64,000 bases of DNA from an uncultured delta proteobacterium (GTDB lineage Bacteria; Myxococcota; Myxococcia; Myxococcales; 40CM-4-68-19): the NCBI GenBank assembly GCA_903911145.1, contig CAIWCD010000041.1, forward strand, positions 62,001 through 126,000, given 5' to 3'. Position 1 is the stretch's first letter. Each line of letters starts with the position of its first letter. Both the position numbers and the translations under genes were made by a program. The notes below the pieces were generated by a model, which worked only from the letters and a program-made list of their open reading frames with translations, had not been told where the DNA came from and searched no databases. This document shows, piece by piece, positions 1 through 64,000 of the stretch.

Positions 1-433
1 TCCACGCGGGCGGCGGTTCCCATCCGCGCAGCTCGTAGTGACCGCGATCGAGCCGCATCAGCGCGAGCAGATTGTGCCGATGCTGCGCCGCGAGCGCCTC
101 CTCGAGTTGCTCCGCGGTGAGCATCCCGCGCTCGATGAGAATCTCTCCGTGCCGCCGCTTCTGCGCCTGCGCTTCTGCGAGCGTCGAATCGATGTCGAGC
201 GCGTTCGCCCATTCGTACTTCAGGAGCATCTGCGCGAGCGTGTGAAAGCCGCTGAAGAAGGCAGAACCGCACATCTGCCCAGCGCGGAAGAACTGCCGCA
301 CCTCGCCCGTCGGAGTGTCGATCGTCAGCGTGCCGCTCGCGCGCGAACGGAAGATCGCGGCCACCAGCTCGGGCGCGCTGCTCGTCGCAAGTTCGCCATC
401 GGCGAGCGATGGCAGGAGTTCAAACGTATCCAC
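1..433 (-). CDS. DUF4388/PatA-like protein, C-terminus cut by window edge
   Basis: The gene enters the window from the left; 144 codons from its N-terminus are visible. The start is a GTG at 433; an in-frame TGA lies three codons upstream, so no earlier start is possible. The N-terminal part (ELVAAIFRSRASGTLTID, then GEVRQFFRAGQMCGSAFF) resembles DUF4388/PatA-type domains often seen in myxobacterial signalling proteins. It is followed by a helical stretch (GEILIERGMLTAEQLEEAL) like the GspE-N-type modules that accompany them. A signalling or regulatory role is inferred from the domain family only. The gene may be co-transcribed with the RNA methyltransferase gene just upstream (31 bp away). 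Confidence 0.6.
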   Translation of the reverse strand, partial: MDTFELLPSLADGELATSSAPELVAAIFRSRASGTLTIDTPTGEVRQFFRAGQMCGSAFFSGFHTLAQMLLKYEWANALDIDSTLAEAQAQKRRHGEILIERGMLTAEQLEEALAAQHRHNLLALMRLDRGHYELRGWEPPPAW

Positions 434-464
434 GGCCCCTCACCATATCAGCGAGTCGCTCTCG

Positions 465-989
465 CTACCCGCTCTCGATCGAGCATTGCCGCAGCGCCTC
501 GTAGAGCGCAATGCCGGTGCACGTCGACAGGTTCAGGCTCCGCGCGGAAGGCTCGCTGATCATCGGGACCCGCACCCAGCGCGAAGGAAATCGCTCGAGC
601 ACGTCGTCGGGGAGCCCGCGCGCCTCCTCGCCGAGGATGAGCCAGTCGCCGGGCGAGAAGCGCGCGTCCCAGAGTGAGCGGGTCGCGGGCGTGATGCGTC
701 CGGTGAAGAGATGCACGCGCGCGTCGTCGAGTTTCTCCTCGGTGCAGAGCTCGTCGAACGACTCCCAAGTGCGCACGTGCACCTTGTCCCAATAGTCGAG
801 TCCGGCGCGCCGCAGGTCCTTGTCGGTGACGCGAAAGCCGAGCGGCGCGATCAGATGCAGCCTGCTTCCCGTGACGGCGCAGAGACGCGCGACGTTCCCC
901 GTGTTGGGAGGAATTTGCGGGTGCACGAGCACGATCGAGAGCGGGCTCTTCTGCGGCTCAAGCCAAAGTGGGGTATTCGGATCGGTCAT
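465..989 (-). CDS. trmL: tRNA (cytidine/uridine-2'-O)-methyltransferase, TrmL-like SPOUT enzyme
   Basis: The 174-residue protein has the SPOUT fold signatures of TrmL, which 2'-O-methylates the wobble nucleotide of some tRNA-Leu using S-adenosylmethionine. Visible are the N-terminal block IVLVHPQIPPNTGNVARLCA, the central FGRI-type segment (LFTGRITPATRSLW) and the C-terminal knot LGEEARGLPDDVLERF followed by RSLNLSTCTGIALYEALRQ. The length matches the family. The ATG at 989 was chosen because the TrmL motif begins shortly after it; eight extra upstream codons are also open. This start codon overlaps, on the opposite strand, the ATG of the lipid-kinase-like gene at 988, so the two divergent genes share their initiation site. 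Confidence 0.88.
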   Translation of the reverse strand: MTDPNTPLWLEPQKSPLSIVLVHPQIPPNTGNVARLCAVTGSRLHLIAPLGFRVTDKDLRRAGLDYWDKVHVRTWESFDELCTEEKLDDARVHLFTGRITPATRSLWDARFSPGDWLILGEEARGLPDDVLERFPSRWVRVPMISEPSARSLNLSTCTGIALYEALRQCSIESG

Positions 990-1911
990 GGGCAACCTGG
1001 CGATCATCGCCAACCCGCACTCTTACCGCAACCGACTTTGGCCGCTTGCTTCGCAGGCGTTGCGCAAGGCCGCTCCTGGCGCGCCCATCTTCGAAGCGGC
1101 CACGCTGGACGACCTGCGCCGCGTGTCTGCCCTGGCTCTCGCCGAGAAGCCCGACGTGATCGCGATCGCGGGAGGAGATGGGACGGTGACGCACGTCCTG
1201 ACTGCTCTCGATGCTGCCGCGGCTGGCGCGGATCTTCCGGCGCTCGCGCTGCTCGGCGGAGGCGCGTTCGACTCGCTCTCCGCGCTCGGCGGTCCGGGCG
1301 CGGCCGAGGACAAGCTGCGCCGCCTCGCGATTGAACTTCGCTCCGGCAGCACGCTCGTGACTCACGAGCGCGATGCATTGCGCGTCGACGGCCAGCTCGG
1401 GTTTCGTGTCGGCGTGGGACTGCCCGTGCGCTTCGTCGAGGAGCTGCACGCGCGTCGAGGAAGGGGACAGTGGGCGAACGCAACGCTGCTGTTGCGCGCG
1501 CTCGCGTCGTCTGTGGTGCGCGGACCGTTTGCGCGCAAACTCTACGAACCGCTCGACGCAACCGTCTCGGTCGACGGCGAAGAGTGGCCGCCAGTGCCGC
1601 TCTTCGGAATCGTCTGCGCGAGCGTTGCCGAAGCTGGCCTCGGTGCGCGTCCGTTCCGCCGCGCCACCGAGCAGCCCGGCTTCTTCCATGTGCTCGGCCT
1701 CACCGCCGGACCGCTCGCATTCGCGCTCGAGTTGCCGCGCCTGATGCTCGGCGCACCCGCGCGGCGCGATCGGCTCCTCGACGGAATCGCCGAGGTGGTC
1801 GAGCTGCAAGCTTCGCAGCCAATCCCATTCCTTCTCGACGGTGAACTGCGCCGCGCGGGGACGAGCCTGCGGATTGGGCTGGGCCCGCGCGTGCACCTGG
1901 TGCGCGCGTGA
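988..1911 (+). CDS. Diacylglycerol/sphingosine kinase-like catalytic domain protein
   Basis: A 307-residue protein with the DAGK catalytic domain. The N-terminus reads LAIIANPHS and the nucleotide-binding loop GGDGT lies at residues 62-66, followed by LLGGGAFDS. Family members phosphorylate lipids such as diacylglycerol with ATP at the inner membrane face; the real substrate cannot be told from sequence. The ATG at 988 is preferred to the longer reading frame starting at 820 because the conserved fold begins right after it and the upstream part is antisense to trmL. The stop overlaps the GTG of the next gene by four bases, which suggests translational coupling. Confidence 0.8.
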   Translation: MGNLAIIANPHSYRNRLWPLASQALRKAAPGAPIFEAATLDDLRRVSALALAEKPDVIAIAGGDGTVTHVLTALDAAAAGADLPALALLGGGAFDSLSALGGPGAAEDKLRRLAIELRSGSTLVTHERDALRVDGQLGFRVGVGLPVRFVEELHARRGRGQWANATLLLRALASSVVRGPFARKLYEPLDATVSVDGEEWPPVPLFGIVCASVAEAGLGARPFRRATEQPGFFHVLGLTAGPLAFALELPRLMLGAPARRDRLLDGIAEVVELQASQPIPFLLDGELRRAGTSLRIGLGPRVHLVRA

Positions 1912-2273
1912 ACGGAGCACCTCTCCAGAGGTTCATCGTCGAGCGAACCGGCGCAGTCGTCGCTGAGCGCGTCGCCTTCGCGAGGACGTTCTCGCAGCGC
2001 CTCGTCGGTCTTCTCGGCCGCGCCCAGCTTGCGTCAGATGAAGGCCTGCTGATCGAACCGTGCAACTCCGTGCACACGTTCTTCATGCGCTTCACGATCG
2101 ACGTCGCATTCCTCGATCGCGAAGGAAACATCGTGCGCACAGTCGCAAACCTGCGCCCATGGCGGGCCACACGCATTCACCCGACGGCGCACGCGACGCT
2201 CGAACTCAGCAAGGGCGCACTCGCACGCGCAGACGTCCAGCCCGGCGACCGCCTTATCTCGCAACGCAGTTGA
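1908..2273 (+). CDS. DUF192 family protein
   Basis: A 121-residue DUF192 protein recognised by AFARTFSQRLVGLLGR, then CNSVHTFFMRFTIDVAFLD and a C-terminal ELSKGALARADVQPGDRL segment. DUF192 proteins are small beta-rich domains of unknown biochemical function and are usually exported; no signal peptide is visible here. The GTG start overlaps the stop of the preceding kinase-like gene (GTGA), so the two form a coupled pair. Confidence 0.82.
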   Translation: MNGAPLQRFIVERTGAVVAERVAFARTFSQRLVGLLGRAQLASDEGLLIEPCNSVHTFFMRFTIDVAFLDREGNIVRTVANLRPWRATRIHPTAHATLELSKGALARADVQPGDRLISQRS

Positions 2274-2309
2274 TCGGGTAGGCCGCATCCATCGGTGCCC
2301 TGCGGCGCT

Positions 2310-3344
2310 CTATGTTGCGTCGAGCCGTACTCCCGGAGCCGCGATCGCGCCCTCGACCCGCTCGCTGCGCGCCAGATGCGTGTTGTCCCAGCAGACCGCG
2401 CGGATCGCGACAGCCTCTTCGTCGACGCGCACTCCGCTGCCGAGCACTGCGTCCGGTCCTACTTGCGCTCCCGCTGCGATGCGCGCACCCGCGTGGATCA
2501 ATGCCGGGCCGACGAGCTTCGCCGCCGCGTCGATCTTCGCGGTCTCGTGCGCGAACACACCCGGGGCGACCTCGCGCGTTCCGGTCCAGGGATCGACGGC
2601 GGGCTTGAAGCGCGCGAGCGGCACGCGTCCGGCCAGCACATCGAGGTTCGACTTCAGGTAGCTCTTCGGTGCTCCAAGATCGGCCCACGCGCCTTGCTGG
2701 ACGTAGCCGAGCACGCGCGCACCCTCGTGGATAAGGCGAACATAGGCGATGCGGTTGACATCACTCTCGCCTTCTGGCAGGCGCGAAAGCACCTCGGGCT
2801 CCATGATGTGCACGCCCGTGAAATGGCGCTTGATCCACTTCTCTCCCGAGGCAGGCGCCGCGCCGCGACCCGCGATGCGCCGCACCTGATCGCTTGAGTC
2901 CACTTCGACCGCGCCGTACGTCGCGCCAGGAGGGTAGGGCGCGAGGATCATCGTCGCCACTGCTCCCGCAGCGCGATGGGCCGCGAGCGCAGCCGCGAGA
3001 TCGACGTCGAAGAGCATGTCTCCGTTGAGCACGAAGAACGTCCCACTCGAGAGCTCCGCCGCCGCCTTCTTCAGGCCGCCACCGGTGCCGAGGATGTGCC
3101 GCTCCTCGCGCGAGACCGATAGTTTGAGTGCCAACGAATTGGCCTGCTCGATCGCGCCGCGCTCCATCGCAGGCCCGAGATGGTGCGTGTTGATCACCAA
3201 CTCTTCGACGCCAGCGTACTTGAGCAGCGCGAAGTTGTAGCGCAGCAGGGGCAGCCCGCAGAGGGGCACCATCGGTTTCGGGCAGCTATCTGTCAGTGGC
3301 CGCAGCCGGGTACCGAACCCGGCGCACAGCACCATCGCGCGCAT
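2310..3344 (-). CDS. Sugar-1-phosphate nucleotidyltransferase (mannose-1-phosphate guanylyltransferase-like)
   Basis: A 344-residue nucleotidyltransferase. Residues 1-240 form the Rossmann-like NTP-transferase domain: signature MVLCAGFGTRLRPLT with the catalytic KPM at about residue 23, NGDM for the metal-binding Asp, and TGVHIM. The C-terminal part has hexapeptide-type left-handed beta-helix character (AKLVGPALIHAGARIAAGA, then VGPDAVLGSGVRV). Such enzymes make NDP-sugars, often GDP-mannose or NDP-glucose, for surface polysaccharide. It lies 9 bp downstream of the membrane glycosyltransferase on the same strand, so both may serve one glycan pathway. The exact sugar is not determined. Confidence 0.85.
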   Translation of the reverse strand: MRAMVLCAGFGTRLRPLTDSCPKPMVPLCGLPLLRYNFALLKYAGVEELVINTHHLGPAMERGAIEQANSLALKLSVSREERHILGTGGGLKKAAAELSSGTFFVLNGDMLFDVDLAAALAAHRAAGAVATMILAPYPPGATYGAVEVDSSDQVRRIAGRGAAPASGEKWIKRHFTGVHIMEPEVLSRLPEGESDVNRIAYVRLIHEGARVLGYVQQGAWADLGAPKSYLKSNLDVLAGRVPLARFKPAVDPWTGTREVAPGVFAHETAKIDAAAKLVGPALIHAGARIAAGAQVGPDAVLGSGVRVDEEAVAIRAVCWDNTHLARSERVEGAIAAPGVRLDAT

Positions 3345-3353
3345 CCGATGATT

Positions 3354-4868
3354 TTACTGCGCGACGGCGTCCCGGCGCCAGAAGGCAAGGCGGAATCGCC
3401 GTCCCTGGAAGAAGCTCATCAGGCCGACGTAGAAGAATCCCCACTGGAACAGGAGCAGGAACGGCAGGCTGAACCAGACGCCCTTGTCGAGCGCGAAGTA
3501 GATCGCCGACGTCAGGTAGAGGCCGAGCGACAGTTCGAGCAGCGGCTGCATGTTGGTGAGCGCGCGGTACTTCTGATCCATCCAGTGCGAGCTCTTCTGC
3601 GTCACGCCGGCGCCGTTGACGCTCATGCCCATTTTCGGCGTGCGCGTAAAGCCAGTCTGATAGCCGACGAGCGCCTCGATCACAGCCTTCGCCTGGTTCA
3701 CGCAGAGCCCGATTCCGAGCGCCATGATGAAGGGCAGATACTTCACGCGGTGCCACATCGACATGCCGATTTCGCGCTGGCTCGCGATGTAGAACGCGAC
3801 CACGCTCATCGTCGCCGTCCAGAAGAACGGCAGGTCGAGCATCAGCACTTCGTACCAGCCGTGCTTGAAGCGGATCACCATGCTGACGGGCATCAGCACC
3901 GTGAGCAGAATCATCAGCGGATAGGTCAGATTCGCCGTGAGGTGGAAGAAGGCCTCCATCTTCACATCGCGCGGAAGGTCGCTCTTCAAGATGCGCGGGA
4001 GCAGCTTGCGCGCGGTCTGGATCGAGCCCTTCGCCCAGCGGTGCTGCTGGTTCTTGAAGGCGTTCATCTCGACGGGAACTTCGGCGGGCGAGACGACCTC
4101 GGGCAGGTAGACGAACTGCCAGCCCTTGAGCTGCGCGCGGTACGAGAGATCGAGATCCTCGGTGAGCGTGTCGTGCTGCCAGCCGCCCGCGTCCTCGATC
4201 GTGTTGCGGCGCCAGACGCCGGCGGTGCCGTTGAAGTTGAAGAAGCGGCCCGAGCGGTTGCGCGCGGTGTGCTCGATGACGAAGTGGCCGTCGAGGAAGA
4301 TCGCCTGCGCCTGCGTGAGGTGGCTGAAGGAGCGGTTCAAGTGCTCCCAGCGGACCTGGACCATGCCGATCTTCGGATCGGTGAAGAACTGCACGGAGCG
4401 CTGGAGGAACTCGGGCGTGGGAACGAAATCGGCATCGAAGACAGCGACGAACTCGCCGCGCGCAACCTTGAGGCCCTCTTGCAGCGCGCCCGCCTTGTAT
4501 CCGCTGCGGTTGTCGCGGTGCAGATAGACGACGTCGTGGCCGGCCGCCTTGGCGCGCTCGACTGCGGCGCGCGCGATCCCTTGCGTCTCGTCGGTCGAGT
4601 CGTCGAGGACCTGGATCTCGAACTTCTCGCGCGGGTAGTCGATCTTGCAGACGGCCTCAATGAGCCGCTCGACGACATACATCTCGTTGAAGATCGGCAG
4701 CTGCACCGTGACGCGCGGAAGCTCGTCGAAGCGGCCCATCGGCGAGGGCAGATTGCCCTTATATTTATAATAGAGGTACGCCATCACGTACCGGTGTGAA
4801 CCGTAGATGGAGAGGATGATGAGGACGAAGAAGTACGTCCCGAGAAAGAACCACTCCAGCGACGTCAT
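3354..4868 (-). CDS. Membrane glycosyltransferase family 2 (cellulose-synthase-like)
   Basis: A 504-residue processive-type GT2 protein. An N-terminal membrane helix ([20 protein letters not shown]) precedes the catalytic domain with [10 protein letters not shown], the nucleotide-sugar Asp in VLDDSTDET, the DAD motif in FDADFVP, the acceptor TEDLDL motif and QHRWAKG (the QxxRW signature). Several further membrane helices follow, from about residue 310 to the end. The enzyme probably transfers sugar from an NDP-sugar to a lipid or polymer at the cytoplasmic membrane. The start MTSLEWFF at 4868 is preferred because the reading frame upstream is Arg-rich and has no family similarity. It is paired with the downstream nucleotidyltransferase. 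Confidence 0.87.
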
Positions 4869-5078
4869 GATGGCGACGCTCCAATTCTGCGAATTTACTG
4901 AATAAAAAAGCCGTGCTCTGGCGCGGCGCGGCACCTTTTAGAAGATCGGATCCCTCTTGTCAAACCCCCGCACGACGTAGGGGGAAAGCCGATCCATCCT
5001 GTTGACACCCACTCCCACGCAAGGGACCATCCCGGCCTTTTTCGCGCAGTCTTCTTTTTCGCCGGCAGAGAACTCAAC

Positions 5079-7847
5079 TTGGCCAAGCAGAGCTTGCTCG
5101 TCGCAGACTCCGATCCGCGCAGCCTTCGCATCCTCGATGTCGCTCTGCGCAAGGCCGGATTCCAGGTGGCCACCGCGTCGGAAGGGAACGAGGCCTGGCG
5201 TCGCATCCAGCGCGAGCCGCCCGATCTTCTCCTCGCTGACATCACGCTGCCCGGGCAGGACGGGATCGCGCTGTGCAAGGCGCTGCGCGCGGATGGGCGG
5301 CTCGCGGGGACGCCGGTCATCATCATCTCCACTTCGAAGGACGCGGCGCTCAAGCTGGCGGCGCACGAGGCGGGTGCGGACGATTTTCTCGGCAAGCCGC
5401 TGCTCATCAAGGAGCTGACCACGCGCATCCGGATGCTGCTCGCGCGCAGTGAGCAGCAGAAGCAGACAGCGCGCGGCTCGCAGGCGAACCTCGCCGGCTC
5501 GATCGGAGAGATGGGCCTGGTCGATCTCTTCCAGCAGCTCGACTCGGATCAGCGCTCGGCGGTGATCGCATGCGACGAGCGGGATCGACGCGGACGCATC
5601 TGGGTGCGCGATGGACAGGTGGTCGACGCGGAGTCGGGTGCGCTCGGCGGTGAGGCGGCGTTCTATCGAATGCTCGGTTGGGAGACCGGGAAGTTCTTCG
5701 CCGAGTTTGTGCTTGTCGATCGCGAAGCGCGCATCGAGCAGAGCACGCAGGCGCTGCTTGCGGAATCGGTGCGGCGCGTCGATGAACTCGAGCGGCTCAG
5801 CCAGGAGTTGCCACTTGCGACTGTGCTCAGCGTCGACTTCGCGGCACTCGGCAAGCGCCTGGTCGATCTTCCCGATGAGGTGAACGGCGTCATCCGTCTC
5901 TGCGACGGGCACCGCACGATCGCGCAGGTGATGGAGCGCGCGCCCGTCGACGAACTCTCGGTGCTCGCGGTGCTGCAGCGGTTGATTGCGGAGCGCGTGC
6001 TGCTGCGTGGCGACTCGCCAGGAGTCGCGAAATCGAAGCCGTCGCTGATGCAGTGGCTCGGCCCCGATTCGGTCGCGACACCTGCGCCGCCGATCATGGG
6101 CGCGCATGGATTTCCGCAGTCGGGCGACCCGACACCGATCGCGCCGCCGGTCTCTGATCCTCCGACACCGATCGCGCCCGAAGCCGCGCCAGTGGCGGTC
6201 GCGCGCTCGATCGATCCGATCGAAACGGTCGTTCAGCCCGTCGAGCCGCAACGCGCATCGAGCGACAGTCCGAGTGCGGTCTTCGAAGATGAGGAGGAGG
6301 GCGACTCTCCGGACGAGGCGGCGCGGGTCGGCGCTGCGCAACACACCGAGACGTTTCGTCTTCCGGCCGTGGCGAAGCAGGCGGTGCCCATCGTGCGCTT
6401 TGCTCCGCTGCGCGGCGTGCGGCGGGAGCGTCTGCGGCGCGAGGCCGACGAGGCGCGCGCTCGTGTCGCCGATGGGCAATCGGTGCGGCTGACGAATGTC
6501 GTTGAACTGCCCGCCTGGTCGGGGCAGCCCGGTGATCCGCGTCGGCGGATCTCCCCCGCGGTCGGAGAGGCCGCGCGCAAGTTTGCGCCCGATCTTCCGA
6601 TGGGCGGGCCGGAGGAGTCGCATTCGCCCGAGCAGAATCCGGAGGCTCCGCTCGAGCAATCGCCCGAGGTCGCGCGGGCTGCCGATGCGGTGGCGCCTGC
6701 CCAGGACGGCGCTGTCGAGCCAAAGTCCACGACTGACGATGATGGCGATGTCCACGGTGCCAGCGCGACACTTCAAGTTGCTCCGCTCTCGGCCGAGTTG
6801 CTCGCGCACCCAGGCCCCGTCGAGCAACCGGCAGCACAGGAGCAGGAGCATCACGAGGCCGCGCCGCAGGAGAACGAGCATCACGAGGCTGCGCCGCAGG
6901 AGAGCGAGCATCACGAGGCCGCACCGCAGGAGAGCGAGCATCAACAGGCCGCGCCGCAGGAGAGCGAGCATCGCGAGGCCGCGCCGCAGGAGAGCGAGCA
7001 TCGCGAGGCTGCGCCCGTCTCGGCCGCGTCCGATGCTTCGCCGGAAGTGGTGGCTGCGGCCGCTGCGATCACGGGCGAGTCGGAGCCCGTGCGCGGGACG
7101 CAGGATCATGGCGATCATGACTTCGATGCGGAGATGCGCGCGGCGCTGGGCAAGAACAAAAAGCGCTGGCCGCTCTGGTTGGGGGCCGCCGCGGTGGTGG
7201 CACTGCTCGTCTATTTCTTCCGCCCGCAGCCGCCGACCGATCGCAAGGACGCGCCGTGGTTGAAGGCCGAGCAGGCCGGTGCGCCTGATGCTTCGACGCT
7301 CCCAACGAATGCGGCGGCCAATCCTGCTGTGGCAAATGCCGACGGCGGAACTGTGTTGAGTGCAAACGATTCCGGACCCGCGGCGGCGAACCCGAATGAT
7401 GCGGGCGCAGTGCAGGCCGCGCCAACTCCCAAGAGTGAGCCGGTTGCAACGGCGGCTGTTGCCTCTGCCGATGCTGGCGCGCCCGTCGACGACTACGCGC
7501 GCGCACTCGAGATGGGCGAGCTGATGCTCAAGCGCGGCAAGTATCGGCCCGCGATCATCGAGCTGCAGAAGGCGGTCAAGCTCAACGCTGAGTCGGTTCC
7601 GGCACTGCTCGATCTCGGCGATGCCTGGCTCGAGTCGGACAAGCCGCGCACCGCGCTCAAGTTCCTCGAGAAGGCTGCGAAGCTCGATCCGAAGAGCAGC
7701 CGCGCGCAGCTCCTGATGGGCACGGCATGGCAGAGCCTTGGGAAGACCGCGGACGCCGTGAAGGCCTACGAGCGCTATCTCGAGATGGATCCGTCGGGCG
7801 AGTACGCGCGCGATGTGCGCTCGATTCTCTCGAATCTGCAGAAGTAG
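5079..7847 (+). CDS. Response-regulator / DUF4388 / transmembrane / TPR protein
   Basis: A 922-residue multidomain protein. Residues 1 to about 120 are a receiver domain (LLVADSDPRSLRIL with acidic pocket, DLLLADITLPGQDG with the phospho-accepting Asp, late Lys in DFLGKPL). Then follows a DUF4388/PatA-like region (GSIGEMGLVDLFQQLDSD, RRGRIWVRDGQVVDA). A long, low-complexity Pro/Ala/Glu linker contains a ten-residue repeat. A membrane helix (WPLWLGAAAVVALLVYFF) lies near residue 700, and TPR repeats close the protein (YRPAIIELQKAVKLN, PRTALKFLEKAAKLD, ADAVKAYERYLEMD). It starts with TTG, the only start in frame before the receiver motif. It probably links phosphorelay input to protein scaffolding; this architecture is typical of myxobacterial signalling proteins. 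Partners are unknown. Confidence 0.8.
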   Translation: MAKQSLLVADSDPRSLRILDVALRKAGFQVATASEGNEAWRRIQREPPDLLLADITLPGQDGIALCKALRADGRLAGTPVIIISTSKDAALKLAAHEAGADDFLGKPLLIKELTTRIRMLLARSEQQKQTARGSQANLAGSIGEMGLVDLFQQLDSDQRSAVIACDERDRRGRIWVRDGQVVDAESGALGGEAAFYRMLGWETGKFFAEFVLVDREARIEQSTQALLAESVRRVDELERLSQELPLATVLSVDFAALGKRLVDLPDEVNGVIRLCDGHRTIAQVMERAPVDELSVLAVLQRLIAERVLLRGDSPGVAKSKPSLMQWLGPDSVATPAPPIMGAHGFPQSGDPTPIAPPVSDPPTPIAPEAAPVAVARSIDPIETVVQPVEPQRASSDSPSAVFEDEEEGDSPDEAARVGAAQHTETFRLPAVAKQAVPIVRFAPLRGVRRERLRREADEARARVADGQSVRLTNVVELPAWSGQPGDPRRRISPAVGEAARKFAPDLPMGGPEESHSPEQNPEAPLEQSPEVARAADAVAPAQDGAVEPKSTTDDDGDVHGASATLQVAPLSAELLAHPGPVEQPAAQEQEHHEAAPQENEHHEAAPQESEHHEAAPQESEHQQAAPQESEHREAAPQESEHREAAPVSAASDASPEVVAAAAAITGESEPVRGTQDHGDHDFDAEMRAALGKNKKRWPLWLGAAAVVALLVYFFRPQPPTDRKDAPWLKAEQAGAPDASTLPTNAAANPAVANADGGTVLSANDSGPAAANPNDAGAVQAAPTPKSEPVATAAVASADAGAPVDDYARALEMGELMLKRGKYRPAIIELQKAVKLNAESVPALLDLGDAWLESDKPRTALKFLEKAAKLDPKSSRAQLLMGTAWQSLGKTADAVKAYERYLEMDPSGEYARDVRSILSNLQK
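6846..7014 (+). repeat. 30-bp in-frame tandem repeat in the signalling protein linker
   Basis: Six units of 30 bp, each encoding a variant of ESEHREAAPQ, run in frame through the linker of the receiver/TPR protein. Units start at 6846, 6876, 6906, 6936, 6966 and 6996. The spacing is exact and the units differ by few bases, so copy number may vary between strains. Confidence 0.9.
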
Positions 7848-7873
7848 CTGCGGCGTGAAATCGATCGGCTGCG

Positions 7874-8890
7874 ATGCGCGTCCTTGGAATTGAGACCAGC
7901 TGCGACGAGACGGCCGCGGCGGTCATTGATTGGAGCTCCAAGGATTCGCGGGCGCGCGTGCTCAGCGACGTCGTGCATACGCAGGCGGCGCTGCATGCGC
8001 GGTTCGGCGGCGTCGTGCCGGAGCTGGCCTCGCGAGATCATCTGCAGCGCGCGCTGCCAGTGGTCGATGAAGCTCTCACGCTCGCCGGCGTCTCGCTCGC
8101 GCAGCTCGATGGCATCTCGGTGACGCGTGGCCCCGGGCTCGTCGGCGCGCTGCTCGTCGGCGTGCAGCTCGCGCGCGGGTTGGCTCTGGGCGCGGGAAAG
8201 CCGCTCGTCGGCGTCAATCATCTCGAAGGACATCTGCTCGCGGCGCTGCTCTCGGAAAACGCGCCGCGGCTGCCGTTTCTCGGGCTCGTCGTCTCGGGCG
8301 GACACACCAGCCTCTATGACGTGCGCGGGTTCGGTGACATCCACGCGCTCGGGCACACGCTCGACGACGCGGCGGGAGAGGCGTTCGACAAGGCGGCGAA
8401 GCTGCTCGGTCTGCCGTATCCCGGCGGCGCGCACATCGATCGTCTCGCGCGTACGGGAGACAAGGCTGCGCATGCGTTTCCTCGCGGACTCGCACGCCGC
8501 TCCCGGCTGCAACTCGACTTCTCCTTCAGCGGCCTGAAGACCGCGCTGCTGGTGCATGTGCAGGCGCATGGCGTCCCCGACGGCCAGGCGCTCGCCGATC
8601 TCTGCGCAAGCTACCAGGAGGCGATCTGCGATGCGCTCACGTCGCGGGCGCTGCGTGCGGCGGAGCAGCTGCGTGCGTCGCGCCTCGTCGTCTGTGGAGG
8701 TGTCGCGGCCAACTCGCGCTTGCGCGCTCTCGCCGAGGAGCGTAGTGCGCGCGCCGGCCTCGAACTCTACCTGCCCGACGTGAAGCTCTGCACCGACAAT
8801 GGCGCGATGATCGCCGTCGCGGGGGCACATCGCCTCGCGCGCGGCGAGAGTGATTCGCAGGTCCTCGCTGATCCTGGATGGCGTCTATGA
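7874..8890 (+). CDS. tsaD: tRNA N6-adenosine threonylcarbamoyltransferase TsaD
   Basis: The 338-residue TsaD protein transfers the threonylcarbamoyl group to A37 of ANN-decoding tRNAs. Family signatures are clear: VLGIETSCDETAAAV at the N-terminus, HARFGGVVPELASRDHL with the conserved metal-binding region, TRGPGLVGALLVGV, VNHLEGH, LVVSGGHTSLYDV and LCTDNGAMIA near the C-terminus. The length is typical. Its stop overlaps the ATG of rsmA by four bases, a common pairing of translation-quality genes. Confidence 0.96.
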   Translation: MRVLGIETSCDETAAAVIDWSSKDSRARVLSDVVHTQAALHARFGGVVPELASRDHLQRALPVVDEALTLAGVSLAQLDGISVTRGPGLVGALLVGVQLARGLALGAGKPLVGVNHLEGHLLAALLSENAPRLPFLGLVVSGGHTSLYDVRGFGDIHALGHTLDDAAGEAFDKAAKLLGLPYPGGAHIDRLARTGDKAAHAFPRGLARRSRLQLDFSFSGLKTALLVHVQAHGVPDGQALADLCASYQEAICDALTSRALRAAEQLRASRLVVCGGVAANSRLRALAEERSARAGLELYLPDVKLCTDNGAMIAVAGAHRLARGESDSQVLADPGWRL

Positions 8891-9744
8891 GCAGTCCCGC
8901 AGAGCTGTTGCGCCGCAACCACCTCCGCCCGAAAAAGGAGTGGGGGCAGAACTTCCTCGGCGATGAGAGGATCCTCGAGGAGATGGCGAGCCTCGCCGCG
9001 CTCACGCCCGCCGACACTGTCGTTGAACTCGGCGCGGGCCTCGGTCACTACACGCGAGCGTTGGCCGCAAGCGGCGCGCAGGTGATCGCAGTCGAGCGCG
9101 ATCGCGAGCTGGTTCCGATTCTGCGCGAAGAGATGAAGGACCTGCGCGTGCGCGTCGAGGAGGCGGACGCGAAATCGTTTGCACTCAAACCAATTGCCGA
9201 TGCGGCCGGCGGCAAGATCGTCCTCTGCGGAAATCTTCCGTATCACCTCAGTTCGCCGATTCTCTTCCACCTGCTCGACGAGCGCGCGTCGGTGAAGCGC
9301 GCGGTCTTCCTGCTCCAGCGCGAAGTTGCCGAGCGGATCGCTGCGCCGCCCGACAGCGAAGCGTTCGGTCTGCTCTCGGTGCTGATCGGTCTGCACGCCG
9401 ACGCATCGATCGGCATGCGCGTCGGCGCGAAGGCGTTCCATCCGCCGCCGGACGTCGAGAGCTCCGTGCTGGTTCTCGAGATGCTGCCGTCGCCGCGCGC
9501 GCCCGTGATCTCCGAGGAGCGCTTCCGCGCCGTCGTCAAGGCCGCGTTCGCGCAGCGCCGCAAGACCCTCTCGAATGCGCTCAAGCCCGTCCCTGGCGCG
9601 CGGGAAGCACTCGCGGTCGCGGGCATCGATCCGCAGCGGCGCGGCGAGACACTCTCCGTCGAGGAGTTCGCGGCGATCGAGAGATCGATCGGGCCGATTG
9701 AGAAGGCTGGGCGCGAGAGCGGCAGCGAAACGTCCGCGGAGTGA
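8887..9744 (+). CDS. rsmA: 16S rRNA (adenine1518/1519-N6)-dimethyltransferase RsmA (KsgA)
   Basis: A 285-residue RsmA protein that dimethylates two adjacent adenosines in helix 45 of 16S rRNA with SAM. Motifs visible are PKKEWGQNFLGD at the N-terminus, the SAM-binding ELGAGLGHYT, VIAVERD, and the catalytic GNLPYHLSS. The C-terminal helical lobe has AFAQRRKTLSNAL. The ATG at 8887 overlaps the tsaD stop (ATGA), so this start is preferred over an ATG nine bases upstream. Confidence 0.95.
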   Translation: MSSPAELLRRNHLRPKKEWGQNFLGDERILEEMASLAALTPADTVVELGAGLGHYTRALAASGAQVIAVERDRELVPILREEMKDLRVRVEEADAKSFALKPIADAAGGKIVLCGNLPYHLSSPILFHLLDERASVKRAVFLLQREVAERIAAPPDSEAFGLLSVLIGLHADASIGMRVGAKAFHPPPDVESSVLVLEMLPSPRAPVISEERFRAVVKAAFAQRRKTLSNALKPVPGAREALAVAGIDPQRRGETLSVEEFAAIERSIGPIEKAGRESGSETSAE

Positions 9745-9862
9745 TCACGAGTGCATCTCTCCGCTCGCGACGTCTGATACAAAGTGACGTTTACTGTTGA
9801 CATCGCAGAGCGTGTTGTCCGCCGCGCACCAAAGCTGCTCAAGCGCACGAGCGCCGCGTGCC

Positions 9863-11257
9863 TCAAGTCTGCGTGCGAAAATTGAAACTCTTGCGCCGCG
9901 TGACGGACTGAAACCCGTAGCGCGACAAGAGCACTCCCGTGCCGCTCTCCTTCACGCCGCTCCAAGGCAGAGCCGGGTCGAGATGGTCGCAGCGGTTCAT
10001 GAAGACAGTGCCGGCCTCGAGCTGCCCCGCGAGATGAAACGCGCGCGCCTGATCGCCCGTCCAGATCGCTGCGCTGAGGCCGTACGAACTGTCGTTCATC
10101 ACGCGCACGGCGTCGTCATCGTCCATCACCTTGGCGATCCCGACGACGGGTCCGAAGGCTTCATCGACCATGAGTCCTCGCATCGCGTGCGTCGCTTCGG
10201 CGACGAGCGTCGGCTCGAAGAATCGGCCTCGCCCATCGTCGCTCGCGGCCCGTCCGCCGCAGAGGATGCGACCGCCTTTCGCGCGCGCTTCCTCGATGAC
10301 CGCCGCGAGCTGCCGAGGTGCATCGGGCTGCGCCATCGGACCCATCGAGGTCTGCGGGCGCAGCGGATCGCCGAGCAGCAACTTCTTCGTCTCCGCAAGC
10401 GCACCCTCGACGAAGGCATCGTAGTGCGACGCGTGCACATAGATCCGCTCGACGCCGCTGCAGCTCTGGCCAGCGTTGTACATCGCGCCATCGACGACGT
10501 TGACGATCGCATGCTCGAGATTCGCGTCGGCAGCGATGTAGACGGGGGTCTTGCCTCCAAGCGCGAGGCCGACGCTGACGAGCCGCTTGGCCGCTTCCCG
10601 CGCGACTTCGCGGCCACCGCGCGCTGAGCCAGTGAACGAGACGAAGCCGATCTCGGGCCTTGCGATCAGCTCGGCGCACGTGAGGTGATCCGCGTGCAGA
10701 GCCTGGACCAGATCGAGCGGCGCATCGGACTCGGCGAAGGCGCGTGCGAAGGCCTCTGCAGTGAGCGCGGTGCGCGGGGCGTGCTTGATGAGCACAGCGT
10801 TTCCCGCCAGCACCGCCGGGATGACCACATTCACCACGATGAGCAGCGGATAATTCCAGACCGCGATGTCGAGCACCACGCCGACCGGTTCGTGGCGCAC
10901 GAAGCGCAGCGTGCTGGGCTGCGCAGGGAGCGGCTCTTCGGCGAGTGCGTCGGCCGCGATCGACATCAGGTGGCGCGCGCGGGCGAGCGCTGTGTTGACC
11001 TCGCCCTTCGCTTGCGAGAGCGGCTTTCCCATCTGCGCCGTCACCTCGCGCGCGATCAGGTCCCGCTTGCGATCGAGCTCTCCGCAGAACCGCTCGCAGA
11101 GTGCGATGCGCTCGGAGAGCGGCGTCTTGGCCCATTTGGCCTGCGCGCGCGACGCGCGATCGAGCGCCGAGAACGCCTCGCCGCGAGTCGCATAGGGACG
11201 ATCGGCGACCAGTTCGCCCGTGTAGGGATTGTCGATCAGGAAGCGGCTTGCGCTCAT
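9863..11257 (-). CDS. Aldehyde dehydrogenase family protein with altered general-base residue
   Basis: A 464-residue NAD(P)-dependent aldehyde dehydrogenase. Recognisable blocks are the N-terminal FLIDNPYTGE, the cofactor region VWNYPLLIVVNVVIPAVLAGNAVL, FTGSARGGREVA, and the catalytic Cys in NAGQSCSGVERIYV. The C-terminal FMNRCDHLDPALPWSGVKESGTG is also typical. The usual ELGGK motif reads ALGGK here (GCG instead of a Glu codon), so the general-base Glu is missing; this may change activity. The start at 11257 has a good GAGGAG ribosome-binding site. Substrate is unknown; the relatives it resembles include succinate-semialdehyde and betaine-type dehydrogenases. Confidence 0.85.
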   Translation of the reverse strand: MSASRFLIDNPYTGELVADRPYATRGEAFSALDRASRAQAKWAKTPLSERIALCERFCGELDRKRDLIAREVTAQMGKPLSQAKGEVNTALARARHLMSIAADALAEEPLPAQPSTLRFVRHEPVGVVLDIAVWNYPLLIVVNVVIPAVLAGNAVLIKHAPRTALTAEAFARAFAESDAPLDLVQALHADHLTCAELIARPEIGFVSFTGSARGGREVAREAAKRLVSVGLALGGKTPVYIAADANLEHAIVNVVDGAMYNAGQSCSGVERIYVHASHYDAFVEGALAETKKLLLGDPLRPQTSMGPMAQPDAPRQLAAVIEEARAKGGRILCGGRAASDDGRGRFFEPTLVAEATHAMRGLMVDEAFGPVVGIAKVMDDDDAVRVMNDSSYGLSAAIWTGDQARAFHLAGQLEAGTVFMNRCDHLDPALPWSGVKESGTGVLLSRYGFQSVTRRKSFNFRTQT

Positions 11258-11345
11258 CGGTCTGCTCCTCTCGCGGCATCTAACCACGGGGGGCGCGATC
11301 CTCCTCGATCAGCGCGAGATTCTGTGCTCTCTTCTCAGGCCCGCC

Positions 11346-12002
11346 ATGGAACGCCCAAGCCAGTCGCGCCACCGCACCATTGTCATCGAAGGTCCGATCG
11401 GCGTCGGCAAGACCACGCTGACGAAAGCGCTCGCCCGCCGCTTCAACGGGCGCACGCTCTTCGAGATCGTCGAGGAGAATCCGTTCCTCGCGAACTTCTA
11501 TCAGGACAAGAACAAGTTCGCGTTCCAGACGCAGCTGTTCTTCCTGCTCTCGCGCTTCAAGCAGCAGCAGGAGCTTTTCCAGCAGGATCTCTTCTCTCAG
11601 GTGACGGTCAGCGACTACCTCTTCGCGAAGGATCGGATCTTCGCGTCGATCACGCTCGATCCCAACGAACTGTCTCTCTACGAGCGAATCTACGAGCACC
11701 TCGGGCCGCGGGTGATGAAGCCCGATCTCGTCATCTATCTGCAGGCGCGCCAGGAGGTGCTGCTCGGGCGCATCAAGAAGCGCGGGCGCGAGTTCGAGCG
11801 GAAGTTCGACGCTGAGTATCTCGCGGAGTTGGCGCGCACGTACAACGACTTCTTCCATCGCTACGACGAGACGCCGCTGCTCGTCGTGAACACGAGCGAC
11901 ACGGATTACAGCGAGAGCGAAGAGGCGCTCGATGCGCTGATCGAGAAGATGAACTCGATCAAGGCGGGCGCTCACTGGTTCGCCCCCATCGGCTCCAAAT
12001 AG
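11346..12002 (+). CDS. Deoxynucleoside kinase
   Basis: A 218-residue deoxynucleoside kinase-like protein that would phosphorylate deoxynucleosides for salvage of DNA precursors. The P-loop IEGPIGVGKTTL is at residues 13-24. FEIVEENPFLANFY and the DRx-type KDRIF segment bind nucleoside and phosphate, and IKKRGREFERKF is the lid region. The start MERPSQSRH at 11346 places the P-loop near the N-terminus as in the family. It is followed by a rho-independent terminator at 12046. Confidence 0.88.
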   Translation: MERPSQSRHRTIVIEGPIGVGKTTLTKALARRFNGRTLFEIVEENPFLANFYQDKNKFAFQTQLFFLLSRFKQQQELFQQDLFSQVTVSDYLFAKDRIFASITLDPNELSLYERIYEHLGPRVMKPDLVIYLQARQEVLLGRIKKRGREFERKFDAEYLAELARTYNDFFHRYDETPLLVVNTSDTDYSESEEALDALIEKMNSIKAGAHWFAPIGSK

Positions 12003-12312
12003 CCAACGGGCGGATCGCCGGCGCATCGCGGCGTTGCTCGTCGACGCCGTACGAACGGGTACGGCTTTTCTCCTCGCGCCTTGCGCTGCTTGACGCTCCG
12101 CCCGTTGGTGCACGCGCGAAGGATTTCGACTTCGGTGCTCCTCGGCGTGATCTCGCGCAGCAATCTCTGGTAGAGAGGGCTTTCGTTCGCACCGTTCGGA
12201 CGAAACGATCTTCGGCAAGGCGTGCAGCTCTTGAGCGCGCGACCCCGAGCGAGGATCGACAGAAGTGACGGCCACGCGTTCGCGTTGCGGGCGCATACAT
12301 CGGAGGCGAACC
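12003..12312. other. Intergenic region between deoxynucleoside kinase and panB
   Basis: No gene is supported in these 310 bases. The region holds a terminator hairpin (12046-12069), a widely spaced 12-bp inverted repeat (12003-12014 with 12096-12107, rebuilt from the last bases of the kinase gene and the downstream spacer) and the panB ribosome-binding site GGAGG at 12302-12306. Long frames on the minus strand here are shadows of panB. Confidence 0.6.
12046..12069 (+). terminator. Rho-independent terminator after the deoxynucleoside kinase gene
   Basis: A perfect 7-bp stem, GCCGTAC paired with GTACGGC around a 6-base loop, is followed directly by TTTT. It lies 43 bp after the kinase stop codon. 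Confidence 0.7.
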
Positions 12313-13296
12313 TTGAAAAAGGTCACCATCCACACGTTGCGGAAGATGAAGCAGGCCGGCGAGCGGATCACCATGCTCACCGCCTATGACGCCACCTACG
12401 CGAAGCTGCTCGACGGCGCTGGCTGCGATGCGCTGCTCGTTGGCGACTCGCTCGGCATGGTCGTGCAGGGACAGAAAAGCACGCTCCCAGTGACGCTCGA
12501 TCAGATGGTCTATCACTCGGCGATGGTCGCGCGCGGTGCGCAGAGGGCGCATCTGGTCGGCGATATGCCGTTCGGCACCTATCACGCCTCTGCGGATGAA
12601 GCGGTGAAGGCCGCGGTGCGCCTCGTCGCCGAGGGTGGAATGGAGGCGGTCAAGCTCGAGGGCGGCGCCGAGTTCTCCGAGGTGATCTCTCGCATTGTGC
12701 GTGCGGGCATTCCCGTGATGGGGCACATCGGGCTGACGCCGCAGTCGGTGCACAAGATGGGCGGCTACGTCGTGCAGGGGCGCAGCGAGGAGAAGGCGGC
12801 GAGACTGATCGCCGACGCGCGCGCGCTTGAGGCGGCCGGCTGCTACGCACTGGTGCTCGAGGCGATCCCCGCGAATGTCGCGATCGAGATCACGCGCTCC
12901 ATCTCGATACCAACCATTGGTATCGGCGCGGGCGCTGGCTGCGATGGGCAGGTGCTCGTCTCTTACGACCTGCTCGGGATGAATCCCGACTTCGCGCCGA
13001 AGTTCGTCAAGCGCTACGCGAACCTCGCGGAAGTGATTGGCGAGGCGGTGACGCGCTATTGCGACGAGGTGCGCGCGGGCGAATTTCCTTCGCTCGAGCA
13101 CAGCTTCTCGATGGAGCGTTCCGGAGAAAAACAAGGTCCGCCAAGCGTTCCGGCTCCCGTCGTTCCTCTTCCCTTGCCGACGTCCGCGGCCGCTCCTGGA
13201 ACGGGCGGGAGCGCTTCGCGCGATTCGCACGAGGCGGGCACAGGCAGCGAAGAGCGGCCTCTCAAACTCTACTCGTCGACTGAGCCGCGCCGGTGA
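12313..13296 (+). CDS. panB: 3-methyl-2-oxobutanoate hydroxymethyltransferase PanB
   Basis: A 327-residue PanB, the first committed enzyme of pantothenate synthesis, forming ketopantoate from 2-oxoisovalerate and methylene-THF. Signatures are [29 protein letters not shown] with the metal-binding Asp, VKLEGG with catalytic-site Lys and Glu, [21 protein letters not shown] and [20 protein letters not shown] at 12313 is chosen because a strong GGAGG ribosome-binding site lies six bases before it. After the normal end near residue 270 there is a low-complexity Pro/Ser/Ala tail of about 50 residues. The stop overlaps the panC start. Confidence 0.95.
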
Positions 13297-14150
13297 GCGT
13301 TGCGCTGATCGAGACGGCGCGCGAGTTCAAGGATCTCTGCGCAGAGGCGCGCCGCGATGGGCCGCTGGGACTCGTGCCGACGATGGGATTTCTCCACGTT
13401 GGCCACCAGTCTCTGATTCGCTTTGCCGCGCAGCGAACTTCGACGGTCGCAGTGACCATCTTCGTCAACCCGACGCAGTTCGGGCCCAATGAAGATCTCG
13501 CCCGGTACCCGCGCGACCTCTCCGGCGACTTGAAGAAATGCGAAGAGGCCGGCGCGCGCTACGTCTTCGCGCCGCGCAATCCCGAGGAGATCTATCCGCC
13601 CGGCTTCCAGACCTATGTCGACCCGGGGCCGCTCGCCGCGCCACTTTGCGGCGCGCATCGTCCAGGGCATTTCCGCGGTGTCTGCACCGTCGTCGCCAAG
13701 CTCTTCGCGATGTCGCGCGCCGAGCAGGCTTTCTTCGGCGAGAAGGATTACCAGCAGCTCGCGGTGATTCGCCGGATGGGGCGCGATCTCGATTTTTCGA
13801 CGGAGGTTGTCGGCTGCCCGATCGTGCGCGAGACCGACGGGCTGGCGATGTCGTCGCGCAATGCCTACCTCACGCCAGACGAGCGTCCGCGCGCGACTGC
13901 GCTCTCCCTTGCCATCGCTGCGGTGCAGGATGGATATGCGTCCGGCGTTCGCGGAGTTGCTTCGCTCGAGGCGCTCGCCCGCGCCCAGCTTGAGCGCGCG
14001 CAGCTTCGTCTCGATTACGCGGAGATCCGCACGGCGCAGGATCTCGCGGTTCCCGGCGAGGCCAATCGCGAGTCGCGGATCTTCCTCGCGGCCTTTCTCG
14101 GCAAGACGCGCCTGATCGACAACGGGCCGCTCGTGCGCGCAGAGAGCTGA
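13293..14150 (+). CDS. panC: Pantothenate synthetase PanC
   Basis: A 285-residue ATP-dependent pantoate-beta-alanine ligase, the last step of pantothenate synthesis. The nucleotidyltransferase HIGH-type motif is [15 protein letters not shown], followed by [39 protein letters not shown] and the KMSKS-like MSSRN. It starts with a GTG overlapping the panB stop (GTGA), so panB and panC are one operon with coupled translation. Confidence 0.96.
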
Positions 14151-14198
14151 GGAGATGCGCTCTGGCACTGCGCGCCGCTCCCTGCTACGACCACGCGC

Positions 14199-14684
14199 AT
14201 GTCTGCCAAGAGTGGTGCGCCTCCCAAGGGCGGCCCGCATATCCAGCTGATCAGCAAGAATCGTCGCGCGCTGTTTGATTACAGCGTCGAGAGCCGCGTC
14301 GAATGCGGTCTGCAGTTGCTCGGCACCGAGGTGAAAAGCCTGCGCGCCGGTACGGCGCAGCTCTCGGATGCCTATGCGGTTGGCCAGCGCGGCGAGCTGG
14401 TCTTGATGAACGCGAATATCCCCATCTATGCGCCTGCCGGGCCGCTCTCGAATCATGCGCCGAAGCGGACACGCAAGCTGCTCGTGCATCGGCGCGAGCT
14501 CGATAAGATTCTCGAGCAGCAGAAGAAGGACGGCTACGCGCTGGTGCCGCTCTCGCTCTATTTCAAGGACGGCAAGGCGAAGCTCGAGCTGGGGATCTGC
14601 AAGGGCAAGCAGAATATCGACAAGCGCGAGACGATCGCTGCGCGCGATGCCAAGCGCGAGATCGCGCGCGCGCAGAAGAAGTAA
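14199..14684 (+). CDS. smpB: SsrA-binding protein SmpB
   Basis: The 161-residue SmpB binds the tRNA-like domain of tmRNA and delivers it to stalled ribosomes for trans-translation. Typical blocks are SKNRRALFDYSVESRVECG, LLGTEVKSLRAG, NANIPIYAP and the C-terminal tail DKRETIAARDAKREIARAQ that enters the mRNA channel. It lies 4.9 kb from the host ssrA gene. A prophage-borne tmRNA 32 kb further on would also depend on this protein unless the phage carries its own SmpB; none is seen in the window. Confidence 0.96.
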   Translation: MSAKSGAPPKGGPHIQLISKNRRALFDYSVESRVECGLQLLGTEVKSLRAGTAQLSDAYAVGQRGELVLMNANIPIYAPAGPLSNHAPKRTRKLLVHRRELDKILEQQKKDGYALVPLSLYFKDGKAKLELGICKGKQNIDKRETIAARDAKREIARAQKK

Positions 14685-14696
14685 TCGGGAGTTTCT

Positions 14697-15608
14697 ATGG
14701 CGAATGAAATGGCTGGCAAGACGGTGCTGGTAACTGGCGCGACGCAGGGCATTGGCCGCGCATCGGCAAAGGCGCTCGCGCAGTTGGGCGCGCGCGTGGG
14801 TATTGTCGGTCGCGACGCCAAGCGCACGGAAGAGACGGCCGCGATGATTCGCGCAGAGGTGCCGGCAGCGCAGGTTGATACATTCCTGGCCGATCTGTCA
14901 CTCATGTCGGATGTGCGAAAGCTCGCCGAGGAAGTGAAGGCGAAATACTCAGAGCTGCATGTATTGCTCAATAATGCTGGCGCGATCTTCACCACGCGCG
15001 GCGTGACGAAGGAGGGGCTCGAGCAGACCTTCGCGCTCAATCATATGAGTTACTTCCTGCTCACCAATCTATTGACCGATCTGCTCAAGAAGAGTGCGCC
15101 GGCGCGCGTGGTGAACGTCTCGTCGGACGCGCATCCTCTCGCGCGACTTGATCCGCGCGTCGTTAAGGCGGTTGCCGATCCTGGCGGCTCTATCGTAGCG
15201 CCCAAGCGGATCGATATCGACGACCTGCAGAGCGAGCGTTCGTACAGTCCAATGGCCGTCTATGCGATGAGCAAGGCGATGAATATCCTCTTTACGCGCG
15301 AACTCTCGCGTCGCATCGAAGGCACGGGCGTCACCGCGAACTGCCTGCACCCGGGCGTGATCCAGAGCGGCTTCGGGCATAACAACGGCGGCTTCTTCGG
15401 TTGGCTCGTGAAGATCGGCGGGCCGTTCCTGAGCAGTCCTGAGAAGGGCGCGCGCACGTCGGTCTATCTCTGCTCCTCGGACGAGGGCGGTCGCGTGAGC
15501 GGGCAATACTTCAAGAATCGCAAGGTGGCGAAGGTCTCGGCGGCCGCACGCAATGATGAATCGGCGAAGGTGCTCTGGGAGAAGAGCGCGCAGATCGCCG
15601 GGATATAG
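14697..15608 (+). CDS. Short-chain dehydrogenase/reductase (retinol-dehydrogenase-like)
   Basis: A 303-residue classical SDR. It has the cofactor motif TGATQGIGRASA, the NNAG motif in LLNNAGAIF, catalytic Ser in VVNVSSDAH and the catalytic YAMSK. The length and the inserted segment before the Tyr fit retinol dehydrogenase/WW-domain oxidoreductase-like SDRs. Substrate is unknown. The ATG at 14697 has a GGAG ribosome-binding site, 12 bp after smpB. Confidence 0.85.
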   Translation: MANEMAGKTVLVTGATQGIGRASAKALAQLGARVGIVGRDAKRTEETAAMIRAEVPAAQVDTFLADLSLMSDVRKLAEEVKAKYSELHVLLNNAGAIFTTRGVTKEGLEQTFALNHMSYFLLTNLLTDLLKKSAPARVVNVSSDAHPLARLDPRVVKAVADPGGSIVAPKRIDIDDLQSERSYSPMAVYAMSKAMNILFTRELSRRIEGTGVTANCLHPGVIQSGFGHNNGGFFGWLVKIGGPFLSSPEKGARTSVYLCSSDEGGRVSGQYFKNRKVAKVSAAARNDESAKVLWEKSAQIAGI

Positions 15609-15678
15609 TCGATATCCGCGGAACCATCGGGTCTGGTTGTGGCCGCGCCATGCGCCGCGCGGTCTGTAAAGGAGCTCC

Positions 15679-17052
15679 ATGACACTCGATCCCCGCACCC
15701 GCATGGCCCATCTGCTCCGGCGCGCGGGATTTGGCGCGTCCTCTGGCGAGATCGAATCGCGTCTCGAGGCTGGATATGAAACGACGGTTCAGCAGTTGGT
15801 TGAATCAGGCGCGGTCGCAGAGGGATTAAGCGATCTCGATCAGCAGATCGGGGGAATCCTCGATTTCGGCGATATCCAGGATGTGCGCGTCTGGTGGGCT
15901 TATCGGATGATCCATAGCCATCGCCCACTCGTCGAGAAGATGGCCTTCTTCTGGCACGGCCATTTCGCCAGCGCGGTCAATAAAGTGAACAGCCCGTGGC
16001 TGATGTATCTGCAGAACCAGCTTTTCCGCGAGCGGGGATTGGGCTCGTTTGAAGAGCTGCTCCTGCGCGTCTCGCGCGATCCCGCGATGATGATTTATCT
16101 CGACGGGGCGCAGAATCGGAAGGCCCATCCGAATGAGAACTTCGCGCGCGAAGTGATGGAGCTCTTTACGTTCGGGTCAGGCCATTACACGGAAGAGGAC
16201 GTGCAGGAAGGCGCGCGCTGCTTTACGGGCTGGCAATTGCGCGACGATGCCTTCTTCTTCAATGCGCAGGAGCACGACGACGGGACGAAGAGGTTTCTCG
16301 GCGTCGAGGGGAATCTCGACGGCAATGACGTGATTCGAAGTCTTGCCCGCCATCCGGCGACGGCGGAGCGCATTGTCCGCAAGCTGTTCGCATTCTTCGC
16401 CTACGAAGATCCGGACAAGAAGACGCTCGCGCCGGTCTTGCGGGTCTGGCTGGATACCAATGGAAGTATCCGAGATGTGTTGCGCACGATCTTCCTGTCC
16501 GCGGCGTTCTCCTCGGAGAAGGCATATCGCGCGCGAATCAAGAGTCCTGCTGAGTTTGTGATTGGCGCTATCCGCGCGGTTGGCGGAACCATTGCCCCTC
16601 GCGCGATGGTCGGATTAATGGCTCGCATGGGCCAGGATCTGTTTAATCCCCCGAGTGTCAAGGGTTGGGATGGCGGGCCTGCCTGGATATCGACCTCGAC
16701 GCTCTTTGAGCGATTCAATTTCGCCGCGTCGATGACCACCGCGCGCGGGCCGGAAGGAACGAGCCATATCGACCCGCAGTTGATCTTTGGCGGCATCGTT
16801 CCGACGAGTACGTCCCAGATGGTTGAGTTGGCGGCGAAGGCGCTGCTCGACGGTAGGCTCGAACCAGCCGCACAGGCGGCGCTCTGTAATTATCTGGAGC
16901 AACCGGATCTGCAGAATCCCAAAGGCGGCAAAGGCGCGAAGGGGGCGAAGGTCAATCCGAGCTTGCTCAGCGCCGACGCGCGCGCTCTCGACGAGAAGAC
17001 GCGCGGACTGCTGCACTTGATTCTCTCCTCGCCTGAATATCAATTGAGCTGA
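15679..17052 (+). CDS. DUF1800 family protein
   Basis: A 457-residue DUF1800 protein. It carries the N-terminal MAHLLRRAGFGAS, then MAFFWHGHFA, the NENFAREVMELFTFG block and the late SVKGWDGGPAWIST segment. It lies immediately upstream of a DUF1501 gene (2 bp apart); the two families almost always occur as a pair and are probably involved in an exported or periplasmic process, but the activity is unknown. No clear signal peptide is visible on this member. An AGGAG ribosome-binding site precedes the ATG. Confidence 0.88.
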   Translation: MTLDPRTRMAHLLRRAGFGASSGEIESRLEAGYETTVQQLVESGAVAEGLSDLDQQIGGILDFGDIQDVRVWWAYRMIHSHRPLVEKMAFFWHGHFASAVNKVNSPWLMYLQNQLFRERGLGSFEELLLRVSRDPAMMIYLDGAQNRKAHPNENFAREVMELFTFGSGHYTEEDVQEGARCFTGWQLRDDAFFFNAQEHDDGTKRFLGVEGNLDGNDVIRSLARHPATAERIVRKLFAFFAYEDPDKKTLAPVLRVWLDTNGSIRDVLRTIFLSAAFSSEKAYRARIKSPAEFVIGAIRAVGGTIAPRAMVGLMARMGQDLFNPPSVKGWDGGPAWISTSTLFERFNFAASMTTARGPEGTSHIDPQLIFGGIVPTSTSQMVELAAKALLDGRLEPAAQAALCNYLEQPDLQNPKGGKGAKGAKVNPSLLSADARALDEKTRGLLHLILSSPEYQLS

Positions 17053-17054
17053 AC

Positions 17055-18308
17055 ATGGCCCTCTCTCGACGCAAGCTTCTATCGACGGCTGGACTCGCAA
17101 TCGCAGGCGCTGCGGCGGCGAGCGCGCAAGACCTGATCTCGTCCGACGCGAAGAAAATGGGTGTCGTGCCTGATGCGAAGGGGATAGCCAGGCCAGCGCG
17201 TCGTGCGCTGGTGGTGATTCAACTGGCCGGAGGAAATGACGGCCTCAATACGGTCGTTCCTGCCGCGGATCCGCTCTATAAGAAACTACGTCCGACGCTG
17301 TCGCTGGCTCCGAGCGAGTTGCTCGATCTCGATGGAAAGCTCGCGCTCCACGGTGCGATGAGCGCGCTGCACAGTCGATTAAAAGCGAAGAATGACGTTG
17401 CGCTGGTGACTGGCGTTCATTACCCGAAGTCGAATCGCTCCCACTTTGAATCGACGGCGATCTGGCAGACGGCGCGGATGCAACCAGCGCTTGAGCCGGA
17501 GGGTTGGCTCGGTCGCGCGTTGGAATCGGATCGCGCGCTCGGTCCGTTTGGGATGGTCTCGGTCGGGGGCGGCGCATTGACTCCGACGCTCTATGCCCAG
17601 CAGGTGCAAGCGACGGTTCTGTCGTCGCTCGATGCCTTTGCCGCGCAACCGGATAAGCGATTTCCCGGCGACGCGCCTGCGCTCTTTGCGGCATTAAACG
17701 CGCTCTATCACGAGCGCGCGGATTCTATTGATGCGCGCATTGTCCGGCAGGTGGGCGAGCTTGCGCTTGCCTCGTCCGCGCAACTGCGCGAGGCGGCGAG
17801 CGCTGTTCAATCGATGGTGCCATATCCCAAGGGGCCATTTGGCGAGCAGTTGAAGCTGGCGTCGCAACTGCTCGCGGCGGATCTCGGCGTGCGCGTGATT
17901 CATTGCACGCTCGGCGGCTTTGATACCCACGGCAACCAGCGTCCGCAGCAGCGCAATCTGTTGCAGACGCTCTCCGATGGAATCACCGCGCTGCTCGACG
18001 ATGCGGCCGCGCACGGTCTGGGAGATCGCGTCGCCGTCATGACCTATAGCGAGTTTGGTCGCCGTGTCGCGGAGAATGCCTCGGGAGGAACCGATCACGG
18101 CTCGGCGAGCGCGCTGATCCTGGCGGGCGCGGGAGTGCAGGGCGGATTGCACGGCACTCCACCCGATCTCGCTGTGCTCGACGGTGGAGATATTCCCTGC
18201 ACCAGCGATTTCCGGGCCATCTATGCCTCGGTGATTCGCGATTACTTCGGTGCGCCGCCGGAAAAGGCGCTCGTGCACGGCATTCCTCCACTCGTGCTCT
18301 TCGCTTAA
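17055..18308 (+). CDS. DUF1501 family protein with twin-arginine-type signal
   Basis: A 417-residue DUF1501 protein (alkaline-phosphatase-like sulfatase fold). The N-terminus SRRKLLSTAGLAIAGAAAAS is a twin-arginine-type export signal. Further blocks are LVVIQLAGGNDGLNTVVP, GFDTHGNQRPQQ, VAVMTYSEFGRRVAEN and GGTDHGSASALILAG, which hold the probable metal ligands. It is coupled to the DUF1800 gene and ends in a hairpin at 18308. Confidence 0.9.
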   Translation: MALSRRKLLSTAGLAIAGAAAASAQDLISSDAKKMGVVPDAKGIARPARRALVVIQLAGGNDGLNTVVPAADPLYKKLRPTLSLAPSELLDLDGKLALHGAMSALHSRLKAKNDVALVTGVHYPKSNRSHFESTAIWQTARMQPALEPEGWLGRALESDRALGPFGMVSVGGGALTPTLYAQQVQATVLSSLDAFAAQPDKRFPGDAPALFAALNALYHERADSIDARIVRQVGELALASSAQLREAASAVQSMVPYPKGPFGEQLKLASQLLAADLGVRVIHCTLGGFDTHGNQRPQQRNLLQTLSDGITALLDDAAAHGLGDRVAVMTYSEFGRRVAENASGGTDHGSASALILAGAGVQGGLHGTPPDLAVLDGGDIPCTSDFRAIYASVIRDYFGAPPEKALVHGIPPLVLFA

Positions 18309-18335
18309 GGCGTGCGCGCGCTCGAGCGCACGCCT
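18308..18335. terminator. Hairpin between convergent genes, likely bidirectional terminator
   Basis: A perfect 10-bp inverted repeat (AGGCGTGCGC with GCGCACGCCT, 8-base loop) lies between the DUF1501 gene and the convergent CsgG-like gene. There is no clear T run on either side, so termination strength is uncertain. Confidence 0.5.
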
Positions 18336-18356
18336 GTTCGCTGATTGATGCGAATC

Positions 18357-19403
18357 CTAATTCGCGGGCGGCGTCGCCATCTGCTGTTCGAACTTCCCCG
18401 CGTCGGCCTGGAGATGCTTGGCGTAATCAAGCCTGTCGAGCATCTTCGTGTCCTGCGATAGGTCATAGGCCTTGCTGATGAGCTTGAATCCCGCCTCGTA
18501 ATCACCCGCGAAGACATAAGCGAGGCCGGCGTCGAGATATCCCTTCGCCAACGTCTTCGATGAGATCGCCGGGTTGTTCTCTGCCGCGTGCACGGCCTCA
18601 TTAAACATATCCTGTGCGTGCTTCCATTCGCCGCGACTGGCCCAGCCGATTCCGCCTTCGAGTTGCGGGATCGCCGAATCAGTCTCGAAATCGACTTCGC
18701 CATACTCCTTGCGCGGCGCAACTGCCGCGACGAGCTTGCCGACCACCTCTTCTCGCACGCCGCGCTCGAGTCGTTCTCTGTCCGGCCGCGGACCATCCTG
18801 CGTCTCGACGCCAAAGACAGCACCGAGCGCGCTCCCGATCGGATTCCCGTTCCACTTTCGCCGCGCTTCGAGCACGCGCGCGAGCAGTAATTGACCGGTG
18901 CTGACATCGACGATCTTGAAATCAGCGCGCAGATAAGCCTCGCCCTCCCAATTGGTCACCGTATGTTCGCGATTGGCATTATCGCGGAAGGTATGGCGGA
19001 CCGGCTGCTCGTGATACTTGTCCTCGATATCAGCCGATATGATCGCAGAAGCAGTGACGAGCTTGCCCAGCTTGACGGCGTTGTTCGACTGCGCGAGATC
19101 GCTCGCGGAGAGCTTGAGTTCGTTCATGACTGCGCCCATATGCGAGCGGTCGATCACCTGAAATCGACCGCCCGATTCGAGCAGCTTCTCCTCGAGGAGC
19201 GTCGCGATCTGGCCGCCGCGATCGCCGTTCAGATTCGAGAGCGCGATACTTCCCGAAAGATTGACCTCGGCGGGATGGAGGATCGGCACCTTGACGTGGC
19301 GCGTGCTCGAGCAGGCGGCGCAGGCGAATAGCGCGATCAGCGCGGGCCCCACGAGCGACGGCAGAGACTGCGCAGCGGGCATCGATCCAGTCTGGAGTGA
19401 CAT
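18357..19403 (-). CDS. CsgG-like putative lipoprotein with TPR-like tail
   Basis: A 348-residue protein. An N-terminal hydrophobic segment (LVGPALIALFACAACSS) ends in Cys residues that could serve as a lipobox, though the fit is imperfect. The middle resembles the CsgG family of outer-membrane curli secretion components and related lipoproteins: LNGDRGGQIATLLEEKLLE, FQVIDRSHMGAVMNEL and LVTASAIISADIED. The C-terminal 100 residues look like TPR helices (GEWKHAQDMFNEAVHAAE, AGDYEAGFKLISKAYDLS). The start MSLQTGSM at 19403 precedes the signal segment; the upstream extension of the frame is Arg/Cys-rich and runs into ssrA. Function is inferred to be at the cell envelope. Confidence 0.68.
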   Translation of the reverse strand: MSLQTGSMPAAQSLPSLVGPALIALFACAACSSTRHVKVPILHPAEVNLSGSIALSNLNGDRGGQIATLLEEKLLESGGRFQVIDRSHMGAVMNELKLSASDLAQSNNAVKLGKLVTASAIISADIEDKYHEQPVRHTFRDNANREHTVTNWEGEAYLRADFKIVDVSTGQLLLARVLEARRKWNGNPIGSALGAVFGVETQDGPRPDRERLERGVREEVVGKLVAAVAPRKEYGEVDFETDSAIPQLEGGIGWASRGEWKHAQDMFNEAVHAAENNPAISSKTLAKGYLDAGLAYVFAGDYEAGFKLISKAYDLSQDTKMLDRLDYAKHLQADAGKFEQQMATPPAN

Positions 19404-19500
19404 GGCGCGCAGAGTACGAGAGCGTGCGATGGCGGGCAATCGCGCAGAGCGGACGACGGCTGTTCGCCGCGGCAATGCGCTCGGGCGCGGTCGGCAAAGC

Positions 19501-19528
19501 TTGACGCAGCGCCGAGTCTGGTTACATT
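19501..19528 (+). promoter_or_regulatory. Putative sigma-70 promoter of ssrA
   Basis: TTGACG and TACATT are separated by 16 bp and lie 18 bp before the mature 5' end of the tmRNA. This would give a short leader to be removed by RNase P. Confidence 0.55.
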
Positions 19529-19545
19529 GACCCCGGGATCGCCAT

Positions 19546-19910
19546 GGGGGCGAACCGGTTTCGACGAGGGCACAGAACCTTTCAGCGCATGCCGGGGATG
19601 CTTGGAACCTCGTTAAAAAACCGGGCAACGCAACAAACGCCAACGACAACGTTGAGCTCGCGCTCGCCGCCTAAAGCGGTCCGCACGCGGGAACCTGGAG
19701 CCCCGCCTATGGCGCCAGTCATTCTCGTCAAAAAAGTAGGCTGGTCTAACGTGGAGCTTCGACGGCGTTAGACGAGATTCAGTCGGAGATGGTCCAGCGG
19801 GAAGAGTGCCCGCGTTCGATTCGCTGGATGACGATAAATCACGGGACACGCATGTAGTGCTGACAGGGAAAGTTCTTTCGGACGCGGGTTCGATTCCCGC
19901 CGCCTCCACC
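19546..19910 (+). ncRNA. ssrA: Host transfer-messenger RNA (tmRNA)
   Basis: tmRNA rescues stalled ribosomes with SmpB. The mature 5' end GGGGGCG pairs with CGCCTCC at the 3' end to form the 7-bp acceptor stem. The conserved ACCGGTTTCGACGAGG D-loop-like segment follows the 5' strand, and the T arm is GCGGG-TTCGATT-CCCGC. The resume codon is most likely GCC at 19639. The tag frame reads ANDNVELALAA and stops at TAA (19672-19674). The gene encodes the discriminator A and CC but not the last A of CCA, which must be added enzymatically. The prophage integrase gene starts 59 bp beyond the 3' end, showing that the tmRNA 3' end is the integration site. Confidence 0.96.
19884..19910 (+). other. Probable attL core in the ssrA T arm and acceptor stem
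   Basis: The 3' end of ssrA (T arm to acceptor) directly borders the integrase gene and lower-GC phage DNA. Tyrosine integrases commonly use tRNA or tmRNA 3' ends and restore the gene from attP. The second copy (attR) lies beyond the right edge, so the exact core length cannot be measured here. Confidence 0.6.
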
Positions 19911-19945
19911 TTTTACGTTCGTAAAATCAAATATTTACGGGTGAC

Positions 19946-19963
19946 TGTAAAGGCATGTAAAGG
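19946..19963 (+). repeat. Direct repeat TGTAAAGG, possible integrase arm or excisionase sites
   Basis: TGTAAAGG occurs at 19946-19953 and 19956-19963, exactly 10 bp apart (one helical turn), between attL and the integrase stop codon. A related inverted TTTACGG lies just before. The region also has a TTTTAC/GTAAAA hairpin at 19911-19926 right after ssrA. The binding role is inferred from position. Confidence 0.4.
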
Positions 19964-19968
19964 GTTTG

Positions 19969-21123
19969 TTAGATTCTCTCCTCTGAAGCCGGCCGAGCGA
20001 TCGCGATCGCCTGGACCTGCTTGCAGAGCGTCGCCCAGCCCATTGACGTGTAGGCGTCGATCACGTCCCCGGTCGCGCCGTGCGTGACGAGGCGCAAGAT
20101 CTCCCGATCGGCGCCGCCCTCTCGCGCCAGCGTGATCATCGTGCGGCGCAGATCGTGGAAGCGGCGGCGGCGGAAACCCAGCATCGCGAGGTCGCGCAGC
20201 AGACGTTTGTAGTTGTCGTGGTCCGCGCGCATACCGCCGAACTCGATGCGCGGCCCGCGGTTGGTCGGCATGACGTGCGGCACCACGATGTCAGTGGCGG
20301 TCGGCGCGCGCCCGAATTCCCGCGCCCAGCCAGATAGTTTCCACTCGGCGAGAATTGCAGCGAGGGCAGGGTGGATGGGCACCCAGCGCTCAACGCCTGT
20401 CTTGGTCTCGCCGGTGTCGTAGCTGGTGAGCACCACGATCCTGTTGAGCGGCTCGAGCCCCGTCTTGATTTGGCCCCATCGCAGGCCCGCAACCTCGCCG
20501 CTGCGCAACCCAGCCAGGCCGGCGATGGCGTAGAGCACCCGTCGGTCCTGCGGCACGCGCCCATCCCAGATCAGCGCCGCCAACTCGGACTCGGAGTAGA
20601 TCGCGCCCTCGCGCCAGCCCTTCACCTTGTCGCGCTTCTTCCCGATGTGGTGGTGCGTGAGGATGCATGGGCTGGCATCGATGAGCCCGGCGATCACCGC
20701 CTCGCGGAATAGCGCGCGAACTACGCTGTAGATGTTGATCACCGAGCGCGGGGCGAGGTCGTGCGCTCGCGCCTTGTCGATCATCGACTTGACGTGGCGG
20801 GCTCGGACGTCGGCGATGAGCATGTCGCCGATGGCGGGATAGACCCAGGTCCGCAGGCGGCTCTCGTCATCGCGGACCGTGCGGGTATTCCGATCCTCGA
20901 TGAACTTCTTACCGAACGACTGCACCGTTGGAGGGGCGCCCGGAGCTGCTCCCATCTCGAGCCCCGCATCAATCTGCTCCTGCGTCTTCTTCTGCAGCCG
21001 CTTCGCTTGGTCTTCTTCGCCTATCCGGAACGGGGTGGACTGGAGCTTCCATTTGTTCGGGCCGACGTGCAGCACCATCCACAGCTTTGATCCGCGCGGA
21101 TAGATCGCGTCGCCTCTGGCCAT
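19969..21123 (-). CDS. int: Prophage tyrosine-recombinase integrase
   Basis: A 384-residue tyrosine recombinase. An N-terminal arm-binding and SAM-like core-binding region (about residues 60-150) is followed by the catalytic domain. Probable catalytic residues are Arg207 (GLRSGEVAGL), Lys241, His323 and Arg326 (HDLRRT), His348 (VTHGATGDV) and Tyr358 (AYTSMG). The start MARGDAIYPRG at 21123 lies 5 bp after the excisionase-like gene on the same strand. The protein would integrate the phage into the 3' end of ssrA. Confidence 0.93.
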   Translation of the reverse strand: MARGDAIYPRGSKLWMVLHVGPNKWKLQSTPFRIGEEDQAKRLQKKTQEQIDAGLEMGAAPGAPPTVQSFGKKFIEDRNTRTVRDDESRLRTWVYPAIGDMLIADVRARHVKSMIDKARAHDLAPRSVINIYSVVRALFREAVIAGLIDASPCILTHHHIGKKRDKVKGWREGAIYSESELAALIWDGRVPQDRRVLYAIAGLAGLRSGEVAGLRWGQIKTGLEPLNRIVVLTSYDTGETKTGVERWVPIHPALAAILAEWKLSGWAREFGRAPTATDIVVPHVMPTNRGPRIEFGGMRADHDNYKRLLRDLAMLGFRRRRFHDLRRTMITLAREGGADREILRLVTHGATGDVIDAYTSMGWATLCKQVQAIAIARPASEERI

Positions 21124-21128
21124 TAGAA

Positions 21129-21479
21129 TCACCTTCGAGCTGCGAGTGCTCGCGCGGCGGCTTGTCTCGCGAGGGTGCTGATATCCACGACGGCCGGGCT
21201 GCGTTTCCTGCGTCCGAGCCAGCCGTCCAAATCCACTGGGGCGATGACCCATTCGCGCCCGCCTTCGGGATGCGAGGCTCGCAGCGCGCCTGCGCGGATC
21301 GCCCGGCGAACGGTATCTGGCGCGCGGTGCGCCACCTTCGCCGCCTCGGGTACCGAGAGGCCGACGTTCGGGTCGAGCGAGACCTGGCCGCCCGACCGCT
21401 CGGCGCCCAGGATGCGAGGCAGCTCCTCACGGAGCACCTTGCGCACCGCCTGCTCGATCTCTTCGGCGAGCGCGCTCAC
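21129..21479 (-). CDS. Helix-turn-helix excisionase-like protein
   Basis: A 116-residue protein with a MerR/excisionase-type HTH (LSVPEAAKVAHRAPDTVRRA, followed by a GWLGRRK tail). Its position directly upstream of int suggests a recombination directionality factor; this is inference. The GTG start overlaps the stop of the ASCH-like gene (GTGA). Confidence 0.65.
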   Translation of the reverse strand: MSALAEEIEQAVRKVLREELPRILGAERSGGQVSLDPNVGLSVPEAAKVAHRAPDTVRRAIRAGALRASHPEGGREWVIAPVDLDGWLGRRKRSPAVVDISTLARQAAARALAARR

Positions 21480-21658
21480 GGGCGCGGCTCCAGCGCGAGC
21501 ACGCGCGGGGCAACGTCGGTCCGCATATCCCTGGCATGGGTGGCCAACCGCTGGCCCACGAGCGCCGGCGCGGGCCGCCACGTTCGCGGTTTGCCGAGAG
21601 CGGTGACCGCGTAGACCCAGGGGCGATTCAGCGTTAGCGCGCGGAGGTTAACGGTCAT
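21476..21658 (-). CDS. Short ASCH-like protein
   Basis: A 60-residue protein whose sequence LTLNRPWVYAVTALGKPRTW followed by GQRLATHA resembles the N-terminal half of ASCH domains, which bind RNA or modified nucleotides. It is too short to be a full ASCH domain. An AGGA ribosome-binding site precedes the ATG. It sits in the int operon; its role is unknown. Confidence 0.5.
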   Translation of the reverse strand: MTVNLRALTLNRPWVYAVTALGKPRTWRPAPALVGQRLATHARDMRTDVAPRVLALEPRP

Positions 21659-21697
21659 CGAATTAGTCCTTATTAAGTTGATTAAAAAGATCCGGCT

Positions 21698-21745
21698 CCG
21701 GCGCCCGCCTCGGCGAAAGGGGAGGGCGCCTTATGCGGGCGCCGG
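21698..21745 (-). terminator. Terminator or attenuator between recombination genes and int operon
   Basis: An 11-bp perfect inverted repeat (CCGGCGCCCGC with GCGGGCGCCGG) lies after the SSB-like gene. In the minus direction a T run (TTTTT) follows within about ten bases. It probably limits leftward transcription into xis and int. Confidence 0.6.
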
Positions 21746-21756
21746 AACCGAAATCG

Positions 21757-22290
21757 CTAAAACGGGATGTCGTCCGAAGCGGGATGGCCAGGCGGCGGAC
21801 CATCGATGCGGCCGGGTGGTGGGGCACCGATGAACCCGTTGCTCTCGCGCTTCGCCTTCGCGTCGATGACCGCGAGCTTCGCCTTCATCTTCGCAGCGAG
21901 CACCTTCGCTTTGTCGTTGGAGAGCGCCGACCTCATCGCGACGCCGCCCGACTTGTTCACGAACTTCAGGCGCAGGCGCTGCTTGACGTCGCCCGACTGC
22001 GGATCGGGCATCCCGTCCTCGGGCTCGACCACCAGCTCGACGATGTTCGCGTCGAGGCCGACCAGCTCCTCGGACACGTCGGTGCCGGTCCATCCGCAGA
22101 GACGCATCGTCTCAAGCGTGCGGTCGCCGGCGGCGTCGGTGAGGAAGAAGTAGCCGGTGATCCACTCGCCGCGGTGGTCGCCCTCCTCGATCACGAACTC
22201 AATTCCAACCTGGGGCGTGCCCGTGCTCGCCTCGCCCAGTGCCCAGCTCTTCGCCTTCGCGCGATATCGCGCCTTCATCATCGGAAGCAT
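21757..22290 (-). CDS. Single-stranded-DNA-binding-like phage protein (DUF669-like)
   Basis: A 177-residue protein. The N-terminal two thirds resembles DUF669-type phage proteins found next to recombination genes (KARYRAKAKSWALGEASTG, TDAAGDRTLETMRLCGWTG). The C-terminus ends PASDDIPF, the acidic DDIPF tip used by SSB proteins to recruit partners. It is therefore probably an ssDNA-binding protein working with the Sak4-like ATPase and the nuclease upstream. The start at 22290 has an AGGAG site. Confidence 0.65.
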   Translation of the reverse strand: MLPMMKARYRAKAKSWALGEASTGTPQVGIEFVIEEGDHRGEWITGYFFLTDAAGDRTLETMRLCGWTGTDVSEELVGLDANIVELVVEPEDGMPDPQSGDVKQRLRLKFVNKSGGVAMRSALSNDKAKVLAAKMKAKLAVIDAKAKRESNGFIGAPPPGRIDGPPPGHPASDDIPF

Positions 22291-22330
22291 GACGTTCTCC
22301 TGGTTCGGGTGGACTTCTCGCTCTCTCACT

Positions 22331-23365
22331 TCACTGATTCGCGCTGGCCTCGGACGGCGGCGGCGCTGCGGTCGCGGGCGCTGCCTGCTCGAGCTTCTCG
22401 GCGAGCTTCGCGTTGAGCTTGGTGTTCAAAAGGTTCAGCTGAACGGCGTTGGTCGCGTTCTTGATCAGGTAGTCGCGGGCGAACTTTTCGATCTCGCCGC
22501 CCAGCTCGGAAGCCTTGCGCTCGATCTCCGCCTTCAACGCTTCGGTCGCGACGTTGCTGTTGGCGCGCGCCTTCTCGAACTCCGCCCAATCGAGCGGGAG
22601 CTGCTCGGGCAGGCTGTAGCGATCCTTCGCGTCGTAGGCCGCGGTCCACTTGGTGTTGAGCAGCCGCGCGCCAGTCGAGATCCCGCGCACGCGCTTCGTC
22701 TTCTTGTCCTTGTCGGCGTAGGCCTCGTGGCGAGCGAAGTAGACGCCCTCGGCCCACTCCCGCATCAGCCCGGCGTGCTTCTCGTGCAGCTTGAGTTGAT
22801 ACCGTTCGTAGTCGTCGCCCTCGGGGTTCTTCACGTTCCGCTGGAACGAGTGCGCGAGCAGGATCACGTTCATCTTCTGCGCCGCCTGGAGCTGCTCGAG
22901 GGCGGCGAGAAACACGCGCCACTCGTCGACCGCGGCGTCGATCCACTTCTGGAAGCCGCCGCCGATATCGAGCTTGTTGGTGACGCCCTCGCGCCGGCAG
23001 AGCTCGGCGATCAGGAGCGGCTCGAGCCAGTCGAGCGAGTCGACCACGAAGGTCTGGAAGCCGCCCGAGTCCCGCGTGAGCAGGCGCACCGCATCGAGAG
23101 CGTCAGACCAGCATTGCGGCGCGGGGAACCGGGCGACGTCGAGCTGGCGGGTGCCGTCCTCGGCACCGAGGAAGATCGGATTCGGCGCTCCTGCCGCGAA
23201 GGTGGTCTTGCCGACGCCGTCGACGCCGTAGACCACCATGCGCGCCGGCCCCTGCACCTTCCCGCGCGAGATGCTCGCGAGGGTCATGCGCGAGGCGCGA
23301 ATGGCGGCGGGTGCTGGTTTCGGCTGAGGGGCTGCGGTTGCGATCGATTGGGCTGCGTTGCTCAT
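22331..23365 (-). CDS. Sak4-like RecA-fold ATPase, single-strand annealing
   Basis: A 344-residue ATPase with the P-loop VYGVDGVGKTTFAAGAPNP, then LDVARFPAP and Walker-B FVVDSLDWLEPL. This is the layout of Sak4/phage AAA proteins (PF13479) that promote annealing of ssDNA during phage recombination. The C-terminal tail is helical and Ala/Pro-rich. An AAGGAG ribosome-binding site precedes the ATG at 23365. Neighbours (SSB-like protein, PD-(D/E)XK nuclease) complete a phage recombination module. Confidence 0.78.
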   Translation of the reverse strand: MSNAAQSIATAAPQPKPAPAAIRASRMTLASISRGKVQGPARMVVYGVDGVGKTTFAAGAPNPIFLGAEDGTRQLDVARFPAPQCWSDALDAVRLLTRDSGGFQTFVVDSLDWLEPLLIAELCRREGVTNKLDIGGGFQKWIDAAVDEWRVFLAALEQLQAAQKMNVILLAHSFQRNVKNPEGDDYERYQLKLHEKHAGLMREWAEGVYFARHEAYADKDKKTKRVRGISTGARLLNTKWTAAYDAKDRYSLPEQLPLDWAEFEKARANSNVATEALKAEIERKASELGGEIEKFARDYLIKNATNAVQLNLLNTKLNAKLAEKLEQAAPATAAPPPSEASANQ

Positions 23366-23406
23366 GGCGTTCTCCTTGGGCGTGATTGCCCGCTCTCTCA
23401 AAGTGG

Positions 23407-24396
23407 TCAGGCGGCAGGCGCCAGTTCAGGGTGCACGTCGGCCTCACGCGCGAAGCGCATCGGGTCCTCGAGCGAGGCCTGGCCGCTGCAGACGTCGAAG
23501 AACTCGCAGTAGCTGCCGTAGAGCAGGCAGGCGTCGGGGTTCCGCGGCGCGCGCCCCATGCGCTCCGCCTCGCGCATCTGCTGCCCGAGCTGCCAGGTGT
23601 CCTGGCGTGCGGCATCCAGCTCGGCCTCGAGGCGGGAGACCTCGGCACGCTGATAGAACGCGGTCGGGTCCTCGCAGATCGCCGCTGCGATGCGCGCGCG
23701 ATACTCGGCCGGCGTCTCGTCGGTCTCGCGCTGGTTGGAGTAGAGCCGCGACGGCTCCGTCTTCGTCGCCTTCGTGTACTTGCGCAGCTCGATCGGCGTC
23801 GCCTTCAGCGGACGCAGCCCCGGTTTGCAGATCACGTCATAGAGGCAGCCGGCAACCTCGTGGCCGAGGGCGAGCGCGCCGTCGAAGTAGATGCTCACCT
23901 GCGAGTCCATCCGCAGGCGGCGCCAGTAATCAGAGCCCTGGCGAATGTCCTCCGAGCTGGTCTTGTGCTCCGTGAGCAACGTGCGCCCGTCGCGCAGATC
24001 GCGGAGCATCACGTCGAGCTTGCCGGCCTCTCGCCAGGTCTTGCTCTCCGCTCCCGTGTGCGGATTCACGAGCGACGTCTCGAACTGCTGCTCGACGGAA
24101 AGCACCTCGTACTGCTCGTCGCCCCAGCGCGCGTCGTACCCGACCAGGAGAGCCTCTGCCTTCGCGCGCTCGAACGCGTCGGGCTCAATGGCGAGCGCCG
24201 CGAGCGCCAAGTCGAGACGTTCGGGCGAGCGATACGCTTTGAAGAACGCCTCGAGCCCGGCGTGGATGAGCGAGCCGAAGCGCTGGTTCTCGTTCGAACG
24301 CACGGCGCGATAGCCGTCGACGTAGCGGAGCTTGTGCTTCCGCTGACACGATCGGTACGTCTTGATTCGGCTGTTGGTGAGCAGTGGGAGTTTCAT
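23407..24396 (-). CDS. RecB/Cas4-like PD-(D/E)XK exonuclease with Fe-S-type cysteines
   Basis: A 329-residue nuclease of the PDDEXK_1 (Cas4/AddB) group. The N-terminus has TYRSCQRKHKLRYVDGYRA and RFGSLIHAGLEAFF; catalytic residues lie in the GKLDVMLRDL and LLTEHKTS stretch (D, then E-x-K). A C-terminal CLLYGSYCEFFDVC cluster with the N-terminal Cys is the pattern of a 4Fe-4S site. It probably resects phage DNA ends for annealing by the Sak4-like protein. Confidence 0.8.
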   Translation of the reverse strand: MKLPLLTNSRIKTYRSCQRKHKLRYVDGYRAVRSNENQRFGSLIHAGLEAFFKAYRSPERLDLALAALAIEPDAFERAKAEALLVGYDARWGDEQYEVLSVEQQFETSLVNPHTGAESKTWREAGKLDVMLRDLRDGRTLLTEHKTSSEDIRQGSDYWRRLRMDSQVSIYFDGALALGHEVAGCLYDVICKPGLRPLKATPIELRKYTKATKTEPSRLYSNQRETDETPAEYRARIAAAICEDPTAFYQRAEVSRLEAELDAARQDTWQLGQQMREAERMGRAPRNPDACLLYGSYCEFFDVCSGQASLEDPMRFAREADVHPELAPAA

Positions 24397-24469
24397 TGCG
24401 CAACCTCGTGGGAGTCGTCTGCGGGTGGAATCGTCGGGGGCCGCGCCAGCTCGGCCGAGGAGCGCGCGC

Positions 24470-24682
24470 TCACGGGAGCACCCAGATCACGACCGGCGCG
24501 GCGTGCTGCTCGTTGGCGATCGTGCGCAACGCAGAAGCGTGCGCCGCTCTCATGCGGAGGAGCTTGTCCTGGGCCGCGAGCAGTTCGTCCTGCGCGTCGC
24601 GGAGCCGGCTCTCTGCCCAGGCGACCTCTTCGCGGTACATCTCCTCGCGCTCGCGCGGGTCCGTCGTGGGGAACGTCTTCAT
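24470..24682 (-). CDS. Small coiled-coil phage protein
   Basis: A 70-residue protein, mostly one heptad-rich helix (AWAESRLRDAQDELLAAQDKL). A GGAGG ribosome-binding site lies four bases before the ATG at 24682, which overlaps the stop of the previous gene. No family recognised; part of the early leftward operon. Confidence 0.6.
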   Translation of the reverse strand: MKTFPTTDPREREEMYREEVAWAESRLRDAQDELLAAQDKLLRMRAAHASALRTIANEQHAAPVVIWVLP

Positions 24683-24894
24683 GCGGCCTCCGCTTGGGCG
24701 TGCTCGGGGCACGCGTCGCAGCGCAGCTCGCCGCGATCGTTCGTGTGCAGCGCGGTCGGCGCGTACTTGCGGCCGCATCCGCCCTGGCACATCACCGAGG
24801 GCGCATCGTCATCAACGGAGTCCGGCGACTCCTCGTACTCGGGTGGAGTGGCGAGCTTCCACGCGTCGTAGCCGGGCAGGCCTGCGGCGCTCAT
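24679..24894 (-). CDS. Small zinc-finger-like phage protein
   Basis: A 71-residue protein with two CxxC-type pairs (MCQGGCGRKY and LRCDACPEH), probably binding one zinc ion. It overlaps both neighbours in the leftward operon by four bases. Function unknown. Confidence 0.6.
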   Translation of the reverse strand: MSAAGLPGYDAWKLATPPEYEESPDSVDDDAPSVMCQGGCGRKYAPTALHTNDRGELRCDACPEHAQAEAA

Positions 24895-25142
24895 CGACGC
24901 CTCAAGCTGGCGTTGCGCTCGCGGTAGACCTCGAGCACCAGTTCGCGCGTCTGCTCACTCGGCGCGTTGCATCCGGAGTTCAGCGCGACGGTCGCCCATT
25001 CGCGATCTCCGAAGGACTCCACCATCTGGTACGCGAACTCTGAGACGATCTCTGTCTCCACCTTGGCAAGCGAGGTATCGATCGCGCTGACCAGCCTGAG
25101 GGCCTTCTTCCGTCGGGCAGCTTCTTCGTGGGGCGATTCCAT
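24891..25142 (-). CDS. Small early phage protein
   Basis: An 83-residue charged, largely helical protein, first gene of the leftward early operon. The ATG at 25142 is preferred because GGGGAGA lies just before it; an ATG seven codons upstream has none. It starts about 45 bp after the strong promoter. No family recognised. Confidence 0.6.
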   Translation of the reverse strand: MESPHEEAARRKKALRLVSAIDTSLAKVETEIVSEFAYQMVESFGDREWATVALNSGCNAPSEQTRELVLEVYRERNASLRRR

Positions 25143-25186
25143 CTCGTTCTCCCCTTGCGCCACCGAGCGCCTTGAGAACGATGCGG

Positions 25187-25215
25187 ATTGTACCCAAACG
25201 GGAATCAGTTGTCAA
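25187..25215 (-). promoter_or_regulatory. Early leftward promoter PL with operator-like motif
   Basis: On the minus strand TTGACA and TACAAT are separated by exactly 17 bp, a near-consensus sigma-70 promoter for the recombination/integration operon. The spacer and -10 contain TGTACCCAAACGGGAA (plus strand, from 25190), matching the motif in the rightward promoter at 29938. It is therefore likely bound by the prophage repressor. Confidence 0.75.
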
Positions 25216-25375
25216 CAAACAGGGAGAACAAATATAGCCCGCGCGGGAACAGGCAAGAATGTTTGAGCTTTCTCCCAACGCGTCCATTTTGCGCTAAAGC
25301 GAGCGGCTTTCCGCCTTCCCTTCCCTCTCGAACAGAGCGTGAGTCGAAGTCGAAGTTCACACTCAGGAGGCTCTT

Positions 25376-25852
25376 GTGCCCGCCAAGTCCCGCAAGTCGA
25401 CGAAGAAGCCAGCCAAGTCCACCCCGCGCATTGCGGAGTCGAAGGCGCCCTCTGCTCCCGCGCCCACGCCGCCGCCAGCGTTGGGTACATCGGCACCCAT
25501 CAAGCTCGCGCCCGGCACCGTGCTCAAGAAGCTCGACCGCGCCGGCGACGTTCGCTGCGAGTGCACTGTCGAGGCGGGTGGCTTCCGCTACGACGGCAAG
25601 CTGTACCCGTCCATCTCGGCCGCCGCCGCCGCCGCGGCGAAGGTGATCGGTCGCGCAGGCTCGAGCTTCAACGGCAACGTCTTCTGGGGAGTCGCCAAGC
25701 CCAGCCGGCGCGACCTCGCCCATCGGCTCGATCATCTCTGGCAGCGCTACACCAGCACGGCGACCGCGCTGCTGAACACGGATGGCGCGGAGAAGGCGGC
25801 CAGCGTGGAGCGCCTGCGCGAGCATCTCGCCGAGTTCAAGGCCCTGGTCTAG
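25376..25852 (+). CDS. DUF2924/RAMA-like small protein
   Basis: A 158-residue protein with a Lys/Pro/Ala-rich N-terminus. The middle reads FRYDGKLYPSISAAAAAA and then FNGNVFWGV, resembling DUF2924 or RAMA-type domains, which are often linked to phage or restriction proteins and probably bind nucleic acid. The GTG start follows a strong AGGAGG site by five bases. It stands alone on the plus strand between the leftward promoter and the toxin-antitoxin genes. Confidence 0.6.
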   Translation: MPAKSRKSTKKPAKSTPRIAESKAPSAPAPTPPPALGTSAPIKLAPGTVLKKLDRAGDVRCECTVEAGGFRYDGKLYPSISAAAAAAAKVIGRAGSSFNGNVFWGVAKPSRRDLAHRLDHLWQRYTSTATALLNTDGAEKAASVERLREHLAEFKALV

Positions 25853-25903
25853 CGACAGCTCAGCGCCGACTCGATCGGCGCTGGGTTGCCTCTGTCGTCG
25901 TCG

Positions 25904-26233
25904 TTAACCAACCGGCGGAAAGCGGCGTTTGCTGTGCACGAGATAGACGATCTCAACGGCGCGGGCTTCGACCACATAGCCAACGCGGAAATCCCAGACC
26001 AACACCTCGCGCAGATCGTCGAGACCCGTGCCTCGCCAATCATAGTCAGTCGGCACCCGACCCATCCGAGGGTAGTTGCGGAGCGGCTCGACCGCGGCAA
26101 GAAGCTCCTGCTCGAATTCGAGCGATCTGTCGACGCTGACCGTATCGAACCAATCGAGGATCGCCTCGAGGTCAGCCACCGCACTGGCGCTCCACTGGAG
26201 CGTCCGCAAGGTCGGAGATTTGGGCTTCTTCAT
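25904..26233 (-). CDS. RelE/ParE-superfamily toxin
   Basis: A 109-residue protein with the RelE/ParE fold pattern: W-SASAVADLEAILDWF at the N-terminus, a central helix EFEQELLAAVEPLRNYPRMG, LREVLVWDFRVGYVVE and the final VEIVYLVHSKRRFPP. Such toxins cleave mRNA on the ribosome or poison gyrase; ParE-like is more likely here but this is not certain. Its start overlaps the stop of the antitoxin gene (ATGA), giving the usual antitoxin-first order. Confidence 0.8.
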   Translation of the reverse strand: MKKPKSPTLRTLQWSASAVADLEAILDWFDTVSVDRSLEFEQELLAAVEPLRNYPRMGRVPTDYDWRGTGLDDLREVLVWDFRVGYVVEARAVEIVYLVHSKRRFPPVG

Positions 26234-26493
26234 CCTCGGCGACGGCGGGCAAGTCGGCTGCGCAGCTGAGTGTCGCTCACCGACGGAGACTGCGTCCGCT
26301 GCTCGGCCGCGTGCTTGGCCTTCTGCGTGATGAAGTGACGGTAGTCCGCATCGGCCAGGACTTGCTCGGCTCGGTCCCGGGCCGCATTGCGGATGAAGAC
26401 TCCAAGCTCATCACCCAAGGCAGCCGCAGCCTTCACGATCAGAGCTTTTTCCTTCGGGCCAAGTCGCAGGGACGTCGATGCTCGCATCGTCAT
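26230..26493 (-). CDS. DUF1778-like antitoxin
   Basis: An 87-residue ribbon-helix-helix type antitoxin (TSLRLGPKEKALIVKAAAALG with the beta strand and two helices, then EQVLADADYRHFI). The C-terminal Arg-rich part would bind the toxin encoded next to it. ATG at 26493 was preferred because it places the beta strand at the N-terminus. A palindrome just upstream of the start is the probable autoregulatory operator. Confidence 0.72.
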   Translation of the reverse strand: MTMRASTSLRLGPKEKALIVKAAAALGDELGVFIRNAARDRAEQVLADADYRHFITQKAKHAAEQRTQSPSVSDTQLRSRLARRRRG

Positions 26494-26501
26494 GCCTGTA
26501 A

Positions 26502-26520
26502 CGTACCCCGATTGGGGTGC
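26502..26520. promoter_or_regulatory. Palindromic operator of the RelE/ParE toxin-antitoxin operon
   Basis: ACCCC and GGGGT arms surround a GATT centre within GTACCCCGATTGGGGTGC. The palindrome lies about ten bases upstream of the antitoxin start, the usual place for autorepression. Confidence 0.5.
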
Positions 26521-26566
26521 ACGGTCAAAGCGCGCCAAGCGCTCGTTGGTGATGACGTTCGCGGGC

Positions 26567-27817
26567 CTACTTCTCCGGCCCGCGCTCGCCCGTCTCCGGC
26601 GCCCACAACCATTCCTCAGCAGCTAGGCGATTCTCAATCGCTGGCAGGTCTTTCGATAGGAATTCTGACCATTCCTTGGCAATGCTCTCCTGCATTGAGG
26701 CAACGCCGGTGTCTTCGGACTTCGTCATGTCGAGAACGGTGCGCTTGTAGATCTGATTCCATTTTGTCGCGATGGACTTGCTGGTTCCTTTGAAGACGGT
26801 CGGCGTCTCCCGCGCAATCTTGAAGATTTGCTCTCTGGTGGCCGCGGGACCCGGCCCGAGAAGGAGCCTCAACACAACCTTCGTCGGCGAGACGCTGAAC
26901 TCAAAGAGCAGCATCCGCCCTGTCTTTGTCCACCCGGCCCCCTTGCTTAGACTCGGCACATCCCATTGTTTTGGCGCAAAGCGGATGTATGCCTTCGAAC
27001 AATCATCAAGCTGCAAACGCTTATCGTTCCCTATCGAGTTCTCGATGAAATCGTGGATCTCTCCCGTCTGCGGGTCAGGACGGTGCTCGAAAATGAGGTC
27101 GAGAGCCTGCCTGTGCTTGACGTAGAGCGCCCGGCACAGTTCCGCAATCTCCGAGTCACTCACGATGTGCCTCCTCAGCATCTGCGCATAGTGTCGCAGA
27201 AGGGTGCCAACGTCCTTGCCAATGGTGGATTCACGCGTCTTCAGCAGATATTCAACCACGTCGGCAACAACGCCGTAGTCAACGCAAAGGTAGCTCTCAT
27301 CGGATGGCTCTTCCCCATCCGGCGTGAGGAAGATGCCAACTACTTGGTAGCCTGGAAACGCGAGACGTACGCTCTCGCCATATCGTCGGAGCTGGTCCGA
27401 ATGCTCGGTGCTACCGATCTTGTTCTCGATGACGATGACCAGCTTGTTGCGGCCGTCGACGACCAAGATGTCGATGTTCGACCACTCTCGCCGAACCTCC
27501 GAGTTTCCAAGGTCCCATACGTCCAACTTCACGGGAGAGACCGGAGCCCTCTCCGCGGCGGCATCGAATAGCGCCCGCTGGAGGAACCGACGGATAAACG
27601 CGTCACCAAGCCCGTGCGTCCCGGCTGGGTTCAGGAGGAACGCCAGCATGGCGGAATGGCGCAACTCAGATCGGACCGCGCCAATCGCTTCGAAGAGATT
27701 GAATTCCGCGAGGAGACCTTCGAGCCTCTCGAGGTCTTGGTTCTCCACTACGAACGACTCAAGCGCCTTCCGCTCATCGCCGTCAGGATTTGGTGCCCCG
27801 TGTTGAGGTTCGACCAT
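26567..27817 (-). CDS. PD-(D/E)XK superfamily protein (PDDEXK_4-like)
   Basis: A 416-residue protein resembling the PDDEXK_4 family. The nuclease core is visible at residues 111-133: Glu111, Asp116 in NIDILVV, and Glu131-x-Lys133 in VIVIENKIGS. An N-terminal RSELRHSAMLAFLLNPAGTHG segment is characteristic of the family. Members are annotated as possible nucleases, often in mobile elements, and some occur near defence genes. The function here is not known; a phage-exclusion or DNA-protection role is inference. It lies next to an uncharacterised gene and a toxin-antitoxin pair in the lysogenic region. Confidence 0.68.
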   Translation of the reverse strand: MVEPQHGAPNPDGDERKALESFVVENQDLERLEGLLAEFNLFEAIGAVRSELRHSAMLAFLLNPAGTHGLGDAFIRRFLQRALFDAAAERAPVSPVKLDVWDLGNSEVRREWSNIDILVVDGRNKLVIVIENKIGSTEHSDQLRRYGESVRLAFPGYQVVGIFLTPDGEEPSDESYLCVDYGVVADVVEYLLKTRESTIGKDVGTLLRHYAQMLRRHIVSDSEIAELCRALYVKHRQALDLIFEHRPDPQTGEIHDFIENSIGNDKRLQLDDCSKAYIRFAPKQWDVPSLSKGAGWTKTGRMLLFEFSVSPTKVVLRLLLGPGPAATREQIFKIARETPTVFKGTSKSIATKWNQIYKRTVLDMTKSEDTGVASMQESIAKEWSEFLSKDLPAIENRLAAEEWLWAPETGERGPEK

Positions 27818-27959
27818 AATGTGGATTCTCCGAGCCTTACCAATTTCTACTTACTCCTATTCTCACGTTCACCGCTCGCCCAGTCGCCAGGCGCGCTCGC
27901 CAACGCCCCGACCGAACGACTGCCTCGGCTGCCACAGCGGCTTCGTGATTCGCGCCGGA

Positions 27960-28700
27960 TCAGGATTGGGGATGGTCACTCGGTAGTGCCTCGCGGAGGA
28001 TCGTTGCGAGCAACTTCGGATCCTGGTCGCCGAGAAGAGATGGCCGGCGGCGGAGAGCAGCGTACGCGGTTCGCGCCGCAATGGGCACTCGTTGACGGAC
28101 CGATTCGAGGTCGATCCACATGTCCTCTCGAATTGATGGGTTTGCCGTCTCGAGAAACTTGCGGATGAACTCCTGGCCCACCGCGACCCGCTCTCGGGAT
28201 CCAACGTCGGTCGCGAGTAGGATGGGAACGAGGCGAAGCGGAGCCAATTCCACTTGGCAGCCAGATGCCTTGCGCCGGTGGTAACAGGCTGCGGCCCAGT
28301 GCAGCCAAGCAACTTGCGGCTCATCTTGCGCCGGGGATTCCGTAAAGACGTTCGCCGCGTCCAAGGCCTCTAGTGCGAGGGACTGCGCCAAGATATCGTT
28401 GCGCGAATTCCGCGCTATGCGGCGTGCTCGGTTCAGATCGAGGAAATCGCACCCGAGTGCGGTCAACGCGGGTGACATCCATGACCACGATGTCTTCTTT
28501 ATACCCGGACGCTCAATGCGCCCGAGAAGGACGTTGCAAATGGCTCGAGGTCGCAAGCCAGCGAGTCTCGCTTCGAGTTGTTTCGTGTTCTGCGGTTCCT
28601 CGAGCTCCAGCGACTCGATGATCGCGTTCACGCTCTGCTGCTTCTCACCGGCCACGATGATTGAGTTCATGGTGCGAAGGCTAACGCGCGGGTCCGACAT
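27960..28700 (-). CDS. Uncharacterised prophage protein
   Basis: A protein of about 246 residues without a recognisable family. It is mainly helical, with two halves of similar character (LEARLAGLRPRAICNVLLG; LALEALDAANVFTESPAQ). The ATG at 28700 is one of several possible starts (a GTG at 28727 and an ATG at 28670 also occur), none with a strong ribosome-binding site. It lies between the PD-(D/E)XK gene and the repressor/protease pair on the same strand, so it may be expressed in the lysogen. Confidence 0.45.
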   Translation of the reverse strand: MSDPRVSLRTMNSIIVAGEKQQSVNAIIESLELEEPQNTKQLEARLAGLRPRAICNVLLGRIERPGIKKTSWSWMSPALTALGCDFLDLNRARRIARNSRNDILAQSLALEALDAANVFTESPAQDEPQVAWLHWAAACYHRRKASGCQVELAPLRLVPILLATDVGSRERVAVGQEFIRKFLETANPSIREDMWIDLESVRQRVPIAARTAYAALRRRPSLLGDQDPKLLATILREALPSDHPQS

Positions 28701-28745
28701 CGCCGCCCGATGCAGGCGAGCAACCACCGAGAATACGACTAGAAG

Positions 28746-29381
28746 CTACCTCCCTACGCTGACCGCCCTGCCCAGCCCCGCGCCGCCCAGCCGCCACGCC
28801 CGCACGCCGCCGACGCGCGCTGCTCCTCGGCCGGCATAGACGCGTCCGAGAGCCTCCTCCTCCAATGCATGCCCGTCGCCGCCGTACCGCCAGCGCAGCT
28901 CGAGCGAGTCCCACGCCGCCGCGGTGCTGACCATGCCGACGTCGACGAGGCGGCGCGCGATCACGTCCCAGCTCGCGTGCCGCCACTGGCGCCGGAGCGC
29001 TGGCAGCTCGCCCTCGAGCAGCTTTACCGACTTGCGGAAGGCACTCGCCGGCAGGAGCAGGGCCGCCGCACCGCGGTCGCACAAGCGTTCCTTGAAATCT
29101 TCGGTGAGCTGCGTGCGCCACTCGCTGGGTATGTGGAGTTCCATCAACTCATGCGCGACGGTGAACTCGTCGCGCGCCGCGTAGCCGCTCGCCACGAGCA
29201 CGATATGACCGCCGAGCGCGTTGCGCGTCGCGAGCCCGCGGACTGGCAGCGCGGTCTCGCGCTCGTGGATCGTGTGGCCCAGGCGCTCGGCGACCTGGCG
29301 CATCGATGCACCCGGCCGGGCACCCGAGCGTTGCAGCAGCTCAGCTCCGAGCGCCTCCGCGACCTTGCCCGCTGGCCCCAA
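28746..29381 (-). CDS. ImmA/IrrE-like metallopeptidase
   Basis: A protein of about 211 residues. The zinc-protease region reads FTVAHELMELHIPSEW (His-Glu pair, but HELMELH rather than strict HExxH) and is followed by ERLCDRGAAALLLPASAF, a strong ImmA/IrrE-family signature. These enzymes cleave phage or ICE repressors after DNA damage. It lies just downstream of, and partly overlaps, the repressor gene, so it likely controls induction of this prophage. The start is uncertain: TTG at 29381 fits the domain border; ATG at 29303 is an alternative. Confidence 0.66.
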   Translation of the reverse strand: MGPAGKVAEALGAELLQRSGARPGASMRQVAERLGHTIHERETALPVRGLATRNALGGHIVLVASGYAARDEFTVAHELMELHIPSEWRTQLTEDFKERLCDRGAAALLLPASAFRKSVKLLEGELPALRRQWRHASWDVIARRLVDVGMVSTAAAWDSLELRWRYGGDGHALEEEALGRVYAGRGAARVGGVRAWRLGGAGLGRAVSVGR

Positions 29382-29853
29382 ATCCCGGGATCGAGAGCAA
29401 GAGATCGATGACGCCGTCCCACTGATCAACAGTGAGCCCCTCGAGGCTTTCGAGCTTGGCGCCGAGGAAGTGCTTGCGGATGGCTTCGCCCTGCGCCCAG
29501 CTGAGTCGGTTGCCGCGTCGTTCAAGTGCGCCCTCCAAGCCAGAAGCGGAGGACACCTTGGCAGATCGGTCCGACACCGGCGCTGCTGCTGGCTTGGGTT
29601 GCAGGACGCTTCCGAACCCTGGCGGCGCGAGCGTTCCGGGCGGCGCGATCTCCCAGATCTTCATCACGGCGTCGCGGCCGGGATTCTGGCGATGCGGGCC
29701 GCTCATGCTCCACTTGCCGACGGCCGTCCGGTTGAACTTCAGCTTGGCGGCGAACTCGTCCTGAGTGAGCTGGAGCGACTTCCTCACCGACAGCGCCCAG
29801 TCAGCGAGAGCGAAGTCCTTCGACGGGCTTTGCGCAGTCTTCTTCATGACCAT
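29341..29853 (-). CDS. Prophage repressor with Xre-type HTH
   Basis: A 170-residue protein. The N-terminal domain is a classical Xre/CI HTH (WALSVRKSLQLTQDEFAAKL then FNRTAVGKWSMSG). The rest is a Pro/Ala linker and a short helical C-terminus, with no S24 peptidase domain; cleavage would instead be by the ImmA/IrrE-like protein. ATG at 29853 is used; ATG at 29847 is equally possible. It is divergent from the rightward operon and would bind the operators at 25190 and 29938. Confidence 0.75.
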   Translation of the reverse strand: MVMKKTAQSPSKDFALADWALSVRKSLQLTQDEFAAKLKFNRTAVGKWSMSGPHRQNPGRDAVMKIWEIAPPGTLAPPGFGSVLQPKPAAAPVSDRSAKVSSASGLEGALERRGNRLSWAQGEAIRKHFLGAKLESLEGLTVDQWDGVIDLLLSIPGFGASGQGRGGARS

Positions 29854-29928
29854 CTGTGTACCCGGCGCTGGTCTTCTTGGGAACTCCCATATGGAAACAA
29901 CGGCTTGGATCTTTCCACGCTGTCTCTG

Positions 29929-29957
29929 TTGACCGACTGTACCCCAACAGGTATAAG
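29929..29957 (+). promoter_or_regulatory. Early rightward promoter PR with operator-like motif
   Basis: TTGACC and TATAAG are separated by exactly 17 bp. The spacer carries TGTACCCCAACAGGTATAA (from 29938), a semi-palindrome TACC-N6-GGTA that matches the motif in PL. On the opposite strand the same site gives a TACAGT -10 with a poor -35 (CTGCCG, 17-bp spacing), as expected for a repressor-maintenance promoter that needs activation. Confidence 0.75.
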
Positions 29958-29963
29958 TCGGCA

Positions 29964-30215
29964 GTGCGCCACGCCACTCAAAGAACGAGTCCGCGACTCT
30001 CGCTGCGGCATGCCGCCGAGCTGTTCGGGGTACAGCCCCAGTTGATGCACAGCGCCTCGCGACGCTATCGCGCGGACGCCGGCGCAGAGCTAACCGAGGC
30101 GGTCGCAGTGGTCCGCGAACTGCGCACGCCGCACCTGCGGCTCGGCGAGTGCCGACACTGCGCAGCGTTCGCGCGAGCCGACGCCTTGCTTGCACGCCAT
30201 GCGGAGTCTCTGTGA
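29964..30215 (+). CDS. Small HTH protein, Cro-like position, possibly leaderless
   Basis: An 83-residue protein with an HTH-like segment (LSLRHAAELFGVQPQLMHSA) and a C-terminal GECRHCAAFARAD. The GTG start lies seven bases after the PR -10, about where transcription should begin, so the message would have no leader. Its place as first rightward gene opposite the repressor suggests a Cro-like role. The stop overlaps the HNH gene start. Confidence 0.55.
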   Translation: MRHATQRTSPRLSLRHAAELFGVQPQLMHSASRRYRADAGAELTEAVAVVRELRTPHLRLGECRHCAAFARADALLARHAESL

Positions 30216-30781
30216 GCACGGCCCGCATCCTCGAGGAGGAACAGCCGAGCCCAGTGCCCTACGCGCGGGTCAAGCGCCTGGCGGATGGCTCGGCCAGGAA
30301 GCCCGCGCCCGCGAGGGCACGGACAGGCGTTGCCGAGCGATTGGCGAGACGGCTGAGCGCCGACGCGGCTTGCGGCTGCCTGTTGTGGTGCGGCTCCGTT
30401 AATCGAAAGGGCTACGGTCAGATATCGGCCACTGGTGGAGGGGCGCCACTGCTCGCTCATCGCGCGGCTTGGGAGATTCACCGAGGCGCGATTCCCGATG
30501 GGATGTGCGTTCTCCATCGCTGCGACCGGCCCGCGTGCTGCAATCCCGATCACCTGTTCCTCGGGACGAAGGCTGACAACAACGCGGACATGATTGCCAA
30601 GGGGCGGGATCGGCAGCGCCCCCTGTTGGGCGAGTCCAATCCACAAGCCAAGCTCACGCGCGAGCAGGTGATCGAGATCCTGGCATCCGGCGAGAGCGCG
30701 GCGGCCCTCGCACGGCGCTTCGGTGTCTCGGCATCCACGGCGAAGGATGTCCGCGCCGGGAAGACGTGGAGGACTCCATGA
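30212..30781 (+). CDS. HNH endonuclease with C-terminal HTH
   Basis: A 189-residue protein. The HNH_3-type core reads VLHRCDRPACCNPDHLFLGT followed by ADNNADMIAKG; the C-terminus holds an HTH (ESAAALARRFGVSASTAKD). Such phage proteins are often free-standing homing-type nucleases or modulators of early transcription. GTG at 30212 overlaps the previous stop (GTGA). Confidence 0.78.
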   Translation: MSTARILEEEQPSPVPYARVKRLADGSARKPAPARARTGVAERLARRLSADAACGCLLWCGSVNRKGYGQISATGGGAPLLAHRAAWEIHRGAIPDGMCVLHRCDRPACCNPDHLFLGTKADNNADMIAKGRDRQRPLLGESNPQAKLTREQVIEILASGESAAALARRFGVSASTAKDVRAGKTWRTP

Positions 30782-31023
30782 CCGCGTTCCTCGCCGCCGA
30801 CGCGGCGTTCGGCCCGGCGTTCCCGCGCGTCAAGCGACAGAGTTCGGGCATCTACAACGGCGCGGGCGGTTACGTCGGCAAGCAGCGCGGCCCCATCTAC
30901 GAGGAAGAGTACGGCGCCTACTGCGTGATCGAGCTGGTGTTCGGCGGCCTCCTCGCGATTCGCGCCATCCCAGGCGATCGCCTCTGGATGCGTGTCGCGT
31001 CGCTGCCGGTGAGGCCGCGATGA
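30778..31023 (+). CDS. Small early phage protein
   Basis: An 81-residue protein of unknown family, with a mixed alpha/beta composition (AYCVIELVFGGLLAIRAIPG). GGAGG lies five bases before the ATG at 30778, which overlaps the HNH stop (ATGA); its own stop overlaps the helicase start. Confidence 0.6.
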   Translation: MTAFLAADAAFGPAFPRVKRQSSGIYNGAGGYVGKQRGPIYEEEYGAYCVIELVFGGLLAIRAIPGDRLWMRVASLPVRPR

Positions 31024-32414
31024 GCGCGCAGGTATTGAGACCCTACCAATCGAACGCGATGGAGCAGGTGCGCGAGAGGTTGCGCGCGAACGTGCGCCGC
31101 ATCCTTCTTGTTGCGCCGACAGGTAGCGGCAAGACCAGCGTAGCCGCGGCGATCATCGACGGCGCGCGCGCGAAGGGTGGTGCGGTGCTCTTCTTGGCCC
31201 ACCGCCGCGAGCTGATCGACCAGTGCAGCGCTCGCCTCGACGGCGCCGGCGTCGACCACGGCGTCATCCAGGCCGGGCACCCACGCTCGCTGCCCGGTCT
31301 ACCCGTCCAGGTGGCCTCGGTACAGACGCTCGCGCGTCGAGGGCTGCGCCCACGTGCAACGCTCATCATCGTCGACGAGGCCCATCACGCCAGGGCGAAC
31401 ACCTACGAGGAAATCCTCTCGCGCTATGGCCCAGACGTCCCTGTCCTTGGCCTCTCCGCCACGCCCTGGCGGCTCGACGGCCGCGGCCTCGGTGAGATGT
31501 TCCAGGAAGTCGTCGTTGCTGCGCGGGTGCGTGAGCTGATCGAGCAAGGGCACCTGGTCAGTTACACCGGGTTCGCCTACGACACGCCGGACCTTGCTCA
31601 GGTCCGCAAGACCGGCGCCGACTACAACGAGCGCGGGCTTGAGCTCGTAATGGATGGCAGCAAGCTCGCGGGCAACATCGTCGAGCAGTGGCTCGCCCAC
31701 GCAAACGGCCTGCGCACCGTCGTCTTCGCCGTCTCCATCGCTCACAGCATGCATTTGGTCGAGCGCTTCCGCGCGGCTGGCGTCGCGGCAGAGCACATCG
31801 ACGGCGAGATGCCCCAGGGCGAGCGCACGGCAATCCTCGCGCGTCTGGCGAGCGGCACGACGACCGTCGTCTCCAACGTCAACGTCCTCACCGAAGGATG
31901 GGACCTGCCTCAGCTCGAGGTGTGCGTGCTCGCGCGGCCGACGTTGTCAGTCGGTCTGTACCTTCAGATGGTCGGGCGATGCCTGCGTCCGGCGCCGGGG
32001 AAGGCGATTGCTCGCATCCACGATCACGCAGGGAACATCCTTGCTCACGGCGCACCCGACGCTGACCGCGACTACTCGCTCGACGAGGACAAGCCGAAGG
32101 CGAACGCGCTGCCCGCGCTCAGGACCTGCCCGGACTGCTTCGCTCTCTACACCGGCACGAGCTGCCCGAACTGCGCGCACGAAGATCCAGTTGGTATCGG
32201 CGAGCCGCGCGAGCTGCCCACGGAAAGCACCGAGCAGGTGCGGGCGATCCCACTCGAAGAGCTGCGCGGTCAGCTCCATTTCCCCGATGCAGAGAGGGAC
32301 AGCTACCTCAATGAGCTGCTCAAGACGGCGGCCGAGCGCGGCTACAAGGCCGGCTGGGCGGCTCACCGCTTCAAGAGCCGGTACGGCCACTGGCCCGCGC
32401 GGAGGATCGCATGA
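31020..32414 (+). CDS. SF2 DNA helicase
   Basis: A 464-residue superfamily 2 helicase. Q-like region LRPYQSNAM, Walker A VAPTGSGKTS at residues 31-40, motif II VDEAHHA near residue 119, motif III LGLSATPWRLDGRG, and the C-terminal domain with NVLTEGWDLP and LQMVGRCLRPAPGK (motifs V and VI). Near residue 370 there is a four-Cys zinc ribbon (CPDCFALY then CPNCAHED). It probably unwinds DNA or remodels replication intermediates of the phage. Overlaps both neighbours by four bases. Confidence 0.88.
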   Translation: MSAQVLRPYQSNAMEQVRERLRANVRRILLVAPTGSGKTSVAAAIIDGARAKGGAVLFLAHRRELIDQCSARLDGAGVDHGVIQAGHPRSLPGLPVQVASVQTLARRGLRPRATLIIVDEAHHARANTYEEILSRYGPDVPVLGLSATPWRLDGRGLGEMFQEVVVAARVRELIEQGHLVSYTGFAYDTPDLAQVRKTGADYNERGLELVMDGSKLAGNIVEQWLAHANGLRTVVFAVSIAHSMHLVERFRAAGVAAEHIDGEMPQGERTAILARLASGTTTVVSNVNVLTEGWDLPQLEVCVLARPTLSVGLYLQMVGRCLRPAPGKAIARIHDHAGNILAHGAPDADRDYSLDEDKPKANALPALRTCPDCFALYTGTSCPNCAHEDPVGIGEPRELPTESTEQVRAIPLEELRGQLHFPDAERDSYLNELLKTAAERGYKAGWAAHRFKSRYGHWPARRIA

Positions 32415-32839
32415 GCCCCGCTCCCAGCGCGCCCGAGCGCGTGATCTTGCATGAGACCCTGCTCGCGCTCGGCTCGCGGCCTGACTGTCGGGTGTTCCGT
32501 AATTCGGTCGGGCTGGCGCGAGATCCAAAGACTGGCCAGCACGTCCAATTCGGATTGGTCAAAGGCGCCTCCGACATCATTGGACTGGCGCGCGCAGAGC
32601 CTCTCCATGCGCTGGCCGCGCTCGAGCGCTGGGCTCATCTATTGCCCGCCAACGACCTGGCGCTCATCCGCGCAGCGCTGGCTCCGGTCGGTCGTTTCCT
32701 CGCGCTCGAGGTGAAGAGCGCGAAGGGCTGGGTGCGTCCGGAGCAGCTCGCATTCATCGAGATGGTCAAGCGGCTCGGCGGGATCGCCGGAGTCGTGCGC
32801 AGCGTTCACGAAGCTCTCGCCTTGGTAGACCGGCCATGA
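32411..32839 (+). CDS. VRR-NUC domain nuclease
   Basis: A 142-residue VRR-NUC protein of the PD-(D/E)XK superfamily. The core is FGLVKGASDIIGL (catalytic Asp) and FLALEVKSAKG (E-x-K), then PEQLAFIEMVKRLGGIAGVV. Such stand-alone nucleases act on branched DNA and often accompany phage helicases of the kind encoded just upstream. Confidence 0.85.
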   Translation: MSPAPSAPERVILHETLLALGSRPDCRVFRNSVGLARDPKTGQHVQFGLVKGASDIIGLARAEPLHALAALERWAHLLPANDLALIRAALAPVGRFLALEVKSAKGWVRPEQLAFIEMVKRLGGIAGVVRSVHEALALVDRP

Positions 32840-35460
32840 ACGACCTCAAGCGCGACTGGACTTGCGAGCGCCTCCTGGCTCTCGCGCGCAGCGAAGGTTT
32901 GCCTTCGACGCGGGCGCGCCGCTTCGGCTGCCCTGCGCGCTGCTCCGATTCCGGCGACACCGTCGCAGTCAGTGAGACCACCAGCGGCGCTCTGTGGAAC
33001 TGCCACCGGTGTGGCATCGGCGGCAGCGTGATCGATCTGCTTCAGCATACCCGCGGCCTCGATGTCGCCGGAGCGTTGCGGGAACTCGGCCCGCTCTCCA
33101 ACGTCGTGCCGATGCGCCCGCCCGCGCCCGCGCGCGAGACCCCTGACGCCGCGCAGCTCTGGGAGACGCTGGCGCTCACCGACCTGGCTGGCGTCGATTA
33201 CCTGCGTTCGCGCGGACTCGATGGGGCGCCCGCCGTCCGGTTCAACATTGGCAACAGCGGGAATCGCTGGCTCGACCAGCGCGCCCGCGAAGGCTACCGG
33301 CTGGCGCTCGCGCTCTTCGGCGTCGACGGCTCCATCGTCTCCCTGCAACTGCGCTCGGTGGTGGTGGGCGTACCAGCGAAGGACGCGAAGCGCTCGCTCG
33401 CGGGCGTCACCTATCCCAAGGAGGGCGTTGCGATGGGCGACGTCGGCTGGGCGCGCACAGCCGAGCGCGTCTACCTGGCCGAAGGGATCGCCGACACGCT
33501 CGCGCTGCAACTCGCTGGCGTTCCGGTCATCGGTGCTCCCGGTGTCGACCAGTTGAAGCGACTGCTCAACTTCCTCGGCGACGTCGATGGCCGCGAGGTC
33601 GTGCTCTGTCCGCAGAACGACCCTCATGAGAAGAGCCAGAGCGCGTTCGCCTCGCTCGCCGGCAAGCTGGCTGACCAGGGCGCGCGCGTACTCGAGCTGC
33701 TGACGCCGGCGCCGCACAAGGACCCTGCCGACTGGCTCAAGGCGATCGGCCGCGCGGCCTTCGCTGCTGCGGTGGCGCAGGCGCCCCGCTCCCGGGAACG
33801 CGCTCGTGAGCCGGACAGTGATGATGGCGATCGCGAGCTGGCTGAGGTGGTGCAGCTGGACCCAGGCCTACCCGATATCCGCATCACCGTGCAGCAGCAT
33901 CTGGTCAACGACGCAGCTGCCCGCGCGCTCGGGAGAGATGACGACCTCTTCCAGCGCGCCGGTCTATTGGTCCACGTCATCCGCTCACCCGACAAATCGA
34001 AGACGACCGGCCTTCAGCGTCCCCCAGCGGCTCCCCACATCAAACCACTGCCACTGGCCGTCCTGCGCGAGCGACTGACGGCGGTGGCCAGCTGGTCGAA
34101 GTTCAACAAGACCGAGCACGCCTGGATGCCGGCGCATCCGCCCGACTGGTCAGTCGCAGCTCTTCACGCGCGCGGCACCTGGATGGTGGTGAGGCCGATC
34201 GCCGGTGTCGTCGAAGTGCCGGTGCTCCGGCCCGATGGGTCCGTTCTCGACGAGCCCGGCTACGACGACTCCACTGAGCTGCTCTTCGAGCCGAGCGCGG
34301 AATACCTGCCGGTGCCGGAGCAGCCGACGCTCGCCGAGGCAAAGGCGGCGATGGCCGAGCTGCTGGAGATTGTCGCCGACTTTCCCTTCGAGCGTCCGGA
34401 GCACCAATCCGCCTGGGTCGCGGCGCTGCTCACGCCCTTCGCGCGGCACGCCTTCTCTGGGCCGACGCCGCTGACGCTTATCGATGCGAACAGCCGCGGC
34501 GCCGGCAAGTCTCTACTCGCTGACCTTATCTCTCTCGTCTTCTGCGGGAGGCCGATGGCGAGGATGAGCTTCACCGACGACGACGCGGAGATGGCCAAGC
34601 GCGTGATGTCGATCGCACTCGCCGGAGATCCTCTGGTGCTCTTCGATAACGTCGAGGGGCTCCTCGGTGGTCAGACGCTTAACAAGACGCTGACCGCGGA
34701 GACGGTGCGCGACCGCCTGCTCAACACTAATGATGCGCCCGAGGTCCCAATCACCACGCAATGGTTGGCGACCGGCAACAACGTCCTGCTCTTTCCAGAC
34801 ACCACCCGGCGCACGCTGCACGTGCGGCTTGCTACCCAACTCGAGAAGCCAGAGGAGCGCGAGGGATTCCAACACGCTGACATTCGCGCATGGGTGCGCG
34901 CCGAGCGCCTGCGCTTGGTTCGGGCAGCCCTCACCGTCCTGCGCGCGTACACCGCTGCCGGCAGTCCAGATCAGAATCTCAAGCCATGGGGCTCATTCGA
35001 GGGCTGGTCGCGGATGATCCGCCACGCGCTCGTCTGGGTTGGCCTTCCAGACCCAGGCCTCACCCGCGAGGAACTCACCTCCGGAGCGGACACCGACGCG
35101 GAGCTGGCCGACCAGTTGGTTGTCGGGTGGAATCAGCTCGACGTGATGGGCGGTGGGTACACGGTTCGCGAAGCGCTCAAAAGGGTCGAAGAGGAGCCGA
35201 GGGACCTGGCTGACCTCAAGGAAGCGCTGGATGCCCTCTGCAGCGGGAAGCCACCCACGGTTCGAATGGTGTCCAACCGTCTAAAGAGATTCAGAGATCG
35301 AGTCGTCGGAGGGAAGCAACTGCACATGGAAAACGACCGCGACCACTTTGCAAGGTGGAGCGTCAGGAAGGTCGAAGTGCGGACTCTGCGGACTCTTGCG
35401 GACTCTTCTCAAACCCAGAGGGTTGAAAATTTCTTCTCTAAGAATCCAGGTGACGCATGA
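32836..35460 (+). CDS. Primase-helicase fusion protein
   Basis: An 874-residue replication protein. Cys32, Cys36, Cys56 and Cys59 form a CHC2-type primase zinc finger. A TOPRIM-like region follows (residues 210-265: VYLAEGIADTLALQLAG, VLCPQNDP). The second half carries a helicase-type ATPase with Walker A SRGAGKS near residue 555 and Walker-B-like PLVLFDNVEG near residue 600, then a segment like phage DUF3987/D5-like helicases. It would prime and unwind phage DNA. Its last 60 bases include one arm of an unusual inverted repeat, and its stop overlaps the next start (ATGA). Confidence 0.83.
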   Translation: MNDLKRDWTCERLLALARSEGLPSTRARRFGCPARCSDSGDTVAVSETTSGALWNCHRCGIGGSVIDLLQHTRGLDVAGALRELGPLSNVVPMRPPAPARETPDAAQLWETLALTDLAGVDYLRSRGLDGAPAVRFNIGNSGNRWLDQRAREGYRLALALFGVDGSIVSLQLRSVVVGVPAKDAKRSLAGVTYPKEGVAMGDVGWARTAERVYLAEGIADTLALQLAGVPVIGAPGVDQLKRLLNFLGDVDGREVVLCPQNDPHEKSQSAFASLAGKLADQGARVLELLTPAPHKDPADWLKAIGRAAFAAAVAQAPRSRERAREPDSDDGDRELAEVVQLDPGLPDIRITVQQHLVNDAAARALGRDDDLFQRAGLLVHVIRSPDKSKTTGLQRPPAAPHIKPLPLAVLRERLTAVASWSKFNKTEHAWMPAHPPDWSVAALHARGTWMVVRPIAGVVEVPVLRPDGSVLDEPGYDDSTELLFEPSAEYLPVPEQPTLAEAKAAMAELLEIVADFPFERPEHQSAWVAALLTPFARHAFSGPTPLTLIDANSRGAGKSLLADLISLVFCGRPMARMSFTDDDAEMAKRVMSIALAGDPLVLFDNVEGLLGGQTLNKTLTAETVRDRLLNTNDAPEVPITTQWLATGNNVLLFPDTTRRTLHVRLATQLEKPEEREGFQHADIRAWVRAERLRLVRAALTVLRAYTAAGSPDQNLKPWGSFEGWSRMIRHALVWVGLPDPGLTREELTSGADTDAELADQLVVGWNQLDVMGGGYTVREALKRVEEEPRDLADLKEALDALCSGKPPTVRMVSNRLKRFRDRVVGGKQLHMENDRDHFARWSVRKVEVRTLRTLADSSQTQRVENFFSKNPGDA

Positions 35461-35515
35461 AAAATCTAGGGCAGTGGAGTCCAGAAGAGTCCGCACGAGT
35501 CCGCAGAGTCCGCAC
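35377..35515. repeat. 34-bp inverted repeat made of 9-bp iterons, candidate phage origin
   Basis: The left arm (35377-35410) and right arm (35482-35515) are inverted copies with 32 of 34 positions matching. Each arm contains three copies of GAGTCCGCA or its complement. The 71-bp centre is AT-richer than its surroundings and includes a GAAAATTTCTTC-type tract. The arms lie in the end of the primase gene and the start of the next gene. Confidence 0.8.
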
Positions 35516-36188
35516 GCAGGTGGCGAGCTCACCATCCGATTGGAACATCGGCGGCCAGGACATCGACGACCTGCGCCTCGTGTTCGCCGGCGGCGCCAGC
35601 GTTGGTATCCGCTCTCCTCAAGCTGGTATCGAGGCAGCGGCCATGTTCGAGAAGATCGAACGCCCGACCGAGCTGCGCTGTGGGCCGGTCTACGTCCGCA
35701 ACCCGGGCCATGTCGGCACCGGTTACGAACTCACCGACCAGCATCGGCGCACGGTGAAGCGCATCGCGGCAGCGGAGAAGATCGTCCGCGCTCTCCACAA
35801 GGCCTCCCCTGGCGCGCTCCAGGTCCTCAAGCTTGTCTACCTCTACGATGGAGTAGAGGGCTTCAAGGTCTTCGACGTCGAACTCGGTGACCACGGGGCG
35901 AAGCTTTCCAGGTTGGTTGTTCCAATCGTGGAGCCCAGGCTCTCGAGCGTCCGTGATGGGGTCCGCGACCCAATGCTCTCGAGCATTCGTGGTTGCTATG
36001 AGGCCTCCGGGTCCAACAAGCCCATCTACGTCTGGCTTGGAGAGCTCAGCTCCCGGGTTGCCAAGGCCAAGGCTGCGGCCGGCGCCGCCGACCTCTCAAT
36101 GGTGAAGCGGATCTCCGAAGACTCCCTCACCGTACTCGCGGCGGCCTCGATGGCTTGGCAAGCTGCACGCGGAGGCCGCCATGGTTGA
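35457..36188 (+). CDS. Uncharacterised phage protein after primase
   Basis: A 243-residue protein without a recognised family. The first 20 residues are encoded by the right arm of the iteron-like repeat and are therefore Arg/Val/Ser-biased. The middle (GTGYELTDQHRRTVKRIAAA, AEKIVRALHKASPGALQVL) suggests a helical protein. Its ATG overlaps the primase stop, so it belongs to the replication operon. Confidence 0.6.
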   Translation: MKNLGQWSPEESARVRRVRTQVASSPSDWNIGGQDIDDLRLVFAGGASVGIRSPQAGIEAAAMFEKIERPTELRCGPVYVRNPGHVGTGYELTDQHRRTVKRIAAAEKIVRALHKASPGALQVLKLVYLYDGVEGFKVFDVELGDHGAKLSRLVVPIVEPRLSSVRDGVRDPMLSSIRGCYEASGSNKPIYVWLGELSSRVAKAKAAAGAADLSMVKRISEDSLTVLAAASMAWQAARGGRHG

Positions 36189-36474
36189 GCTGCCCCTGGT
36201 GGTTTCGATGAAGACCTTGGTGAAGCTCTGCAACCTCGGTGTCCCCAGGCAGACGCCTGGTCGTATCGATGACGAAAGGCTCGTCTTCTGGTTCGAGAAA
36301 CACCGGATCACCGGGATGCCGCGGGATACCAATGGGTATCGCTATTTCGAGGTGTTCGAACTCGAGGAGAAGTGGCCGACGTTCGTGGCTGGCATCAAGG
36401 CCCGGCTATCAAGGTTCGCGGACGGACCCGCAGCGCTGCAGGCCATCGGTGATGACAGCGATGAAGCGGCATGA
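36181..36474 (+). CDS. Small phage protein at the end of the replication operon
   Basis: A 97-residue protein with a possible winged-helix character (MKTLVKLCNLGVPRQTPGRI, VFWFEKHRITGMPRDTNGYR). ATG at 36181 overlaps the previous gene by eight bases; ATG at 36208 is an alternative start. No family recognised. Confidence 0.55.
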   Translation: MVELPLVVSMKTLVKLCNLGVPRQTPGRIDDERLVFWFEKHRITGMPRDTNGYRYFEVFELEEKWPTFVAGIKARLSRFADGPAALQAIGDDSDEAA

Positions 36475-36747
36475 GGGGGCGTGGAGGGGACTCAGCAGGA
36501 ATTCTTTCGCGACTATATAGGGGCTCGCGAAGAAGACCGGCGCGGCGCGCCGCCCCGGTTCGCTTGATCCGACCCCCAAGCGAGCTGATTCGAACCCCAA
36601 GCGAACCCTATCGAACGGATGCGACCGCATGGCGAAGAACCGGGACGCCGAGGATAGTAGGGTGTTGTCGTTCTGATCGACCCGCACCCGCGTCTGTGAT
36701 CGACTCGCCGCATGTGCGGACCGGTCGAGCAACATGCGACGATGGCC
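36475..36747. promoter_or_regulatory. Non-coding region with repeated CAAGCGAAC motif
   Basis: No gene is supported here. A 21-bp imperfect tandem repeat carries CAAGCGAGC (36577-36585) and CAAGCGAAC (36598-36606); the inverse GTTCGCTTG lies at 36558-36566, so hairpins are possible. GATTCGAACCCCAAGCGAAC (36587-36606) recurs with two changes at 41124-41143, just before the methyltransferase gene. It may be a regulator site or an anti-termination element. Confidence 0.4.
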
Positions 36748-37614
36748 TCATGATAGCTCGTATACGCCGCAGCACGCCCGCATCGTGTTGTCGTGAATAT
36801 CGAGCACCGGGCGAATTTCGTCGGCACCGGATAGGTTCTCGAGCATCTGGTATCCCCCCGCGAGATTCCACGCGACGGGCAAGCCCAGCCGCCGACACGA
36901 CTCAAACACCGCCCGGTCGCGCCGATACAATTGCTCCGTCGTGAGGAACCCTCCGAGCGGATCGTCGATATGTGGATCGGCCCCGGCTTGATAGAGCACC
37001 AGTTGACTCCCGCGCTTTGCCATTCCCTCGAGGATGATCGGAATCCGCGCCAGGAACCGCGTCGCGTCGGCGGCGGAGAAGCCGTGCTCGCCGGCCGTGT
37101 AATGGTCGACCCAATCAATCCCGAGGCGCTCGAGGATATCGTCGGTGCCATCGCCGTAATGCTCGTCGAAATCGAGGATCGCGACTCGTCGGACATCGTG
37201 CCGGTCGTGCAGCAGGCATGCCGCGACCATCAGGCCATTGAAAGTGCAGAACCCTTGCGTCGTGGAATATCCGGCATGATGAAACCCCGAGCACGGCGCG
37301 ACGGCGACGCGCCGGTCCTCAAGCGCGCGCACTGCCGCCGTGTACATGGCTCCCGAAGTATATGGAAGCGCACTCGCCACAGCGGGCGAGCGGTTGCTGA
37401 ACCCGTTGTCCCGCCGGCCCGCGAGGATGTCGTCGACCATGCCGCGATCGTGCGCGAGCGCGAGATCCTCGGCGGGCAACGCGGGCGGCGCAATGATCTC
37501 GATTGGGAATCCTCGCTCTCGCCACGATGCGACGACAGGGGCGGGCTTGCCCGCCGACGGCGAGTAGGCGCCGGAGTCCGCGACCATCTCGGCGCTGTAG
37601 TAGACGGGGATCAT
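36748..37614 (-). CDS. Histone-deacetylase-fold amidohydrolase
   Basis: A 288-residue protein of the arginase/deacetylase superfamily. His112-His113 (GFHHAGYS), the metal-site motif DFDEHYGDGTDD (Asp148, Asp150, His152), GADPHIDDPLGG (Asp213) and AGGYQ are all present, as in acetoin-utilisation and acetylpolyamine amidohydrolase proteins. It would remove acetyl groups from a small molecule or a protein. It is on the minus strand in the prophage accessory region, 5 bp downstream of a short membrane peptide gene, and is unusual cargo for a phage. Substrate unknown. Confidence 0.82.
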   Translation of the reverse strand: MIPVYYSAEMVADSGAYSPSAGKPAPVVASWRERGFPIEIIAPPALPAEDLALAHDRGMVDDILAGRRDNGFSNRSPAVASALPYTSGAMYTAAVRALEDRRVAVAPCSGFHHAGYSTTQGFCTFNGLMVAACLLHDRHDVRRVAILDFDEHYGDGTDDILERLGIDWVDHYTAGEHGFSAADATRFLARIPIILEGMAKRGSQLVLYQAGADPHIDDPLGGFLTTEQLYRRDRAVFESCRRLGLPVAWNLAGGYQMLENLSGADEIRPVLDIHDNTMRACCGVYELS

Positions 37615-37618
37615 TCCA

Positions 37619-37795
37619 CTACCCCACTCGCTCTGCTGGCTTGTTCGGGTCGTTCTTGGTCTGGTCGACCTTCACGCCGTTTGGACCAGAGAGATTTTCG
37701 AAGATCCGGTCGGCCTTCTTGATCACGTCGTAAGCCGTGAGGCCAACGCCGATCGCGAAGATGATGCAGAAAGTGATCAAGAGCAGCCCAATCAT
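37619..37795 (-). CDS. Short single-pass membrane protein
   Basis: A 58-residue protein. Residues 1-22 are a membrane helix (MIGLLLITFCIIFAIGVGLT), followed by a charged soluble tail (IKKADRIFENLSGP). A GGAG ribosome-binding site lies six bases before the ATG. Its stop lies 4 bp before the deacetylase-fold gene start, so the two are probably translated from one message. Confidence 0.6.
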   Translation of the reverse strand: MIGLLLITFCIIFAIGVGLTAYDVIKKADRIFENLSGPNGVKVDQTKNDPNKPAERVG

Positions 37796-37857
37796 GTTTG
37801 ACTCCGTGGTTGATGGTGAGGCTGCGGATTCTTGAGATCTGATTCTCTGAGAAGTGA

Positions 37858-38226
37858 TTAGTGCGCGACCATCGAGTTAGTAGACATATTCGATGCAGCC
37901 GCTCTCGCCTCGTCTTCCCGAATCGATTCCAGCAGCTCGATCAAATTCTGGAAGTCGGTGCGCCGGTCGGTCTCCGTGGCTCCGCAGTCAGTCTGAGATT
38001 CACCCTCAACCGCGAGCCGCGCCTCGACGATTGCGCTCGAGAGCTCCTTCGCTAATGCGCGCACGAGCGGGTTGTCACACTCGAGGGGCGCCTGCTGGTC
38101 GCGCGCCGCGATCGCGAAGACGGCTAGCGCAGTTGCACGCGACGCAGGAGCAAGAGCCTCCCCTTGCCGTCTAATGTTTGCAACGCGGTGATACGCACTC
38201 CAGAACCGTCGCGGATCGTGGCCCAT
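37858..38226 (-). CDS. Uncharacterised small prophage protein
   Basis: A 122-residue helical protein. It starts with MGHDPRRFWSAYHRVANIRR after a strong AGGAG site, then ALAVFAIAARDQQAPLECDN. No family recognised. It is the second gene of a minus-strand pair with the gene at 38237. Confidence 0.55.
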   Translation of the reverse strand: MGHDPRRFWSAYHRVANIRRQGEALAPASRATALAVFAIAARDQQAPLECDNPLVRALAKELSSAIVEARLAVEGESQTDCGATETDRRTDFQNLIELLESIREDEARAAASNMSTNSMVAH

Positions 38227-38236
38227 CAGCTCTCCT

Positions 38237-38785
38237 TCACTGCAACACACCAGCAGAGATCCACGCCAGCTCATCGTCGGTCGGGTGATCCTCGGATTTC
38301 CAAGTCGCGCCGTCGAGACGAGTCACCGAGTACGACTGGTCACCCATGGAATCGACGGCGATCATCTCGCGCACGCGCCCCTTGCAAGCGCGTTGGAAGG
38401 AGAGGCACCGCTCGAGGGAATGCCGGATCTCCTTCGCGCGAGCGACCGGGTCCATATACAGACCGCCATAGGCGAGCCGAAGGAAGATGCGCCGCCACGA
38501 ATCGACTCGCTGGAAATAGTAGGCATAGCTGTTCGTGCCGTGACCCCAATATCCGAAGACGGCGTAGTCGCCGCGCTGGTCTTTGATGTAGTCGCGATCA
38601 CGAACAAGGCTCTGGTCCAGCCGCGGCTCCTCGGGCGCATCGTCCGTCGCGAAGAGCGCGCGATAACGCTTCACTCCGTGCCAACGCACCTCAGGTAAGA
38701 GCTCGATCGGAGCAGGCATTCCAATATCCCGCTCGAACTCGGCGAGGAGTGCCGGCATCCGCTCTGAGACTGGTGCTTCCGTCAT
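38237..38785 (-). CDS. Uncharacterised prophage protein, SMI1/KNR4-like in outline
   Basis: A 182-residue protein. The layout (an N-terminal helix LLAEFERDIGMPAPIELLPE, then aromatic beta-rich DYAVFGYWGHGTNSYAYYF) loosely resembles SMI1/KNR4-type immunity proteins, but key motifs are not clear, so the function is left open. It is followed 10 bp later by the gene at 38226 on the same strand. Confidence 0.5.
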   Translation of the reverse strand: MTEAPVSERMPALLAEFERDIGMPAPIELLPEVRWHGVKRYRALFATDDAPEEPRLDQSLVRDRDYIKDQRGDYAVFGYWGHGTNSYAYYFQRVDSWRRIFLRLAYGGLYMDPVARAKEIRHSLERCLSFQRACKGRVREMIAVDSMGDQSYSVTRLDGATWKSEDHPTDDELAWISAGVLQ

Positions 38786-38980
38786 GGCTTCCCCCTCGGC
38801 ACTGCCCGGGACGTCGACGTCGCCGCCCGCTCCGCACTGGTTCGTAGTTTCAAGATACCGAAGGGGCCCGACATCGGTCTCTGCGCGTCGATCACCGGAG
38901 TGTCGGAGCGGGCTGTTATCGTCTTTCTGCGTGCGACTTCGGAACCTGCGCCGACCTCGCGAAGAAAAAGGGAACGGACG

Positions 38981-39655
38981 ATGAGCGATGAGAGCCGGCC
39001 GAGCGATGTTGACGATGAGTTCGCCATCGGGCGGTGGATCAAAGCTGCGTTCCAGAAGATCGAGTCCACTTACAACCGCCGCCAGGATGATGCGCCCGCG
39101 CTTCCCGATGGCCGGCTCTGGCCTGAAGGGGTTCCCGGTGCCTACTTGGCCATGTCGCCGTCCGCCTACGGCATGGTCGCGGACATCCAGACGCGAGGCG
39201 GAGCGATCGCGTGGTTGTCTGGTAGCGTGTCGCCAGTGGAGCTCGCGATTGACCTTCTAGCGTATCGCTCGAAACTACCCATCCAACGACTTTGCTCCGG
39301 TTTGCTTGCAGAACTCGATTGGCCGCGACTCGCCCACACTGCACCGGGACTCGCCGAGATGCCGATGTGCATTGTGCCTGGAGCGACCGAGGCACATCAA
39401 AGCGAAGAGCTAATTGCCCGGATCGCGGCGGTGTACGCACGATCAACGCAACGTGTGCGCGTTCTGGTGTTGCAGCGAGAGACGGGAAGCGACGATCACA
39501 TGGCATCGACCCAGCATCGCGCAGCGATTGAGTTGGCTGCCAGGCTCTCTGCGTCGTTGATTCTGGCTAATGGGTCCTGCTGTAGATGCGAGCGTTCGAT
39601 GGAATGCGCCGAGCATGGCCGCGTCCTGCCAATCGAGATGGCCGCTTCGGTCTAA
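38981..39655 (+). CDS. Protein with DnaB-helicase-like C-terminal segment
   Basis: A 224-residue protein. The middle (SPVELAIDLLAYRSKLPIQR then LDWPRLAHTAPGLAEMP) resembles the part of DnaB that follows the P-loop, but no Walker A motif is present. It may be a decayed or repurposed helicase fragment. The start at 38981 is the second ATG of the frame and is followed by an acidic N-terminus. First of three small plus-strand genes. Confidence 0.45.
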   Translation: MSDESRPSDVDDEFAIGRWIKAAFQKIESTYNRRQDDAPALPDGRLWPEGVPGAYLAMSPSAYGMVADIQTRGGAIAWLSGSVSPVELAIDLLAYRSKLPIQRLCSGLLAELDWPRLAHTAPGLAEMPMCIVPGATEAHQSEELIARIAAVYARSTQRVRVLVLQRETGSDDHMASTQHRAAIELAARLSASLILANGSCCRCERSMECAEHGRVLPIEMAASV

Positions 39656-39757
39656 GCTGCCGGGCGTCTCGGTACGCCTAACGCGGCTCCGCGACGGGAT
39701 ACGCGGCCCGATCTCCGCGCATGGGTACACTCTGAAATCCGACAATCGAGGTGGCAG

Positions 39758-39979
39758 TTGAAAGCGACGATCAGCAACCTCTTGACCGACGAGGAGGTCA
39801 CCGTCGAAGCGGACACAGCCGACGTTCTCGAATCGAAGCTGAGGTGTCGATATTCGTCTGCATTGCAAAGGATCCCGGTGGGCAACCTGCGAGGGGTTAT
39901 CAGACAGCTCAACGATATCAGCTATATTTCGGTGGCATTGAGCGGCGGCCCCGGCGACGCGACTCCGGAAGACGAGTGA
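39758..39979 (+). CDS. Small phage protein, TTG start
   Basis: A 73-residue protein (KATISNLLTDEEVTVEADT, then RGVIRQLNDISYISVALSG) with beta/alpha character. The TTG start follows a GGTGGCAG sequence. Its stop overlaps the next start by four bases, which supports both genes. No family recognised. Confidence 0.45.
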   Translation: MKATISNLLTDEEVTVEADTADVLESKLRCRYSSALQRIPVGNLRGVIRQLNDISYISVALSGGPGDATPEDE

Positions 39980-40176
39980 AGGATTGCGCTCTGACCAATG
40001 GCTTTCGCATCTTTCGGGCAATCGTTCATTGCCTTCAGATCCAGAAGGCCCCGGGCATCGACGGTCAGCAGGCTGCGCGCGTTCTCGGCTGCTCCACTCA
40101 GTCGTGGCTACTGCTGCTCACGCTGCACCAGGGTGGTCCGGTGGTCCCCGGTGATACCGGTGGAAATGGTCCCTGA
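39976..40176 (+). CDS. Small protein, possible HTH
   Basis: A 66-residue protein beginning with GTG that overlaps the previous stop (GTGA). A possible HTH is GIDGQQAARVLGCSTQSWLL. No family recognised. Confidence 0.4.
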   Translation: MKDCALTNGFRIFRAIVHCLQIQKAPGIDGQQAARVLGCSTQSWLLLLTLHQGGPVVPGDTGGNGP

Positions 40177-40198
40177 GATTGCCGGTGGTGACACGAGT

Positions 40199-40828
40199 TC
40201 AGCAGGCCTTGACCCCTTGCATGAACCGGACATCGAGCGCGCTCGATTGTCCGGTCGCCGCCGCAGCCTCCACAACGGCGTGTGCAGCGACCACATCGTC
40301 GCCCATCCGCTTCGCCAGCGTCGCAAGCTCACTCCACGCCTCGCCGAAGGCAGGATGCAACACGAGCAGCGCATCCAGGAGCCTGCGCGCCTCCGGCAGC
40401 CGCTCGGCGCGCACCAGATGCCGCACCATCACCAGATGGCAGCGCTCATCGGCCTCGTTCAGCCCGGCAATCAGCGCGTAGAACTTGGGCACCCACGGCA
40501 GCGACACGTCCACGCCCTCGGCGGTCAGGCTGTTGCGCACGCGCTCGGCGATCGTCGCGAACGACGAATGGAACGGGAGCGCAAGCGGATCGAGCGCGAG
40601 CGCTTCGTTGACGTGCCGCATGGCCATCTCAGGATCTCCCAGGCAATCGAAGGCGACGGCCAGCTTCCACGACAGGAACGCGGAGTGAATCCCCAGCTTG
40701 CGCGCCTTGTCCTGGATCTCGAGGAACGACGTGCGTGCGGCCTCGTTCTCGTCGCGGTCGAGCTGCGCGTTGGCATGCTTGAGGTCCCAGAGGAGCACTC
40801 CCAGCGCGCGCGGCTTCAGGTGACTCAT
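40199..40828 (-). CDS. TPR-like protein
   Basis: A 209-residue helical protein with TPR-like hairpins (LGDPEMAMRHVNEALALDPL, ERLPEARRLLDALLVLHPAF, EAWSELATLAKRMGDDVVA). It begins at MSHLKPRALG, which overlaps the stop of a 20-codon leader frame. TPR proteins bind other proteins; target unknown. A promoter with a repressor-operator-like site lies upstream at 41003, so it may be expressed in the lysogen. Confidence 0.6.
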   Translation of the reverse strand: MSHLKPRALGVLLWDLKHANAQLDRDENEAARTSFLEIQDKARKLGIHSAFLSWKLAVAFDCLGDPEMAMRHVNEALALDPLALPFHSSFATIAERVRNSLTAEGVDVSLPWVPKFYALIAGLNEADERCHLVMVRHLVRAERLPEARRLLDALLVLHPAFGEAWSELATLAKRMGDDVVAAHAVVEAAAATGQSSALDVRFMQGVKAC

Positions 40829-40887
40829 CGATCGCCCCTTGAAACGGCGTTGATGATTCGCTGCAGGCTCTCGATTGCGTTCGACAT
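40825..40887 (-). CDS. 20-residue leader peptide candidate
   Basis: MSNAIESLQRIINAVSRGDR is preceded by GGGGAGG six bases before the ATG, and its TGA overlaps the start of the TPR gene (ATGA). The strong ribosome-binding site and exact overlap support translation. It may serve to couple translation of the TPR gene. Confidence 0.45.
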   Translation of the reverse strand: MSNAIESLQRIINAVSRGDR

Positions 40888-41002
40888 GGTGCCTCCCCTT
40901 GCAAACAGCAACCGCAACTTCACCAGCCGCGGCACATACGACAGGTGAAGCTGCGAACGCTTCCGCTTGGTCCCCATTCGCCATCTCTCGGCTGCGGAAC
41001 GG

Positions 41003-41020
41003 ACTGTACCAGCGGGGTGT
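41003..41020 (-). promoter_or_regulatory. Promoter-like site with third operator-like motif
   Basis: The minus strand reads TACAGT (-10) with the operator-like TGTACCAGCGGGGTG on the plus strand (41005-41019), matching PL and PR in the TGTACC block and the placement over the -10. The -35 is poor (CCTGCC, 17-bp spacing), like that of the putative repressor-maintenance promoter. It would drive the leader peptide and TPR gene. Confidence 0.4.
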
Positions 41021-41154
41021 GACAGGGCAGGTCAGAGCAACAGACCTCCCGTGTCCCGACTCAGCTTCCGCATGAGCTGCTTCGCAGGCGTCGAAGAAGG
41101 TGGGCGCCGCGTCGGCACCTAGCGATTCGAACTTCAAGCGAACGGAACCTATCT

Positions 41155-42432
41155 ATGGCCAAGCGCCAGAGCCCTGCAGCGGTCTGGTTGCCTATTGGCG
41201 ACCTGAAGCCCTGGGGCAAGAACCCGCGCAAGAACGATGGCGCGGTCGCCAGCGTGGCGGAATCCATCAAGCGATTCGGCTTCGCGGCGCCGATCGTCGC
41301 GCGGCTCGAGGACCATCAGATCATCGCTGGGCATACGCGCTGGCTGGCGGCGCAGAAACTCGGGCTCGAGCAAGTTCCGGTGCGGCTGGTGGATCTGGAT
41401 CCGGCCGACGCGCAGCTGCTGGCGCTGGCGGACAATAAGCTCGGGGAGATCGCCGAGTGGGACGATGAGCAGCTTGGCCAGGTGCTCGAGCAGCTCAAGC
41501 TCGACGGCGCCGACGTCCTGGACAGCGGGTTCGACGAGGCGGAGGTCGAGCAACTGCTCGGCGAGCTGCACTCGGAGGACCTGGCGGACGTCGAGGAGCA
41601 GCCGCTGCCGGCGCCGCCGAAGAAGCCGCAGAGCGCGCGCGGCGAGGTGTACCAGCTCGGGCCCCACCGTCTCATGTGCGGCGATTCCACAAATGCTGAT
41701 GACGTGCTCAAGCTGATGGCCGGGGAGCGCGCGGCGCTGTGCGCGACGGACCCGCCATATCTGGTTGATTACGACGGCGATAATCATCCGCAGTCGTTCG
41801 AGCGGGTGAAGAAGGGCAAGGACAACAACAAGAGCTGGGACGCGTATATCGATCCCAGCTCGAGCGTGGAGTTCTTCTCGAGCTTCCTGCGCGTCGCCAT
41901 CGCGCATGCGCTCGTGGAAAACCCGGCCTTCTACCAGTGGCACGCGTCGCGGCGGCAGGCGCTGGTGGAGGCGGCGTGGACGGAGAACGGGCTCCTCTTC
42001 CACCAGCAGATTATCTGGGTGAAGCCGCGGCCGATCCTGACGCGCAGCCATTTCATGTGGCAGCACGAGCCGTGCTTCTACGGTTGGATCGAAGGGAAGC
42101 CACCGACGCAGCGCCCGCCGGCGAGCGGGGAGTGCACGTCGGTATGGACTATCGACGGGGAGAACGACGGGATTCATCCGACTCAGAAGCCGCTCGAGGT
42201 GTTCACCAGGCCGATCGGCTACCACACCGACGCTGGCGCGCTCGTCTACGAGCCGTTCAGCGGCTCGGGCAGTCAGCTCATAGCGGCAGCGAAGACCGGA
42301 CGGCGGTGCTACGCGATGGAGCTGGCGCCGGAGTTCGTGGACGTCGCGCGTATCCGCTGGACCAACTTTGCGCGAGCGGCTGGGATCGACGCGGGCCCGG
42401 GCGCGATGGAGGCAGAGGAGCCGTCGCAATAG
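41155..42432 (+). CDS. ParB-domain / N6-adenine (or N4-cytosine) DNA methyltransferase fusion
   Basis: A 425-residue protein. Residues 10-110 are a ParB/Srx-like domain (IGDLKPWGKNPRKND, VARLEDHQIIAGHTRWLAA). Residues 160-410 are a beta-class methyltransferase with catalytic ATDPPYLVDY near residue 199, IHPTQKP and the SAM-binding YEPFSGSGSQLIAA. Phages use such fusions to modify their DNA against restriction. Its C-terminal 22 codons recur at 43310 in a diverged, interrupted form, showing that the gene end was duplicated or replaced. It lies upstream of the small terminase gene. Confidence 0.88.
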   Translation: MAKRQSPAAVWLPIGDLKPWGKNPRKNDGAVASVAESIKRFGFAAPIVARLEDHQIIAGHTRWLAAQKLGLEQVPVRLVDLDPADAQLLALADNKLGEIAEWDDEQLGQVLEQLKLDGADVLDSGFDEAEVEQLLGELHSEDLADVEEQPLPAPPKKPQSARGEVYQLGPHRLMCGDSTNADDVLKLMAGERAALCATDPPYLVDYDGDNHPQSFERVKKGKDNNKSWDAYIDPSSSVEFFSSFLRVAIAHALVENPAFYQWHASRRQALVEAAWTENGLLFHQQIIWVKPRPILTRSHFMWQHEPCFYGWIEGKPPTQRPPASGECTSVWTIDGENDGIHPTQKPLEVFTRPIGYHTDAGALVYEPFSGSGSQLIAAAKTGRRCYAMELAPEFVDVARIRWTNFARAAGIDAGPGAMEAEEPSQ

Positions 42433-42459
42433 AGCGAGCCCGATGGGGGGCGCCGCGAT

Positions 42460-42966
42460 TTACTTCGCAGCATTCAGCGCTGCGGCAGCCGTCTCAGTCA
42501 ACAGAAACAGCCGATGTGGTCTCGACGGCAGCGGAATGAACCCGTGGGCCTCGTAGAATCTCTGTCCGCGGTCGTCCTTGGCATCCACCACAATCGCGTA
42601 GGCGGCCACTGACTCGGCCGCGGCGAGCACGCGCGTCACGGCGTCAGCAACGAGCAAGTCGCCGACACCGGAGCCCTTCGCGCGCTCGTGGCGAGCCAGC
42701 CGGCCGATGAGCGCGGCGGGGATAGCGTCGTACCTAGGCAGCTTGCGCGCCAGGCTCTCGGGCAGGCTTTCGAGGGTCAGCGTGAACATGCTCAAGCTGT
42801 AGAAGCCGATGACGCCCTGCTCATCGAGCGCAACGAACACCTGGGCGACGTGACGACGCTGGTCCTGCGTGGCCCGAGTTCGGAACCAGTCGTCGAGCGC
42901 CTGAACGCCGGAGGTGAACGCGTCACGATCATGCCCACGCGTCAGCGGCTCGAACCGGATAGCCAC
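42460..42966 (-). CDS. GNAT acetyltransferase toxin, TacT-like
   Basis: A 168-residue GNAT protein. The N-terminus has FTSGVQALDDWFRTRA (the typical C-x-x-LDxWL-type segment of TacT/AtaT-like toxins), and RHERAKGSGVGDLLVADAV is the acetyl-CoA binding region; YEAHGFIPLP closes the fold. Such toxins acetylate aminoacyl-tRNA and stop translation. It pairs with the DUF1778 gene 6 bp upstream. It lies between two copies of the methyltransferase 3' end. Confidence 0.85.
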   Translation of the reverse strand: MAIRFEPLTRGHDRDAFTSGVQALDDWFRTRATQDQRRHVAQVFVALDEQGVIGFYSLSMFTLTLESLPESLARKLPRYDAIPAALIGRLARHERAKGSGVGDLLVADAVTRVLAAAESVAAYAIVVDAKDDRGQRFYEAHGFIPLPSRPHRLFLLTETAAAALNAAK

Positions 42967-42972
42967 CCGTCG

Positions 42973-43257
42973 TCAGCCTTGCTCGCGGTGCCGCCGAAGA
43001 GCAGCCACCAGCCGAGGCGTCGGACGCGGCGGGTGGGAGACGGCTTTCAGGAAGGCGTCGCGATCCTTGCCACGAAGCTCCATGCGTTCGTGATCCTCGA
43101 GTACGCGCCGCGCACCCTCGTAGGCGAGGTCGCCTGCGGCGAGACCGGAGATGGCGGTCGCTTGCTCGATCAATTTTCGCACGGACGGCGCGACGCGAAG
43201 CTCCATCCGCTCCGTCTTGTGCTCGCGCCTGGGGCTTGCTCTAGCCGAAGTTGCCAT
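42973..43257 (-). CDS. DUF1778 antitoxin, TacA-like
   Basis: A 94-residue ribbon-helix-helix antitoxin (TERMELRVAPSVRKLIEQA, then ISGLAAGDLAYEGARRVLED) with a C-terminal tail that would cover the toxin active site. A perfect 8-bp inverted repeat lies nine bases before its start. Antitoxin-first order with the GNAT toxin is canonical. Confidence 0.83.
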   Translation of the reverse strand: MATSARASPRREHKTERMELRVAPSVRKLIEQATAISGLAAGDLAYEGARRVLEDHERMELRGKDRDAFLKAVSHPPRPTPRLVAALRRHREQG

Positions 43258-43265
43258 GGGGATTT

Positions 43266-43288
43266 ATGTACGGCGCTCCACCGTACAT
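43266..43288. promoter_or_regulatory. Operator palindrome of the TacA/TacT-like operon
   Basis: ATGTACGG and CCGTACAT are perfect inverted repeats around a 7-base centre. They lie nine bases upstream of the antitoxin start, where an autoregulatory complex should bind. Confidence 0.65.
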
Positions 43289-43309
43289 GTCAAGCCAACC
43301 GCGGGGCCC

Positions 43310-43420
43310 CGCATCCGCTAGACCAATTTCGCGCGCGGCGCCGGCATCGACGCGGGCCCCGGCGCCATGGAGGACCCAAGTGCCGCGTCCGACCAGCATT
43401 CCACCGCGCCTCCACGCTGA
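43310..43420 (+). pseudogene. Remnant of a methyltransferase 3' end
   Basis: This stretch aligns with 42346-42432: 53 of 65 positions match, mostly differing at third codon positions. The reading frame encodes TNFARGAGIDAGPGAME, as in the intact gene, but the Trp codon before it is TAG here. The frame runs on to a TGA at 43418, overlapping the start of the small terminase gene. It is the tail of a diverged, earlier methyltransferase gene. Confidence 0.75.
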
Positions 43421-43850
43421 GGTCCTCGCCCGCGCTGGCGAAGGCCTGAACTGCGCGGACATCGCCTCCTGGCTCGGCCGGGAGCACAACGTCAAGACGC
43501 ACGAGAGTTCCGTGAAGCGGCTCCTGCGAAAGGTCGCTGCCGAGCGGGCCCCCATCGCGAAGGCGGTGGTGACGGAGCAACTCAGCAAGACGTTGACCGT
43601 CGACCTGTCCTCGATGAACGCGCTGCTCAAGCGGTCGGTGAGCAACGAGGCTCGGTGTACGCAGCTGATCAAGGCGGCCGGCGATGAGCCGGTGCTTCAG
43701 CTCCGCGCCATGGAGCAGATGCGCCGTGAGCGCGCTGAGCAGCGCTCGCTGCTGGAGCTGCGGTTCCGATTGTCCGGCGCCGACAGCAACGACGATGACG
43801 TGATGCCGCGCGGGCTGGTCGTGCTGCCGGCAGAGACCCCTGACGAATAG
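43380..43850 (+). CDS. Putative terminase small subunit or HTH protein
   Basis: A 156-residue protein with an N-terminal HTH (GLNCADIASWLGREHNVKTH, VKRLLRKVAA) and a long helical rest (LLKRSVSNEARCTQLIKAA, MEQMRRERAEQRSLLELR). Position between a ParB-methyltransferase and the late genes fits a small terminase subunit, but similarity is weak. GTG at 43380 is chosen because the frame upstream belongs to the methyltransferase remnant. Its 3' end recurs at 44250. Confidence 0.5.
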   Translation: MPRPTSIPPRLHAEVLARAGEGLNCADIASWLGREHNVKTHESSVKRLLRKVAAERAPIAKAVVTEQLSKTLTVDLSSMNALLKRSVSNEARCTQLIKAAGDEPVLQLRAMEQMRRERAEQRSLLELRFRLSGADSNDDDVMPRGLVVLPAETPDE

Positions 43851-43923
43851 GAGCGCCGGACCTCGGCAGCTCCTAGAGTTCGCATCCGCCCGGTGCTCGA
43901 CATCCACACCGGCCGTTCGCGCC

Positions 43924-44157
43924 TCATTGCGATTCGTAGACGGCGACGTACGCCCTCCGTACATGTGCATGCGGGTTCAGATCGGTAAGCGATTGGACCC
44001 AGTAGAGCACCAACAGGACAATTGCCAGGAATCCAATGATCCGCTGGGACCTCCGCTGAGACTGAGGCTGCACCGGGGTGCGCCAGCCGCATCTCGGACA
44101 GGCACTCGCCGAGTCGGATACGTGCTGATCACAGTCCCGGCACGAGAGGAGAGCCAT
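43924..44157 (-). CDS. Zinc-ribbon membrane protein
   Basis: A 77-residue protein. Two CxxC-type pairs (LSCRDCDQHV and CPRCGWRT) form a zinc ribbon, followed by a membrane helix (RIIGFLAIVLLVLYWVQSL). Such short proteins are common cargo with unknown function. The gene sits in reverse orientation between two copies of the small-terminase gene end. Confidence 0.65.
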   Translation of the reverse strand: MALLSCRDCDQHVSDSASACPRCGWRTPVQPQSQRRSQRIIGFLAIVLLVLYWVQSLTDLNPHAHVRRAYVAVYESQ

Positions 44158-44249
44158 CTGACACCGCCTTCCAGGCCATAGGCAGACTATTCGACTCGCT
44201 GGTTGTGACTGCGGCGCCTGCTCGCCGAGGACGCGAAAGCGCAACTTCC

Positions 44250-44308
44250 GGATTGTCCGACGATGACGTGATGCCGCGCGGCCTGCGGCAGAGACCCCTG
44301 ACGAATAG
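44250..44308 (+). pseudogene. Remnant copy of the small-terminase gene 3' end
   Basis: The bases ending in the TAG at 44306 match the end of the gene at 43380-43850 (GACGATGACGTGATGCCGCG and CAGAGACCCCTGACGAATAG are shared), with two short internal deletions relative to it. The copy retains the following AGGAGC ribosome-binding site used by the next gene. Confidence 0.75.
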
Positions 44309-44320
44309 GAGCATCGCGAT

Positions 44321-44513
44321 GAACGGTCCCGATATATGGCACTACCTGCTCGCCGGGCTCGCGGCGGTCCTCTCGATGATGTCCGGAATCGTCTCGTGGT
44401 TCGTCGTGCGGCTCGTCGCGAAGGTAGACAAGCAGCTCGACAAGCACGCGGAGATGCTCCAGGAGCACGACCGCGCGATTATCAGGCTGCAGGCAGTGGA
44501 CGCGGCACGGTGA
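44321..44513 (+). CDS. Small membrane protein, holin-like in outline
   Basis: A 63-residue protein with one membrane helix (YLLAGLAAVLSMMSGIVSWF) and a charged C-terminal helix (KVDKQLDKHAEMLQEHDRAI). An AGGAGC ribosome-binding site lies six bases before the ATG and directly after the duplicated terminase end. A role in lysis or as a membrane anchor is possible but unproven. Confidence 0.6.
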
Positions 44514-44540
44514 TCGCGGGGCTTGCGGCTGCGATCGATT

Positions 44541-44915
44541 TCATCGGAGTAGAATCGTCATTCTCCCTGATGCCGTTGTGTTAGTGGCGCGGGTCGGTTT
44601 CATTGTACGTCTTGCATAGCGCCAATTTTCTTTGGTCCGCTGCCTGTCCCGGCACGTAGCGGCGGCAAAAGTGGAACTCGTGCGCGCCGCCGTTGAGGTC
44701 TTGGTACCGACGCTCACTGCGATCGCGGCAATGCTCAAGCCAATAGAAATGTCATGAGGTCGATCGGGTTTCTTGGCCTCTTGGGGAACTGGAGCGGACT
44801 GAACCGAATCATTCGCCAACATGGGACCGCCCGTGCTTCTGTCAGGCATTCTGGTGGATTCGGTAGAGGTTGCTTCTCCGGTCGGGACAGGGACTCGATC
44901 TATAGCTGGGAGCAA
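44541..44915 (-). CDS. Small protein with a membrane segment, TTG start
   Basis: A 124-residue frame with a possible membrane helix (HDISIGLSIAAIAVSVGT) and a Thr/Arg-rich tail. The TTG start is supported by a strong AGGAGG site seven bases upstream. No family recognised; composition of the second half suggests it may be decayed. Confidence 0.35.
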   Translation of the reverse strand: MLPAIDRVPVPTGEATSTESTRMPDRSTGGPMLANDSVQSAPVPQEAKKPDRPHDISIGLSIAAIAVSVGTKTSTAARTSSTFAAATCRDRQRTKENWRYARRTMKPTRATNTTASGRMTILLR

Positions 44916-45004
44916 GGCGCTCCTCCTTTAGGGAGATAAGACGGACACCCTGCGTGCGAGGCACGCGCATGGGCGGTCTTTCAATAACGCGCGAACCTCT
45001 TTCG

Positions 45005-46165
45005 CTACGGCACATGCTGCCAACCCTTTGGATCCTCCGGCGGCTGCCACTGCATCATCGCTGTCTCGGCGTCTTGCCTGCTCGCCACGTAGAAGCGAGG
45101 AATGGGGTCGAAGTCCTGCAATGAAACGGTGTTGCCCTGGGCAGGGTTCTCTAACACCCTCGCCGAGATGCTAAGCCCAAGCTCTGGCCTCGACCGATGG
45201 ATGCCCCAGTTGAACGGCAAGAGCGCCACAAGTCGCTCGCGAGCGCGGGTTGCGTCTCGACGTGTACCGACCAGCATCCCTTCCTCCATCGGCCCCAGAT
45301 ATGCGTCACCGGGTGGCTCCGCCCCACCGTAATGGATTGGCACATGAATCTTTCGCGCACCGTAGAACGCCTCCACCACATCTTCGAAGCCGCCCATCAC
45401 GCCATCGAGATCAAGTGCGACGATAATTGGACACTTGTATGCCCGAAGCTTCGCGTTAATCGCGCTGGTGACGCGGTCCGCGTCGTTCCCGTGGATCATT
45501 CTCATGGGCCATCCGACTACGGCCGGAAAAACTGGGTTACTGTTCCCGTCGTGCACTTCATAGGCAACGAAGACGCCATGTGACTTGAAGCTCTGCGTTC
45601 CAACCGGGAGAGGTCGCGTCTTTAGAACCTCCTCGACGTGTGCTCGGAAAGGCTTCAGCGAGGCATCTTCGCTCACTTGCAGCACGTTGATGTGAAGGGG
45701 GCTTGAGGTGCGGATTCCGCGTAGCGCACGGCTCACCAGTAGCCGCGGTCGTTGGCCTTCGTTCGAGCGACCCTCCACCCGCCGTATCTCGACGACGCAC
45801 TCCAACTCGCCCTTCCTAATGCGGAGGTCTGGGGTCTGTGTTCCAACGAAGGGCTCGAACTCCACGTCCCATCCTTGAGCCTGCAACATCTCGGCGAGGA
45901 GGATCCCCCCAACCGCAGACTTCACCTGACCGTCGCTTGCGACAACTGCGATGGGGCCCAGGACTCTCGCTCGTCGGGGCTCGGGGACCAGCGCCGCCAC
46001 CCGCTCAATTTGTCCTCTGATCCGCGCGCCCTCTTCGCCGGCCATCCCGGCCCATTGCAGGACGAGGGGGTCCAAAGCGTCCCGTGGTTCGCACGCCCGC
46101 GCGAGGATTTCGTCGGTGAAGACAAGATGCGACACGGCCACGAGCTTAGCAGCCCCCCCCGACAT
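45005..46165 (-). CDS. Uncharacterised prophage protein next to the phage tmRNA
   Basis: A 386-residue protein. ATG at 46165 is preferred; upstream the frame enters the tmRNA gene. A central TQTPDLRIRKGELECVVEIR segment looks like a degenerate PD-(D/E)XK core (Asp, then Glu-x-Arg), and CPIIVALDLDGVMGGFEDVV is beta-strand-rich. The C-terminal part contains LVALLPFNWGIHRSRPELGL. No family is recognised. It is transcribed away from the tmRNA and interrupts the late operon. Confidence 0.55.
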   Translation of the reverse strand: MSGGAAKLVAVSHLVFTDEILARACEPRDALDPLVLQWAGMAGEEGARIRGQIERVAALVPEPRRARVLGPIAVVASDGQVKSAVGGILLAEMLQAQGWDVEFEPFVGTQTPDLRIRKGELECVVEIRRVEGRSNEGQRPRLLVSRALRGIRTSSPLHINVLQVSEDASLKPFRAHVEEVLKTRPLPVGTQSFKSHGVFVAYEVHDGNSNPVFPAVVGWPMRMIHGNDADRVTSAINAKLRAYKCPIIVALDLDGVMGGFEDVVEAFYGARKIHVPIHYGGAEPPGDAYLGPMEEGMLVGTRRDATRARERLVALLPFNWGIHRSRPELGLSISARVLENPAQGNTVSLQDFDPIPRFYVASRQDAETAMMQWQPPEDPKGWQHVP

Positions 46166-46227
46166 GCACCCGAACTCGACCCCAATCTCGCTCTGGAACG
46201 GCGGCAGCGCCGCACTGAATCGCTTTG

Positions 46228-46545
46228 GGCACGAACAGGTTTCGACGAGGACGAAGAGAGAACTGCAGCGCGCCCCGGATGCATGGAACCGGGTCAGAAA
46301 ACCGTGCACCTCACAAAAGCCAACGACAACGTCGTTTCGCTGAATGAGTACCGCAAGACCCGTATGGTGAAGCCCAGCGGCCGCAGCATCGGCAGCGCCC
46401 GCCTCGCGGCGGCGTAGTTCCGCGAGTGGTGGAGGTGGCTCCGGCCGCCCCGTAGCAGGCTCGCCCGCAGCTCAAGCGGGACACGCGCGTAGACGCACGA
46501 TCAACCCGTTCTCGGACCCGAGTTCGATTCTCGGCGTGTCCACCA
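46228..46545 (+). ncRNA. Phage-encoded tmRNA with a 32-residue tag frame
   Basis: All tmRNA landmarks are present. GGGCACG at the 5' end pairs with CGTGTCC at the 3' end (7 bp), followed by the discriminator A and an encoded CCA. The AACAGGTTTCGACGAGG D-loop-like block matches that of the host tmRNA; the T arm is CCGAG-TTCGATT-CTCGG, preceded by TTCTCGGA as in canonical tmRNAs. The resume codon is GCC at 46319, preceded by AAAA. The tag begins ANDNVVSLNEY and ends SARLAAA before a TAG at 46415, giving 32 residues against 11 for the host gene, and is rich in Arg and Lys. It lies between the small terminase region and the large terminase gene and is oriented with the late genes. It would need SmpB from the host. 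Confidence 0.9.
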
Positions 46546-46566
46546 ATCCCCAACATCGAGGCAGCA

Positions 46567-46917
46567 ATGAACTATGCGATCGGCCGCGAGGCCCATGTCT
46601 GCGCGCCCCTGCACGTCCAGGATGTCGCCGAGCCAGGTGGGCAGAGGCTCCGCCCCCTCTCGTCCGCCCTCGCACGCGCGAGCGCGCAGTGGGACCGCCG
46701 CGTCGGCCCGAGCGTTGTGCCCGTCGCGCTGCGGCGACCGGAGCCCGTGGGCGCCGGCGTCGCGCGGCGCCCCGCGGCCTCCGTGCCGCTGACGTTGCAG
46801 CCCATCTCCATCCTCCGCCCGGTCGCCCAGACCGCCCGCGAGCGGCTCAACGAAATTCTCTCGCTCTTCACGCCCGCCGCGCGGCGCCTTGCTTGCGCCG
46901 ACCCGAGAGAACGATGA
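46567..46917 (+). CDS. Uncharacterised late-region protein
   Basis: A 116-residue Arg/Ala/Pro-rich protein. GAGG lies five bases before its ATG, and it starts 22 bp after the phage tmRNA. A C-terminal helix (ARERLNEILSLFTPAARRLA) is possible. No family recognised; gene status is likely but not certain because the minus strand is also open. Confidence 0.4.
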   Translation: MNYAIGREAHVCAPLHVQDVAEPGGQRLRPLSSALARASAQWDRRVGPSVVPVALRRPEPVGAGVARRPAASVPLTLQPISILRPVAQTARERLNEILSLFTPAARRLACADPRER

Positions 46918-46973
46918 ACGGAACACTGCTGAGTCCGGAGGCCGCGGCCAATGCGGCATCCGAGCGCGAGTAG
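46914..46973 (+). CDS. 19-residue linking peptide candidate
   Basis: A 19-codon frame (MNGTLLSPEAA...) whose ATG overlaps the stop of the previous gene and whose TAG is two bases before the terminase ATG. It may only serve translational coupling. Confidence 0.25.
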   Translation: MNGTLLSPEAAANAASERE

Positions 46974-46975
46974 TC

Positions 46976-48493
46976 ATGGCATCCAAGCGTCCGTGCCTGC
47001 GTTGCGGCCATGGCGGTGACGATTACCCCGAGCACCCAGGCCAGGCTTGCCGTGCGCGACTTGGCTCTGAATCCATGGCACCCGTGTGCGGCTGCTCTGC
47101 CGTCTGGCAGCCTCACTCCGGTCCGCAACATCGATTCATTACAACCAGCGCCACAGAGGTCCTCTATGGCGGCGCGGCAGGCGGCGGGAAGAGTGCCGGC
47201 CTGATCGCCATCCCGCTCCGCTGGCTCGCGCAGAAGAATTTCCTGGCTCTCGTCCTGCGCCGCGACACGACGCAACTCGGGGACCTGATTGCCAAGGGCC
47301 GCGATCTGTACCCACTGCTCGATGGCAAGTCCCGCTCCGACGGCGCGTCGGTATGGTGGACGTTCCCGAGCGGTGCGCGCGTGTGGTTCACGCATTGCCT
47401 CCGCGCGGACGACGTTGCCCGATTCGATGGATATGAGATCTCCGTCGCGCTCTTCGACGAGCTGACTCACTTCGAGGAGAGCCAGTACCTCAAGATCCGC
47501 GCGCGCATTCGCAGCCCGAACCCGGCGATCCCGGCCTATGCACGGTCGACCACGAACCCTGGCGGCGCCGGCCACGCGTGGGTGTTTGCTCGGTGGGCTC
47601 CCTGGCTGGACCCGGAATGCAAAGTCCCAGGTCTGCCCGATCGGATCGACGAGAGCGGAGCCAAACTCCCGCCCATGCCGAGTGGCGCGGTGCTGCACTA
47701 CATCCGCGATGGCGAAACGGATCTGTGGGTACCGAAGGGCACGCTCGACGCCGACGGCAACAAGGCGCAAGGGCGCACCTTCATCGCCGCCCGCCTCGAC
47801 GACAACCCGTCGATCGACTCGAGCTACAAGGCGACGCTGAACGACCTCGACCGCGTCCGCCGTGCGCAGTTGAAGGATGGAAACTGGCTGGTCAGTTACT
47901 CGAGTGGTTCGCTCTTTCAGCGCCATTGGTTCGACATCGTCGAGGCGGCGCCGGCGGAGATTGTCGCGCGCATTCGCTATTGGGACCGGGCCGCGACCGA
48001 GCCGCATGCAACCAACAAGGATCCAGACTGGACGCGCGGCCTCAAGCTGGCGAAGGCGCGCGGCGGCCTCTGGTACGTCGAGGACGTGGCGAGCATTCGC
48101 GCCCGGCCGTTCGCCGTCTCCGCGCTGATTCGGCAGACGGCCATTCTGGATGGGCCCGACTGCCGCATTGGCATCGAGCAGGACCCGGGACAGGCCGGCG
48201 TCGCCGAGGCAGAGGATTACGTTCGCCTGCTCGCCGGGTTCCATGTCTCAACGCCGAGGCCCACCGGCGACAAGGTGACGCGCGCGGGACCGGTATCGGC
48301 GCAGGCGGAGGCGAAGAATATCAAGCTCGTCAAAGGACACTGGAACAGAGCCTTCCTCGACGAGCTCGAGGTCTTCCCGACTCCGGGTATCCACGACGAC
48401 CAGGTGGACGCACTGAGCGGCGGATTCAACTCACTCGCAGAGCCATCCGACGCCGAGAGGCTGGCGGCCATGCTCTCAGGCATGCGGAGATAA
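46976..48493 (+). CDS. Terminase large subunit
   Basis: A 505-residue terminase. An N-terminal Cys-rich segment (CLRCGHGGDDYPEHPGQAC) precedes the ATPase with Walker A GGAAGGGKSAG near residue 65 and Walker B VALFDELTHF near residue 160. The C-terminal RNase-H-like nuclease has YWDRAATEP, IGIEQDPGQAG and the final Asp in HDDQVDALSG. It packages phage DNA into proheads. Its start is placed two bases after a short upstream frame. Confidence 0.93.
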   Translation: MASKRPCLRCGHGGDDYPEHPGQACRARLGSESMAPVCGCSAVWQPHSGPQHRFITTSATEVLYGGAAGGGKSAGLIAIPLRWLAQKNFLALVLRRDTTQLGDLIAKGRDLYPLLDGKSRSDGASVWWTFPSGARVWFTHCLRADDVARFDGYEISVALFDELTHFEESQYLKIRARIRSPNPAIPAYARSTTNPGGAGHAWVFARWAPWLDPECKVPGLPDRIDESGAKLPPMPSGAVLHYIRDGETDLWVPKGTLDADGNKAQGRTFIAARLDDNPSIDSSYKATLNDLDRVRRAQLKDGNWLVSYSSGSLFQRHWFDIVEAAPAEIVARIRYWDRAATEPHATNKDPDWTRGLKLAKARGGLWYVEDVASIRARPFAVSALIRQTAILDGPDCRIGIEQDPGQAGVAEAEDYVRLLAGFHVSTPRPTGDKVTRAGPVSAQAEAKNIKLVKGHWNRAFLDELEVFPTPGIHDDQVDALSGGFNSLAEPSDAERLAAMLSGMRR

Positions 48494-48495
48494 CC

Positions 48496-50031
48496 ATGGC
48501 CGACCAACTCGAGCCGGGCGCCGAAGGGTTGCGCGCGATGCTCGATGGAATGGGTAAGGGGCGCCGGTCGGACGCCTTCGCCAACTCGCTCACGGGCGTG
48601 GGCCAGTGGGGACAGGATAAGCGGCTCGGCGCGTTCTCGAAGCTCGTCCTGCGCGATTATACCTACTGGTCGAATCTCTACCGTTCTGACGATATGGCCG
48701 GGCGCATCGTGGATGCCCTGCCCGACGAGTGCTTCCGCAAAGGATTTGCGATCTCAGTCGCGGACGATGTCGACGCTGCCGAGGCGGTCGACGACGCGCT
48801 CTACGCTATCGAAACAGCGGAGGCCTTTACCCAGGCGCATAAGTTCGCGAGAGCCTATGGCGGCGCCGGCATTTTCATCGGGGCCAACGACGGCCAGGCA
48901 GCCGACATGCCGCTCGATGAGGAGAACATCAAGAGCATCGATTTCCTGCTCCCGCTCGATACCTTCGAGTTGGTAACAAACAACTATTACTACGGCGTCG
49001 ATAGCAAGTATGGCACGCCGCAGACCTACCGATTCAACCGATTCGGTACGCTCATGCCATCGACTCCAATCGGGGCGCTGCACCAACTGCTCAGCGGCGG
49101 TCTCTCCACGGCGATGGCGGCGCCCGGCGCGAATTGGGATCCGATCCCGGTCGTGCACGAGAGCAGGATCCTGCGGTTCAAAGGCGTATTCGTTAATCGG
49201 ATTCAAACCCGGGAGCAGCGCGGCTGGTACGACTCGATCTTCGTCCGCTGCGAAAACGTGCTCCGCGATTTTGATCTGACCTGGTCGAGCGCCGGCCTGC
49301 TGATGCAGGACTTCGCGCAGGCGATCGTGAAGATGAAGGGCGCGTCGGCGCTGATTGCATCGATGGGCCCTACCGCCCTCGGTGAGCTCGCGCGAAGGGT
49401 TGCGATGGGCCGCTCGACCGCTCGGGACCTGGTTCTTGACGCCGATGACACCTACGAGCGGGTCACCACGCCGGTCACCGGCCTCCCTGAGTTGCTCGCT
49501 GCATTCGCGCGCCGCCTCGCCGCCGCCGCCGACATGCCGGTCACGAGGCTCATGGGCGAGAGCCCGGCTGGCCTGAATGCCACCGGCGACCAGGACGCCG
49601 ACTGGTGGTCGGACAAGGTCGCCAACGCCCAGAACGACATCCACCATCGTCCACTGCAGCGGCTCACCAAGCTCCTCTTTCTCGCGAAGCAGGGGCCGAC
49701 CAAGGGCAAGCTCCCGGCGAGTTGGCGGGTCAAATTCCACCCGCTCAAGCAGCTCAATGACCTCGAGCAGGCCCAGCGCCGGCTAGCGGTCGCCCAGGCG
49801 GATGCGATCTACATCACCAACCAGGCCGTGACTCCGGAAGAGGTCGCGATCACCCGGTTCGGCGGCGACGAGTACAACGCCGACAAGCTCCAGCTAACGG
49901 AGACAGATCCGGAGAAGCGGGCGCTCGCCACCGCCGAGCAGGCAGAGGCCGCGGCCGCGCTGGCGATTCCAGGGCAGGGCTCCGGCGAAGGCACTGGCGA
50001 CGAGGAGCCGAACGACGGCACCGGAGGCTGA
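48496..50031 (+). CDS. Portal protein, DUF1073 family
   Basis: A 511-residue DUF1073-type portal protein, recognised by YRSDDMAGRIVDALPDECFR, FARAYGGAGIFIGAND, RILRFKGVFVN and MPVTRLMGESPAGLNATGD. It forms the dodecameric ring for DNA entry and exit. GGAG lies six bases before the ATG. The Gly/Glu-rich tail is typical. Confidence 0.9.
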   Translation: MADQLEPGAEGLRAMLDGMGKGRRSDAFANSLTGVGQWGQDKRLGAFSKLVLRDYTYWSNLYRSDDMAGRIVDALPDECFRKGFAISVADDVDAAEAVDDALYAIETAEAFTQAHKFARAYGGAGIFIGANDGQAADMPLDEENIKSIDFLLPLDTFELVTNNYYYGVDSKYGTPQTYRFNRFGTLMPSTPIGALHQLLSGGLSTAMAAPGANWDPIPVVHESRILRFKGVFVNRIQTREQRGWYDSIFVRCENVLRDFDLTWSSAGLLMQDFAQAIVKMKGASALIASMGPTALGELARRVAMGRSTARDLVLDADDTYERVTTPVTGLPELLAAFARRLAAAADMPVTRLMGESPAGLNATGDQDADWWSDKVANAQNDIHHRPLQRLTKLLFLAKQGPTKGKLPASWRVKFHPLKQLNDLEQAQRRLAVAQADAIYITNQAVTPEEVAITRFGGDEYNADKLQLTETDPEKRALATAEQAEAAAALAIPGQGSGEGTGDEEPNDGTGG

Positions 50032-50033
50032 GC

Positions 50034-50906
50034 GTGAACCATTCCGACTTTGCGCGCGCGGTATTGAACCGCCGCAGCTTTCGCCCAGCCCCGCGGCGCC
50101 ACCGCAAGCCGATACCCCGGCAGTTGCAGCCAAATGCGATCCGGCTCGCCTACTCGAGCGCGTTGCGACCGCTGCTCGAGAAGATGAAGCAACTGGTCGA
50201 CGAGAGCGTGGTGCCGCAGTTGCCGGAGTTCGTCGCCATCGCCAGCCAGGTGCACGACGCCGCGGTCGGGCCGCTCAATTACGCCGAGAAGTTCAGCACG
50301 ATGCTTGTGTGGACTTCAAGGGAACTCTTCGCGCGATTCACCAATGAGCAGCTCCGGGCTCTGGCGCTCCAGTTCGGGCAGCGGACGAGCGACCACCAGA
50401 AACGGCAGCTCGCGGCGCAGTTCATCGCGGCGCTCGGGTTCGACCCATTGCAATCGGAGCCTTGGCTCAGGCCGGTGCTCAAGGCCTTCGCGCACACGAA
50501 CGCGGTGCTCATCAAGAGCGTGCCCGAGCGCTACTTCGCGGAGATTGAAGCGCGCACGCTCGACGCGCTTCGCACGGGTGAGCGGGCCGAGGACATCGCG
50601 AAGAGCTACCAGGATCGATACGGCATCGCCGAGAGCCGGGCGCGGCTCATTGCGCGTGACCAGATCGGAAAGCTGAACGGCCAGCTCAACGTCGCGCGCC
50701 AGCGCCGCGCAGGGGTCCAGAAGTGGACCTGGCGCACCAGCGAGGACGAGCGCGTCAGGCCGGAACATGAGGAACTGGATGGTCGAATGTTCGGCATCAA
50801 CGACCCGCCAGGCGAGGGATATCCAGGGGAGCCAATTAACTGCCGGTGCACCAGCGAGCCGGACATCCAGAGCGAGATCGACGAACTGGGCGACGGTGGC
50901 GGCTGA
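50034..50906 (+). CDS. Phage Mu F-like head morphogenesis protein
   Basis: A 290-residue protein with the MuF signature in its C-terminal half (ARLIARDQIGKLNGQLNVAR, WRTSEDERVRPEHEELDGR, INCRCTSEPD). MuF-like proteins are minor head components, sometimes fused to toxins; no toxin domain is seen here. GTG start two bases after the portal stop. Confidence 0.85.
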   Translation: MNHSDFARAVLNRRSFRPAPRRHRKPIPRQLQPNAIRLAYSSALRPLLEKMKQLVDESVVPQLPEFVAIASQVHDAAVGPLNYAEKFSTMLVWTSRELFARFTNEQLRALALQFGQRTSDHQKRQLAAQFIAALGFDPLQSEPWLRPVLKAFAHTNAVLIKSVPERYFAEIEARTLDALRTGERAEDIAKSYQDRYGIAESRARLIARDQIGKLNGQLNVARQRRAGVQKWTWRTSEDERVRPEHEELDGRMFGINDPPGEGYPGEPINCRCTSEPDIQSEIDELGDGGG

Positions 50907-50975
50907 CGATACTGACACGCGCCAGTTGGCGCCGTTCGATCCGACGAATCAATAGCTCTCCCCACCGAGGTTCCA

Positions 50976-51215
50976 ATGAAGACCCTGCGCGCGCCAGCAC
51001 ATGGCGTGCATCGCTTTGCTTCGCCCTGGATTCGAAACCTCTTCACCGGCGAAGTCAGGCGCGAGGATGGCCACGGGAATACCCTCGTGCTGCTCGCGGC
51101 TGGCGCACCGCAGACATGGAAGACGCGTGCTGACGCTCAGCTGCGCGGCGCTGGCTATCTCCTCATCGACGTGCCCGGCGACTGCATCATCGAGACAGAG
51201 AAAGCGGAGGCATAG
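50976..51215 (+). CDS. Small late phage protein
   Basis: A 79-residue protein, probably a beta-rich domain (RFASPWIRNLFTGEVRRED, GYLLIDVPGDCIIE). GAGG lies a few bases before the ATG. Its TAG overlaps the GTG of the next gene. No family recognised. Confidence 0.6.
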   Translation: MKTLRAPAHGVHRFASPWIRNLFTGEVRREDGHGNTLVLLAAGAPQTWKTRADAQLRGAGYLLIDVPGDCIIETEKAEA

Positions 51216-52465
51216 TGGCTCGCCGATATGACGTCGGGCGCCTCGACGCGCCGGTGAAGACCAGCCAGGGCTTCCTGCGCGTGCCGGCGACCATCGCGCG
51301 CACTGGGATTCAGCTCTACCGTCAACCCGATGGCTCGGAACGTCGCGAGTACCGCTCGCCCTCCGAGGTGGGCCACGCGGACGCTCTCGCCTCGTTCAGC
51401 CTGGCGCCGCTGACGCTCCTGCACCCTCCCGTTCCCGTTACCGCTGCCAACGCGCAGCAGTACGCGAAGGGAACAATGGGGGAGGCGATCGCTTTCGACG
51501 AAGGCAAAGGCCTCGTCTGTTGCACCGCGCTGATCACCGATGCCGACGCCATCAAGGCGGTCTCAGACGGGATGCGCCAGCTCTCGTGCGGCTACGAGTG
51601 CGATGTCGATGAAACCCCCGGCGTCACCCCCGGCGGCGAGAAGTACGACGCGGTCCAGAAGAACATCCGCGGCAATCACGTTTCGATCGTCCCGACTGGC
51701 CGTGCCGGCGCGGGTGTCTGCCTCAAGCTCGATTCCGAAAACAATGCGGTGCCGTCGTCCGGCGAGCCATCGCCCCAGCCAACCACCGAAGGAGAACCCA
51801 CTGTGGCGATGAAAACCGTGAAGATCGATGGCGTCGATGCCGAGGTCAGCGAGACTGCCGCGCAGCTGCTCAGCAAGCACCTCAAGGATCGCGATGACGC
51901 GCTCGCCGAGATGCAAGGTAAGCTCGCCGACGCGGGCAAGGCCTGCGAGTCCACCAAGAAGGATGCAGCCGAGCAGGTCGCCAAGGCCAACGTGGAGGCC
52001 GAGAAGCAGAAGGCTCGCGCTGATGCCGCCGACGAGGCGAAGACCAAGGCAGAGAAGGCCCACGCCGATGCGATCGATCCGGTGAAGCTCAAGGCAGTGA
52101 TCGCCGCGCGCGTGCAGTTGGAGAAGACCGCCGCTGCCCTCGCCCCCGGCCTGAAGCTCGACGGGCTCGACGACGCGGGGATTCGCAAGGCTGTGGTCGC
52201 CAAGCTCTCGCCCGATCTCAAACTCGACGGGAAGAGCCCCGACTATATCGGCGCGCGCTTCGACCTCGCGCTCGAGCAGCTGCAGAAGGTCAACCCTGCG
52301 GCTGCCGCGCTCGCCGCCATCCTCGCGCCGGGCGGCAGCGAGGCGGAGGAGAAGGCCCGCAGCGACGCCGAGGAAAAGGCCAAGCTCGACTCCGACCCGC
52401 GCGCGAAGTTCATGCGCGACCAGGTGGAGCTCGGCGAGAAGATGGGACGCGGCGCCGAGACGTAG
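51215..52465 (+). CDS. DUF2213 protease-like and scaffold fusion
   Basis: A 416-residue protein. Residues 1-170 match DUF2213, a prohead-protease-like family (YRSPSEVGHADALASFSLAP, DAIKAVSDGMRQLSCGYECD, NHVSIVPTGRAGA). Residues 195-300 are a charged, coiled-coil scaffold (KDAAEQVAKANVEAEKQKAR). A strong AAGGAG eight bases before an internal GTG at 51803, in frame, could start a separate scaffold as in phage lambda. Confidence 0.8.
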   Translation: MARRYDVGRLDAPVKTSQGFLRVPATIARTGIQLYRQPDGSERREYRSPSEVGHADALASFSLAPLTLLHPPVPVTAANAQQYAKGTMGEAIAFDEGKGLVCCTALITDADAIKAVSDGMRQLSCGYECDVDETPGVTPGGEKYDAVQKNIRGNHVSIVPTGRAGAGVCLKLDSENNAVPSSGEPSPQPTTEGEPTVAMKTVKIDGVDAEVSETAAQLLSKHLKDRDDALAEMQGKLADAGKACESTKKDAAEQVAKANVEAEKQKARADAADEAKTKAEKAHADAIDPVKLKAVIAARVQLEKTAAALAPGLKLDGLDDAGIRKAVVAKLSPDLKLDGKSPDYIGARFDLALEQLQKVNPAAAALAAILAPGGSEAEEKARSDAEEKAKLDSDPRAKFMRDQVELGEKMGRGAET

Positions 52466-52586
52466 CAGTCGGCCTCCGCTCGACTCCGCCGCGCGGTCCG
52501 CGGCTCCACCAGCAATCAAACCCTCGACGCCGTCCGCTTCCCTCGCTGGGCGCGGGCTGGCGTCGCCATGACCTCAGAGGATTCAG

Positions 52587-53477
52587 ATGGCCCAGACTTC
52601 CTACGCATCCCAGCCGGCGCCGGGCATTCCCGGTCAGCTCGCTACCAGCGGCTACAACTTCGTCACCTCCCGCAACAACGAGAACGCCAGCGCGATCGCC
52701 TTCGGCCTCTTCGTCAAGCAAGGCGCAGCAGCGAAGGGCGGCAACCTGCTCGGCGCGGCAACCGACGTGGTGATCGGAGTCTCGGTCAAGTCGGACGCGC
52801 ACGCCGTCGATGCGAGCTTCACCGGCACGCAGTCGATCGGAGCTTCGCTCGACTTCGACTGCATCGAGGAGGGTGGGGTGTGGGTCGCCGCCGATGCCGA
52901 TGCGCCGCCCGTCGTCGGGGGCCCGGTCTATGCGCGATTCGCCACCGGCACCAAGACGGTGCTCGGCGCCGCGCGGGCGAACAATGACTCCAATACCTGC
53001 AAGCTCGTTCCGGGTGCGCGCGTGCTCGGGAGCGGCGTGTCTGCGCTCGGCGCGACGATGGTGCTGGTGTGGTTCTCGCGCGCGACGCAGCACGCGAGCG
53101 CTGACGTCTCCGATTCCACCTTCTCGCTCGCTCAGGTCACCGGCACCACCACCACGGTGCTCGGCCACACCGCCGCAGATCGCCAGTACGTGGTGGACAG
53201 CGTGGAGATCGACATCCCCGCGACCGGCATCGTGCAGGACGACTCGAACTATTACGTGCTCCAGGTGCTCGCTGGCGCGGTCGAGGTCGCGGCCTATTCC
53301 ACCAAGACCACCGGTGGCCAGGGCACCATCACCGCCGCAGCGTGGACGCAGTTCATCAATGACGTGCTCGCCAACCGCTGCGTTCCGCCCGGGACCGCGC
53401 TCAGCTTCGTGCAGACGCTGACCGGCACCAAGACGGCACCCGCCTGCATCCTCGCGCTCCACGGCCACTACATCTAG
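52587..53477 (+). CDS. Structural cement/decoration-like capsid protein
   Basis: A 296-residue protein. The N-terminal part (TSGYNFVTSRNNENASAIAF, KGGNLLGAATDVVIGVSV) resembles the structural cement proteins that sit between the protease and major capsid genes. The C-terminal part is beta-rich. AGAGGA lies five bases before the ATG. Confidence 0.65.
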   Translation: MAQTSYASQPAPGIPGQLATSGYNFVTSRNNENASAIAFGLFVKQGAAAKGGNLLGAATDVVIGVSVKSDAHAVDASFTGTQSIGASLDFDCIEEGGVWVAADADAPPVVGGPVYARFATGTKTVLGAARANNDSNTCKLVPGARVLGSGVSALGATMVLVWFSRATQHASADVSDSTFSLAQVTGTTTTVLGHTAADRQYVVDSVEIDIPATGIVQDDSNYYVLQVLAGAVEVAAYSTKTTGGQGTITAAAWTQFINDVLANRCVPPGTALSFVQTLTGTKTAPACILALHGHYI

Positions 53478-53607
53478 GCCGTAGCCGTCACCCTCGCGCG
53501 CTGGCGTCCGTCCGCGCGCACCAACCCCACCAGCCAACCCCTCGGCATCGCCGGCCGCGCTCATGCGCAGGCAGGCCGGCGCCGCTTTGCCTCCAGAGGA
53601 TACACAG

Positions 53608-54690
53608 ATGGGAAATCTTCTCTCGCTCGACAAGTTCAAGAAGTGGCTGAATGACGGCTGCGCCAAGCTCCGCGATGCGGGTATGCGGCGCGACGCGGCC
53701 GAGGTGATCTCGCTCGACGAGTACCACTCGTTCGTCGACTCCGGACTCCTCACGCATATCCCCAAGATCGACGCGGGCGAGAATATGTTCTTCGCGCGCC
53801 AACTCGAGGCGTTCAAGGCCAAGCTGTTCAATACGAAGTATCCCGAGTTGCTGGCGCGGCTGCTGCTTCCGGTCAGCTACGACGCCGGCCCGGGCGCGAA
53901 GAAGATCACCTATCGCGCATACACGCTGGTTGGTATCGCGCAGGCAATTACCAACTATGCGGCGGACCTGGCGCGCGCCGATGCGTTCGGGCAGGAGTTC
54001 ACCAGCAACGTCCGCGACTATGGCGAGGCGTTCGGTTGGAACATCCGCGAGATCCAATCCAGCGCGCAGGCGGAGCGCTCCGGTATCGGGCCGACCATGC
54101 CGCTGCAGACCGGTCGCATGATGGCCTGCCGCCGCGCGCATGAGGTTAACCTCGACAACATCGCTTTCGCGGGCGATGTGGCGTTCGGGCTCATTGGCCT
54201 GAATAACATCCCGAGCGCGAATACCTATGCTGTCCCGGCCGGCGCCGCGGGCTCCACGCTGTGGGCCAACAAGACGCCGGACGAGATGCTCGCGGACCTC
54301 TTCGCGATGGAGTCGACGCCGCTGAGCAACAGCTCCGAGGTGGAGTATGCGACGCGCTTGCTGCTCCCTCCCGCGAAGTACCGCATGGCGGCATATACCC
54401 GCGTGTCGATCGCGAGCGATACCAGCGTCCTCGATTACTTCCTCAAGCAGTCGCGCTACATCAAGGACGTGCGCGGCTGGTGGAAGCTCACCGGTGCGGG
54501 CTCGGGCGGCCTCGACCGCATGCTGAGCTATCGCCCGGATAGCGACACGATCTCCCTCGAGATCCCGGAGGAGTTCACCACCCTCCCGCCCGAGCCGCGC
54601 AACCTCGAGGTGGTCGTCAACACCACGATGGCGATCGGCGGGGTGATCTGCGAGTTCCCGCTCAGCGTCACCTACGGCGACGGGATCTGA
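53608..54690 (+). CDS. Major capsid protein, DUF2184 family
   Basis: A 360-residue DUF2184-type major capsid protein. Typical parts are HIPKIDAGENMFFARQLEAF, TYRAYTLVGIAQAITNYAAD, FAGDVAFGLIGLNNIP and the C-terminal TLPPEPRNLEVVVNTTM. ATG at 53608 follows CCAGAGGA; upstream the frame is spacer. It would form the icosahedral head. Confidence 0.87.
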   Translation: MGNLLSLDKFKKWLNDGCAKLRDAGMRRDAAEVISLDEYHSFVDSGLLTHIPKIDAGENMFFARQLEAFKAKLFNTKYPELLARLLLPVSYDAGPGAKKITYRAYTLVGIAQAITNYAADLARADAFGQEFTSNVRDYGEAFGWNIREIQSSAQAERSGIGPTMPLQTGRMMACRRAHEVNLDNIAFAGDVAFGLIGLNNIPSANTYAVPAGAAGSTLWANKTPDEMLADLFAMESTPLSNSSEVEYATRLLLPPAKYRMAAYTRVSIASDTSVLDYFLKQSRYIKDVRGWWKLTGAGSGGLDRMLSYRPDSDTISLEIPEEFTTLPPEPRNLEVVVNTTMAIGGVICEFPLSVTYGDGI

Positions 54691-54864
54691 TCAGCCCTCG
54701 CGACATTCGCCGCGGCCAGTTCGGCGCGGCACCTCTTTGAGCAGCAACCGGGTCGAACGCCTTCGCGCGCGCTACCTTTCGGAGCCCTCGGGCGCCTGGC
54801 CTGCTCGATTCAAACATCCCGCGCGCGCCGGGTTTGCGCGTACCCACTTCCAACGAGATCCACG

Positions 54865-55386
54865 ATGGCCGCCCCGCAGCCCGCTACCGCTTCGTCCGCT
54901 ATTCCCTCCGTTCCAGTTTCCTCGCCCAAGACGTTGATGATCGTCTGGCACGGTCGCAATGGCCGGCACGGAATGGACAAGGGCATCTTCTCTACCCATG
55001 TCGAGCCCGAGGTGTTCACCGTCTCGGACGCGGCGGTGAAGCAGGCGCAGGAGCGGGCGGCCGCGGGCAAGCCCAATGCGCCTCCTTCTCGCCTGCTCAA
55101 GCTCTTCCCTGGCATCAACCCAGCGGTGCCTGCGGCGGATTGGGAGAAGGTCTCGAAGTACGACGCCTTCAAGAACCAACTGGCCGCCGGCAACCTCGAG
55201 GTCATCAGCGGCGTCGAGGAGAGTCTGGCCGCGATCCCTGAGTCGCGTGCGGTCAGCGAGTTCGCGACCTACACGATCGACAAGGGCCTGCTCGAGCGCT
55301 GGAATCGCAATGAGCAGCGCCTCGAGGTCAAGAAGGCGCTCGAGAGCCACCTCGCCAAGCTGAATGAGCGGCCTGCCAAGCAGTAG
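54865..55386 (+). CDS. Uncharacterised late phage protein
   Basis: A 173-residue protein of unknown family. After a Pro/Ala/Ser-rich N-terminus the sequence has EVFTVSDAAVKQAQERAAAG and a C-terminal helix LEVKKALESHLAKLNER. It probably acts in head assembly or as a head-tail connector by its position. Confidence 0.6.
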   Translation: MAAPQPATASSAIPSVPVSSPKTLMIVWHGRNGRHGMDKGIFSTHVEPEVFTVSDAAVKQAQERAAAGKPNAPPSRLLKLFPGINPAVPAADWEKVSKYDAFKNQLAAGNLEVISGVEESLAAIPESRAVSEFATYTIDKGLLERWNRNEQRLEVKKALESHLAKLNERPAKQ

Positions 55387-55436
55387 CGGCGCCGATTCCC
55401 ATCCACGCACCACCAATGATTTCGGAGAACACCATC

Positions 55437-56063
55437 ATGCTGAAGAAACTCGCTCTCGGCGCCCTCGCGGTCGTCTCGCTCTTCGCTGCTGTCTGTGCGG
55501 TGTCGCCAGCCGCCCGCGCGGCGCTGCCGAGCATCCTCTCGGTGATCGGCCCGACGCCCGCTGGCACCGTCTCGACCAGCAGCCCGGTCCAGGCTGGCGG
55601 CGTCGATTCGGGCGGCCACGTGCGCAAGCTGCTCGTCGATACCACCGGCGCGCTCATCCCGAGCACGACCGTCACGCCCGCGGTGACCTCGACGGGCACT
55701 GCCGTGCCTGTGGCTGCCGCTGTCGGCGGCGCTGGCATGTTCTTCAACGACGCGGTCGCGGCGACGAAGGTGCAAATCAAGGCCACACAGGGGCAGCTGT
55801 ATTCGCTCCACCTCGTCAACGGCTCGGCGGCGACCAGCTACTTGCAGGTCTTCTGTTTGCCGAGTGCTGGCGTGACGGTGGGCAGCACTGCACCGAGCTT
55901 CGACATCAACCTGCCCACCAACGCGGCCTCCAACTTCACCTCGGACCTCACGTTCCCGGTCGGTGCCGGCTGCGCCACCGGAACGGGCATCACCATCGCC
56001 GCCACCACGACCGCCACGGGTAGCTCGGCCGCGTCGGTTTCGGTGACGGCTTCGTACCTGTAA
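55437..56063 (+). CDS. Late phage protein with apparent signal peptide
   Basis: A 208-residue protein. It starts MLKKLALGALAVVSLFAAV followed by an Ala-x-Ala cleavage site (AARA|ALPS), a typical Sec signal peptide. The rest is a Ser/Thr/Gly-rich beta protein (VGGAGMFFNDAVAATKVQIK, TSDLTFPVGAG). The start is ATG at 55437 because GGAG lies nine bases upstream; a frame-matched ATG at 55416 has none. An exported product in the middle of structural genes is odd. Confidence 0.65.
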   Translation: MLKKLALGALAVVSLFAAVCAVSPAARAALPSILSVIGPTPAGTVSTSSPVQAGGVDSGGHVRKLLVDTTGALIPSTTVTPAVTSTGTAVPVAAAVGGAGMFFNDAVAATKVQIKATQGQLYSLHLVNGSAATSYLQVFCLPSAGVTVGSTAPSFDINLPTNAASNFTSDLTFPVGAGCATGTGITIAATTTATGSSAASVSVTASYL

Positions 56064-56073
56064 GGGGCTCGCA

Positions 56074-56427
56074 ATGGCCGTCTTGCCTTCGGACGTGATC
56101 AACATCGCGCCCGAGTTCGGGGCGACCAGCTCAATTCAGTCGAGCGAGATCCAAGCTGCAATCAACGACGCCCTGCTCGAGCTGAGCGCGGAGGCGTGGG
56201 GCGCGCGGTTGGATCTCGCTACCAAGTGGCTGGCCGCGCATAAGCTGGCGCGGTCCCATCCCGAGCTGAGCCAGTACCAGCCGCGCGTTTGGGAGACGGC
56301 CGGTGCGAACGACGCGGGCAATCTGGGTTCAACCCGGTTCGGCGTCGAATACTCGCGGCTGACCAAGCTGCTTTTCCGGACTGTCGTCAGCGGAGGCGGG
56401 AGCACCTACGATCTCCCGCGCTCGTGA
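56074..56427 (+). CDS. DUF4054-like head-tail connector protein
   Basis: A 117-residue protein resembling DUF4054 head-completion proteins (FGATSSIQSSEIQAAINDAL, ATKWLAAHKLARSHPELS). These cap the portal during joining of head to tail. AGGGG precedes the ATG; the stop overlaps the next ATG (TGATG). Confidence 0.75.
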   Translation: MAVLPSDVINIAPEFGATSSIQSSEIQAAINDALLELSAEAWGARLDLATKWLAAHKLARSHPELSQYQPRVWETAGANDAGNLGSTRFGVEYSRLTKLLFRTVVSGGGSTYDLPRS

Positions 56428-56933
56428 TGAAGGTTCAGATCGTCTCCATCGACCACGGCTGGAATGAGCTGCGGAGGATGATGCGGGAGGCAGGCGGCGG
56501 CGACAGTTTCGCGAAGGCGGGCATCGTCGGTGCGAAGGCCGCTGCGCAGCACGAAGGCGGCGACGAGAAGGAGCCGGTCAACAACGCCACGCTCGCGATG
56601 ATTCACGAGTTCGGTCTCGGAGTGCCCGAGCGCAGCTTCATCCGCGCCGCCTTCGATGCGAACCGCGAGAAGTACGTCGCCAACCTGCAGACGCTGGTGA
56701 GCGCGATCTACGACCGCAAGCTGACCGTTGGGCGCGCACTGACCCTGCTCGGCATGCAGTGCGCGAGCGACATCCGCAAGCTCATCATCGATGGCGCTGG
56801 CGTGCCGCCGCCCAACGCGCCAGCGACCATCAAGCGCAAGGGCAGCAGCCGCCCGCTCGTCGATAGCGCACAGATGAAGAACTCGATCACTCACGAGGTC
56901 GTGCTCAACGGCTCGTCATCCAAGGAGCCCTGA
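56427..56933 (+). CDS. Neck/tail-completion-like protein
   Basis: A 168-residue protein with the phage morphogenesis pattern NATLAMIHEFGLGVPERSF, typical of HK97 gp10/virion morphogenesis families, and NAPATIKRKGSSRPLVDSAQ, where such proteins show Pro and Leu-Asp. ATG overlaps the previous stop. Probable head-tail joining role. Confidence 0.72.
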   Translation: MKVQIVSIDHGWNELRRMMREAGGGDSFAKAGIVGAKAAAQHEGGDEKEPVNNATLAMIHEFGLGVPERSFIRAAFDANREKYVANLQTLVSAIYDRKLTVGRALTLLGMQCASDIRKLIIDGAGVPPPNAPATIKRKGSSRPLVDSAQMKNSITHEVVLNGSSSKEP

Positions 56934-56935
56934 CG

Positions 56936-57472
56936 ATGGCGCTCGATTTCGCAGCCATCGAGTCGGCGATCCTCGCGTGGCTGGTTGCCGGCACTGGCCT
57001 GCCAAGCGCGAGCGTGATCCTGGACATGCAGAAGCTGCCCCAACTCGGCATGCCCTACGCGGTGGCGCGCGTGCCCGAGCCGAAGCGCGTCGCAGGAATG
57101 GATGAGCTGCGCCACTCCGATACCCCGCACGCGCCGGCTGGCGCTGAGGTGACGACGACGGTCTACGGCGTGCGCGAGATGGTCGTGTCGGTGAAGGCCT
57201 TCACGCTCCAGGCGACAGGCGCCGGGACCGCGCGCCAGCTGCTCAGCCAGGCGCAGACCGCGCTCGCGCTGCCCGGCGTGCGCGACGCTCTCTCTGCGGC
57301 GGGGCTGGCGTTCATTGACGTCGAGCTGTTCCAGGACCTCTCGTCGCGCGAAGGCCCGCTCGGTCAGGGGCGCGCGGTGATGGACCTGCGCTTCCGCTGC
57401 GCCGACAGCGCGTCGCAGACCGACACGTACATCGAGACGGTCGACGCCACCGGCGCCGCCTCGCCCGAGTAG
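56936..57472 (+). CDS. Tail terminator-like protein (LIC_12616 family-like)
   Basis: A 178-residue protein (AIESAILAWLVAGTGLPSAS, GTARQLLSQAQTALALPGVR, ADSASQTDTYIETVDA). Pattern and position fit the LIC_12616-type neck or tail terminator upstream of the sheath gene. It starts 2 bp after the previous stop. Confidence 0.7.
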   Translation: MALDFAAIESAILAWLVAGTGLPSASVILDMQKLPQLGMPYAVARVPEPKRVAGMDELRHSDTPHAPAGAEVTTTVYGVREMVVSVKAFTLQATGAGTARQLLSQAQTALALPGVRDALSAAGLAFIDVELFQDLSSREGPLGQGRAVMDLRFRCADSASQTDTYIETVDATGAASPE

Positions 57473-57547
57473 CTCTCCCTATTCCAACGACTGCGTCGCG
57501 CGCCCGGTTGGCTCGTTGCGCCCAGCTTTGCTCGCGACAGGAGCACC

Positions 57548-59089
57548 ATGCCGCTGAACGATTTCGTGCAGGTGAACATCACCACGCAGGCCGTTGCGCC
57601 CTCGCAACAGTCGTTCGGCGTGCCGCTCATCTTGGGCAGTTGCATCAACGCGCTCGCCGCATTCGGTGCGTCGCTTCTGCGCGTCTACACCAGCCTCGCC
57701 GGCATGGTCAGCGACGGCTTCGCCGCGACCGATCCTGAGTACCTCGCCGCGCAGGCCCTCTTCTCGCAGTCGCCGACGCTCCCGCAGCTCGTCGTCGGCC
57801 GCCGCACCAACAAGCCGACGCAGAAGCACGCGCTCACGGTGCTGAGCGGCGCTGACTCGACCTGGGCGACCAGCACCGCCTACACGCTGGGCAAGAAGGT
57901 AGTCCTCGGCGGCAACCTCTACATCTGCACCACCGCCGGCACCTCCGCGGAGAGCGGCGGCCCGACAGGCACGGGCAGCGGCATCACCGACAACACCGCA
58001 GTCTGGGCATATGTCCGCCCGAACGCTGGCACCGTTTACACCGCGACCATCAACGGCGTGGCGAAGAGCTACACCTCGAGCGCGACTGACAAGAATAGCG
58101 ACATCGCCACCGCCCTCGCGACCGCGATCGGAACGCCCACCGGGTTCGGCGCGGCCAGCGCATCGGCTGCGGTGGTCACTCTCACCGCGAGCGCCGCCGG
58201 CAACTGGTGCCGCGTTGCCGCGACCAACCCGAACGTCGACCTCGACCACCAGCAGACGCACGTCGACGCTGGCGTCGTCGCGGACCTCACCGCCATCCTC
58301 AACGTGGACGGCGGCTCGAGCTGGTACACGGTCACCGCGACCACGAGCAGCAACGCCGAGGTGGCGGCGCTCGCGGCCTACGTCGAGACGATCGGCAAGC
58401 TCTACCTGGCCGACTCGAACGACTCGACCATCCTCGGCAGCGGCTCGAGCGATATCGCCAGCACGCTCATCGCGAGCGCCTATGTTCGCAGCCCGATCTT
58501 CTATCACCCGGACAGCGGCGCATTCCTCGGCGCGGCGTCGGCAGGAAAGGCGCTTCCGCTCTCGCCTGGTGGTGGGATCTGGAAGTTCCTGCAGCCCAGC
58601 GGCGTCGCGACCACGTCCTTCAGCGCGAGCCAGCTGACCAATCTCAAAGCGAAGCTCGCGAACTGGCTCTACACGGTCGCGGGCGTGAACATCGTCGCGA
58701 ACGGCACGGTGCCGGCGAACGAGTGGATCGACACGGTCCGCGATCGCGATTGGCTCGCGAGCACCATCCAGACCGACTTCTTCAACGCGCTCCTCTCGCC
58801 GCCGTCCGCGGTGAACCAGGCGAACCCGGGCAACCAGGTGCCAGCGCTGGGCAAGATCCCCTACACAGATCCCGGCATCGCTGTGATGGAGGGCGTCCTG
58901 CGCTGCTCGCTGCAGAAGGGCGTCAACCAAAACGTGCTCGCCGCCACTCCGCCCCCGACGGTGACCGCGCCGCTCGCTGCGTCGATCAGCCCATCGGTGA
59001 AGGCCACGCGTGCGCTCACCCTCGCGTGGGGAGCCGAGCTGGCTGGGGCGATCCAATCGCTCACGTTGAACGGCTCGCTCTCGTTCTAG
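57548..59089 (+). CDS. Tail sheath protein, DUF3383 family
   Basis: A 513-residue contractile tail sheath of the DUF3383 group. Typical are the N-terminal QVNITTQAVAPSQQSFGVPL, PQLVVGRRTNKPTQK, EVAALAAYVETIGKLYLADS and the C-terminal VKATRALTLAWGAELAGAIQ. Its presence shows the phage has a myovirus-type contractile tail. Confidence 0.9.
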   Translation: MPLNDFVQVNITTQAVAPSQQSFGVPLILGSCINALAAFGASLLRVYTSLAGMVSDGFAATDPEYLAAQALFSQSPTLPQLVVGRRTNKPTQKHALTVLSGADSTWATSTAYTLGKKVVLGGNLYICTTAGTSAESGGPTGTGSGITDNTAVWAYVRPNAGTVYTATINGVAKSYTSSATDKNSDIATALATAIGTPTGFGAASASAAVVTLTASAAGNWCRVAATNPNVDLDHQQTHVDAGVVADLTAILNVDGGSSWYTVTATTSSNAEVAALAAYVETIGKLYLADSNDSTILGSGSSDIASTLIASAYVRSPIFYHPDSGAFLGAASAGKALPLSPGGGIWKFLQPSGVATTSFSASQLTNLKAKLANWLYTVAGVNIVANGTVPANEWIDTVRDRDWLASTIQTDFFNALLSPPSAVNQANPGNQVPALGKIPYTDPGIAVMEGVLRCSLQKGVNQNVLAATPPPTVTAPLAASISPSVKATRALTLAWGAELAGAIQSLTLNGSLSF

Positions 59090-59187
59090 CGCCGCGCCCG
59101 CGCGCGTAGCGCGGCCCCCACACACGCCTCGGTCCTGGGTGCTGCGCTCGTTCGCGGCGTTCGGGCACCGCTTTGCCCGGAGAGCCG

Positions 59188-59610
59188 ATGTCGACACCCT
59201 TGAAGACCTACGATCCGTCGAACGTCATCCTCACGTTCCTGGGCGCGATCGCGCACGGGTACGCCGACGGCACCTTCGTCACAGCCAAGCGCAGCGCCGA
59301 CGCCTACGACGATATGGCCGGCGCCGACGGCGAGGTCACTCGCATTCGCGTCCTCAACGAGCTGGGCGACGTCGAACTCGTCCTCACGCAGACCAGTACC
59401 TTCAACGACGTGCTCGCCGCGCAGCTCGCGCTCGGCACCGTGGGCGCGCTGCTGCTCAAAGACCTGAGCGGCTCCACGCTCTGTTCCGCCGACCAGGCCT
59501 GGATCAAGAAGGCGCCCGACGCCGCGTTCGGTAAGGAGCTGAACACCCGCACGTGGACGCTCCGCTGCGCCCACCTCGTGATGTTCGTCGGCGGCATCCA
59601 GGGCTCGTAG
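59188..59610 (+). CDS. Tail tube protein, DUF3277 family
   Basis: A 140-residue protein with the DUF3277 tube features (TYDPSNVILTFLGAIAHGYA, GEVTRIRVLNELGDVELVL, LNTRTWTLRCAHLVMFVGG). GGAGAG precedes the ATG at 59188; an ATG 15 bases upstream is less likely. Forms the inner tail tube inside the sheath. Confidence 0.85.
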   Translation: MSTPLKTYDPSNVILTFLGAIAHGYADGTFVTAKRSADAYDDMAGADGEVTRIRVLNELGDVELVLTQTSTFNDVLAAQLALGTVGALLLKDLSGSTLCSADQAWIKKAPDAAFGKELNTRTWTLRCAHLVMFVGGIQGS

Positions 59611-59650
59611 TCCACCACCACCGCCCGCGCAGTGAGCGGGTTGGAGCACC

Positions 59651-60082
59651 ATGTCTCTCCAGTCGAATGAGAAGCTGATCAATGGGCGGCGCTTCATCGT
59701 GCCGCAGCTGCCCGCGATGGCGGCGCTCAAGCTGATGGCCAGGCTCGGCCGCGTGGTCGGCCCTGCGCTCGGCACGCTGACTGCGGGGCTCGACGCAACG
59801 GTCGATCTCGGGAAGGCGGCTGGGCTGCTCTTCCAGCAGCTCACCGAGAGCGAGACCGAGGGGCTCATCAATGCGCTCTGCGCCAACGTCCTCATGATCG
59901 ACGGCAATGCACAGCGCCCGATGATGAAGGCCTTCGATGTCGACTTCGCCGGTGAGCGCCTGGTCGACGTGATCGAAGTGCTCCGGTTTGTGCTCGAGGT
60001 CCAGTACGGCCCCACCTTCGCCGCGATGCTCGCCGCCCGCGCGGCCACTCAGCTGGCGGCGACTCCGGCGGCGTCCGCATAG
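59651..60082 (+). CDS. Tail assembly chaperone (short form)
   Basis: A 143-residue protein between tube and tape measure genes, the usual place of tail assembly chaperones. It reads LINGRRFIVPQLPAMAALKL then LTESETEGLINALCANVLM. Close to its stop the -1 frame continues open and encodes 60 further residues, so a frameshifted longer form is likely. Confidence 0.75.
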   Translation: MSLQSNEKLINGRRFIVPQLPAMAALKLMARLGRVVGPALGTLTAGLDATVDLGKAAGLLFQQLTESETEGLINALCANVLMIDGNAQRPMMKAFDVDFAGERLVDVIEVLRFVLEVQYGPTFAAMLAARAATQLAATPAASA

Positions 60083-60261
60083 AGCTGCCCGCTGAAGCCG
60101 AGGACGCGTGGCCGGCGCTGCGGCTTTGGCAGGCAGGAAAAGCAACGCTGACGGAACTGGAGCAGCTGTCCCTCGATGAGGTCGTGATGCTCAACGAAGT
60201 TCTCGATGCCTGCGCGGACGCTGAGATGCGCGCGCGTGAGGTGCCAGCGAGAGGAGGGTAG
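60079..60261 (+). CDS. -1 frame extension of the tail assembly chaperone
   Basis: In the -1 frame relative to the chaperone, the sequence after its end encodes ELPAEAEDAWPALRLWQAG and LSLDEVVMLNEVLDACADA, and ends at TAG 60259-60261. It has no convincing start codon of its own, as expected for a G/GT-type programmed frameshift. The exact slip site is not identified; no classical XXXYYYZ heptamer is obvious. Confidence 0.6.
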   Translation: MELPAEAEDAWPALRLWQAGKATLTELEQLSLDEVVMLNEVLDACADAEMRAREVPARGG

Positions 60262-61831
60262 CCAAATCATCGTCCGCGAGCTTCTCGCCAAGCTGGGCGT
60301 CCAGGTTGACGGCGCAAGCTTCGCGAACGCGCAGAACTCGCTCGCGCGACTGCACCTGGCACTCGGCGGCCTGCGCGATATCGTCAAGCCGGTATTCGAC
60401 GGGCTGAAGGATATCGTCGAGGGCACCGCCGACGCCGCCCGCGAGGCGCAGAACGCCGCGCGGATGACCGGCCTCACCACGCAGCAGGTGCAGGAACTCG
60501 ACTATGCAGCCAAGCAGAGCGGGGTCAGCGCCGAGGAGCTGCAGCACGGGTTGATTCACCTCGCGCGCAGCGCCGTCGAGGCGGGGCAGGGGAGCCAGGA
60601 AGCTGCGGCGGGCTATTACCGCCTCGGTATCCGCGCGACCGATTCGAGCGGCAAGGTGCGCCCGATGGGTGAGCTGCTCGCCGAGGTCGCGGGCGCGATG
60701 CAGCGCATTCCCGATGGCACGCAGAAGGCCGCCGTTGCGATGCAGATCTTTGGTCGCGCGGGCGCGCAGCTTATTCCTCTGCTTGATAAGGGCCCCGCCG
60801 GGATCGCCGCGTTGAGCAAGGAGGCCGACCGCCTCGGCATCGTGATGAGCACCGGCGCCATCGCCGCGGGCGCGCGTTACAAGGCCACGCTCGACCGCAT
60901 GAGCAGTGCCGTGCAGGGGCTCAAGTTCGCCATCGCGGAGAAGCTGTTCCCGGCACTCTCGAGGAGCACCGAGCAGTTCACTGCGTGGATTGCCGCACAC
61001 CGCCGCTTCCTCTCGTTGAAGATTGGAGAAGCGTTCGAGCTCATCACCCGCGCAGGGAAGGGGCTGGTGACCGCCGGCCAGGCCATCGTCACCCTGTTCG
61101 AAAAGATCTGGAACACGGGCTCCGCGGCGAAGGCAGTGCTCACCGTGCTCGGTGGCCTGGCCGTTTATCTGATTTCCCCGTGGACAGCGTTGGCCGGCGC
61201 TATTGCCCTGGTCGCCAATAGCTTCGAGCTATTCCTCGAGGGCAAGGACTCCGCGGTTGGTCGCGTGATCTACGGCCTCTATCGAGCGTTCAATGCTCTG
61301 AAGACGGACCTGCTCGACTTCAAGAGCGACCCGTTCGCCGCTCTGCAGAAGTGGGCGGGCCAGTTCGCGACGTGGTTCGCAGACACGCTAATCGCCGCGC
61401 TCGCAACAGGTCCAGGCCGAGCGCTCCAGAAGAGCATCGACGACCCGACCAGCCTGCTGGGCCGATGGAGCAATCTTGTCGATCTCGGCATCAGCCCACC
61501 TCCGCGACCGGACGTGCCCGCAGGATATTCCGGCCCGACCTCGGGCCCGGGCATCACGCCGCCGACCTTCATGCAGGGGCTCAGCAACCTGTTCAACAAC
61601 TCCGGCGCTGCAGGGTTGGTTCCGTCATGGGGTGCCGGCTTGTGGAATGCGACGAGCCCATCTTGGGCCTCCGTCGGCGCGGGCGGGGGCGCCGGCACCA
61701 CGAACAACATCACCATCAACGCGCCCAGCGGCGATCCGAAGGCGATCGCTCACGAGGTCCGCAAGGTGCTCGCTGACCACGACGACGCCAAGCACAGCGC
61801 AGCTCTCGGAGCACTCGACAAGGGGCACTGA
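60206..61831 (+). CDS. Tail tape measure protein
   Basis: Up to 541 residues. The protein has helical segments typical of tape measure proteins (QNSLARLHLALGGLRDIVKP, AARMTGLTTQQVQELDYAA, GAMQRIPDGTQKAAVAMQIF) and hydrophobic helices in the middle (VLTVLGGLAVYLISPWTALA). The only ATG in frame is 60206. However, an excellent AGGAGGG site at 60252-60258 lies seven bases before ATC at 60266, where the sequence becomes IVRELLAKLGVQVDGASF. Initiation may therefore be at that ATC, giving 521 residues. The stop overlaps the next ATG. Confidence 0.83.
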   Translation: MPARTLRCARVRCQREEGSQIIVRELLAKLGVQVDGASFANAQNSLARLHLALGGLRDIVKPVFDGLKDIVEGTADAAREAQNAARMTGLTTQQVQELDYAAKQSGVSAEELQHGLIHLARSAVEAGQGSQEAAAGYYRLGIRATDSSGKVRPMGELLAEVAGAMQRIPDGTQKAAVAMQIFGRAGAQLIPLLDKGPAGIAALSKEADRLGIVMSTGAIAAGARYKATLDRMSSAVQGLKFAIAEKLFPALSRSTEQFTAWIAAHRRFLSLKIGEAFELITRAGKGLVTAGQAIVTLFEKIWNTGSAAKAVLTVLGGLAVYLISPWTALAGAIALVANSFELFLEGKDSAVGRVIYGLYRAFNALKTDLLDFKSDPFAALQKWAGQFATWFADTLIAALATGPGRALQKSIDDPTSLLGRWSNLVDLGISPPPRPDVPAGYSGPTSGPGITPPTFMQGLSNLFNNSGAAGLVPSWGAGLWNATSPSWASVGAGGGAGTTNNITINAPSGDPKAIAHEVRKVLADHDDAKHSAALGALDKGH

Positions 61832-62604
61832 TGGCCGACCAGACAATCGGCTCTCCTCCCGCGCTGCAGTCGGTGTCGATTCTGTTCAATGCCGCGCAGC
61901 TCGCGCAGGGCGCGGAGAAGCCTCCGTTCAAGGCGCAAATCCAAGGTCAGAATCCAACCAGCGGCGCGGCGACTCTCGACATCGTGACGCTCGACGCGAC
62001 GCTCGAGGAGACGCACTCGTTCACCAACGAGATCACCGAGCACCCCGTTGAGCAAGGCGCGGACATCACCGACCATGTCCGGCCGCGCCCCGTCGAGCTC
62101 CGCCTACGCGGCGTCGTCTCGAACACGCCGCTCGATTCCAGTCTGACCAACGCGCTCCTGACTGCGATCCCAGCGCTGGGCATCGCTGCTGCGAGCGCAG
62201 CGCAGGCTCAATCTCTCCTCGCGCTGGCCGACGCCTCGAAACAGACCTACGAGACGCTGAGATTCCTGAGCGAGACGGGCAGTCCCTGCATCGTCTACAC
62301 ACCGTTTCGCAACTACAGCTCGATGGTGATCTCGAGCCTCGAGATCACGCGCAACCAGACCACCGGAGCCGCGCTCGCGTTCTCGGTCAGCTTTCGCGAA
62401 GTGACCACGGTTGAGAGCGCCTCGGTGACGGTGTCGCTGCCGTCCTCGGCGCAGGCCCCGCTCGATATGGGGCAGACCGGCCCGGCAGGCGCGAGCAAGT
62501 CGCTCAAGAGCCAGACCGATCCACTGCTCAAGGGAGGTTCGATGAATCCGCTCAACCTTCTTGACCGCGCGCCGGCCGGATTCGCGAAGACGATTGGTTT
62601 CTGA
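61831..62604 (+). CDS. Baseplate/Dit-like protein
   Basis: A 257-residue protein (LDATLEETHSFTNEITEHPV, ITDHVRPRPVELRLRGVVSN, YSSMVISSLEITRNQTTGAA). It resembles Dit-like or DUF6046-type baseplate proteins that connect tail tube to baseplate. TGATG overlap with the tape measure gene. Confidence 0.72.
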   Translation: MADQTIGSPPALQSVSILFNAAQLAQGAEKPPFKAQIQGQNPTSGAATLDIVTLDATLEETHSFTNEITEHPVEQGADITDHVRPRPVELRLRGVVSNTPLDSSLTNALLTAIPALGIAAASAAQAQSLLALADASKQTYETLRFLSETGSPCIVYTPFRNYSSMVISSLEITRNQTTGAALAFSVSFREVTTVESASVTVSLPSSAQAPLDMGQTGPAGASKSLKSQTDPLLKGGSMNPLNLLDRAPAGFAKTIGF

Positions 62605-62607
62605 CCA

Positions 62608-62943
62608 ATGGCCACGATCATTCTGCCGACCCGCACCGATGGGTCGCAGCGCTACTCCTTCCGCTCGACCCTCGGCGGCACGCTCTTCGGGTTCGAGTTC
62701 ACCTGGAACGCGCGCGACTCGAGTTGGTGGATGGCGCTCTCGGACTCGAGCGGCAATCTCCTGCTCTCGAAGAAGATCACGGTCGGCACGCCGCTGACCT
62801 GGCGCTACGCCAACGCGGCCCTGCCGTTCGGAGAGTTGCTCGCCTTCGATACCAGCGGCGCGAGCATCGATCCCGGCCTGACCGACCTCGGCGCGCGCGT
62901 GCTCCTCACCTTCACCGACGCGGCAGATCTAATAGCCGCCTGA
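62608..62943 (+). CDS. Baseplate plug-like protein
   Basis: A 111-residue beta-rich protein (RYSFRSTLGGTLFGFEFTW, WWMALSDSSGNLLLSKKI, DLGARVLLTFTDAADLI) of the kind annotated as phage baseplate plug family (DUF6983-like). It lies 3 bp after the Dit-like gene. Confidence 0.7.
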   Translation: MATIILPTRTDGSQRYSFRSTLGGTLFGFEFTWNARDSSWWMALSDSSGNLLLSKKITVGTPLTWRYANAALPFGELLAFDTSGASIDPGLTDLGARVLLTFTDAADLIAA

Positions 62944-62952
62944 GCTGAGCCA

Positions 62953-63987
62953 ATGGGTTCCAAGTATCTCGGGCGCGCCGTCAACGTGACGCTCGCGCAG
63001 CCTGGCGCGCCGGCCGATGCGCCGTCGATCTTCGCGGTCAGCGGACAGGATTACGTCTCGCAGACCAAGACGGCAGACCCGTTCACATTCAACCAGCCTC
63101 TGCAGGGGCTCGGCGGCGGCGGGCTGGGGCCTGTCGCGAGCAAGTGGGGCCGCGCGTTTAGCGGCCTGCACGTCCGCTTCAAGGCCGAGAAAAACACGCT
63201 CCTGACGCCGAACACGCTCGAGCTGAATATCTACAATCTGGCCGCGGCGACTCGAAAGCAGCTGCAGAGCTACGGCATGTTCGTCGAACTATCAGCCGGC
63301 TATCAGGCCGACCTGCCGACGCTTCCGATCGCCTTCCGCGGCACGACGCGCACCATCGACCATATTCGCCAGGGCGCCGATTGGGTGACGCGCATCCGCA
63401 GCGGTGACGGCGAGCATGGATATCGATTCGGCCAGGCTAATCAGACGTGGCCGCAGGGCGTGCTCTCGTCGACCATCGCGATCTACCTTGCCAACCAGGT
63501 GAAGGCAGCGGATCCGCTGCATATCGACGTCTCGGCGTTCATCGCCGCGGCGCCGTCTCTCAACTATCCAGTCCAGGCCTACGCCAATGGATATGTGGCC
63601 TATGGCAATGCGATCGACCAACTGTCGTTGCTGATCGGATTCGGCTACGAGCTGAGCATCCAGAATGGCTCGCTGGTTGCTATCTCAACGAGCGGGTTTA
63701 CGCAGAGCACCGGCGGCATCCCGCTTATCTCGCCCAGCACGGGATTGCTCGGCAGCCCCGATCACGGCGACCCGAACCTCGCGGGCCTGCCCTCCGTGCT
63801 CAAGGTGAACTGTCTGATGAACGCGCGGATTCAACCAGGCGACCTGGTGCAAGTCGTTTCCTCGGACACGAACGGCACCTTCCGCGTCCAGAAGATCACG
63901 CACACAGGCGACCTCGACGGCAACGATTGGCAGAGCGAAATCGAGGCTTATGCACTCGGGCAGACGCCGGGAGTGGCACCGCTATGA
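62953..63987 (+). CDS. Baseplate hub-like protein
   Basis: A 344-residue protein. The N-terminal half contains LHVRFKAEKNTLLTPNTLEL and a gp27/Mu gp44-type fold hint (FVELSAGYQADLPTLPIAFR). The C-terminal part has INARIQPGD-like LMNARIQPGDLVQVVSS and VQKITHTGDLDGNDWQSEIE, typical for phage hub proteins. It would form the central hub of the baseplate. Confidence 0.78.
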   Translation: MGSKYLGRAVNVTLAQPGAPADAPSIFAVSGQDYVSQTKTADPFTFNQPLQGLGGGGLGPVASKWGRAFSGLHVRFKAEKNTLLTPNTLELNIYNLAAATRKQLQSYGMFVELSAGYQADLPTLPIAFRGTTRTIDHIRQGADWVTRIRSGDGEHGYRFGQANQTWPQGVLSSTIAIYLANQVKAADPLHIDVSAFIAAAPSLNYPVQAYANGYVAYGNAIDQLSLLIGFGYELSIQNGSLVAISTSGFTQSTGGIPLISPSTGLLGSPDHGDPNLAGLPSVLKVNCLMNARIQPGDLVQVVSSDTNGTFRVQKITHTGDLDGNDWQSEIEAYALGQTPGVAPL

Positions 63988-64000
63988 CGACGCCGAATAC
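63984..64000 (+). CDS. Start of next baseplate gene, cut by window edge
   Basis: An ATG at 63984 overlaps the hub stop (ATGA) and encodes MTTPN before the window ends. Nothing more can be said. Confidence 0.4.

Follow-up and report, generated by a model that had tools for sequence, protein, structure and literature searches.

A shortened prophage tmRNA with a long basic tag that is conserved in a second temperate phage

Introduction

Why do phages carry tmRNA? Among 18,146 sequenced phage genomes, 402, or about 2%, have a gene for this RNA (PMC9004378), which corrects the initial annotation of the locus described here, where tmRNAs were said to be known from a few phages. Complete tmRNA genes are found in mycobacteriophages Bxz1 and Wildcat, Bacillus phage G, Streptomyces phages (for example, Sushi23), and the marine phage Melnitz (PMC4131195, PMC9004378). 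Known tmRNA tags span 8-35 aa (PMC8012679). Neither a phage tmRNA as such nor a tag of 32 aa as such is new when taken alone. Here, we investigated a prophage-borne tmRNA gene in a window of 64,000 nucleotides, the whole stretch of DNA that was analyzed. The novelty of this locus lies in a tag that is long, basic, and conserved, carried by a shortened tmRNA that is linked to the terminase of a temperate phage integrating at ssrA. Because this non-host tag is conserved in two diverged phages, the question of why phages carry tmRNA becomes testable.

Results

We found two tmRNA genes in the window, and nothing else in the 5.3 Mb genome scores above the cut-off of the Rfam tmRNA family RF00023 (gathering score, 47 bits). 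The first is host ssrA (19546..19911, plus strand; called by ARAGORN as 19546-19910; 188.8 bits), which encodes the tag ANDNVELALAA, 11 residues long as initially described. The same tag was read in 30 of 31 host tmRNAs across the order, the exception being ANDNVDFALAA. The second gene is on the plus strand at 46227-46545, is 319 nt long, and encodes its CCA. It had first been placed at 46228-46545, with an Infernal search against the tmRNA model proposed as the check. RF00023 matches it at 69.5 bits (E = 5.3e-25) over model positions 1-374, ARAGORN calls it as well, and the start moves one base upstream. The match covers the whole model, and the G3-U70 pair and T arm, the pseudoknot PK1 and resume codon, and the tag frame with its helix 5 are all present. 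A chance or false match is ruled out because both programs call the gene and a relative of it was found independently. Nor did integration create the gene by duplicating host ssrA: the two sequences differ along their whole length, and it is at the host gene that the attachment core is found. Among the matches listed for 145 genomes of the order, there was no other second tmRNA above the cut-off.

The element that carries this gene is a temperate myovirus. Its integrase, a tyrosine recombinase with Pfam and PHROG matches (19969..21252, minus strand), begins 58 bp behind host ssrA, and the attachment site is at the 3' end of that gene (core 19889-19910). A copy of the final 22 bases of ssrA is present on another contig, C27, with 25 of 26 bases matched, and marks a candidate attR. 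Host ssrA ends in CCU after the insertion and the candidate attR side has CCA, so the encoded CCA is replaced by phage sequence on integration (19889-19914). Replication genes occupy the prophage from 30 kb and are followed by terminase and structural genes; the contig ends, at about 66.7 kb on the scale of the window, before the prophage does. The tmRNA gene is placed between a gene pair and the terminase large subunit, TerL (46889..48493, plus strand; phrog_979, 3.7e-113). The pair encodes a helix-turn-helix, small-terminase-like protein (43251..43850, plus strand) and a short membrane protein that is holin-like by inspection of its sequence and is without a family match (44205..44513, plus strand). 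After the terminase come MuF-like and protease head proteins, the major head protein (53563..54690, plus strand; phrog_264, 4.1e-67), the tail sheath that marks the myovirus type (57548..59089, plus strand; phrog_205, 3.8e-73), the tape measure, and the baseplate hub. The tmRNA is therefore phage-borne, lying between the integrase and the terminase, head, and tail-sheath genes, and the myovirus late region named in the initial annotation does follow it. A divergent gene that starts near 46165 separates the upstream late genes from the tmRNA in the window, and no sigma-70-like promoter was found upstream of the phage tmRNA.

Several other features of the prophage may be recorded here. It encodes a histone-deacetylase-domain protein (window 36748-37614) and a ParB-like N-terminal domain fused to a DNA methylase (window 41155-42432). 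A 33-nt inverted repeat (97%; window 35377-35515), its arms 73 nt apart, spans a gene junction. Direct repeats of 28 and 27 nt (window 43790-44312) link the ends of two small genes upstream of the tmRNA and resemble a duplication.

Is this tmRNA found in any other phage? A scan of 2.9 million viral contigs for the pattern UUCGACG-gap-ANDN returned 88 stretches, about half of them with an ARAGORN tmRNA. One belongs to IMGVR_UViG_3300045970_000924 (hereafter L191), a temperate phage of 65.7 kb with its own integrase, in which a tmRNA of 318 nt (2493-2810) scores 76.6 bits against RF00023. The late blocks of the two phages are colinear, and in both the tmRNA is directly upstream of TerL. TerL is 51% identical between them, the major head protein 74%, and most other proteins 37-55%. 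A homolog of the small-terminase-like protein (39.5% over 86 aa) is encoded upstream of the L191 tmRNA, and a gene comparable to the holin-like one sits directly upstream of it. In L191, only 8 bases separate the stop codon of the upstream gene from the start of the tmRNA, which suggests that the RNA is cut out of a late transcript. Apart from L191, no TerL relative had a tmRNA above the cut-off in the records examined, and relatives found through the major head protein had none in the flanks examined. Since 38 TerL-related viral records are without a long-tag tmRNA, it is inessential to this phage lineage. As far as the data show, the trait appears to be restricted to a small lineage, with two members within the data examined.

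The RNA retains the elements expected of a tmRNA that can be charged with alanine. The 5' strand of the acceptor stem, GGGCACG (46227..46233, plus strand), pairs with CGUGUCC (46535..46541, plus strand), followed by A73 at 46542 and CCA at 46543-46545. The stem had been called a perfect 7-bp helix; all seven pairs form, but the third is G-U rather than Watson-Crick. This G3-U70 pair, present in both phage RNAs, is the expected alanine identity element. Its retention matters because E. coli tmRNA loses activity when the corresponding U is deleted (PMC10107115). The T arm (CCGAG-UUCGAUU-CUCGG, 46518..46534, plus strand), the D-loop-like block (the UUCGAC D-analog), and the encoded CCA are all present as first described, and UUCGAC, CCA, and the AAAA before the resume codon are kept in both phages. 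PK1 (CCCGG/CCGGG and UGCAUGG/CCGUGCA, 46274..46308, plus strand) precedes the leader CACAAAA, which is identical in both phages up to the resume codon GCC and places an A at position -4 of this alanine codon. In a helix-by-helix alignment of the two RNAs, every compared pair in the acceptor stem, T stem, H2, and PK1 is intact. Both sides of a pair have changed at two places in the acceptor stem (pairs 4 and 6), at four of the five pairs of the T stem, at one in H2, and at one in PK1, an A-U to U-A double change. Helix 5 (CUCGCGG, 46403-46409, with CCGCGAG, 46420-46426; plus strand) holds the UAG stop codon in its loop. The helix at this place in L191 has a different sequence (CCAGCU/AGCUGG), and in both phages the stop codon lies in or beside the loop.

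Where the phage tmRNA departs from host ssrA is in the tag, 32 rather than 11 aa, and in what follows it. Both RNAs share a tRNA-like domain with G3-U70, a T arm, H2, PK1, a tag that starts with ANDN, and a stop codon at helix 5, in the manner of one-piece tmRNAs. Although its tag is 63 nt longer, the phage RNA falls about 47 nt short of the host RNA, because only about 66 nt, in L191 as well, lie between the tag and the closing of H2, where the host has about 180 nt. Two short hairpins (46434-46449 and 46464-46480, plus strand), also found in L191, stand at the place of the pseudoknots PK2-PK4, and a stem search after the tag gave no convincing pseudoknot common to both phages. PK2-PK4 are lost or unrecognizable in the phage tmRNAs, in which only about 66 nt remain after the tag. 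Several natural tmRNAs lack these pseudoknots or can do without them. Loss of the acceptor stem and pseudoknots in close relatives had been named at the outset as grounds for doubting the gene; L191 keeps the acceptor stem and PK1, whereas PK2-PK4 cannot be recognized.

The tag reading frame called by ARAGORN (46319..46417, plus strand) has 32 codons followed by UAG and encodes ANDNVVSLNEYRKTRMVKPSGRSIGSARLAAA, about three times the length of the host tag. The L191 tag has 33 aa, ANDNVVSLKSYRSTRMVKPSGVVRSNAFQLAAA, and both carry a net charge of +4. The description of a long, basic tag beginning with ANDN and ending in RLAAA, an LAAA degron, is upheld and extends to a second phage; its length is not the novelty that the initial annotation took it for. 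Beyond ANDN, part of the conserved block reads VVSLNEYRKTRMVKPSG (46331..46381, plus strand), or VVSLKSYRSTRMVKPSG in L191. The two tags have in common the basic segment VVSLxxYRxTRMVKPSG, followed by a variable linker: residues 1-21 are identical at 18 of 21 positions (86%), residues 22-28 have diverged, and the terminal LAAA is kept. The only indel inside the tag is 3 nt, one codon, and is in frame; the indel just after the stop codon is 4 nt. At shared residues that have synonymous codons, 15 of 17 codons in the tag are identical, as against 54% in TerL (P ~0.003, binomial).

What has conserved this tag? RNA structure is unsupported as the cause, since folding of the tag RNA is not unusual (z = 0.68 and 0.24) and a consensus fold shows no convincing covariation inside the tag. 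The conservation, in two sequences, is compatible both with selection acting on the peptide and with an RNA gene that was exchanged recently; an exchange between phages could explain the high codon identity in place of such selection. The tag peptide has no match in Pfam, PHROGs, or the PDB, and the motif VVSLxxYRxxR occurs nowhere else in the 3.3 Mb of sequence examined. The same tag was absent from the rest of its own genome, 195 genomes of the phylum, the INPHARED phages, and two further scans of viral contigs, L191 excepted. The viral tags collected comprise 32 distinct sequences (L191 included; 31 outside the pair), with a median length of about 13 aa and a median charge of about -1, in a collection biased by a scan pattern that required an ANDN-like start.

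Discussion

How might this phage tmRNA work? We consider it probable that the RNA is functional, relies on host SmpB, is expressed together with the late genes, and places a basic extension before an LAA-type degron. Because it has all the sequence features that alanylation, SmpB recruitment, frame choice, and termination are known to require, an active tmRNA that uses host SmpB is the simplest reading. No phage-encoded SmpB was found, the single SmpB of the genome being that of the host (14199..14684, plus strand; PF01668, 176.9 bits at C41:76250-76678, window 14250-14678). In the proposed pathway, a temperate myovirus resident at host ssrA would express a complete one-piece tmRNA from the head of its late terminase-head-tail block. 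The RNA would be charged with alanine by way of G3-U70 and delivered to stalled ribosomes by host SmpB and EF-Tu. Translation would restart at GCC in dependence on PK1 and the conserved A-rich leader, add an alanine and 32 further residues, and terminate at the stop codon held in helix 5. Both ends of the tag, the ANDN start (an adaptor-type site) and the C-terminal LAAA (a ClpXP-type degron), would keep their usual roles, with about 21 extra, phage-specific basic residues inserted between them. The host also encodes an SspB-like protein. We infer late expression, activity, and any effect of the basic segment on the handling of tagged proteins.

A more tentative proposal, and one we advance with some doubt, is that the basic segment is itself functional and directs the products of stalled ribosomes to a protease, adaptor, or location other than that used by the host tag. 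The most likely route would be a change in the choice of protease or adaptor; alternatively, the longer unstructured tail could be engaged faster. Long natural tags are also a feature of Mycoplasma and Mesoplasma tmRNAs. The account given in PMC8138137, citing Gur and Sauer 2008, has the Mesoplasma tag read by Lon, a precedent for altered handling. Those tmRNAs are bacterial and without sequence similarity to the phage RNA, and handling of the phage tag by Lon is hypothetical. In any event, rescued proteins would receive a virus-specific label, mass spectrometry could tell the phage tag from the host tag within a single cell, and the basic segment could be removed without touching the start of the tag or the degron. 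If the segment reroutes tagged proteins, this would be a natural viral re-programming of trans-translation in the late lytic phase, beyond mere duplication of the host system.

It is also possible, if not the account we favor, that the phage tmRNA works but that its extension is tolerated filler, with tagged proteins degraded as usual. The C-terminus is an ordinary LAAA, tags of this length lie within the recorded range, and other viral tmRNAs have long, unrelated tags. One of these, on viral contig L242 (2385-2727; 53.3 bits), has an acidic 32-aa tag, ANENDRSVTDEYVAAGLAELEAFANSNVLVAA; L242 is not a TerL relative, and its unrelated tag indicates that long phage tags arose more than once. Another, on contig L233 (complement(730-1101)), has a 23-aa tag that ends in EFRAAA and is followed by two stop codons. 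Filler would not be expected to remain identical at 18 of 21 N-terminal residues while TerL is only 51% identical and the neighboring linker has diverged. Like other phage tmRNAs, the present one is a complete gene within a phage genome; it differs from them in its tag of 32 or 33 aa with a charge of +4, in the conserved 17-residue insert, in its link to TerL, and in its residence in a temperate Myxococcota phage.

Could the RNA instead act against host trans-translation? A decoy that titrates SmpB or AlaRS has been proposed for the RNA of mycobacteriophage DS6A, which consists of the tRNA-like domain only (PMC4131195, PMC11915505), and the region of downstream pseudoknots is cut down in the phage tmRNA. 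Both are phage-borne tmRNA derivatives. However, the DS6A inhibitor is without an mRNA-like part, and the present RNA has 319 nt and a frame of 32 codons, well beyond a tRNA-like domain without a tag frame. A decoy would have no need of PK1, the resume-codon context, an in-frame tag, or a stop-codon helix, yet all are kept in two diverged phages, and we regard this explanation as improbable.

Equally doubtful is the idea that a spare tmRNA covers the loss of host tmRNA when the phage integrates into or excises from ssrA. The integrase abuts host ssrA, the 22-bp core is common to the candidate attR, and excision of CP4-57 inactivates ssrA in E. coli (PMC10107115). Here, however, both sides carry an identical core, and the acceptor stem should therefore survive both integration and excision; only CCA/CCU differs, and CCA is unencoded in most relatives. 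Compensation would also leave the distinct, conserved tag unexplained. Least probable of all, to the point of being nearly dismissible, is a captured, functionless copy of host ssrA in decay: the Rfam score is below that of the host copy and PK2-PK4 are lost, but compensatory changes and an intact frame are kept in two phages.

A final observation concerns the surroundings of the integration site. Beside the candidate attR (C27 4081-15000) are a resolvase and a type I restriction-modification set whose HsdM has a helix-turn-helix; this restriction system could belong to a neighboring element.
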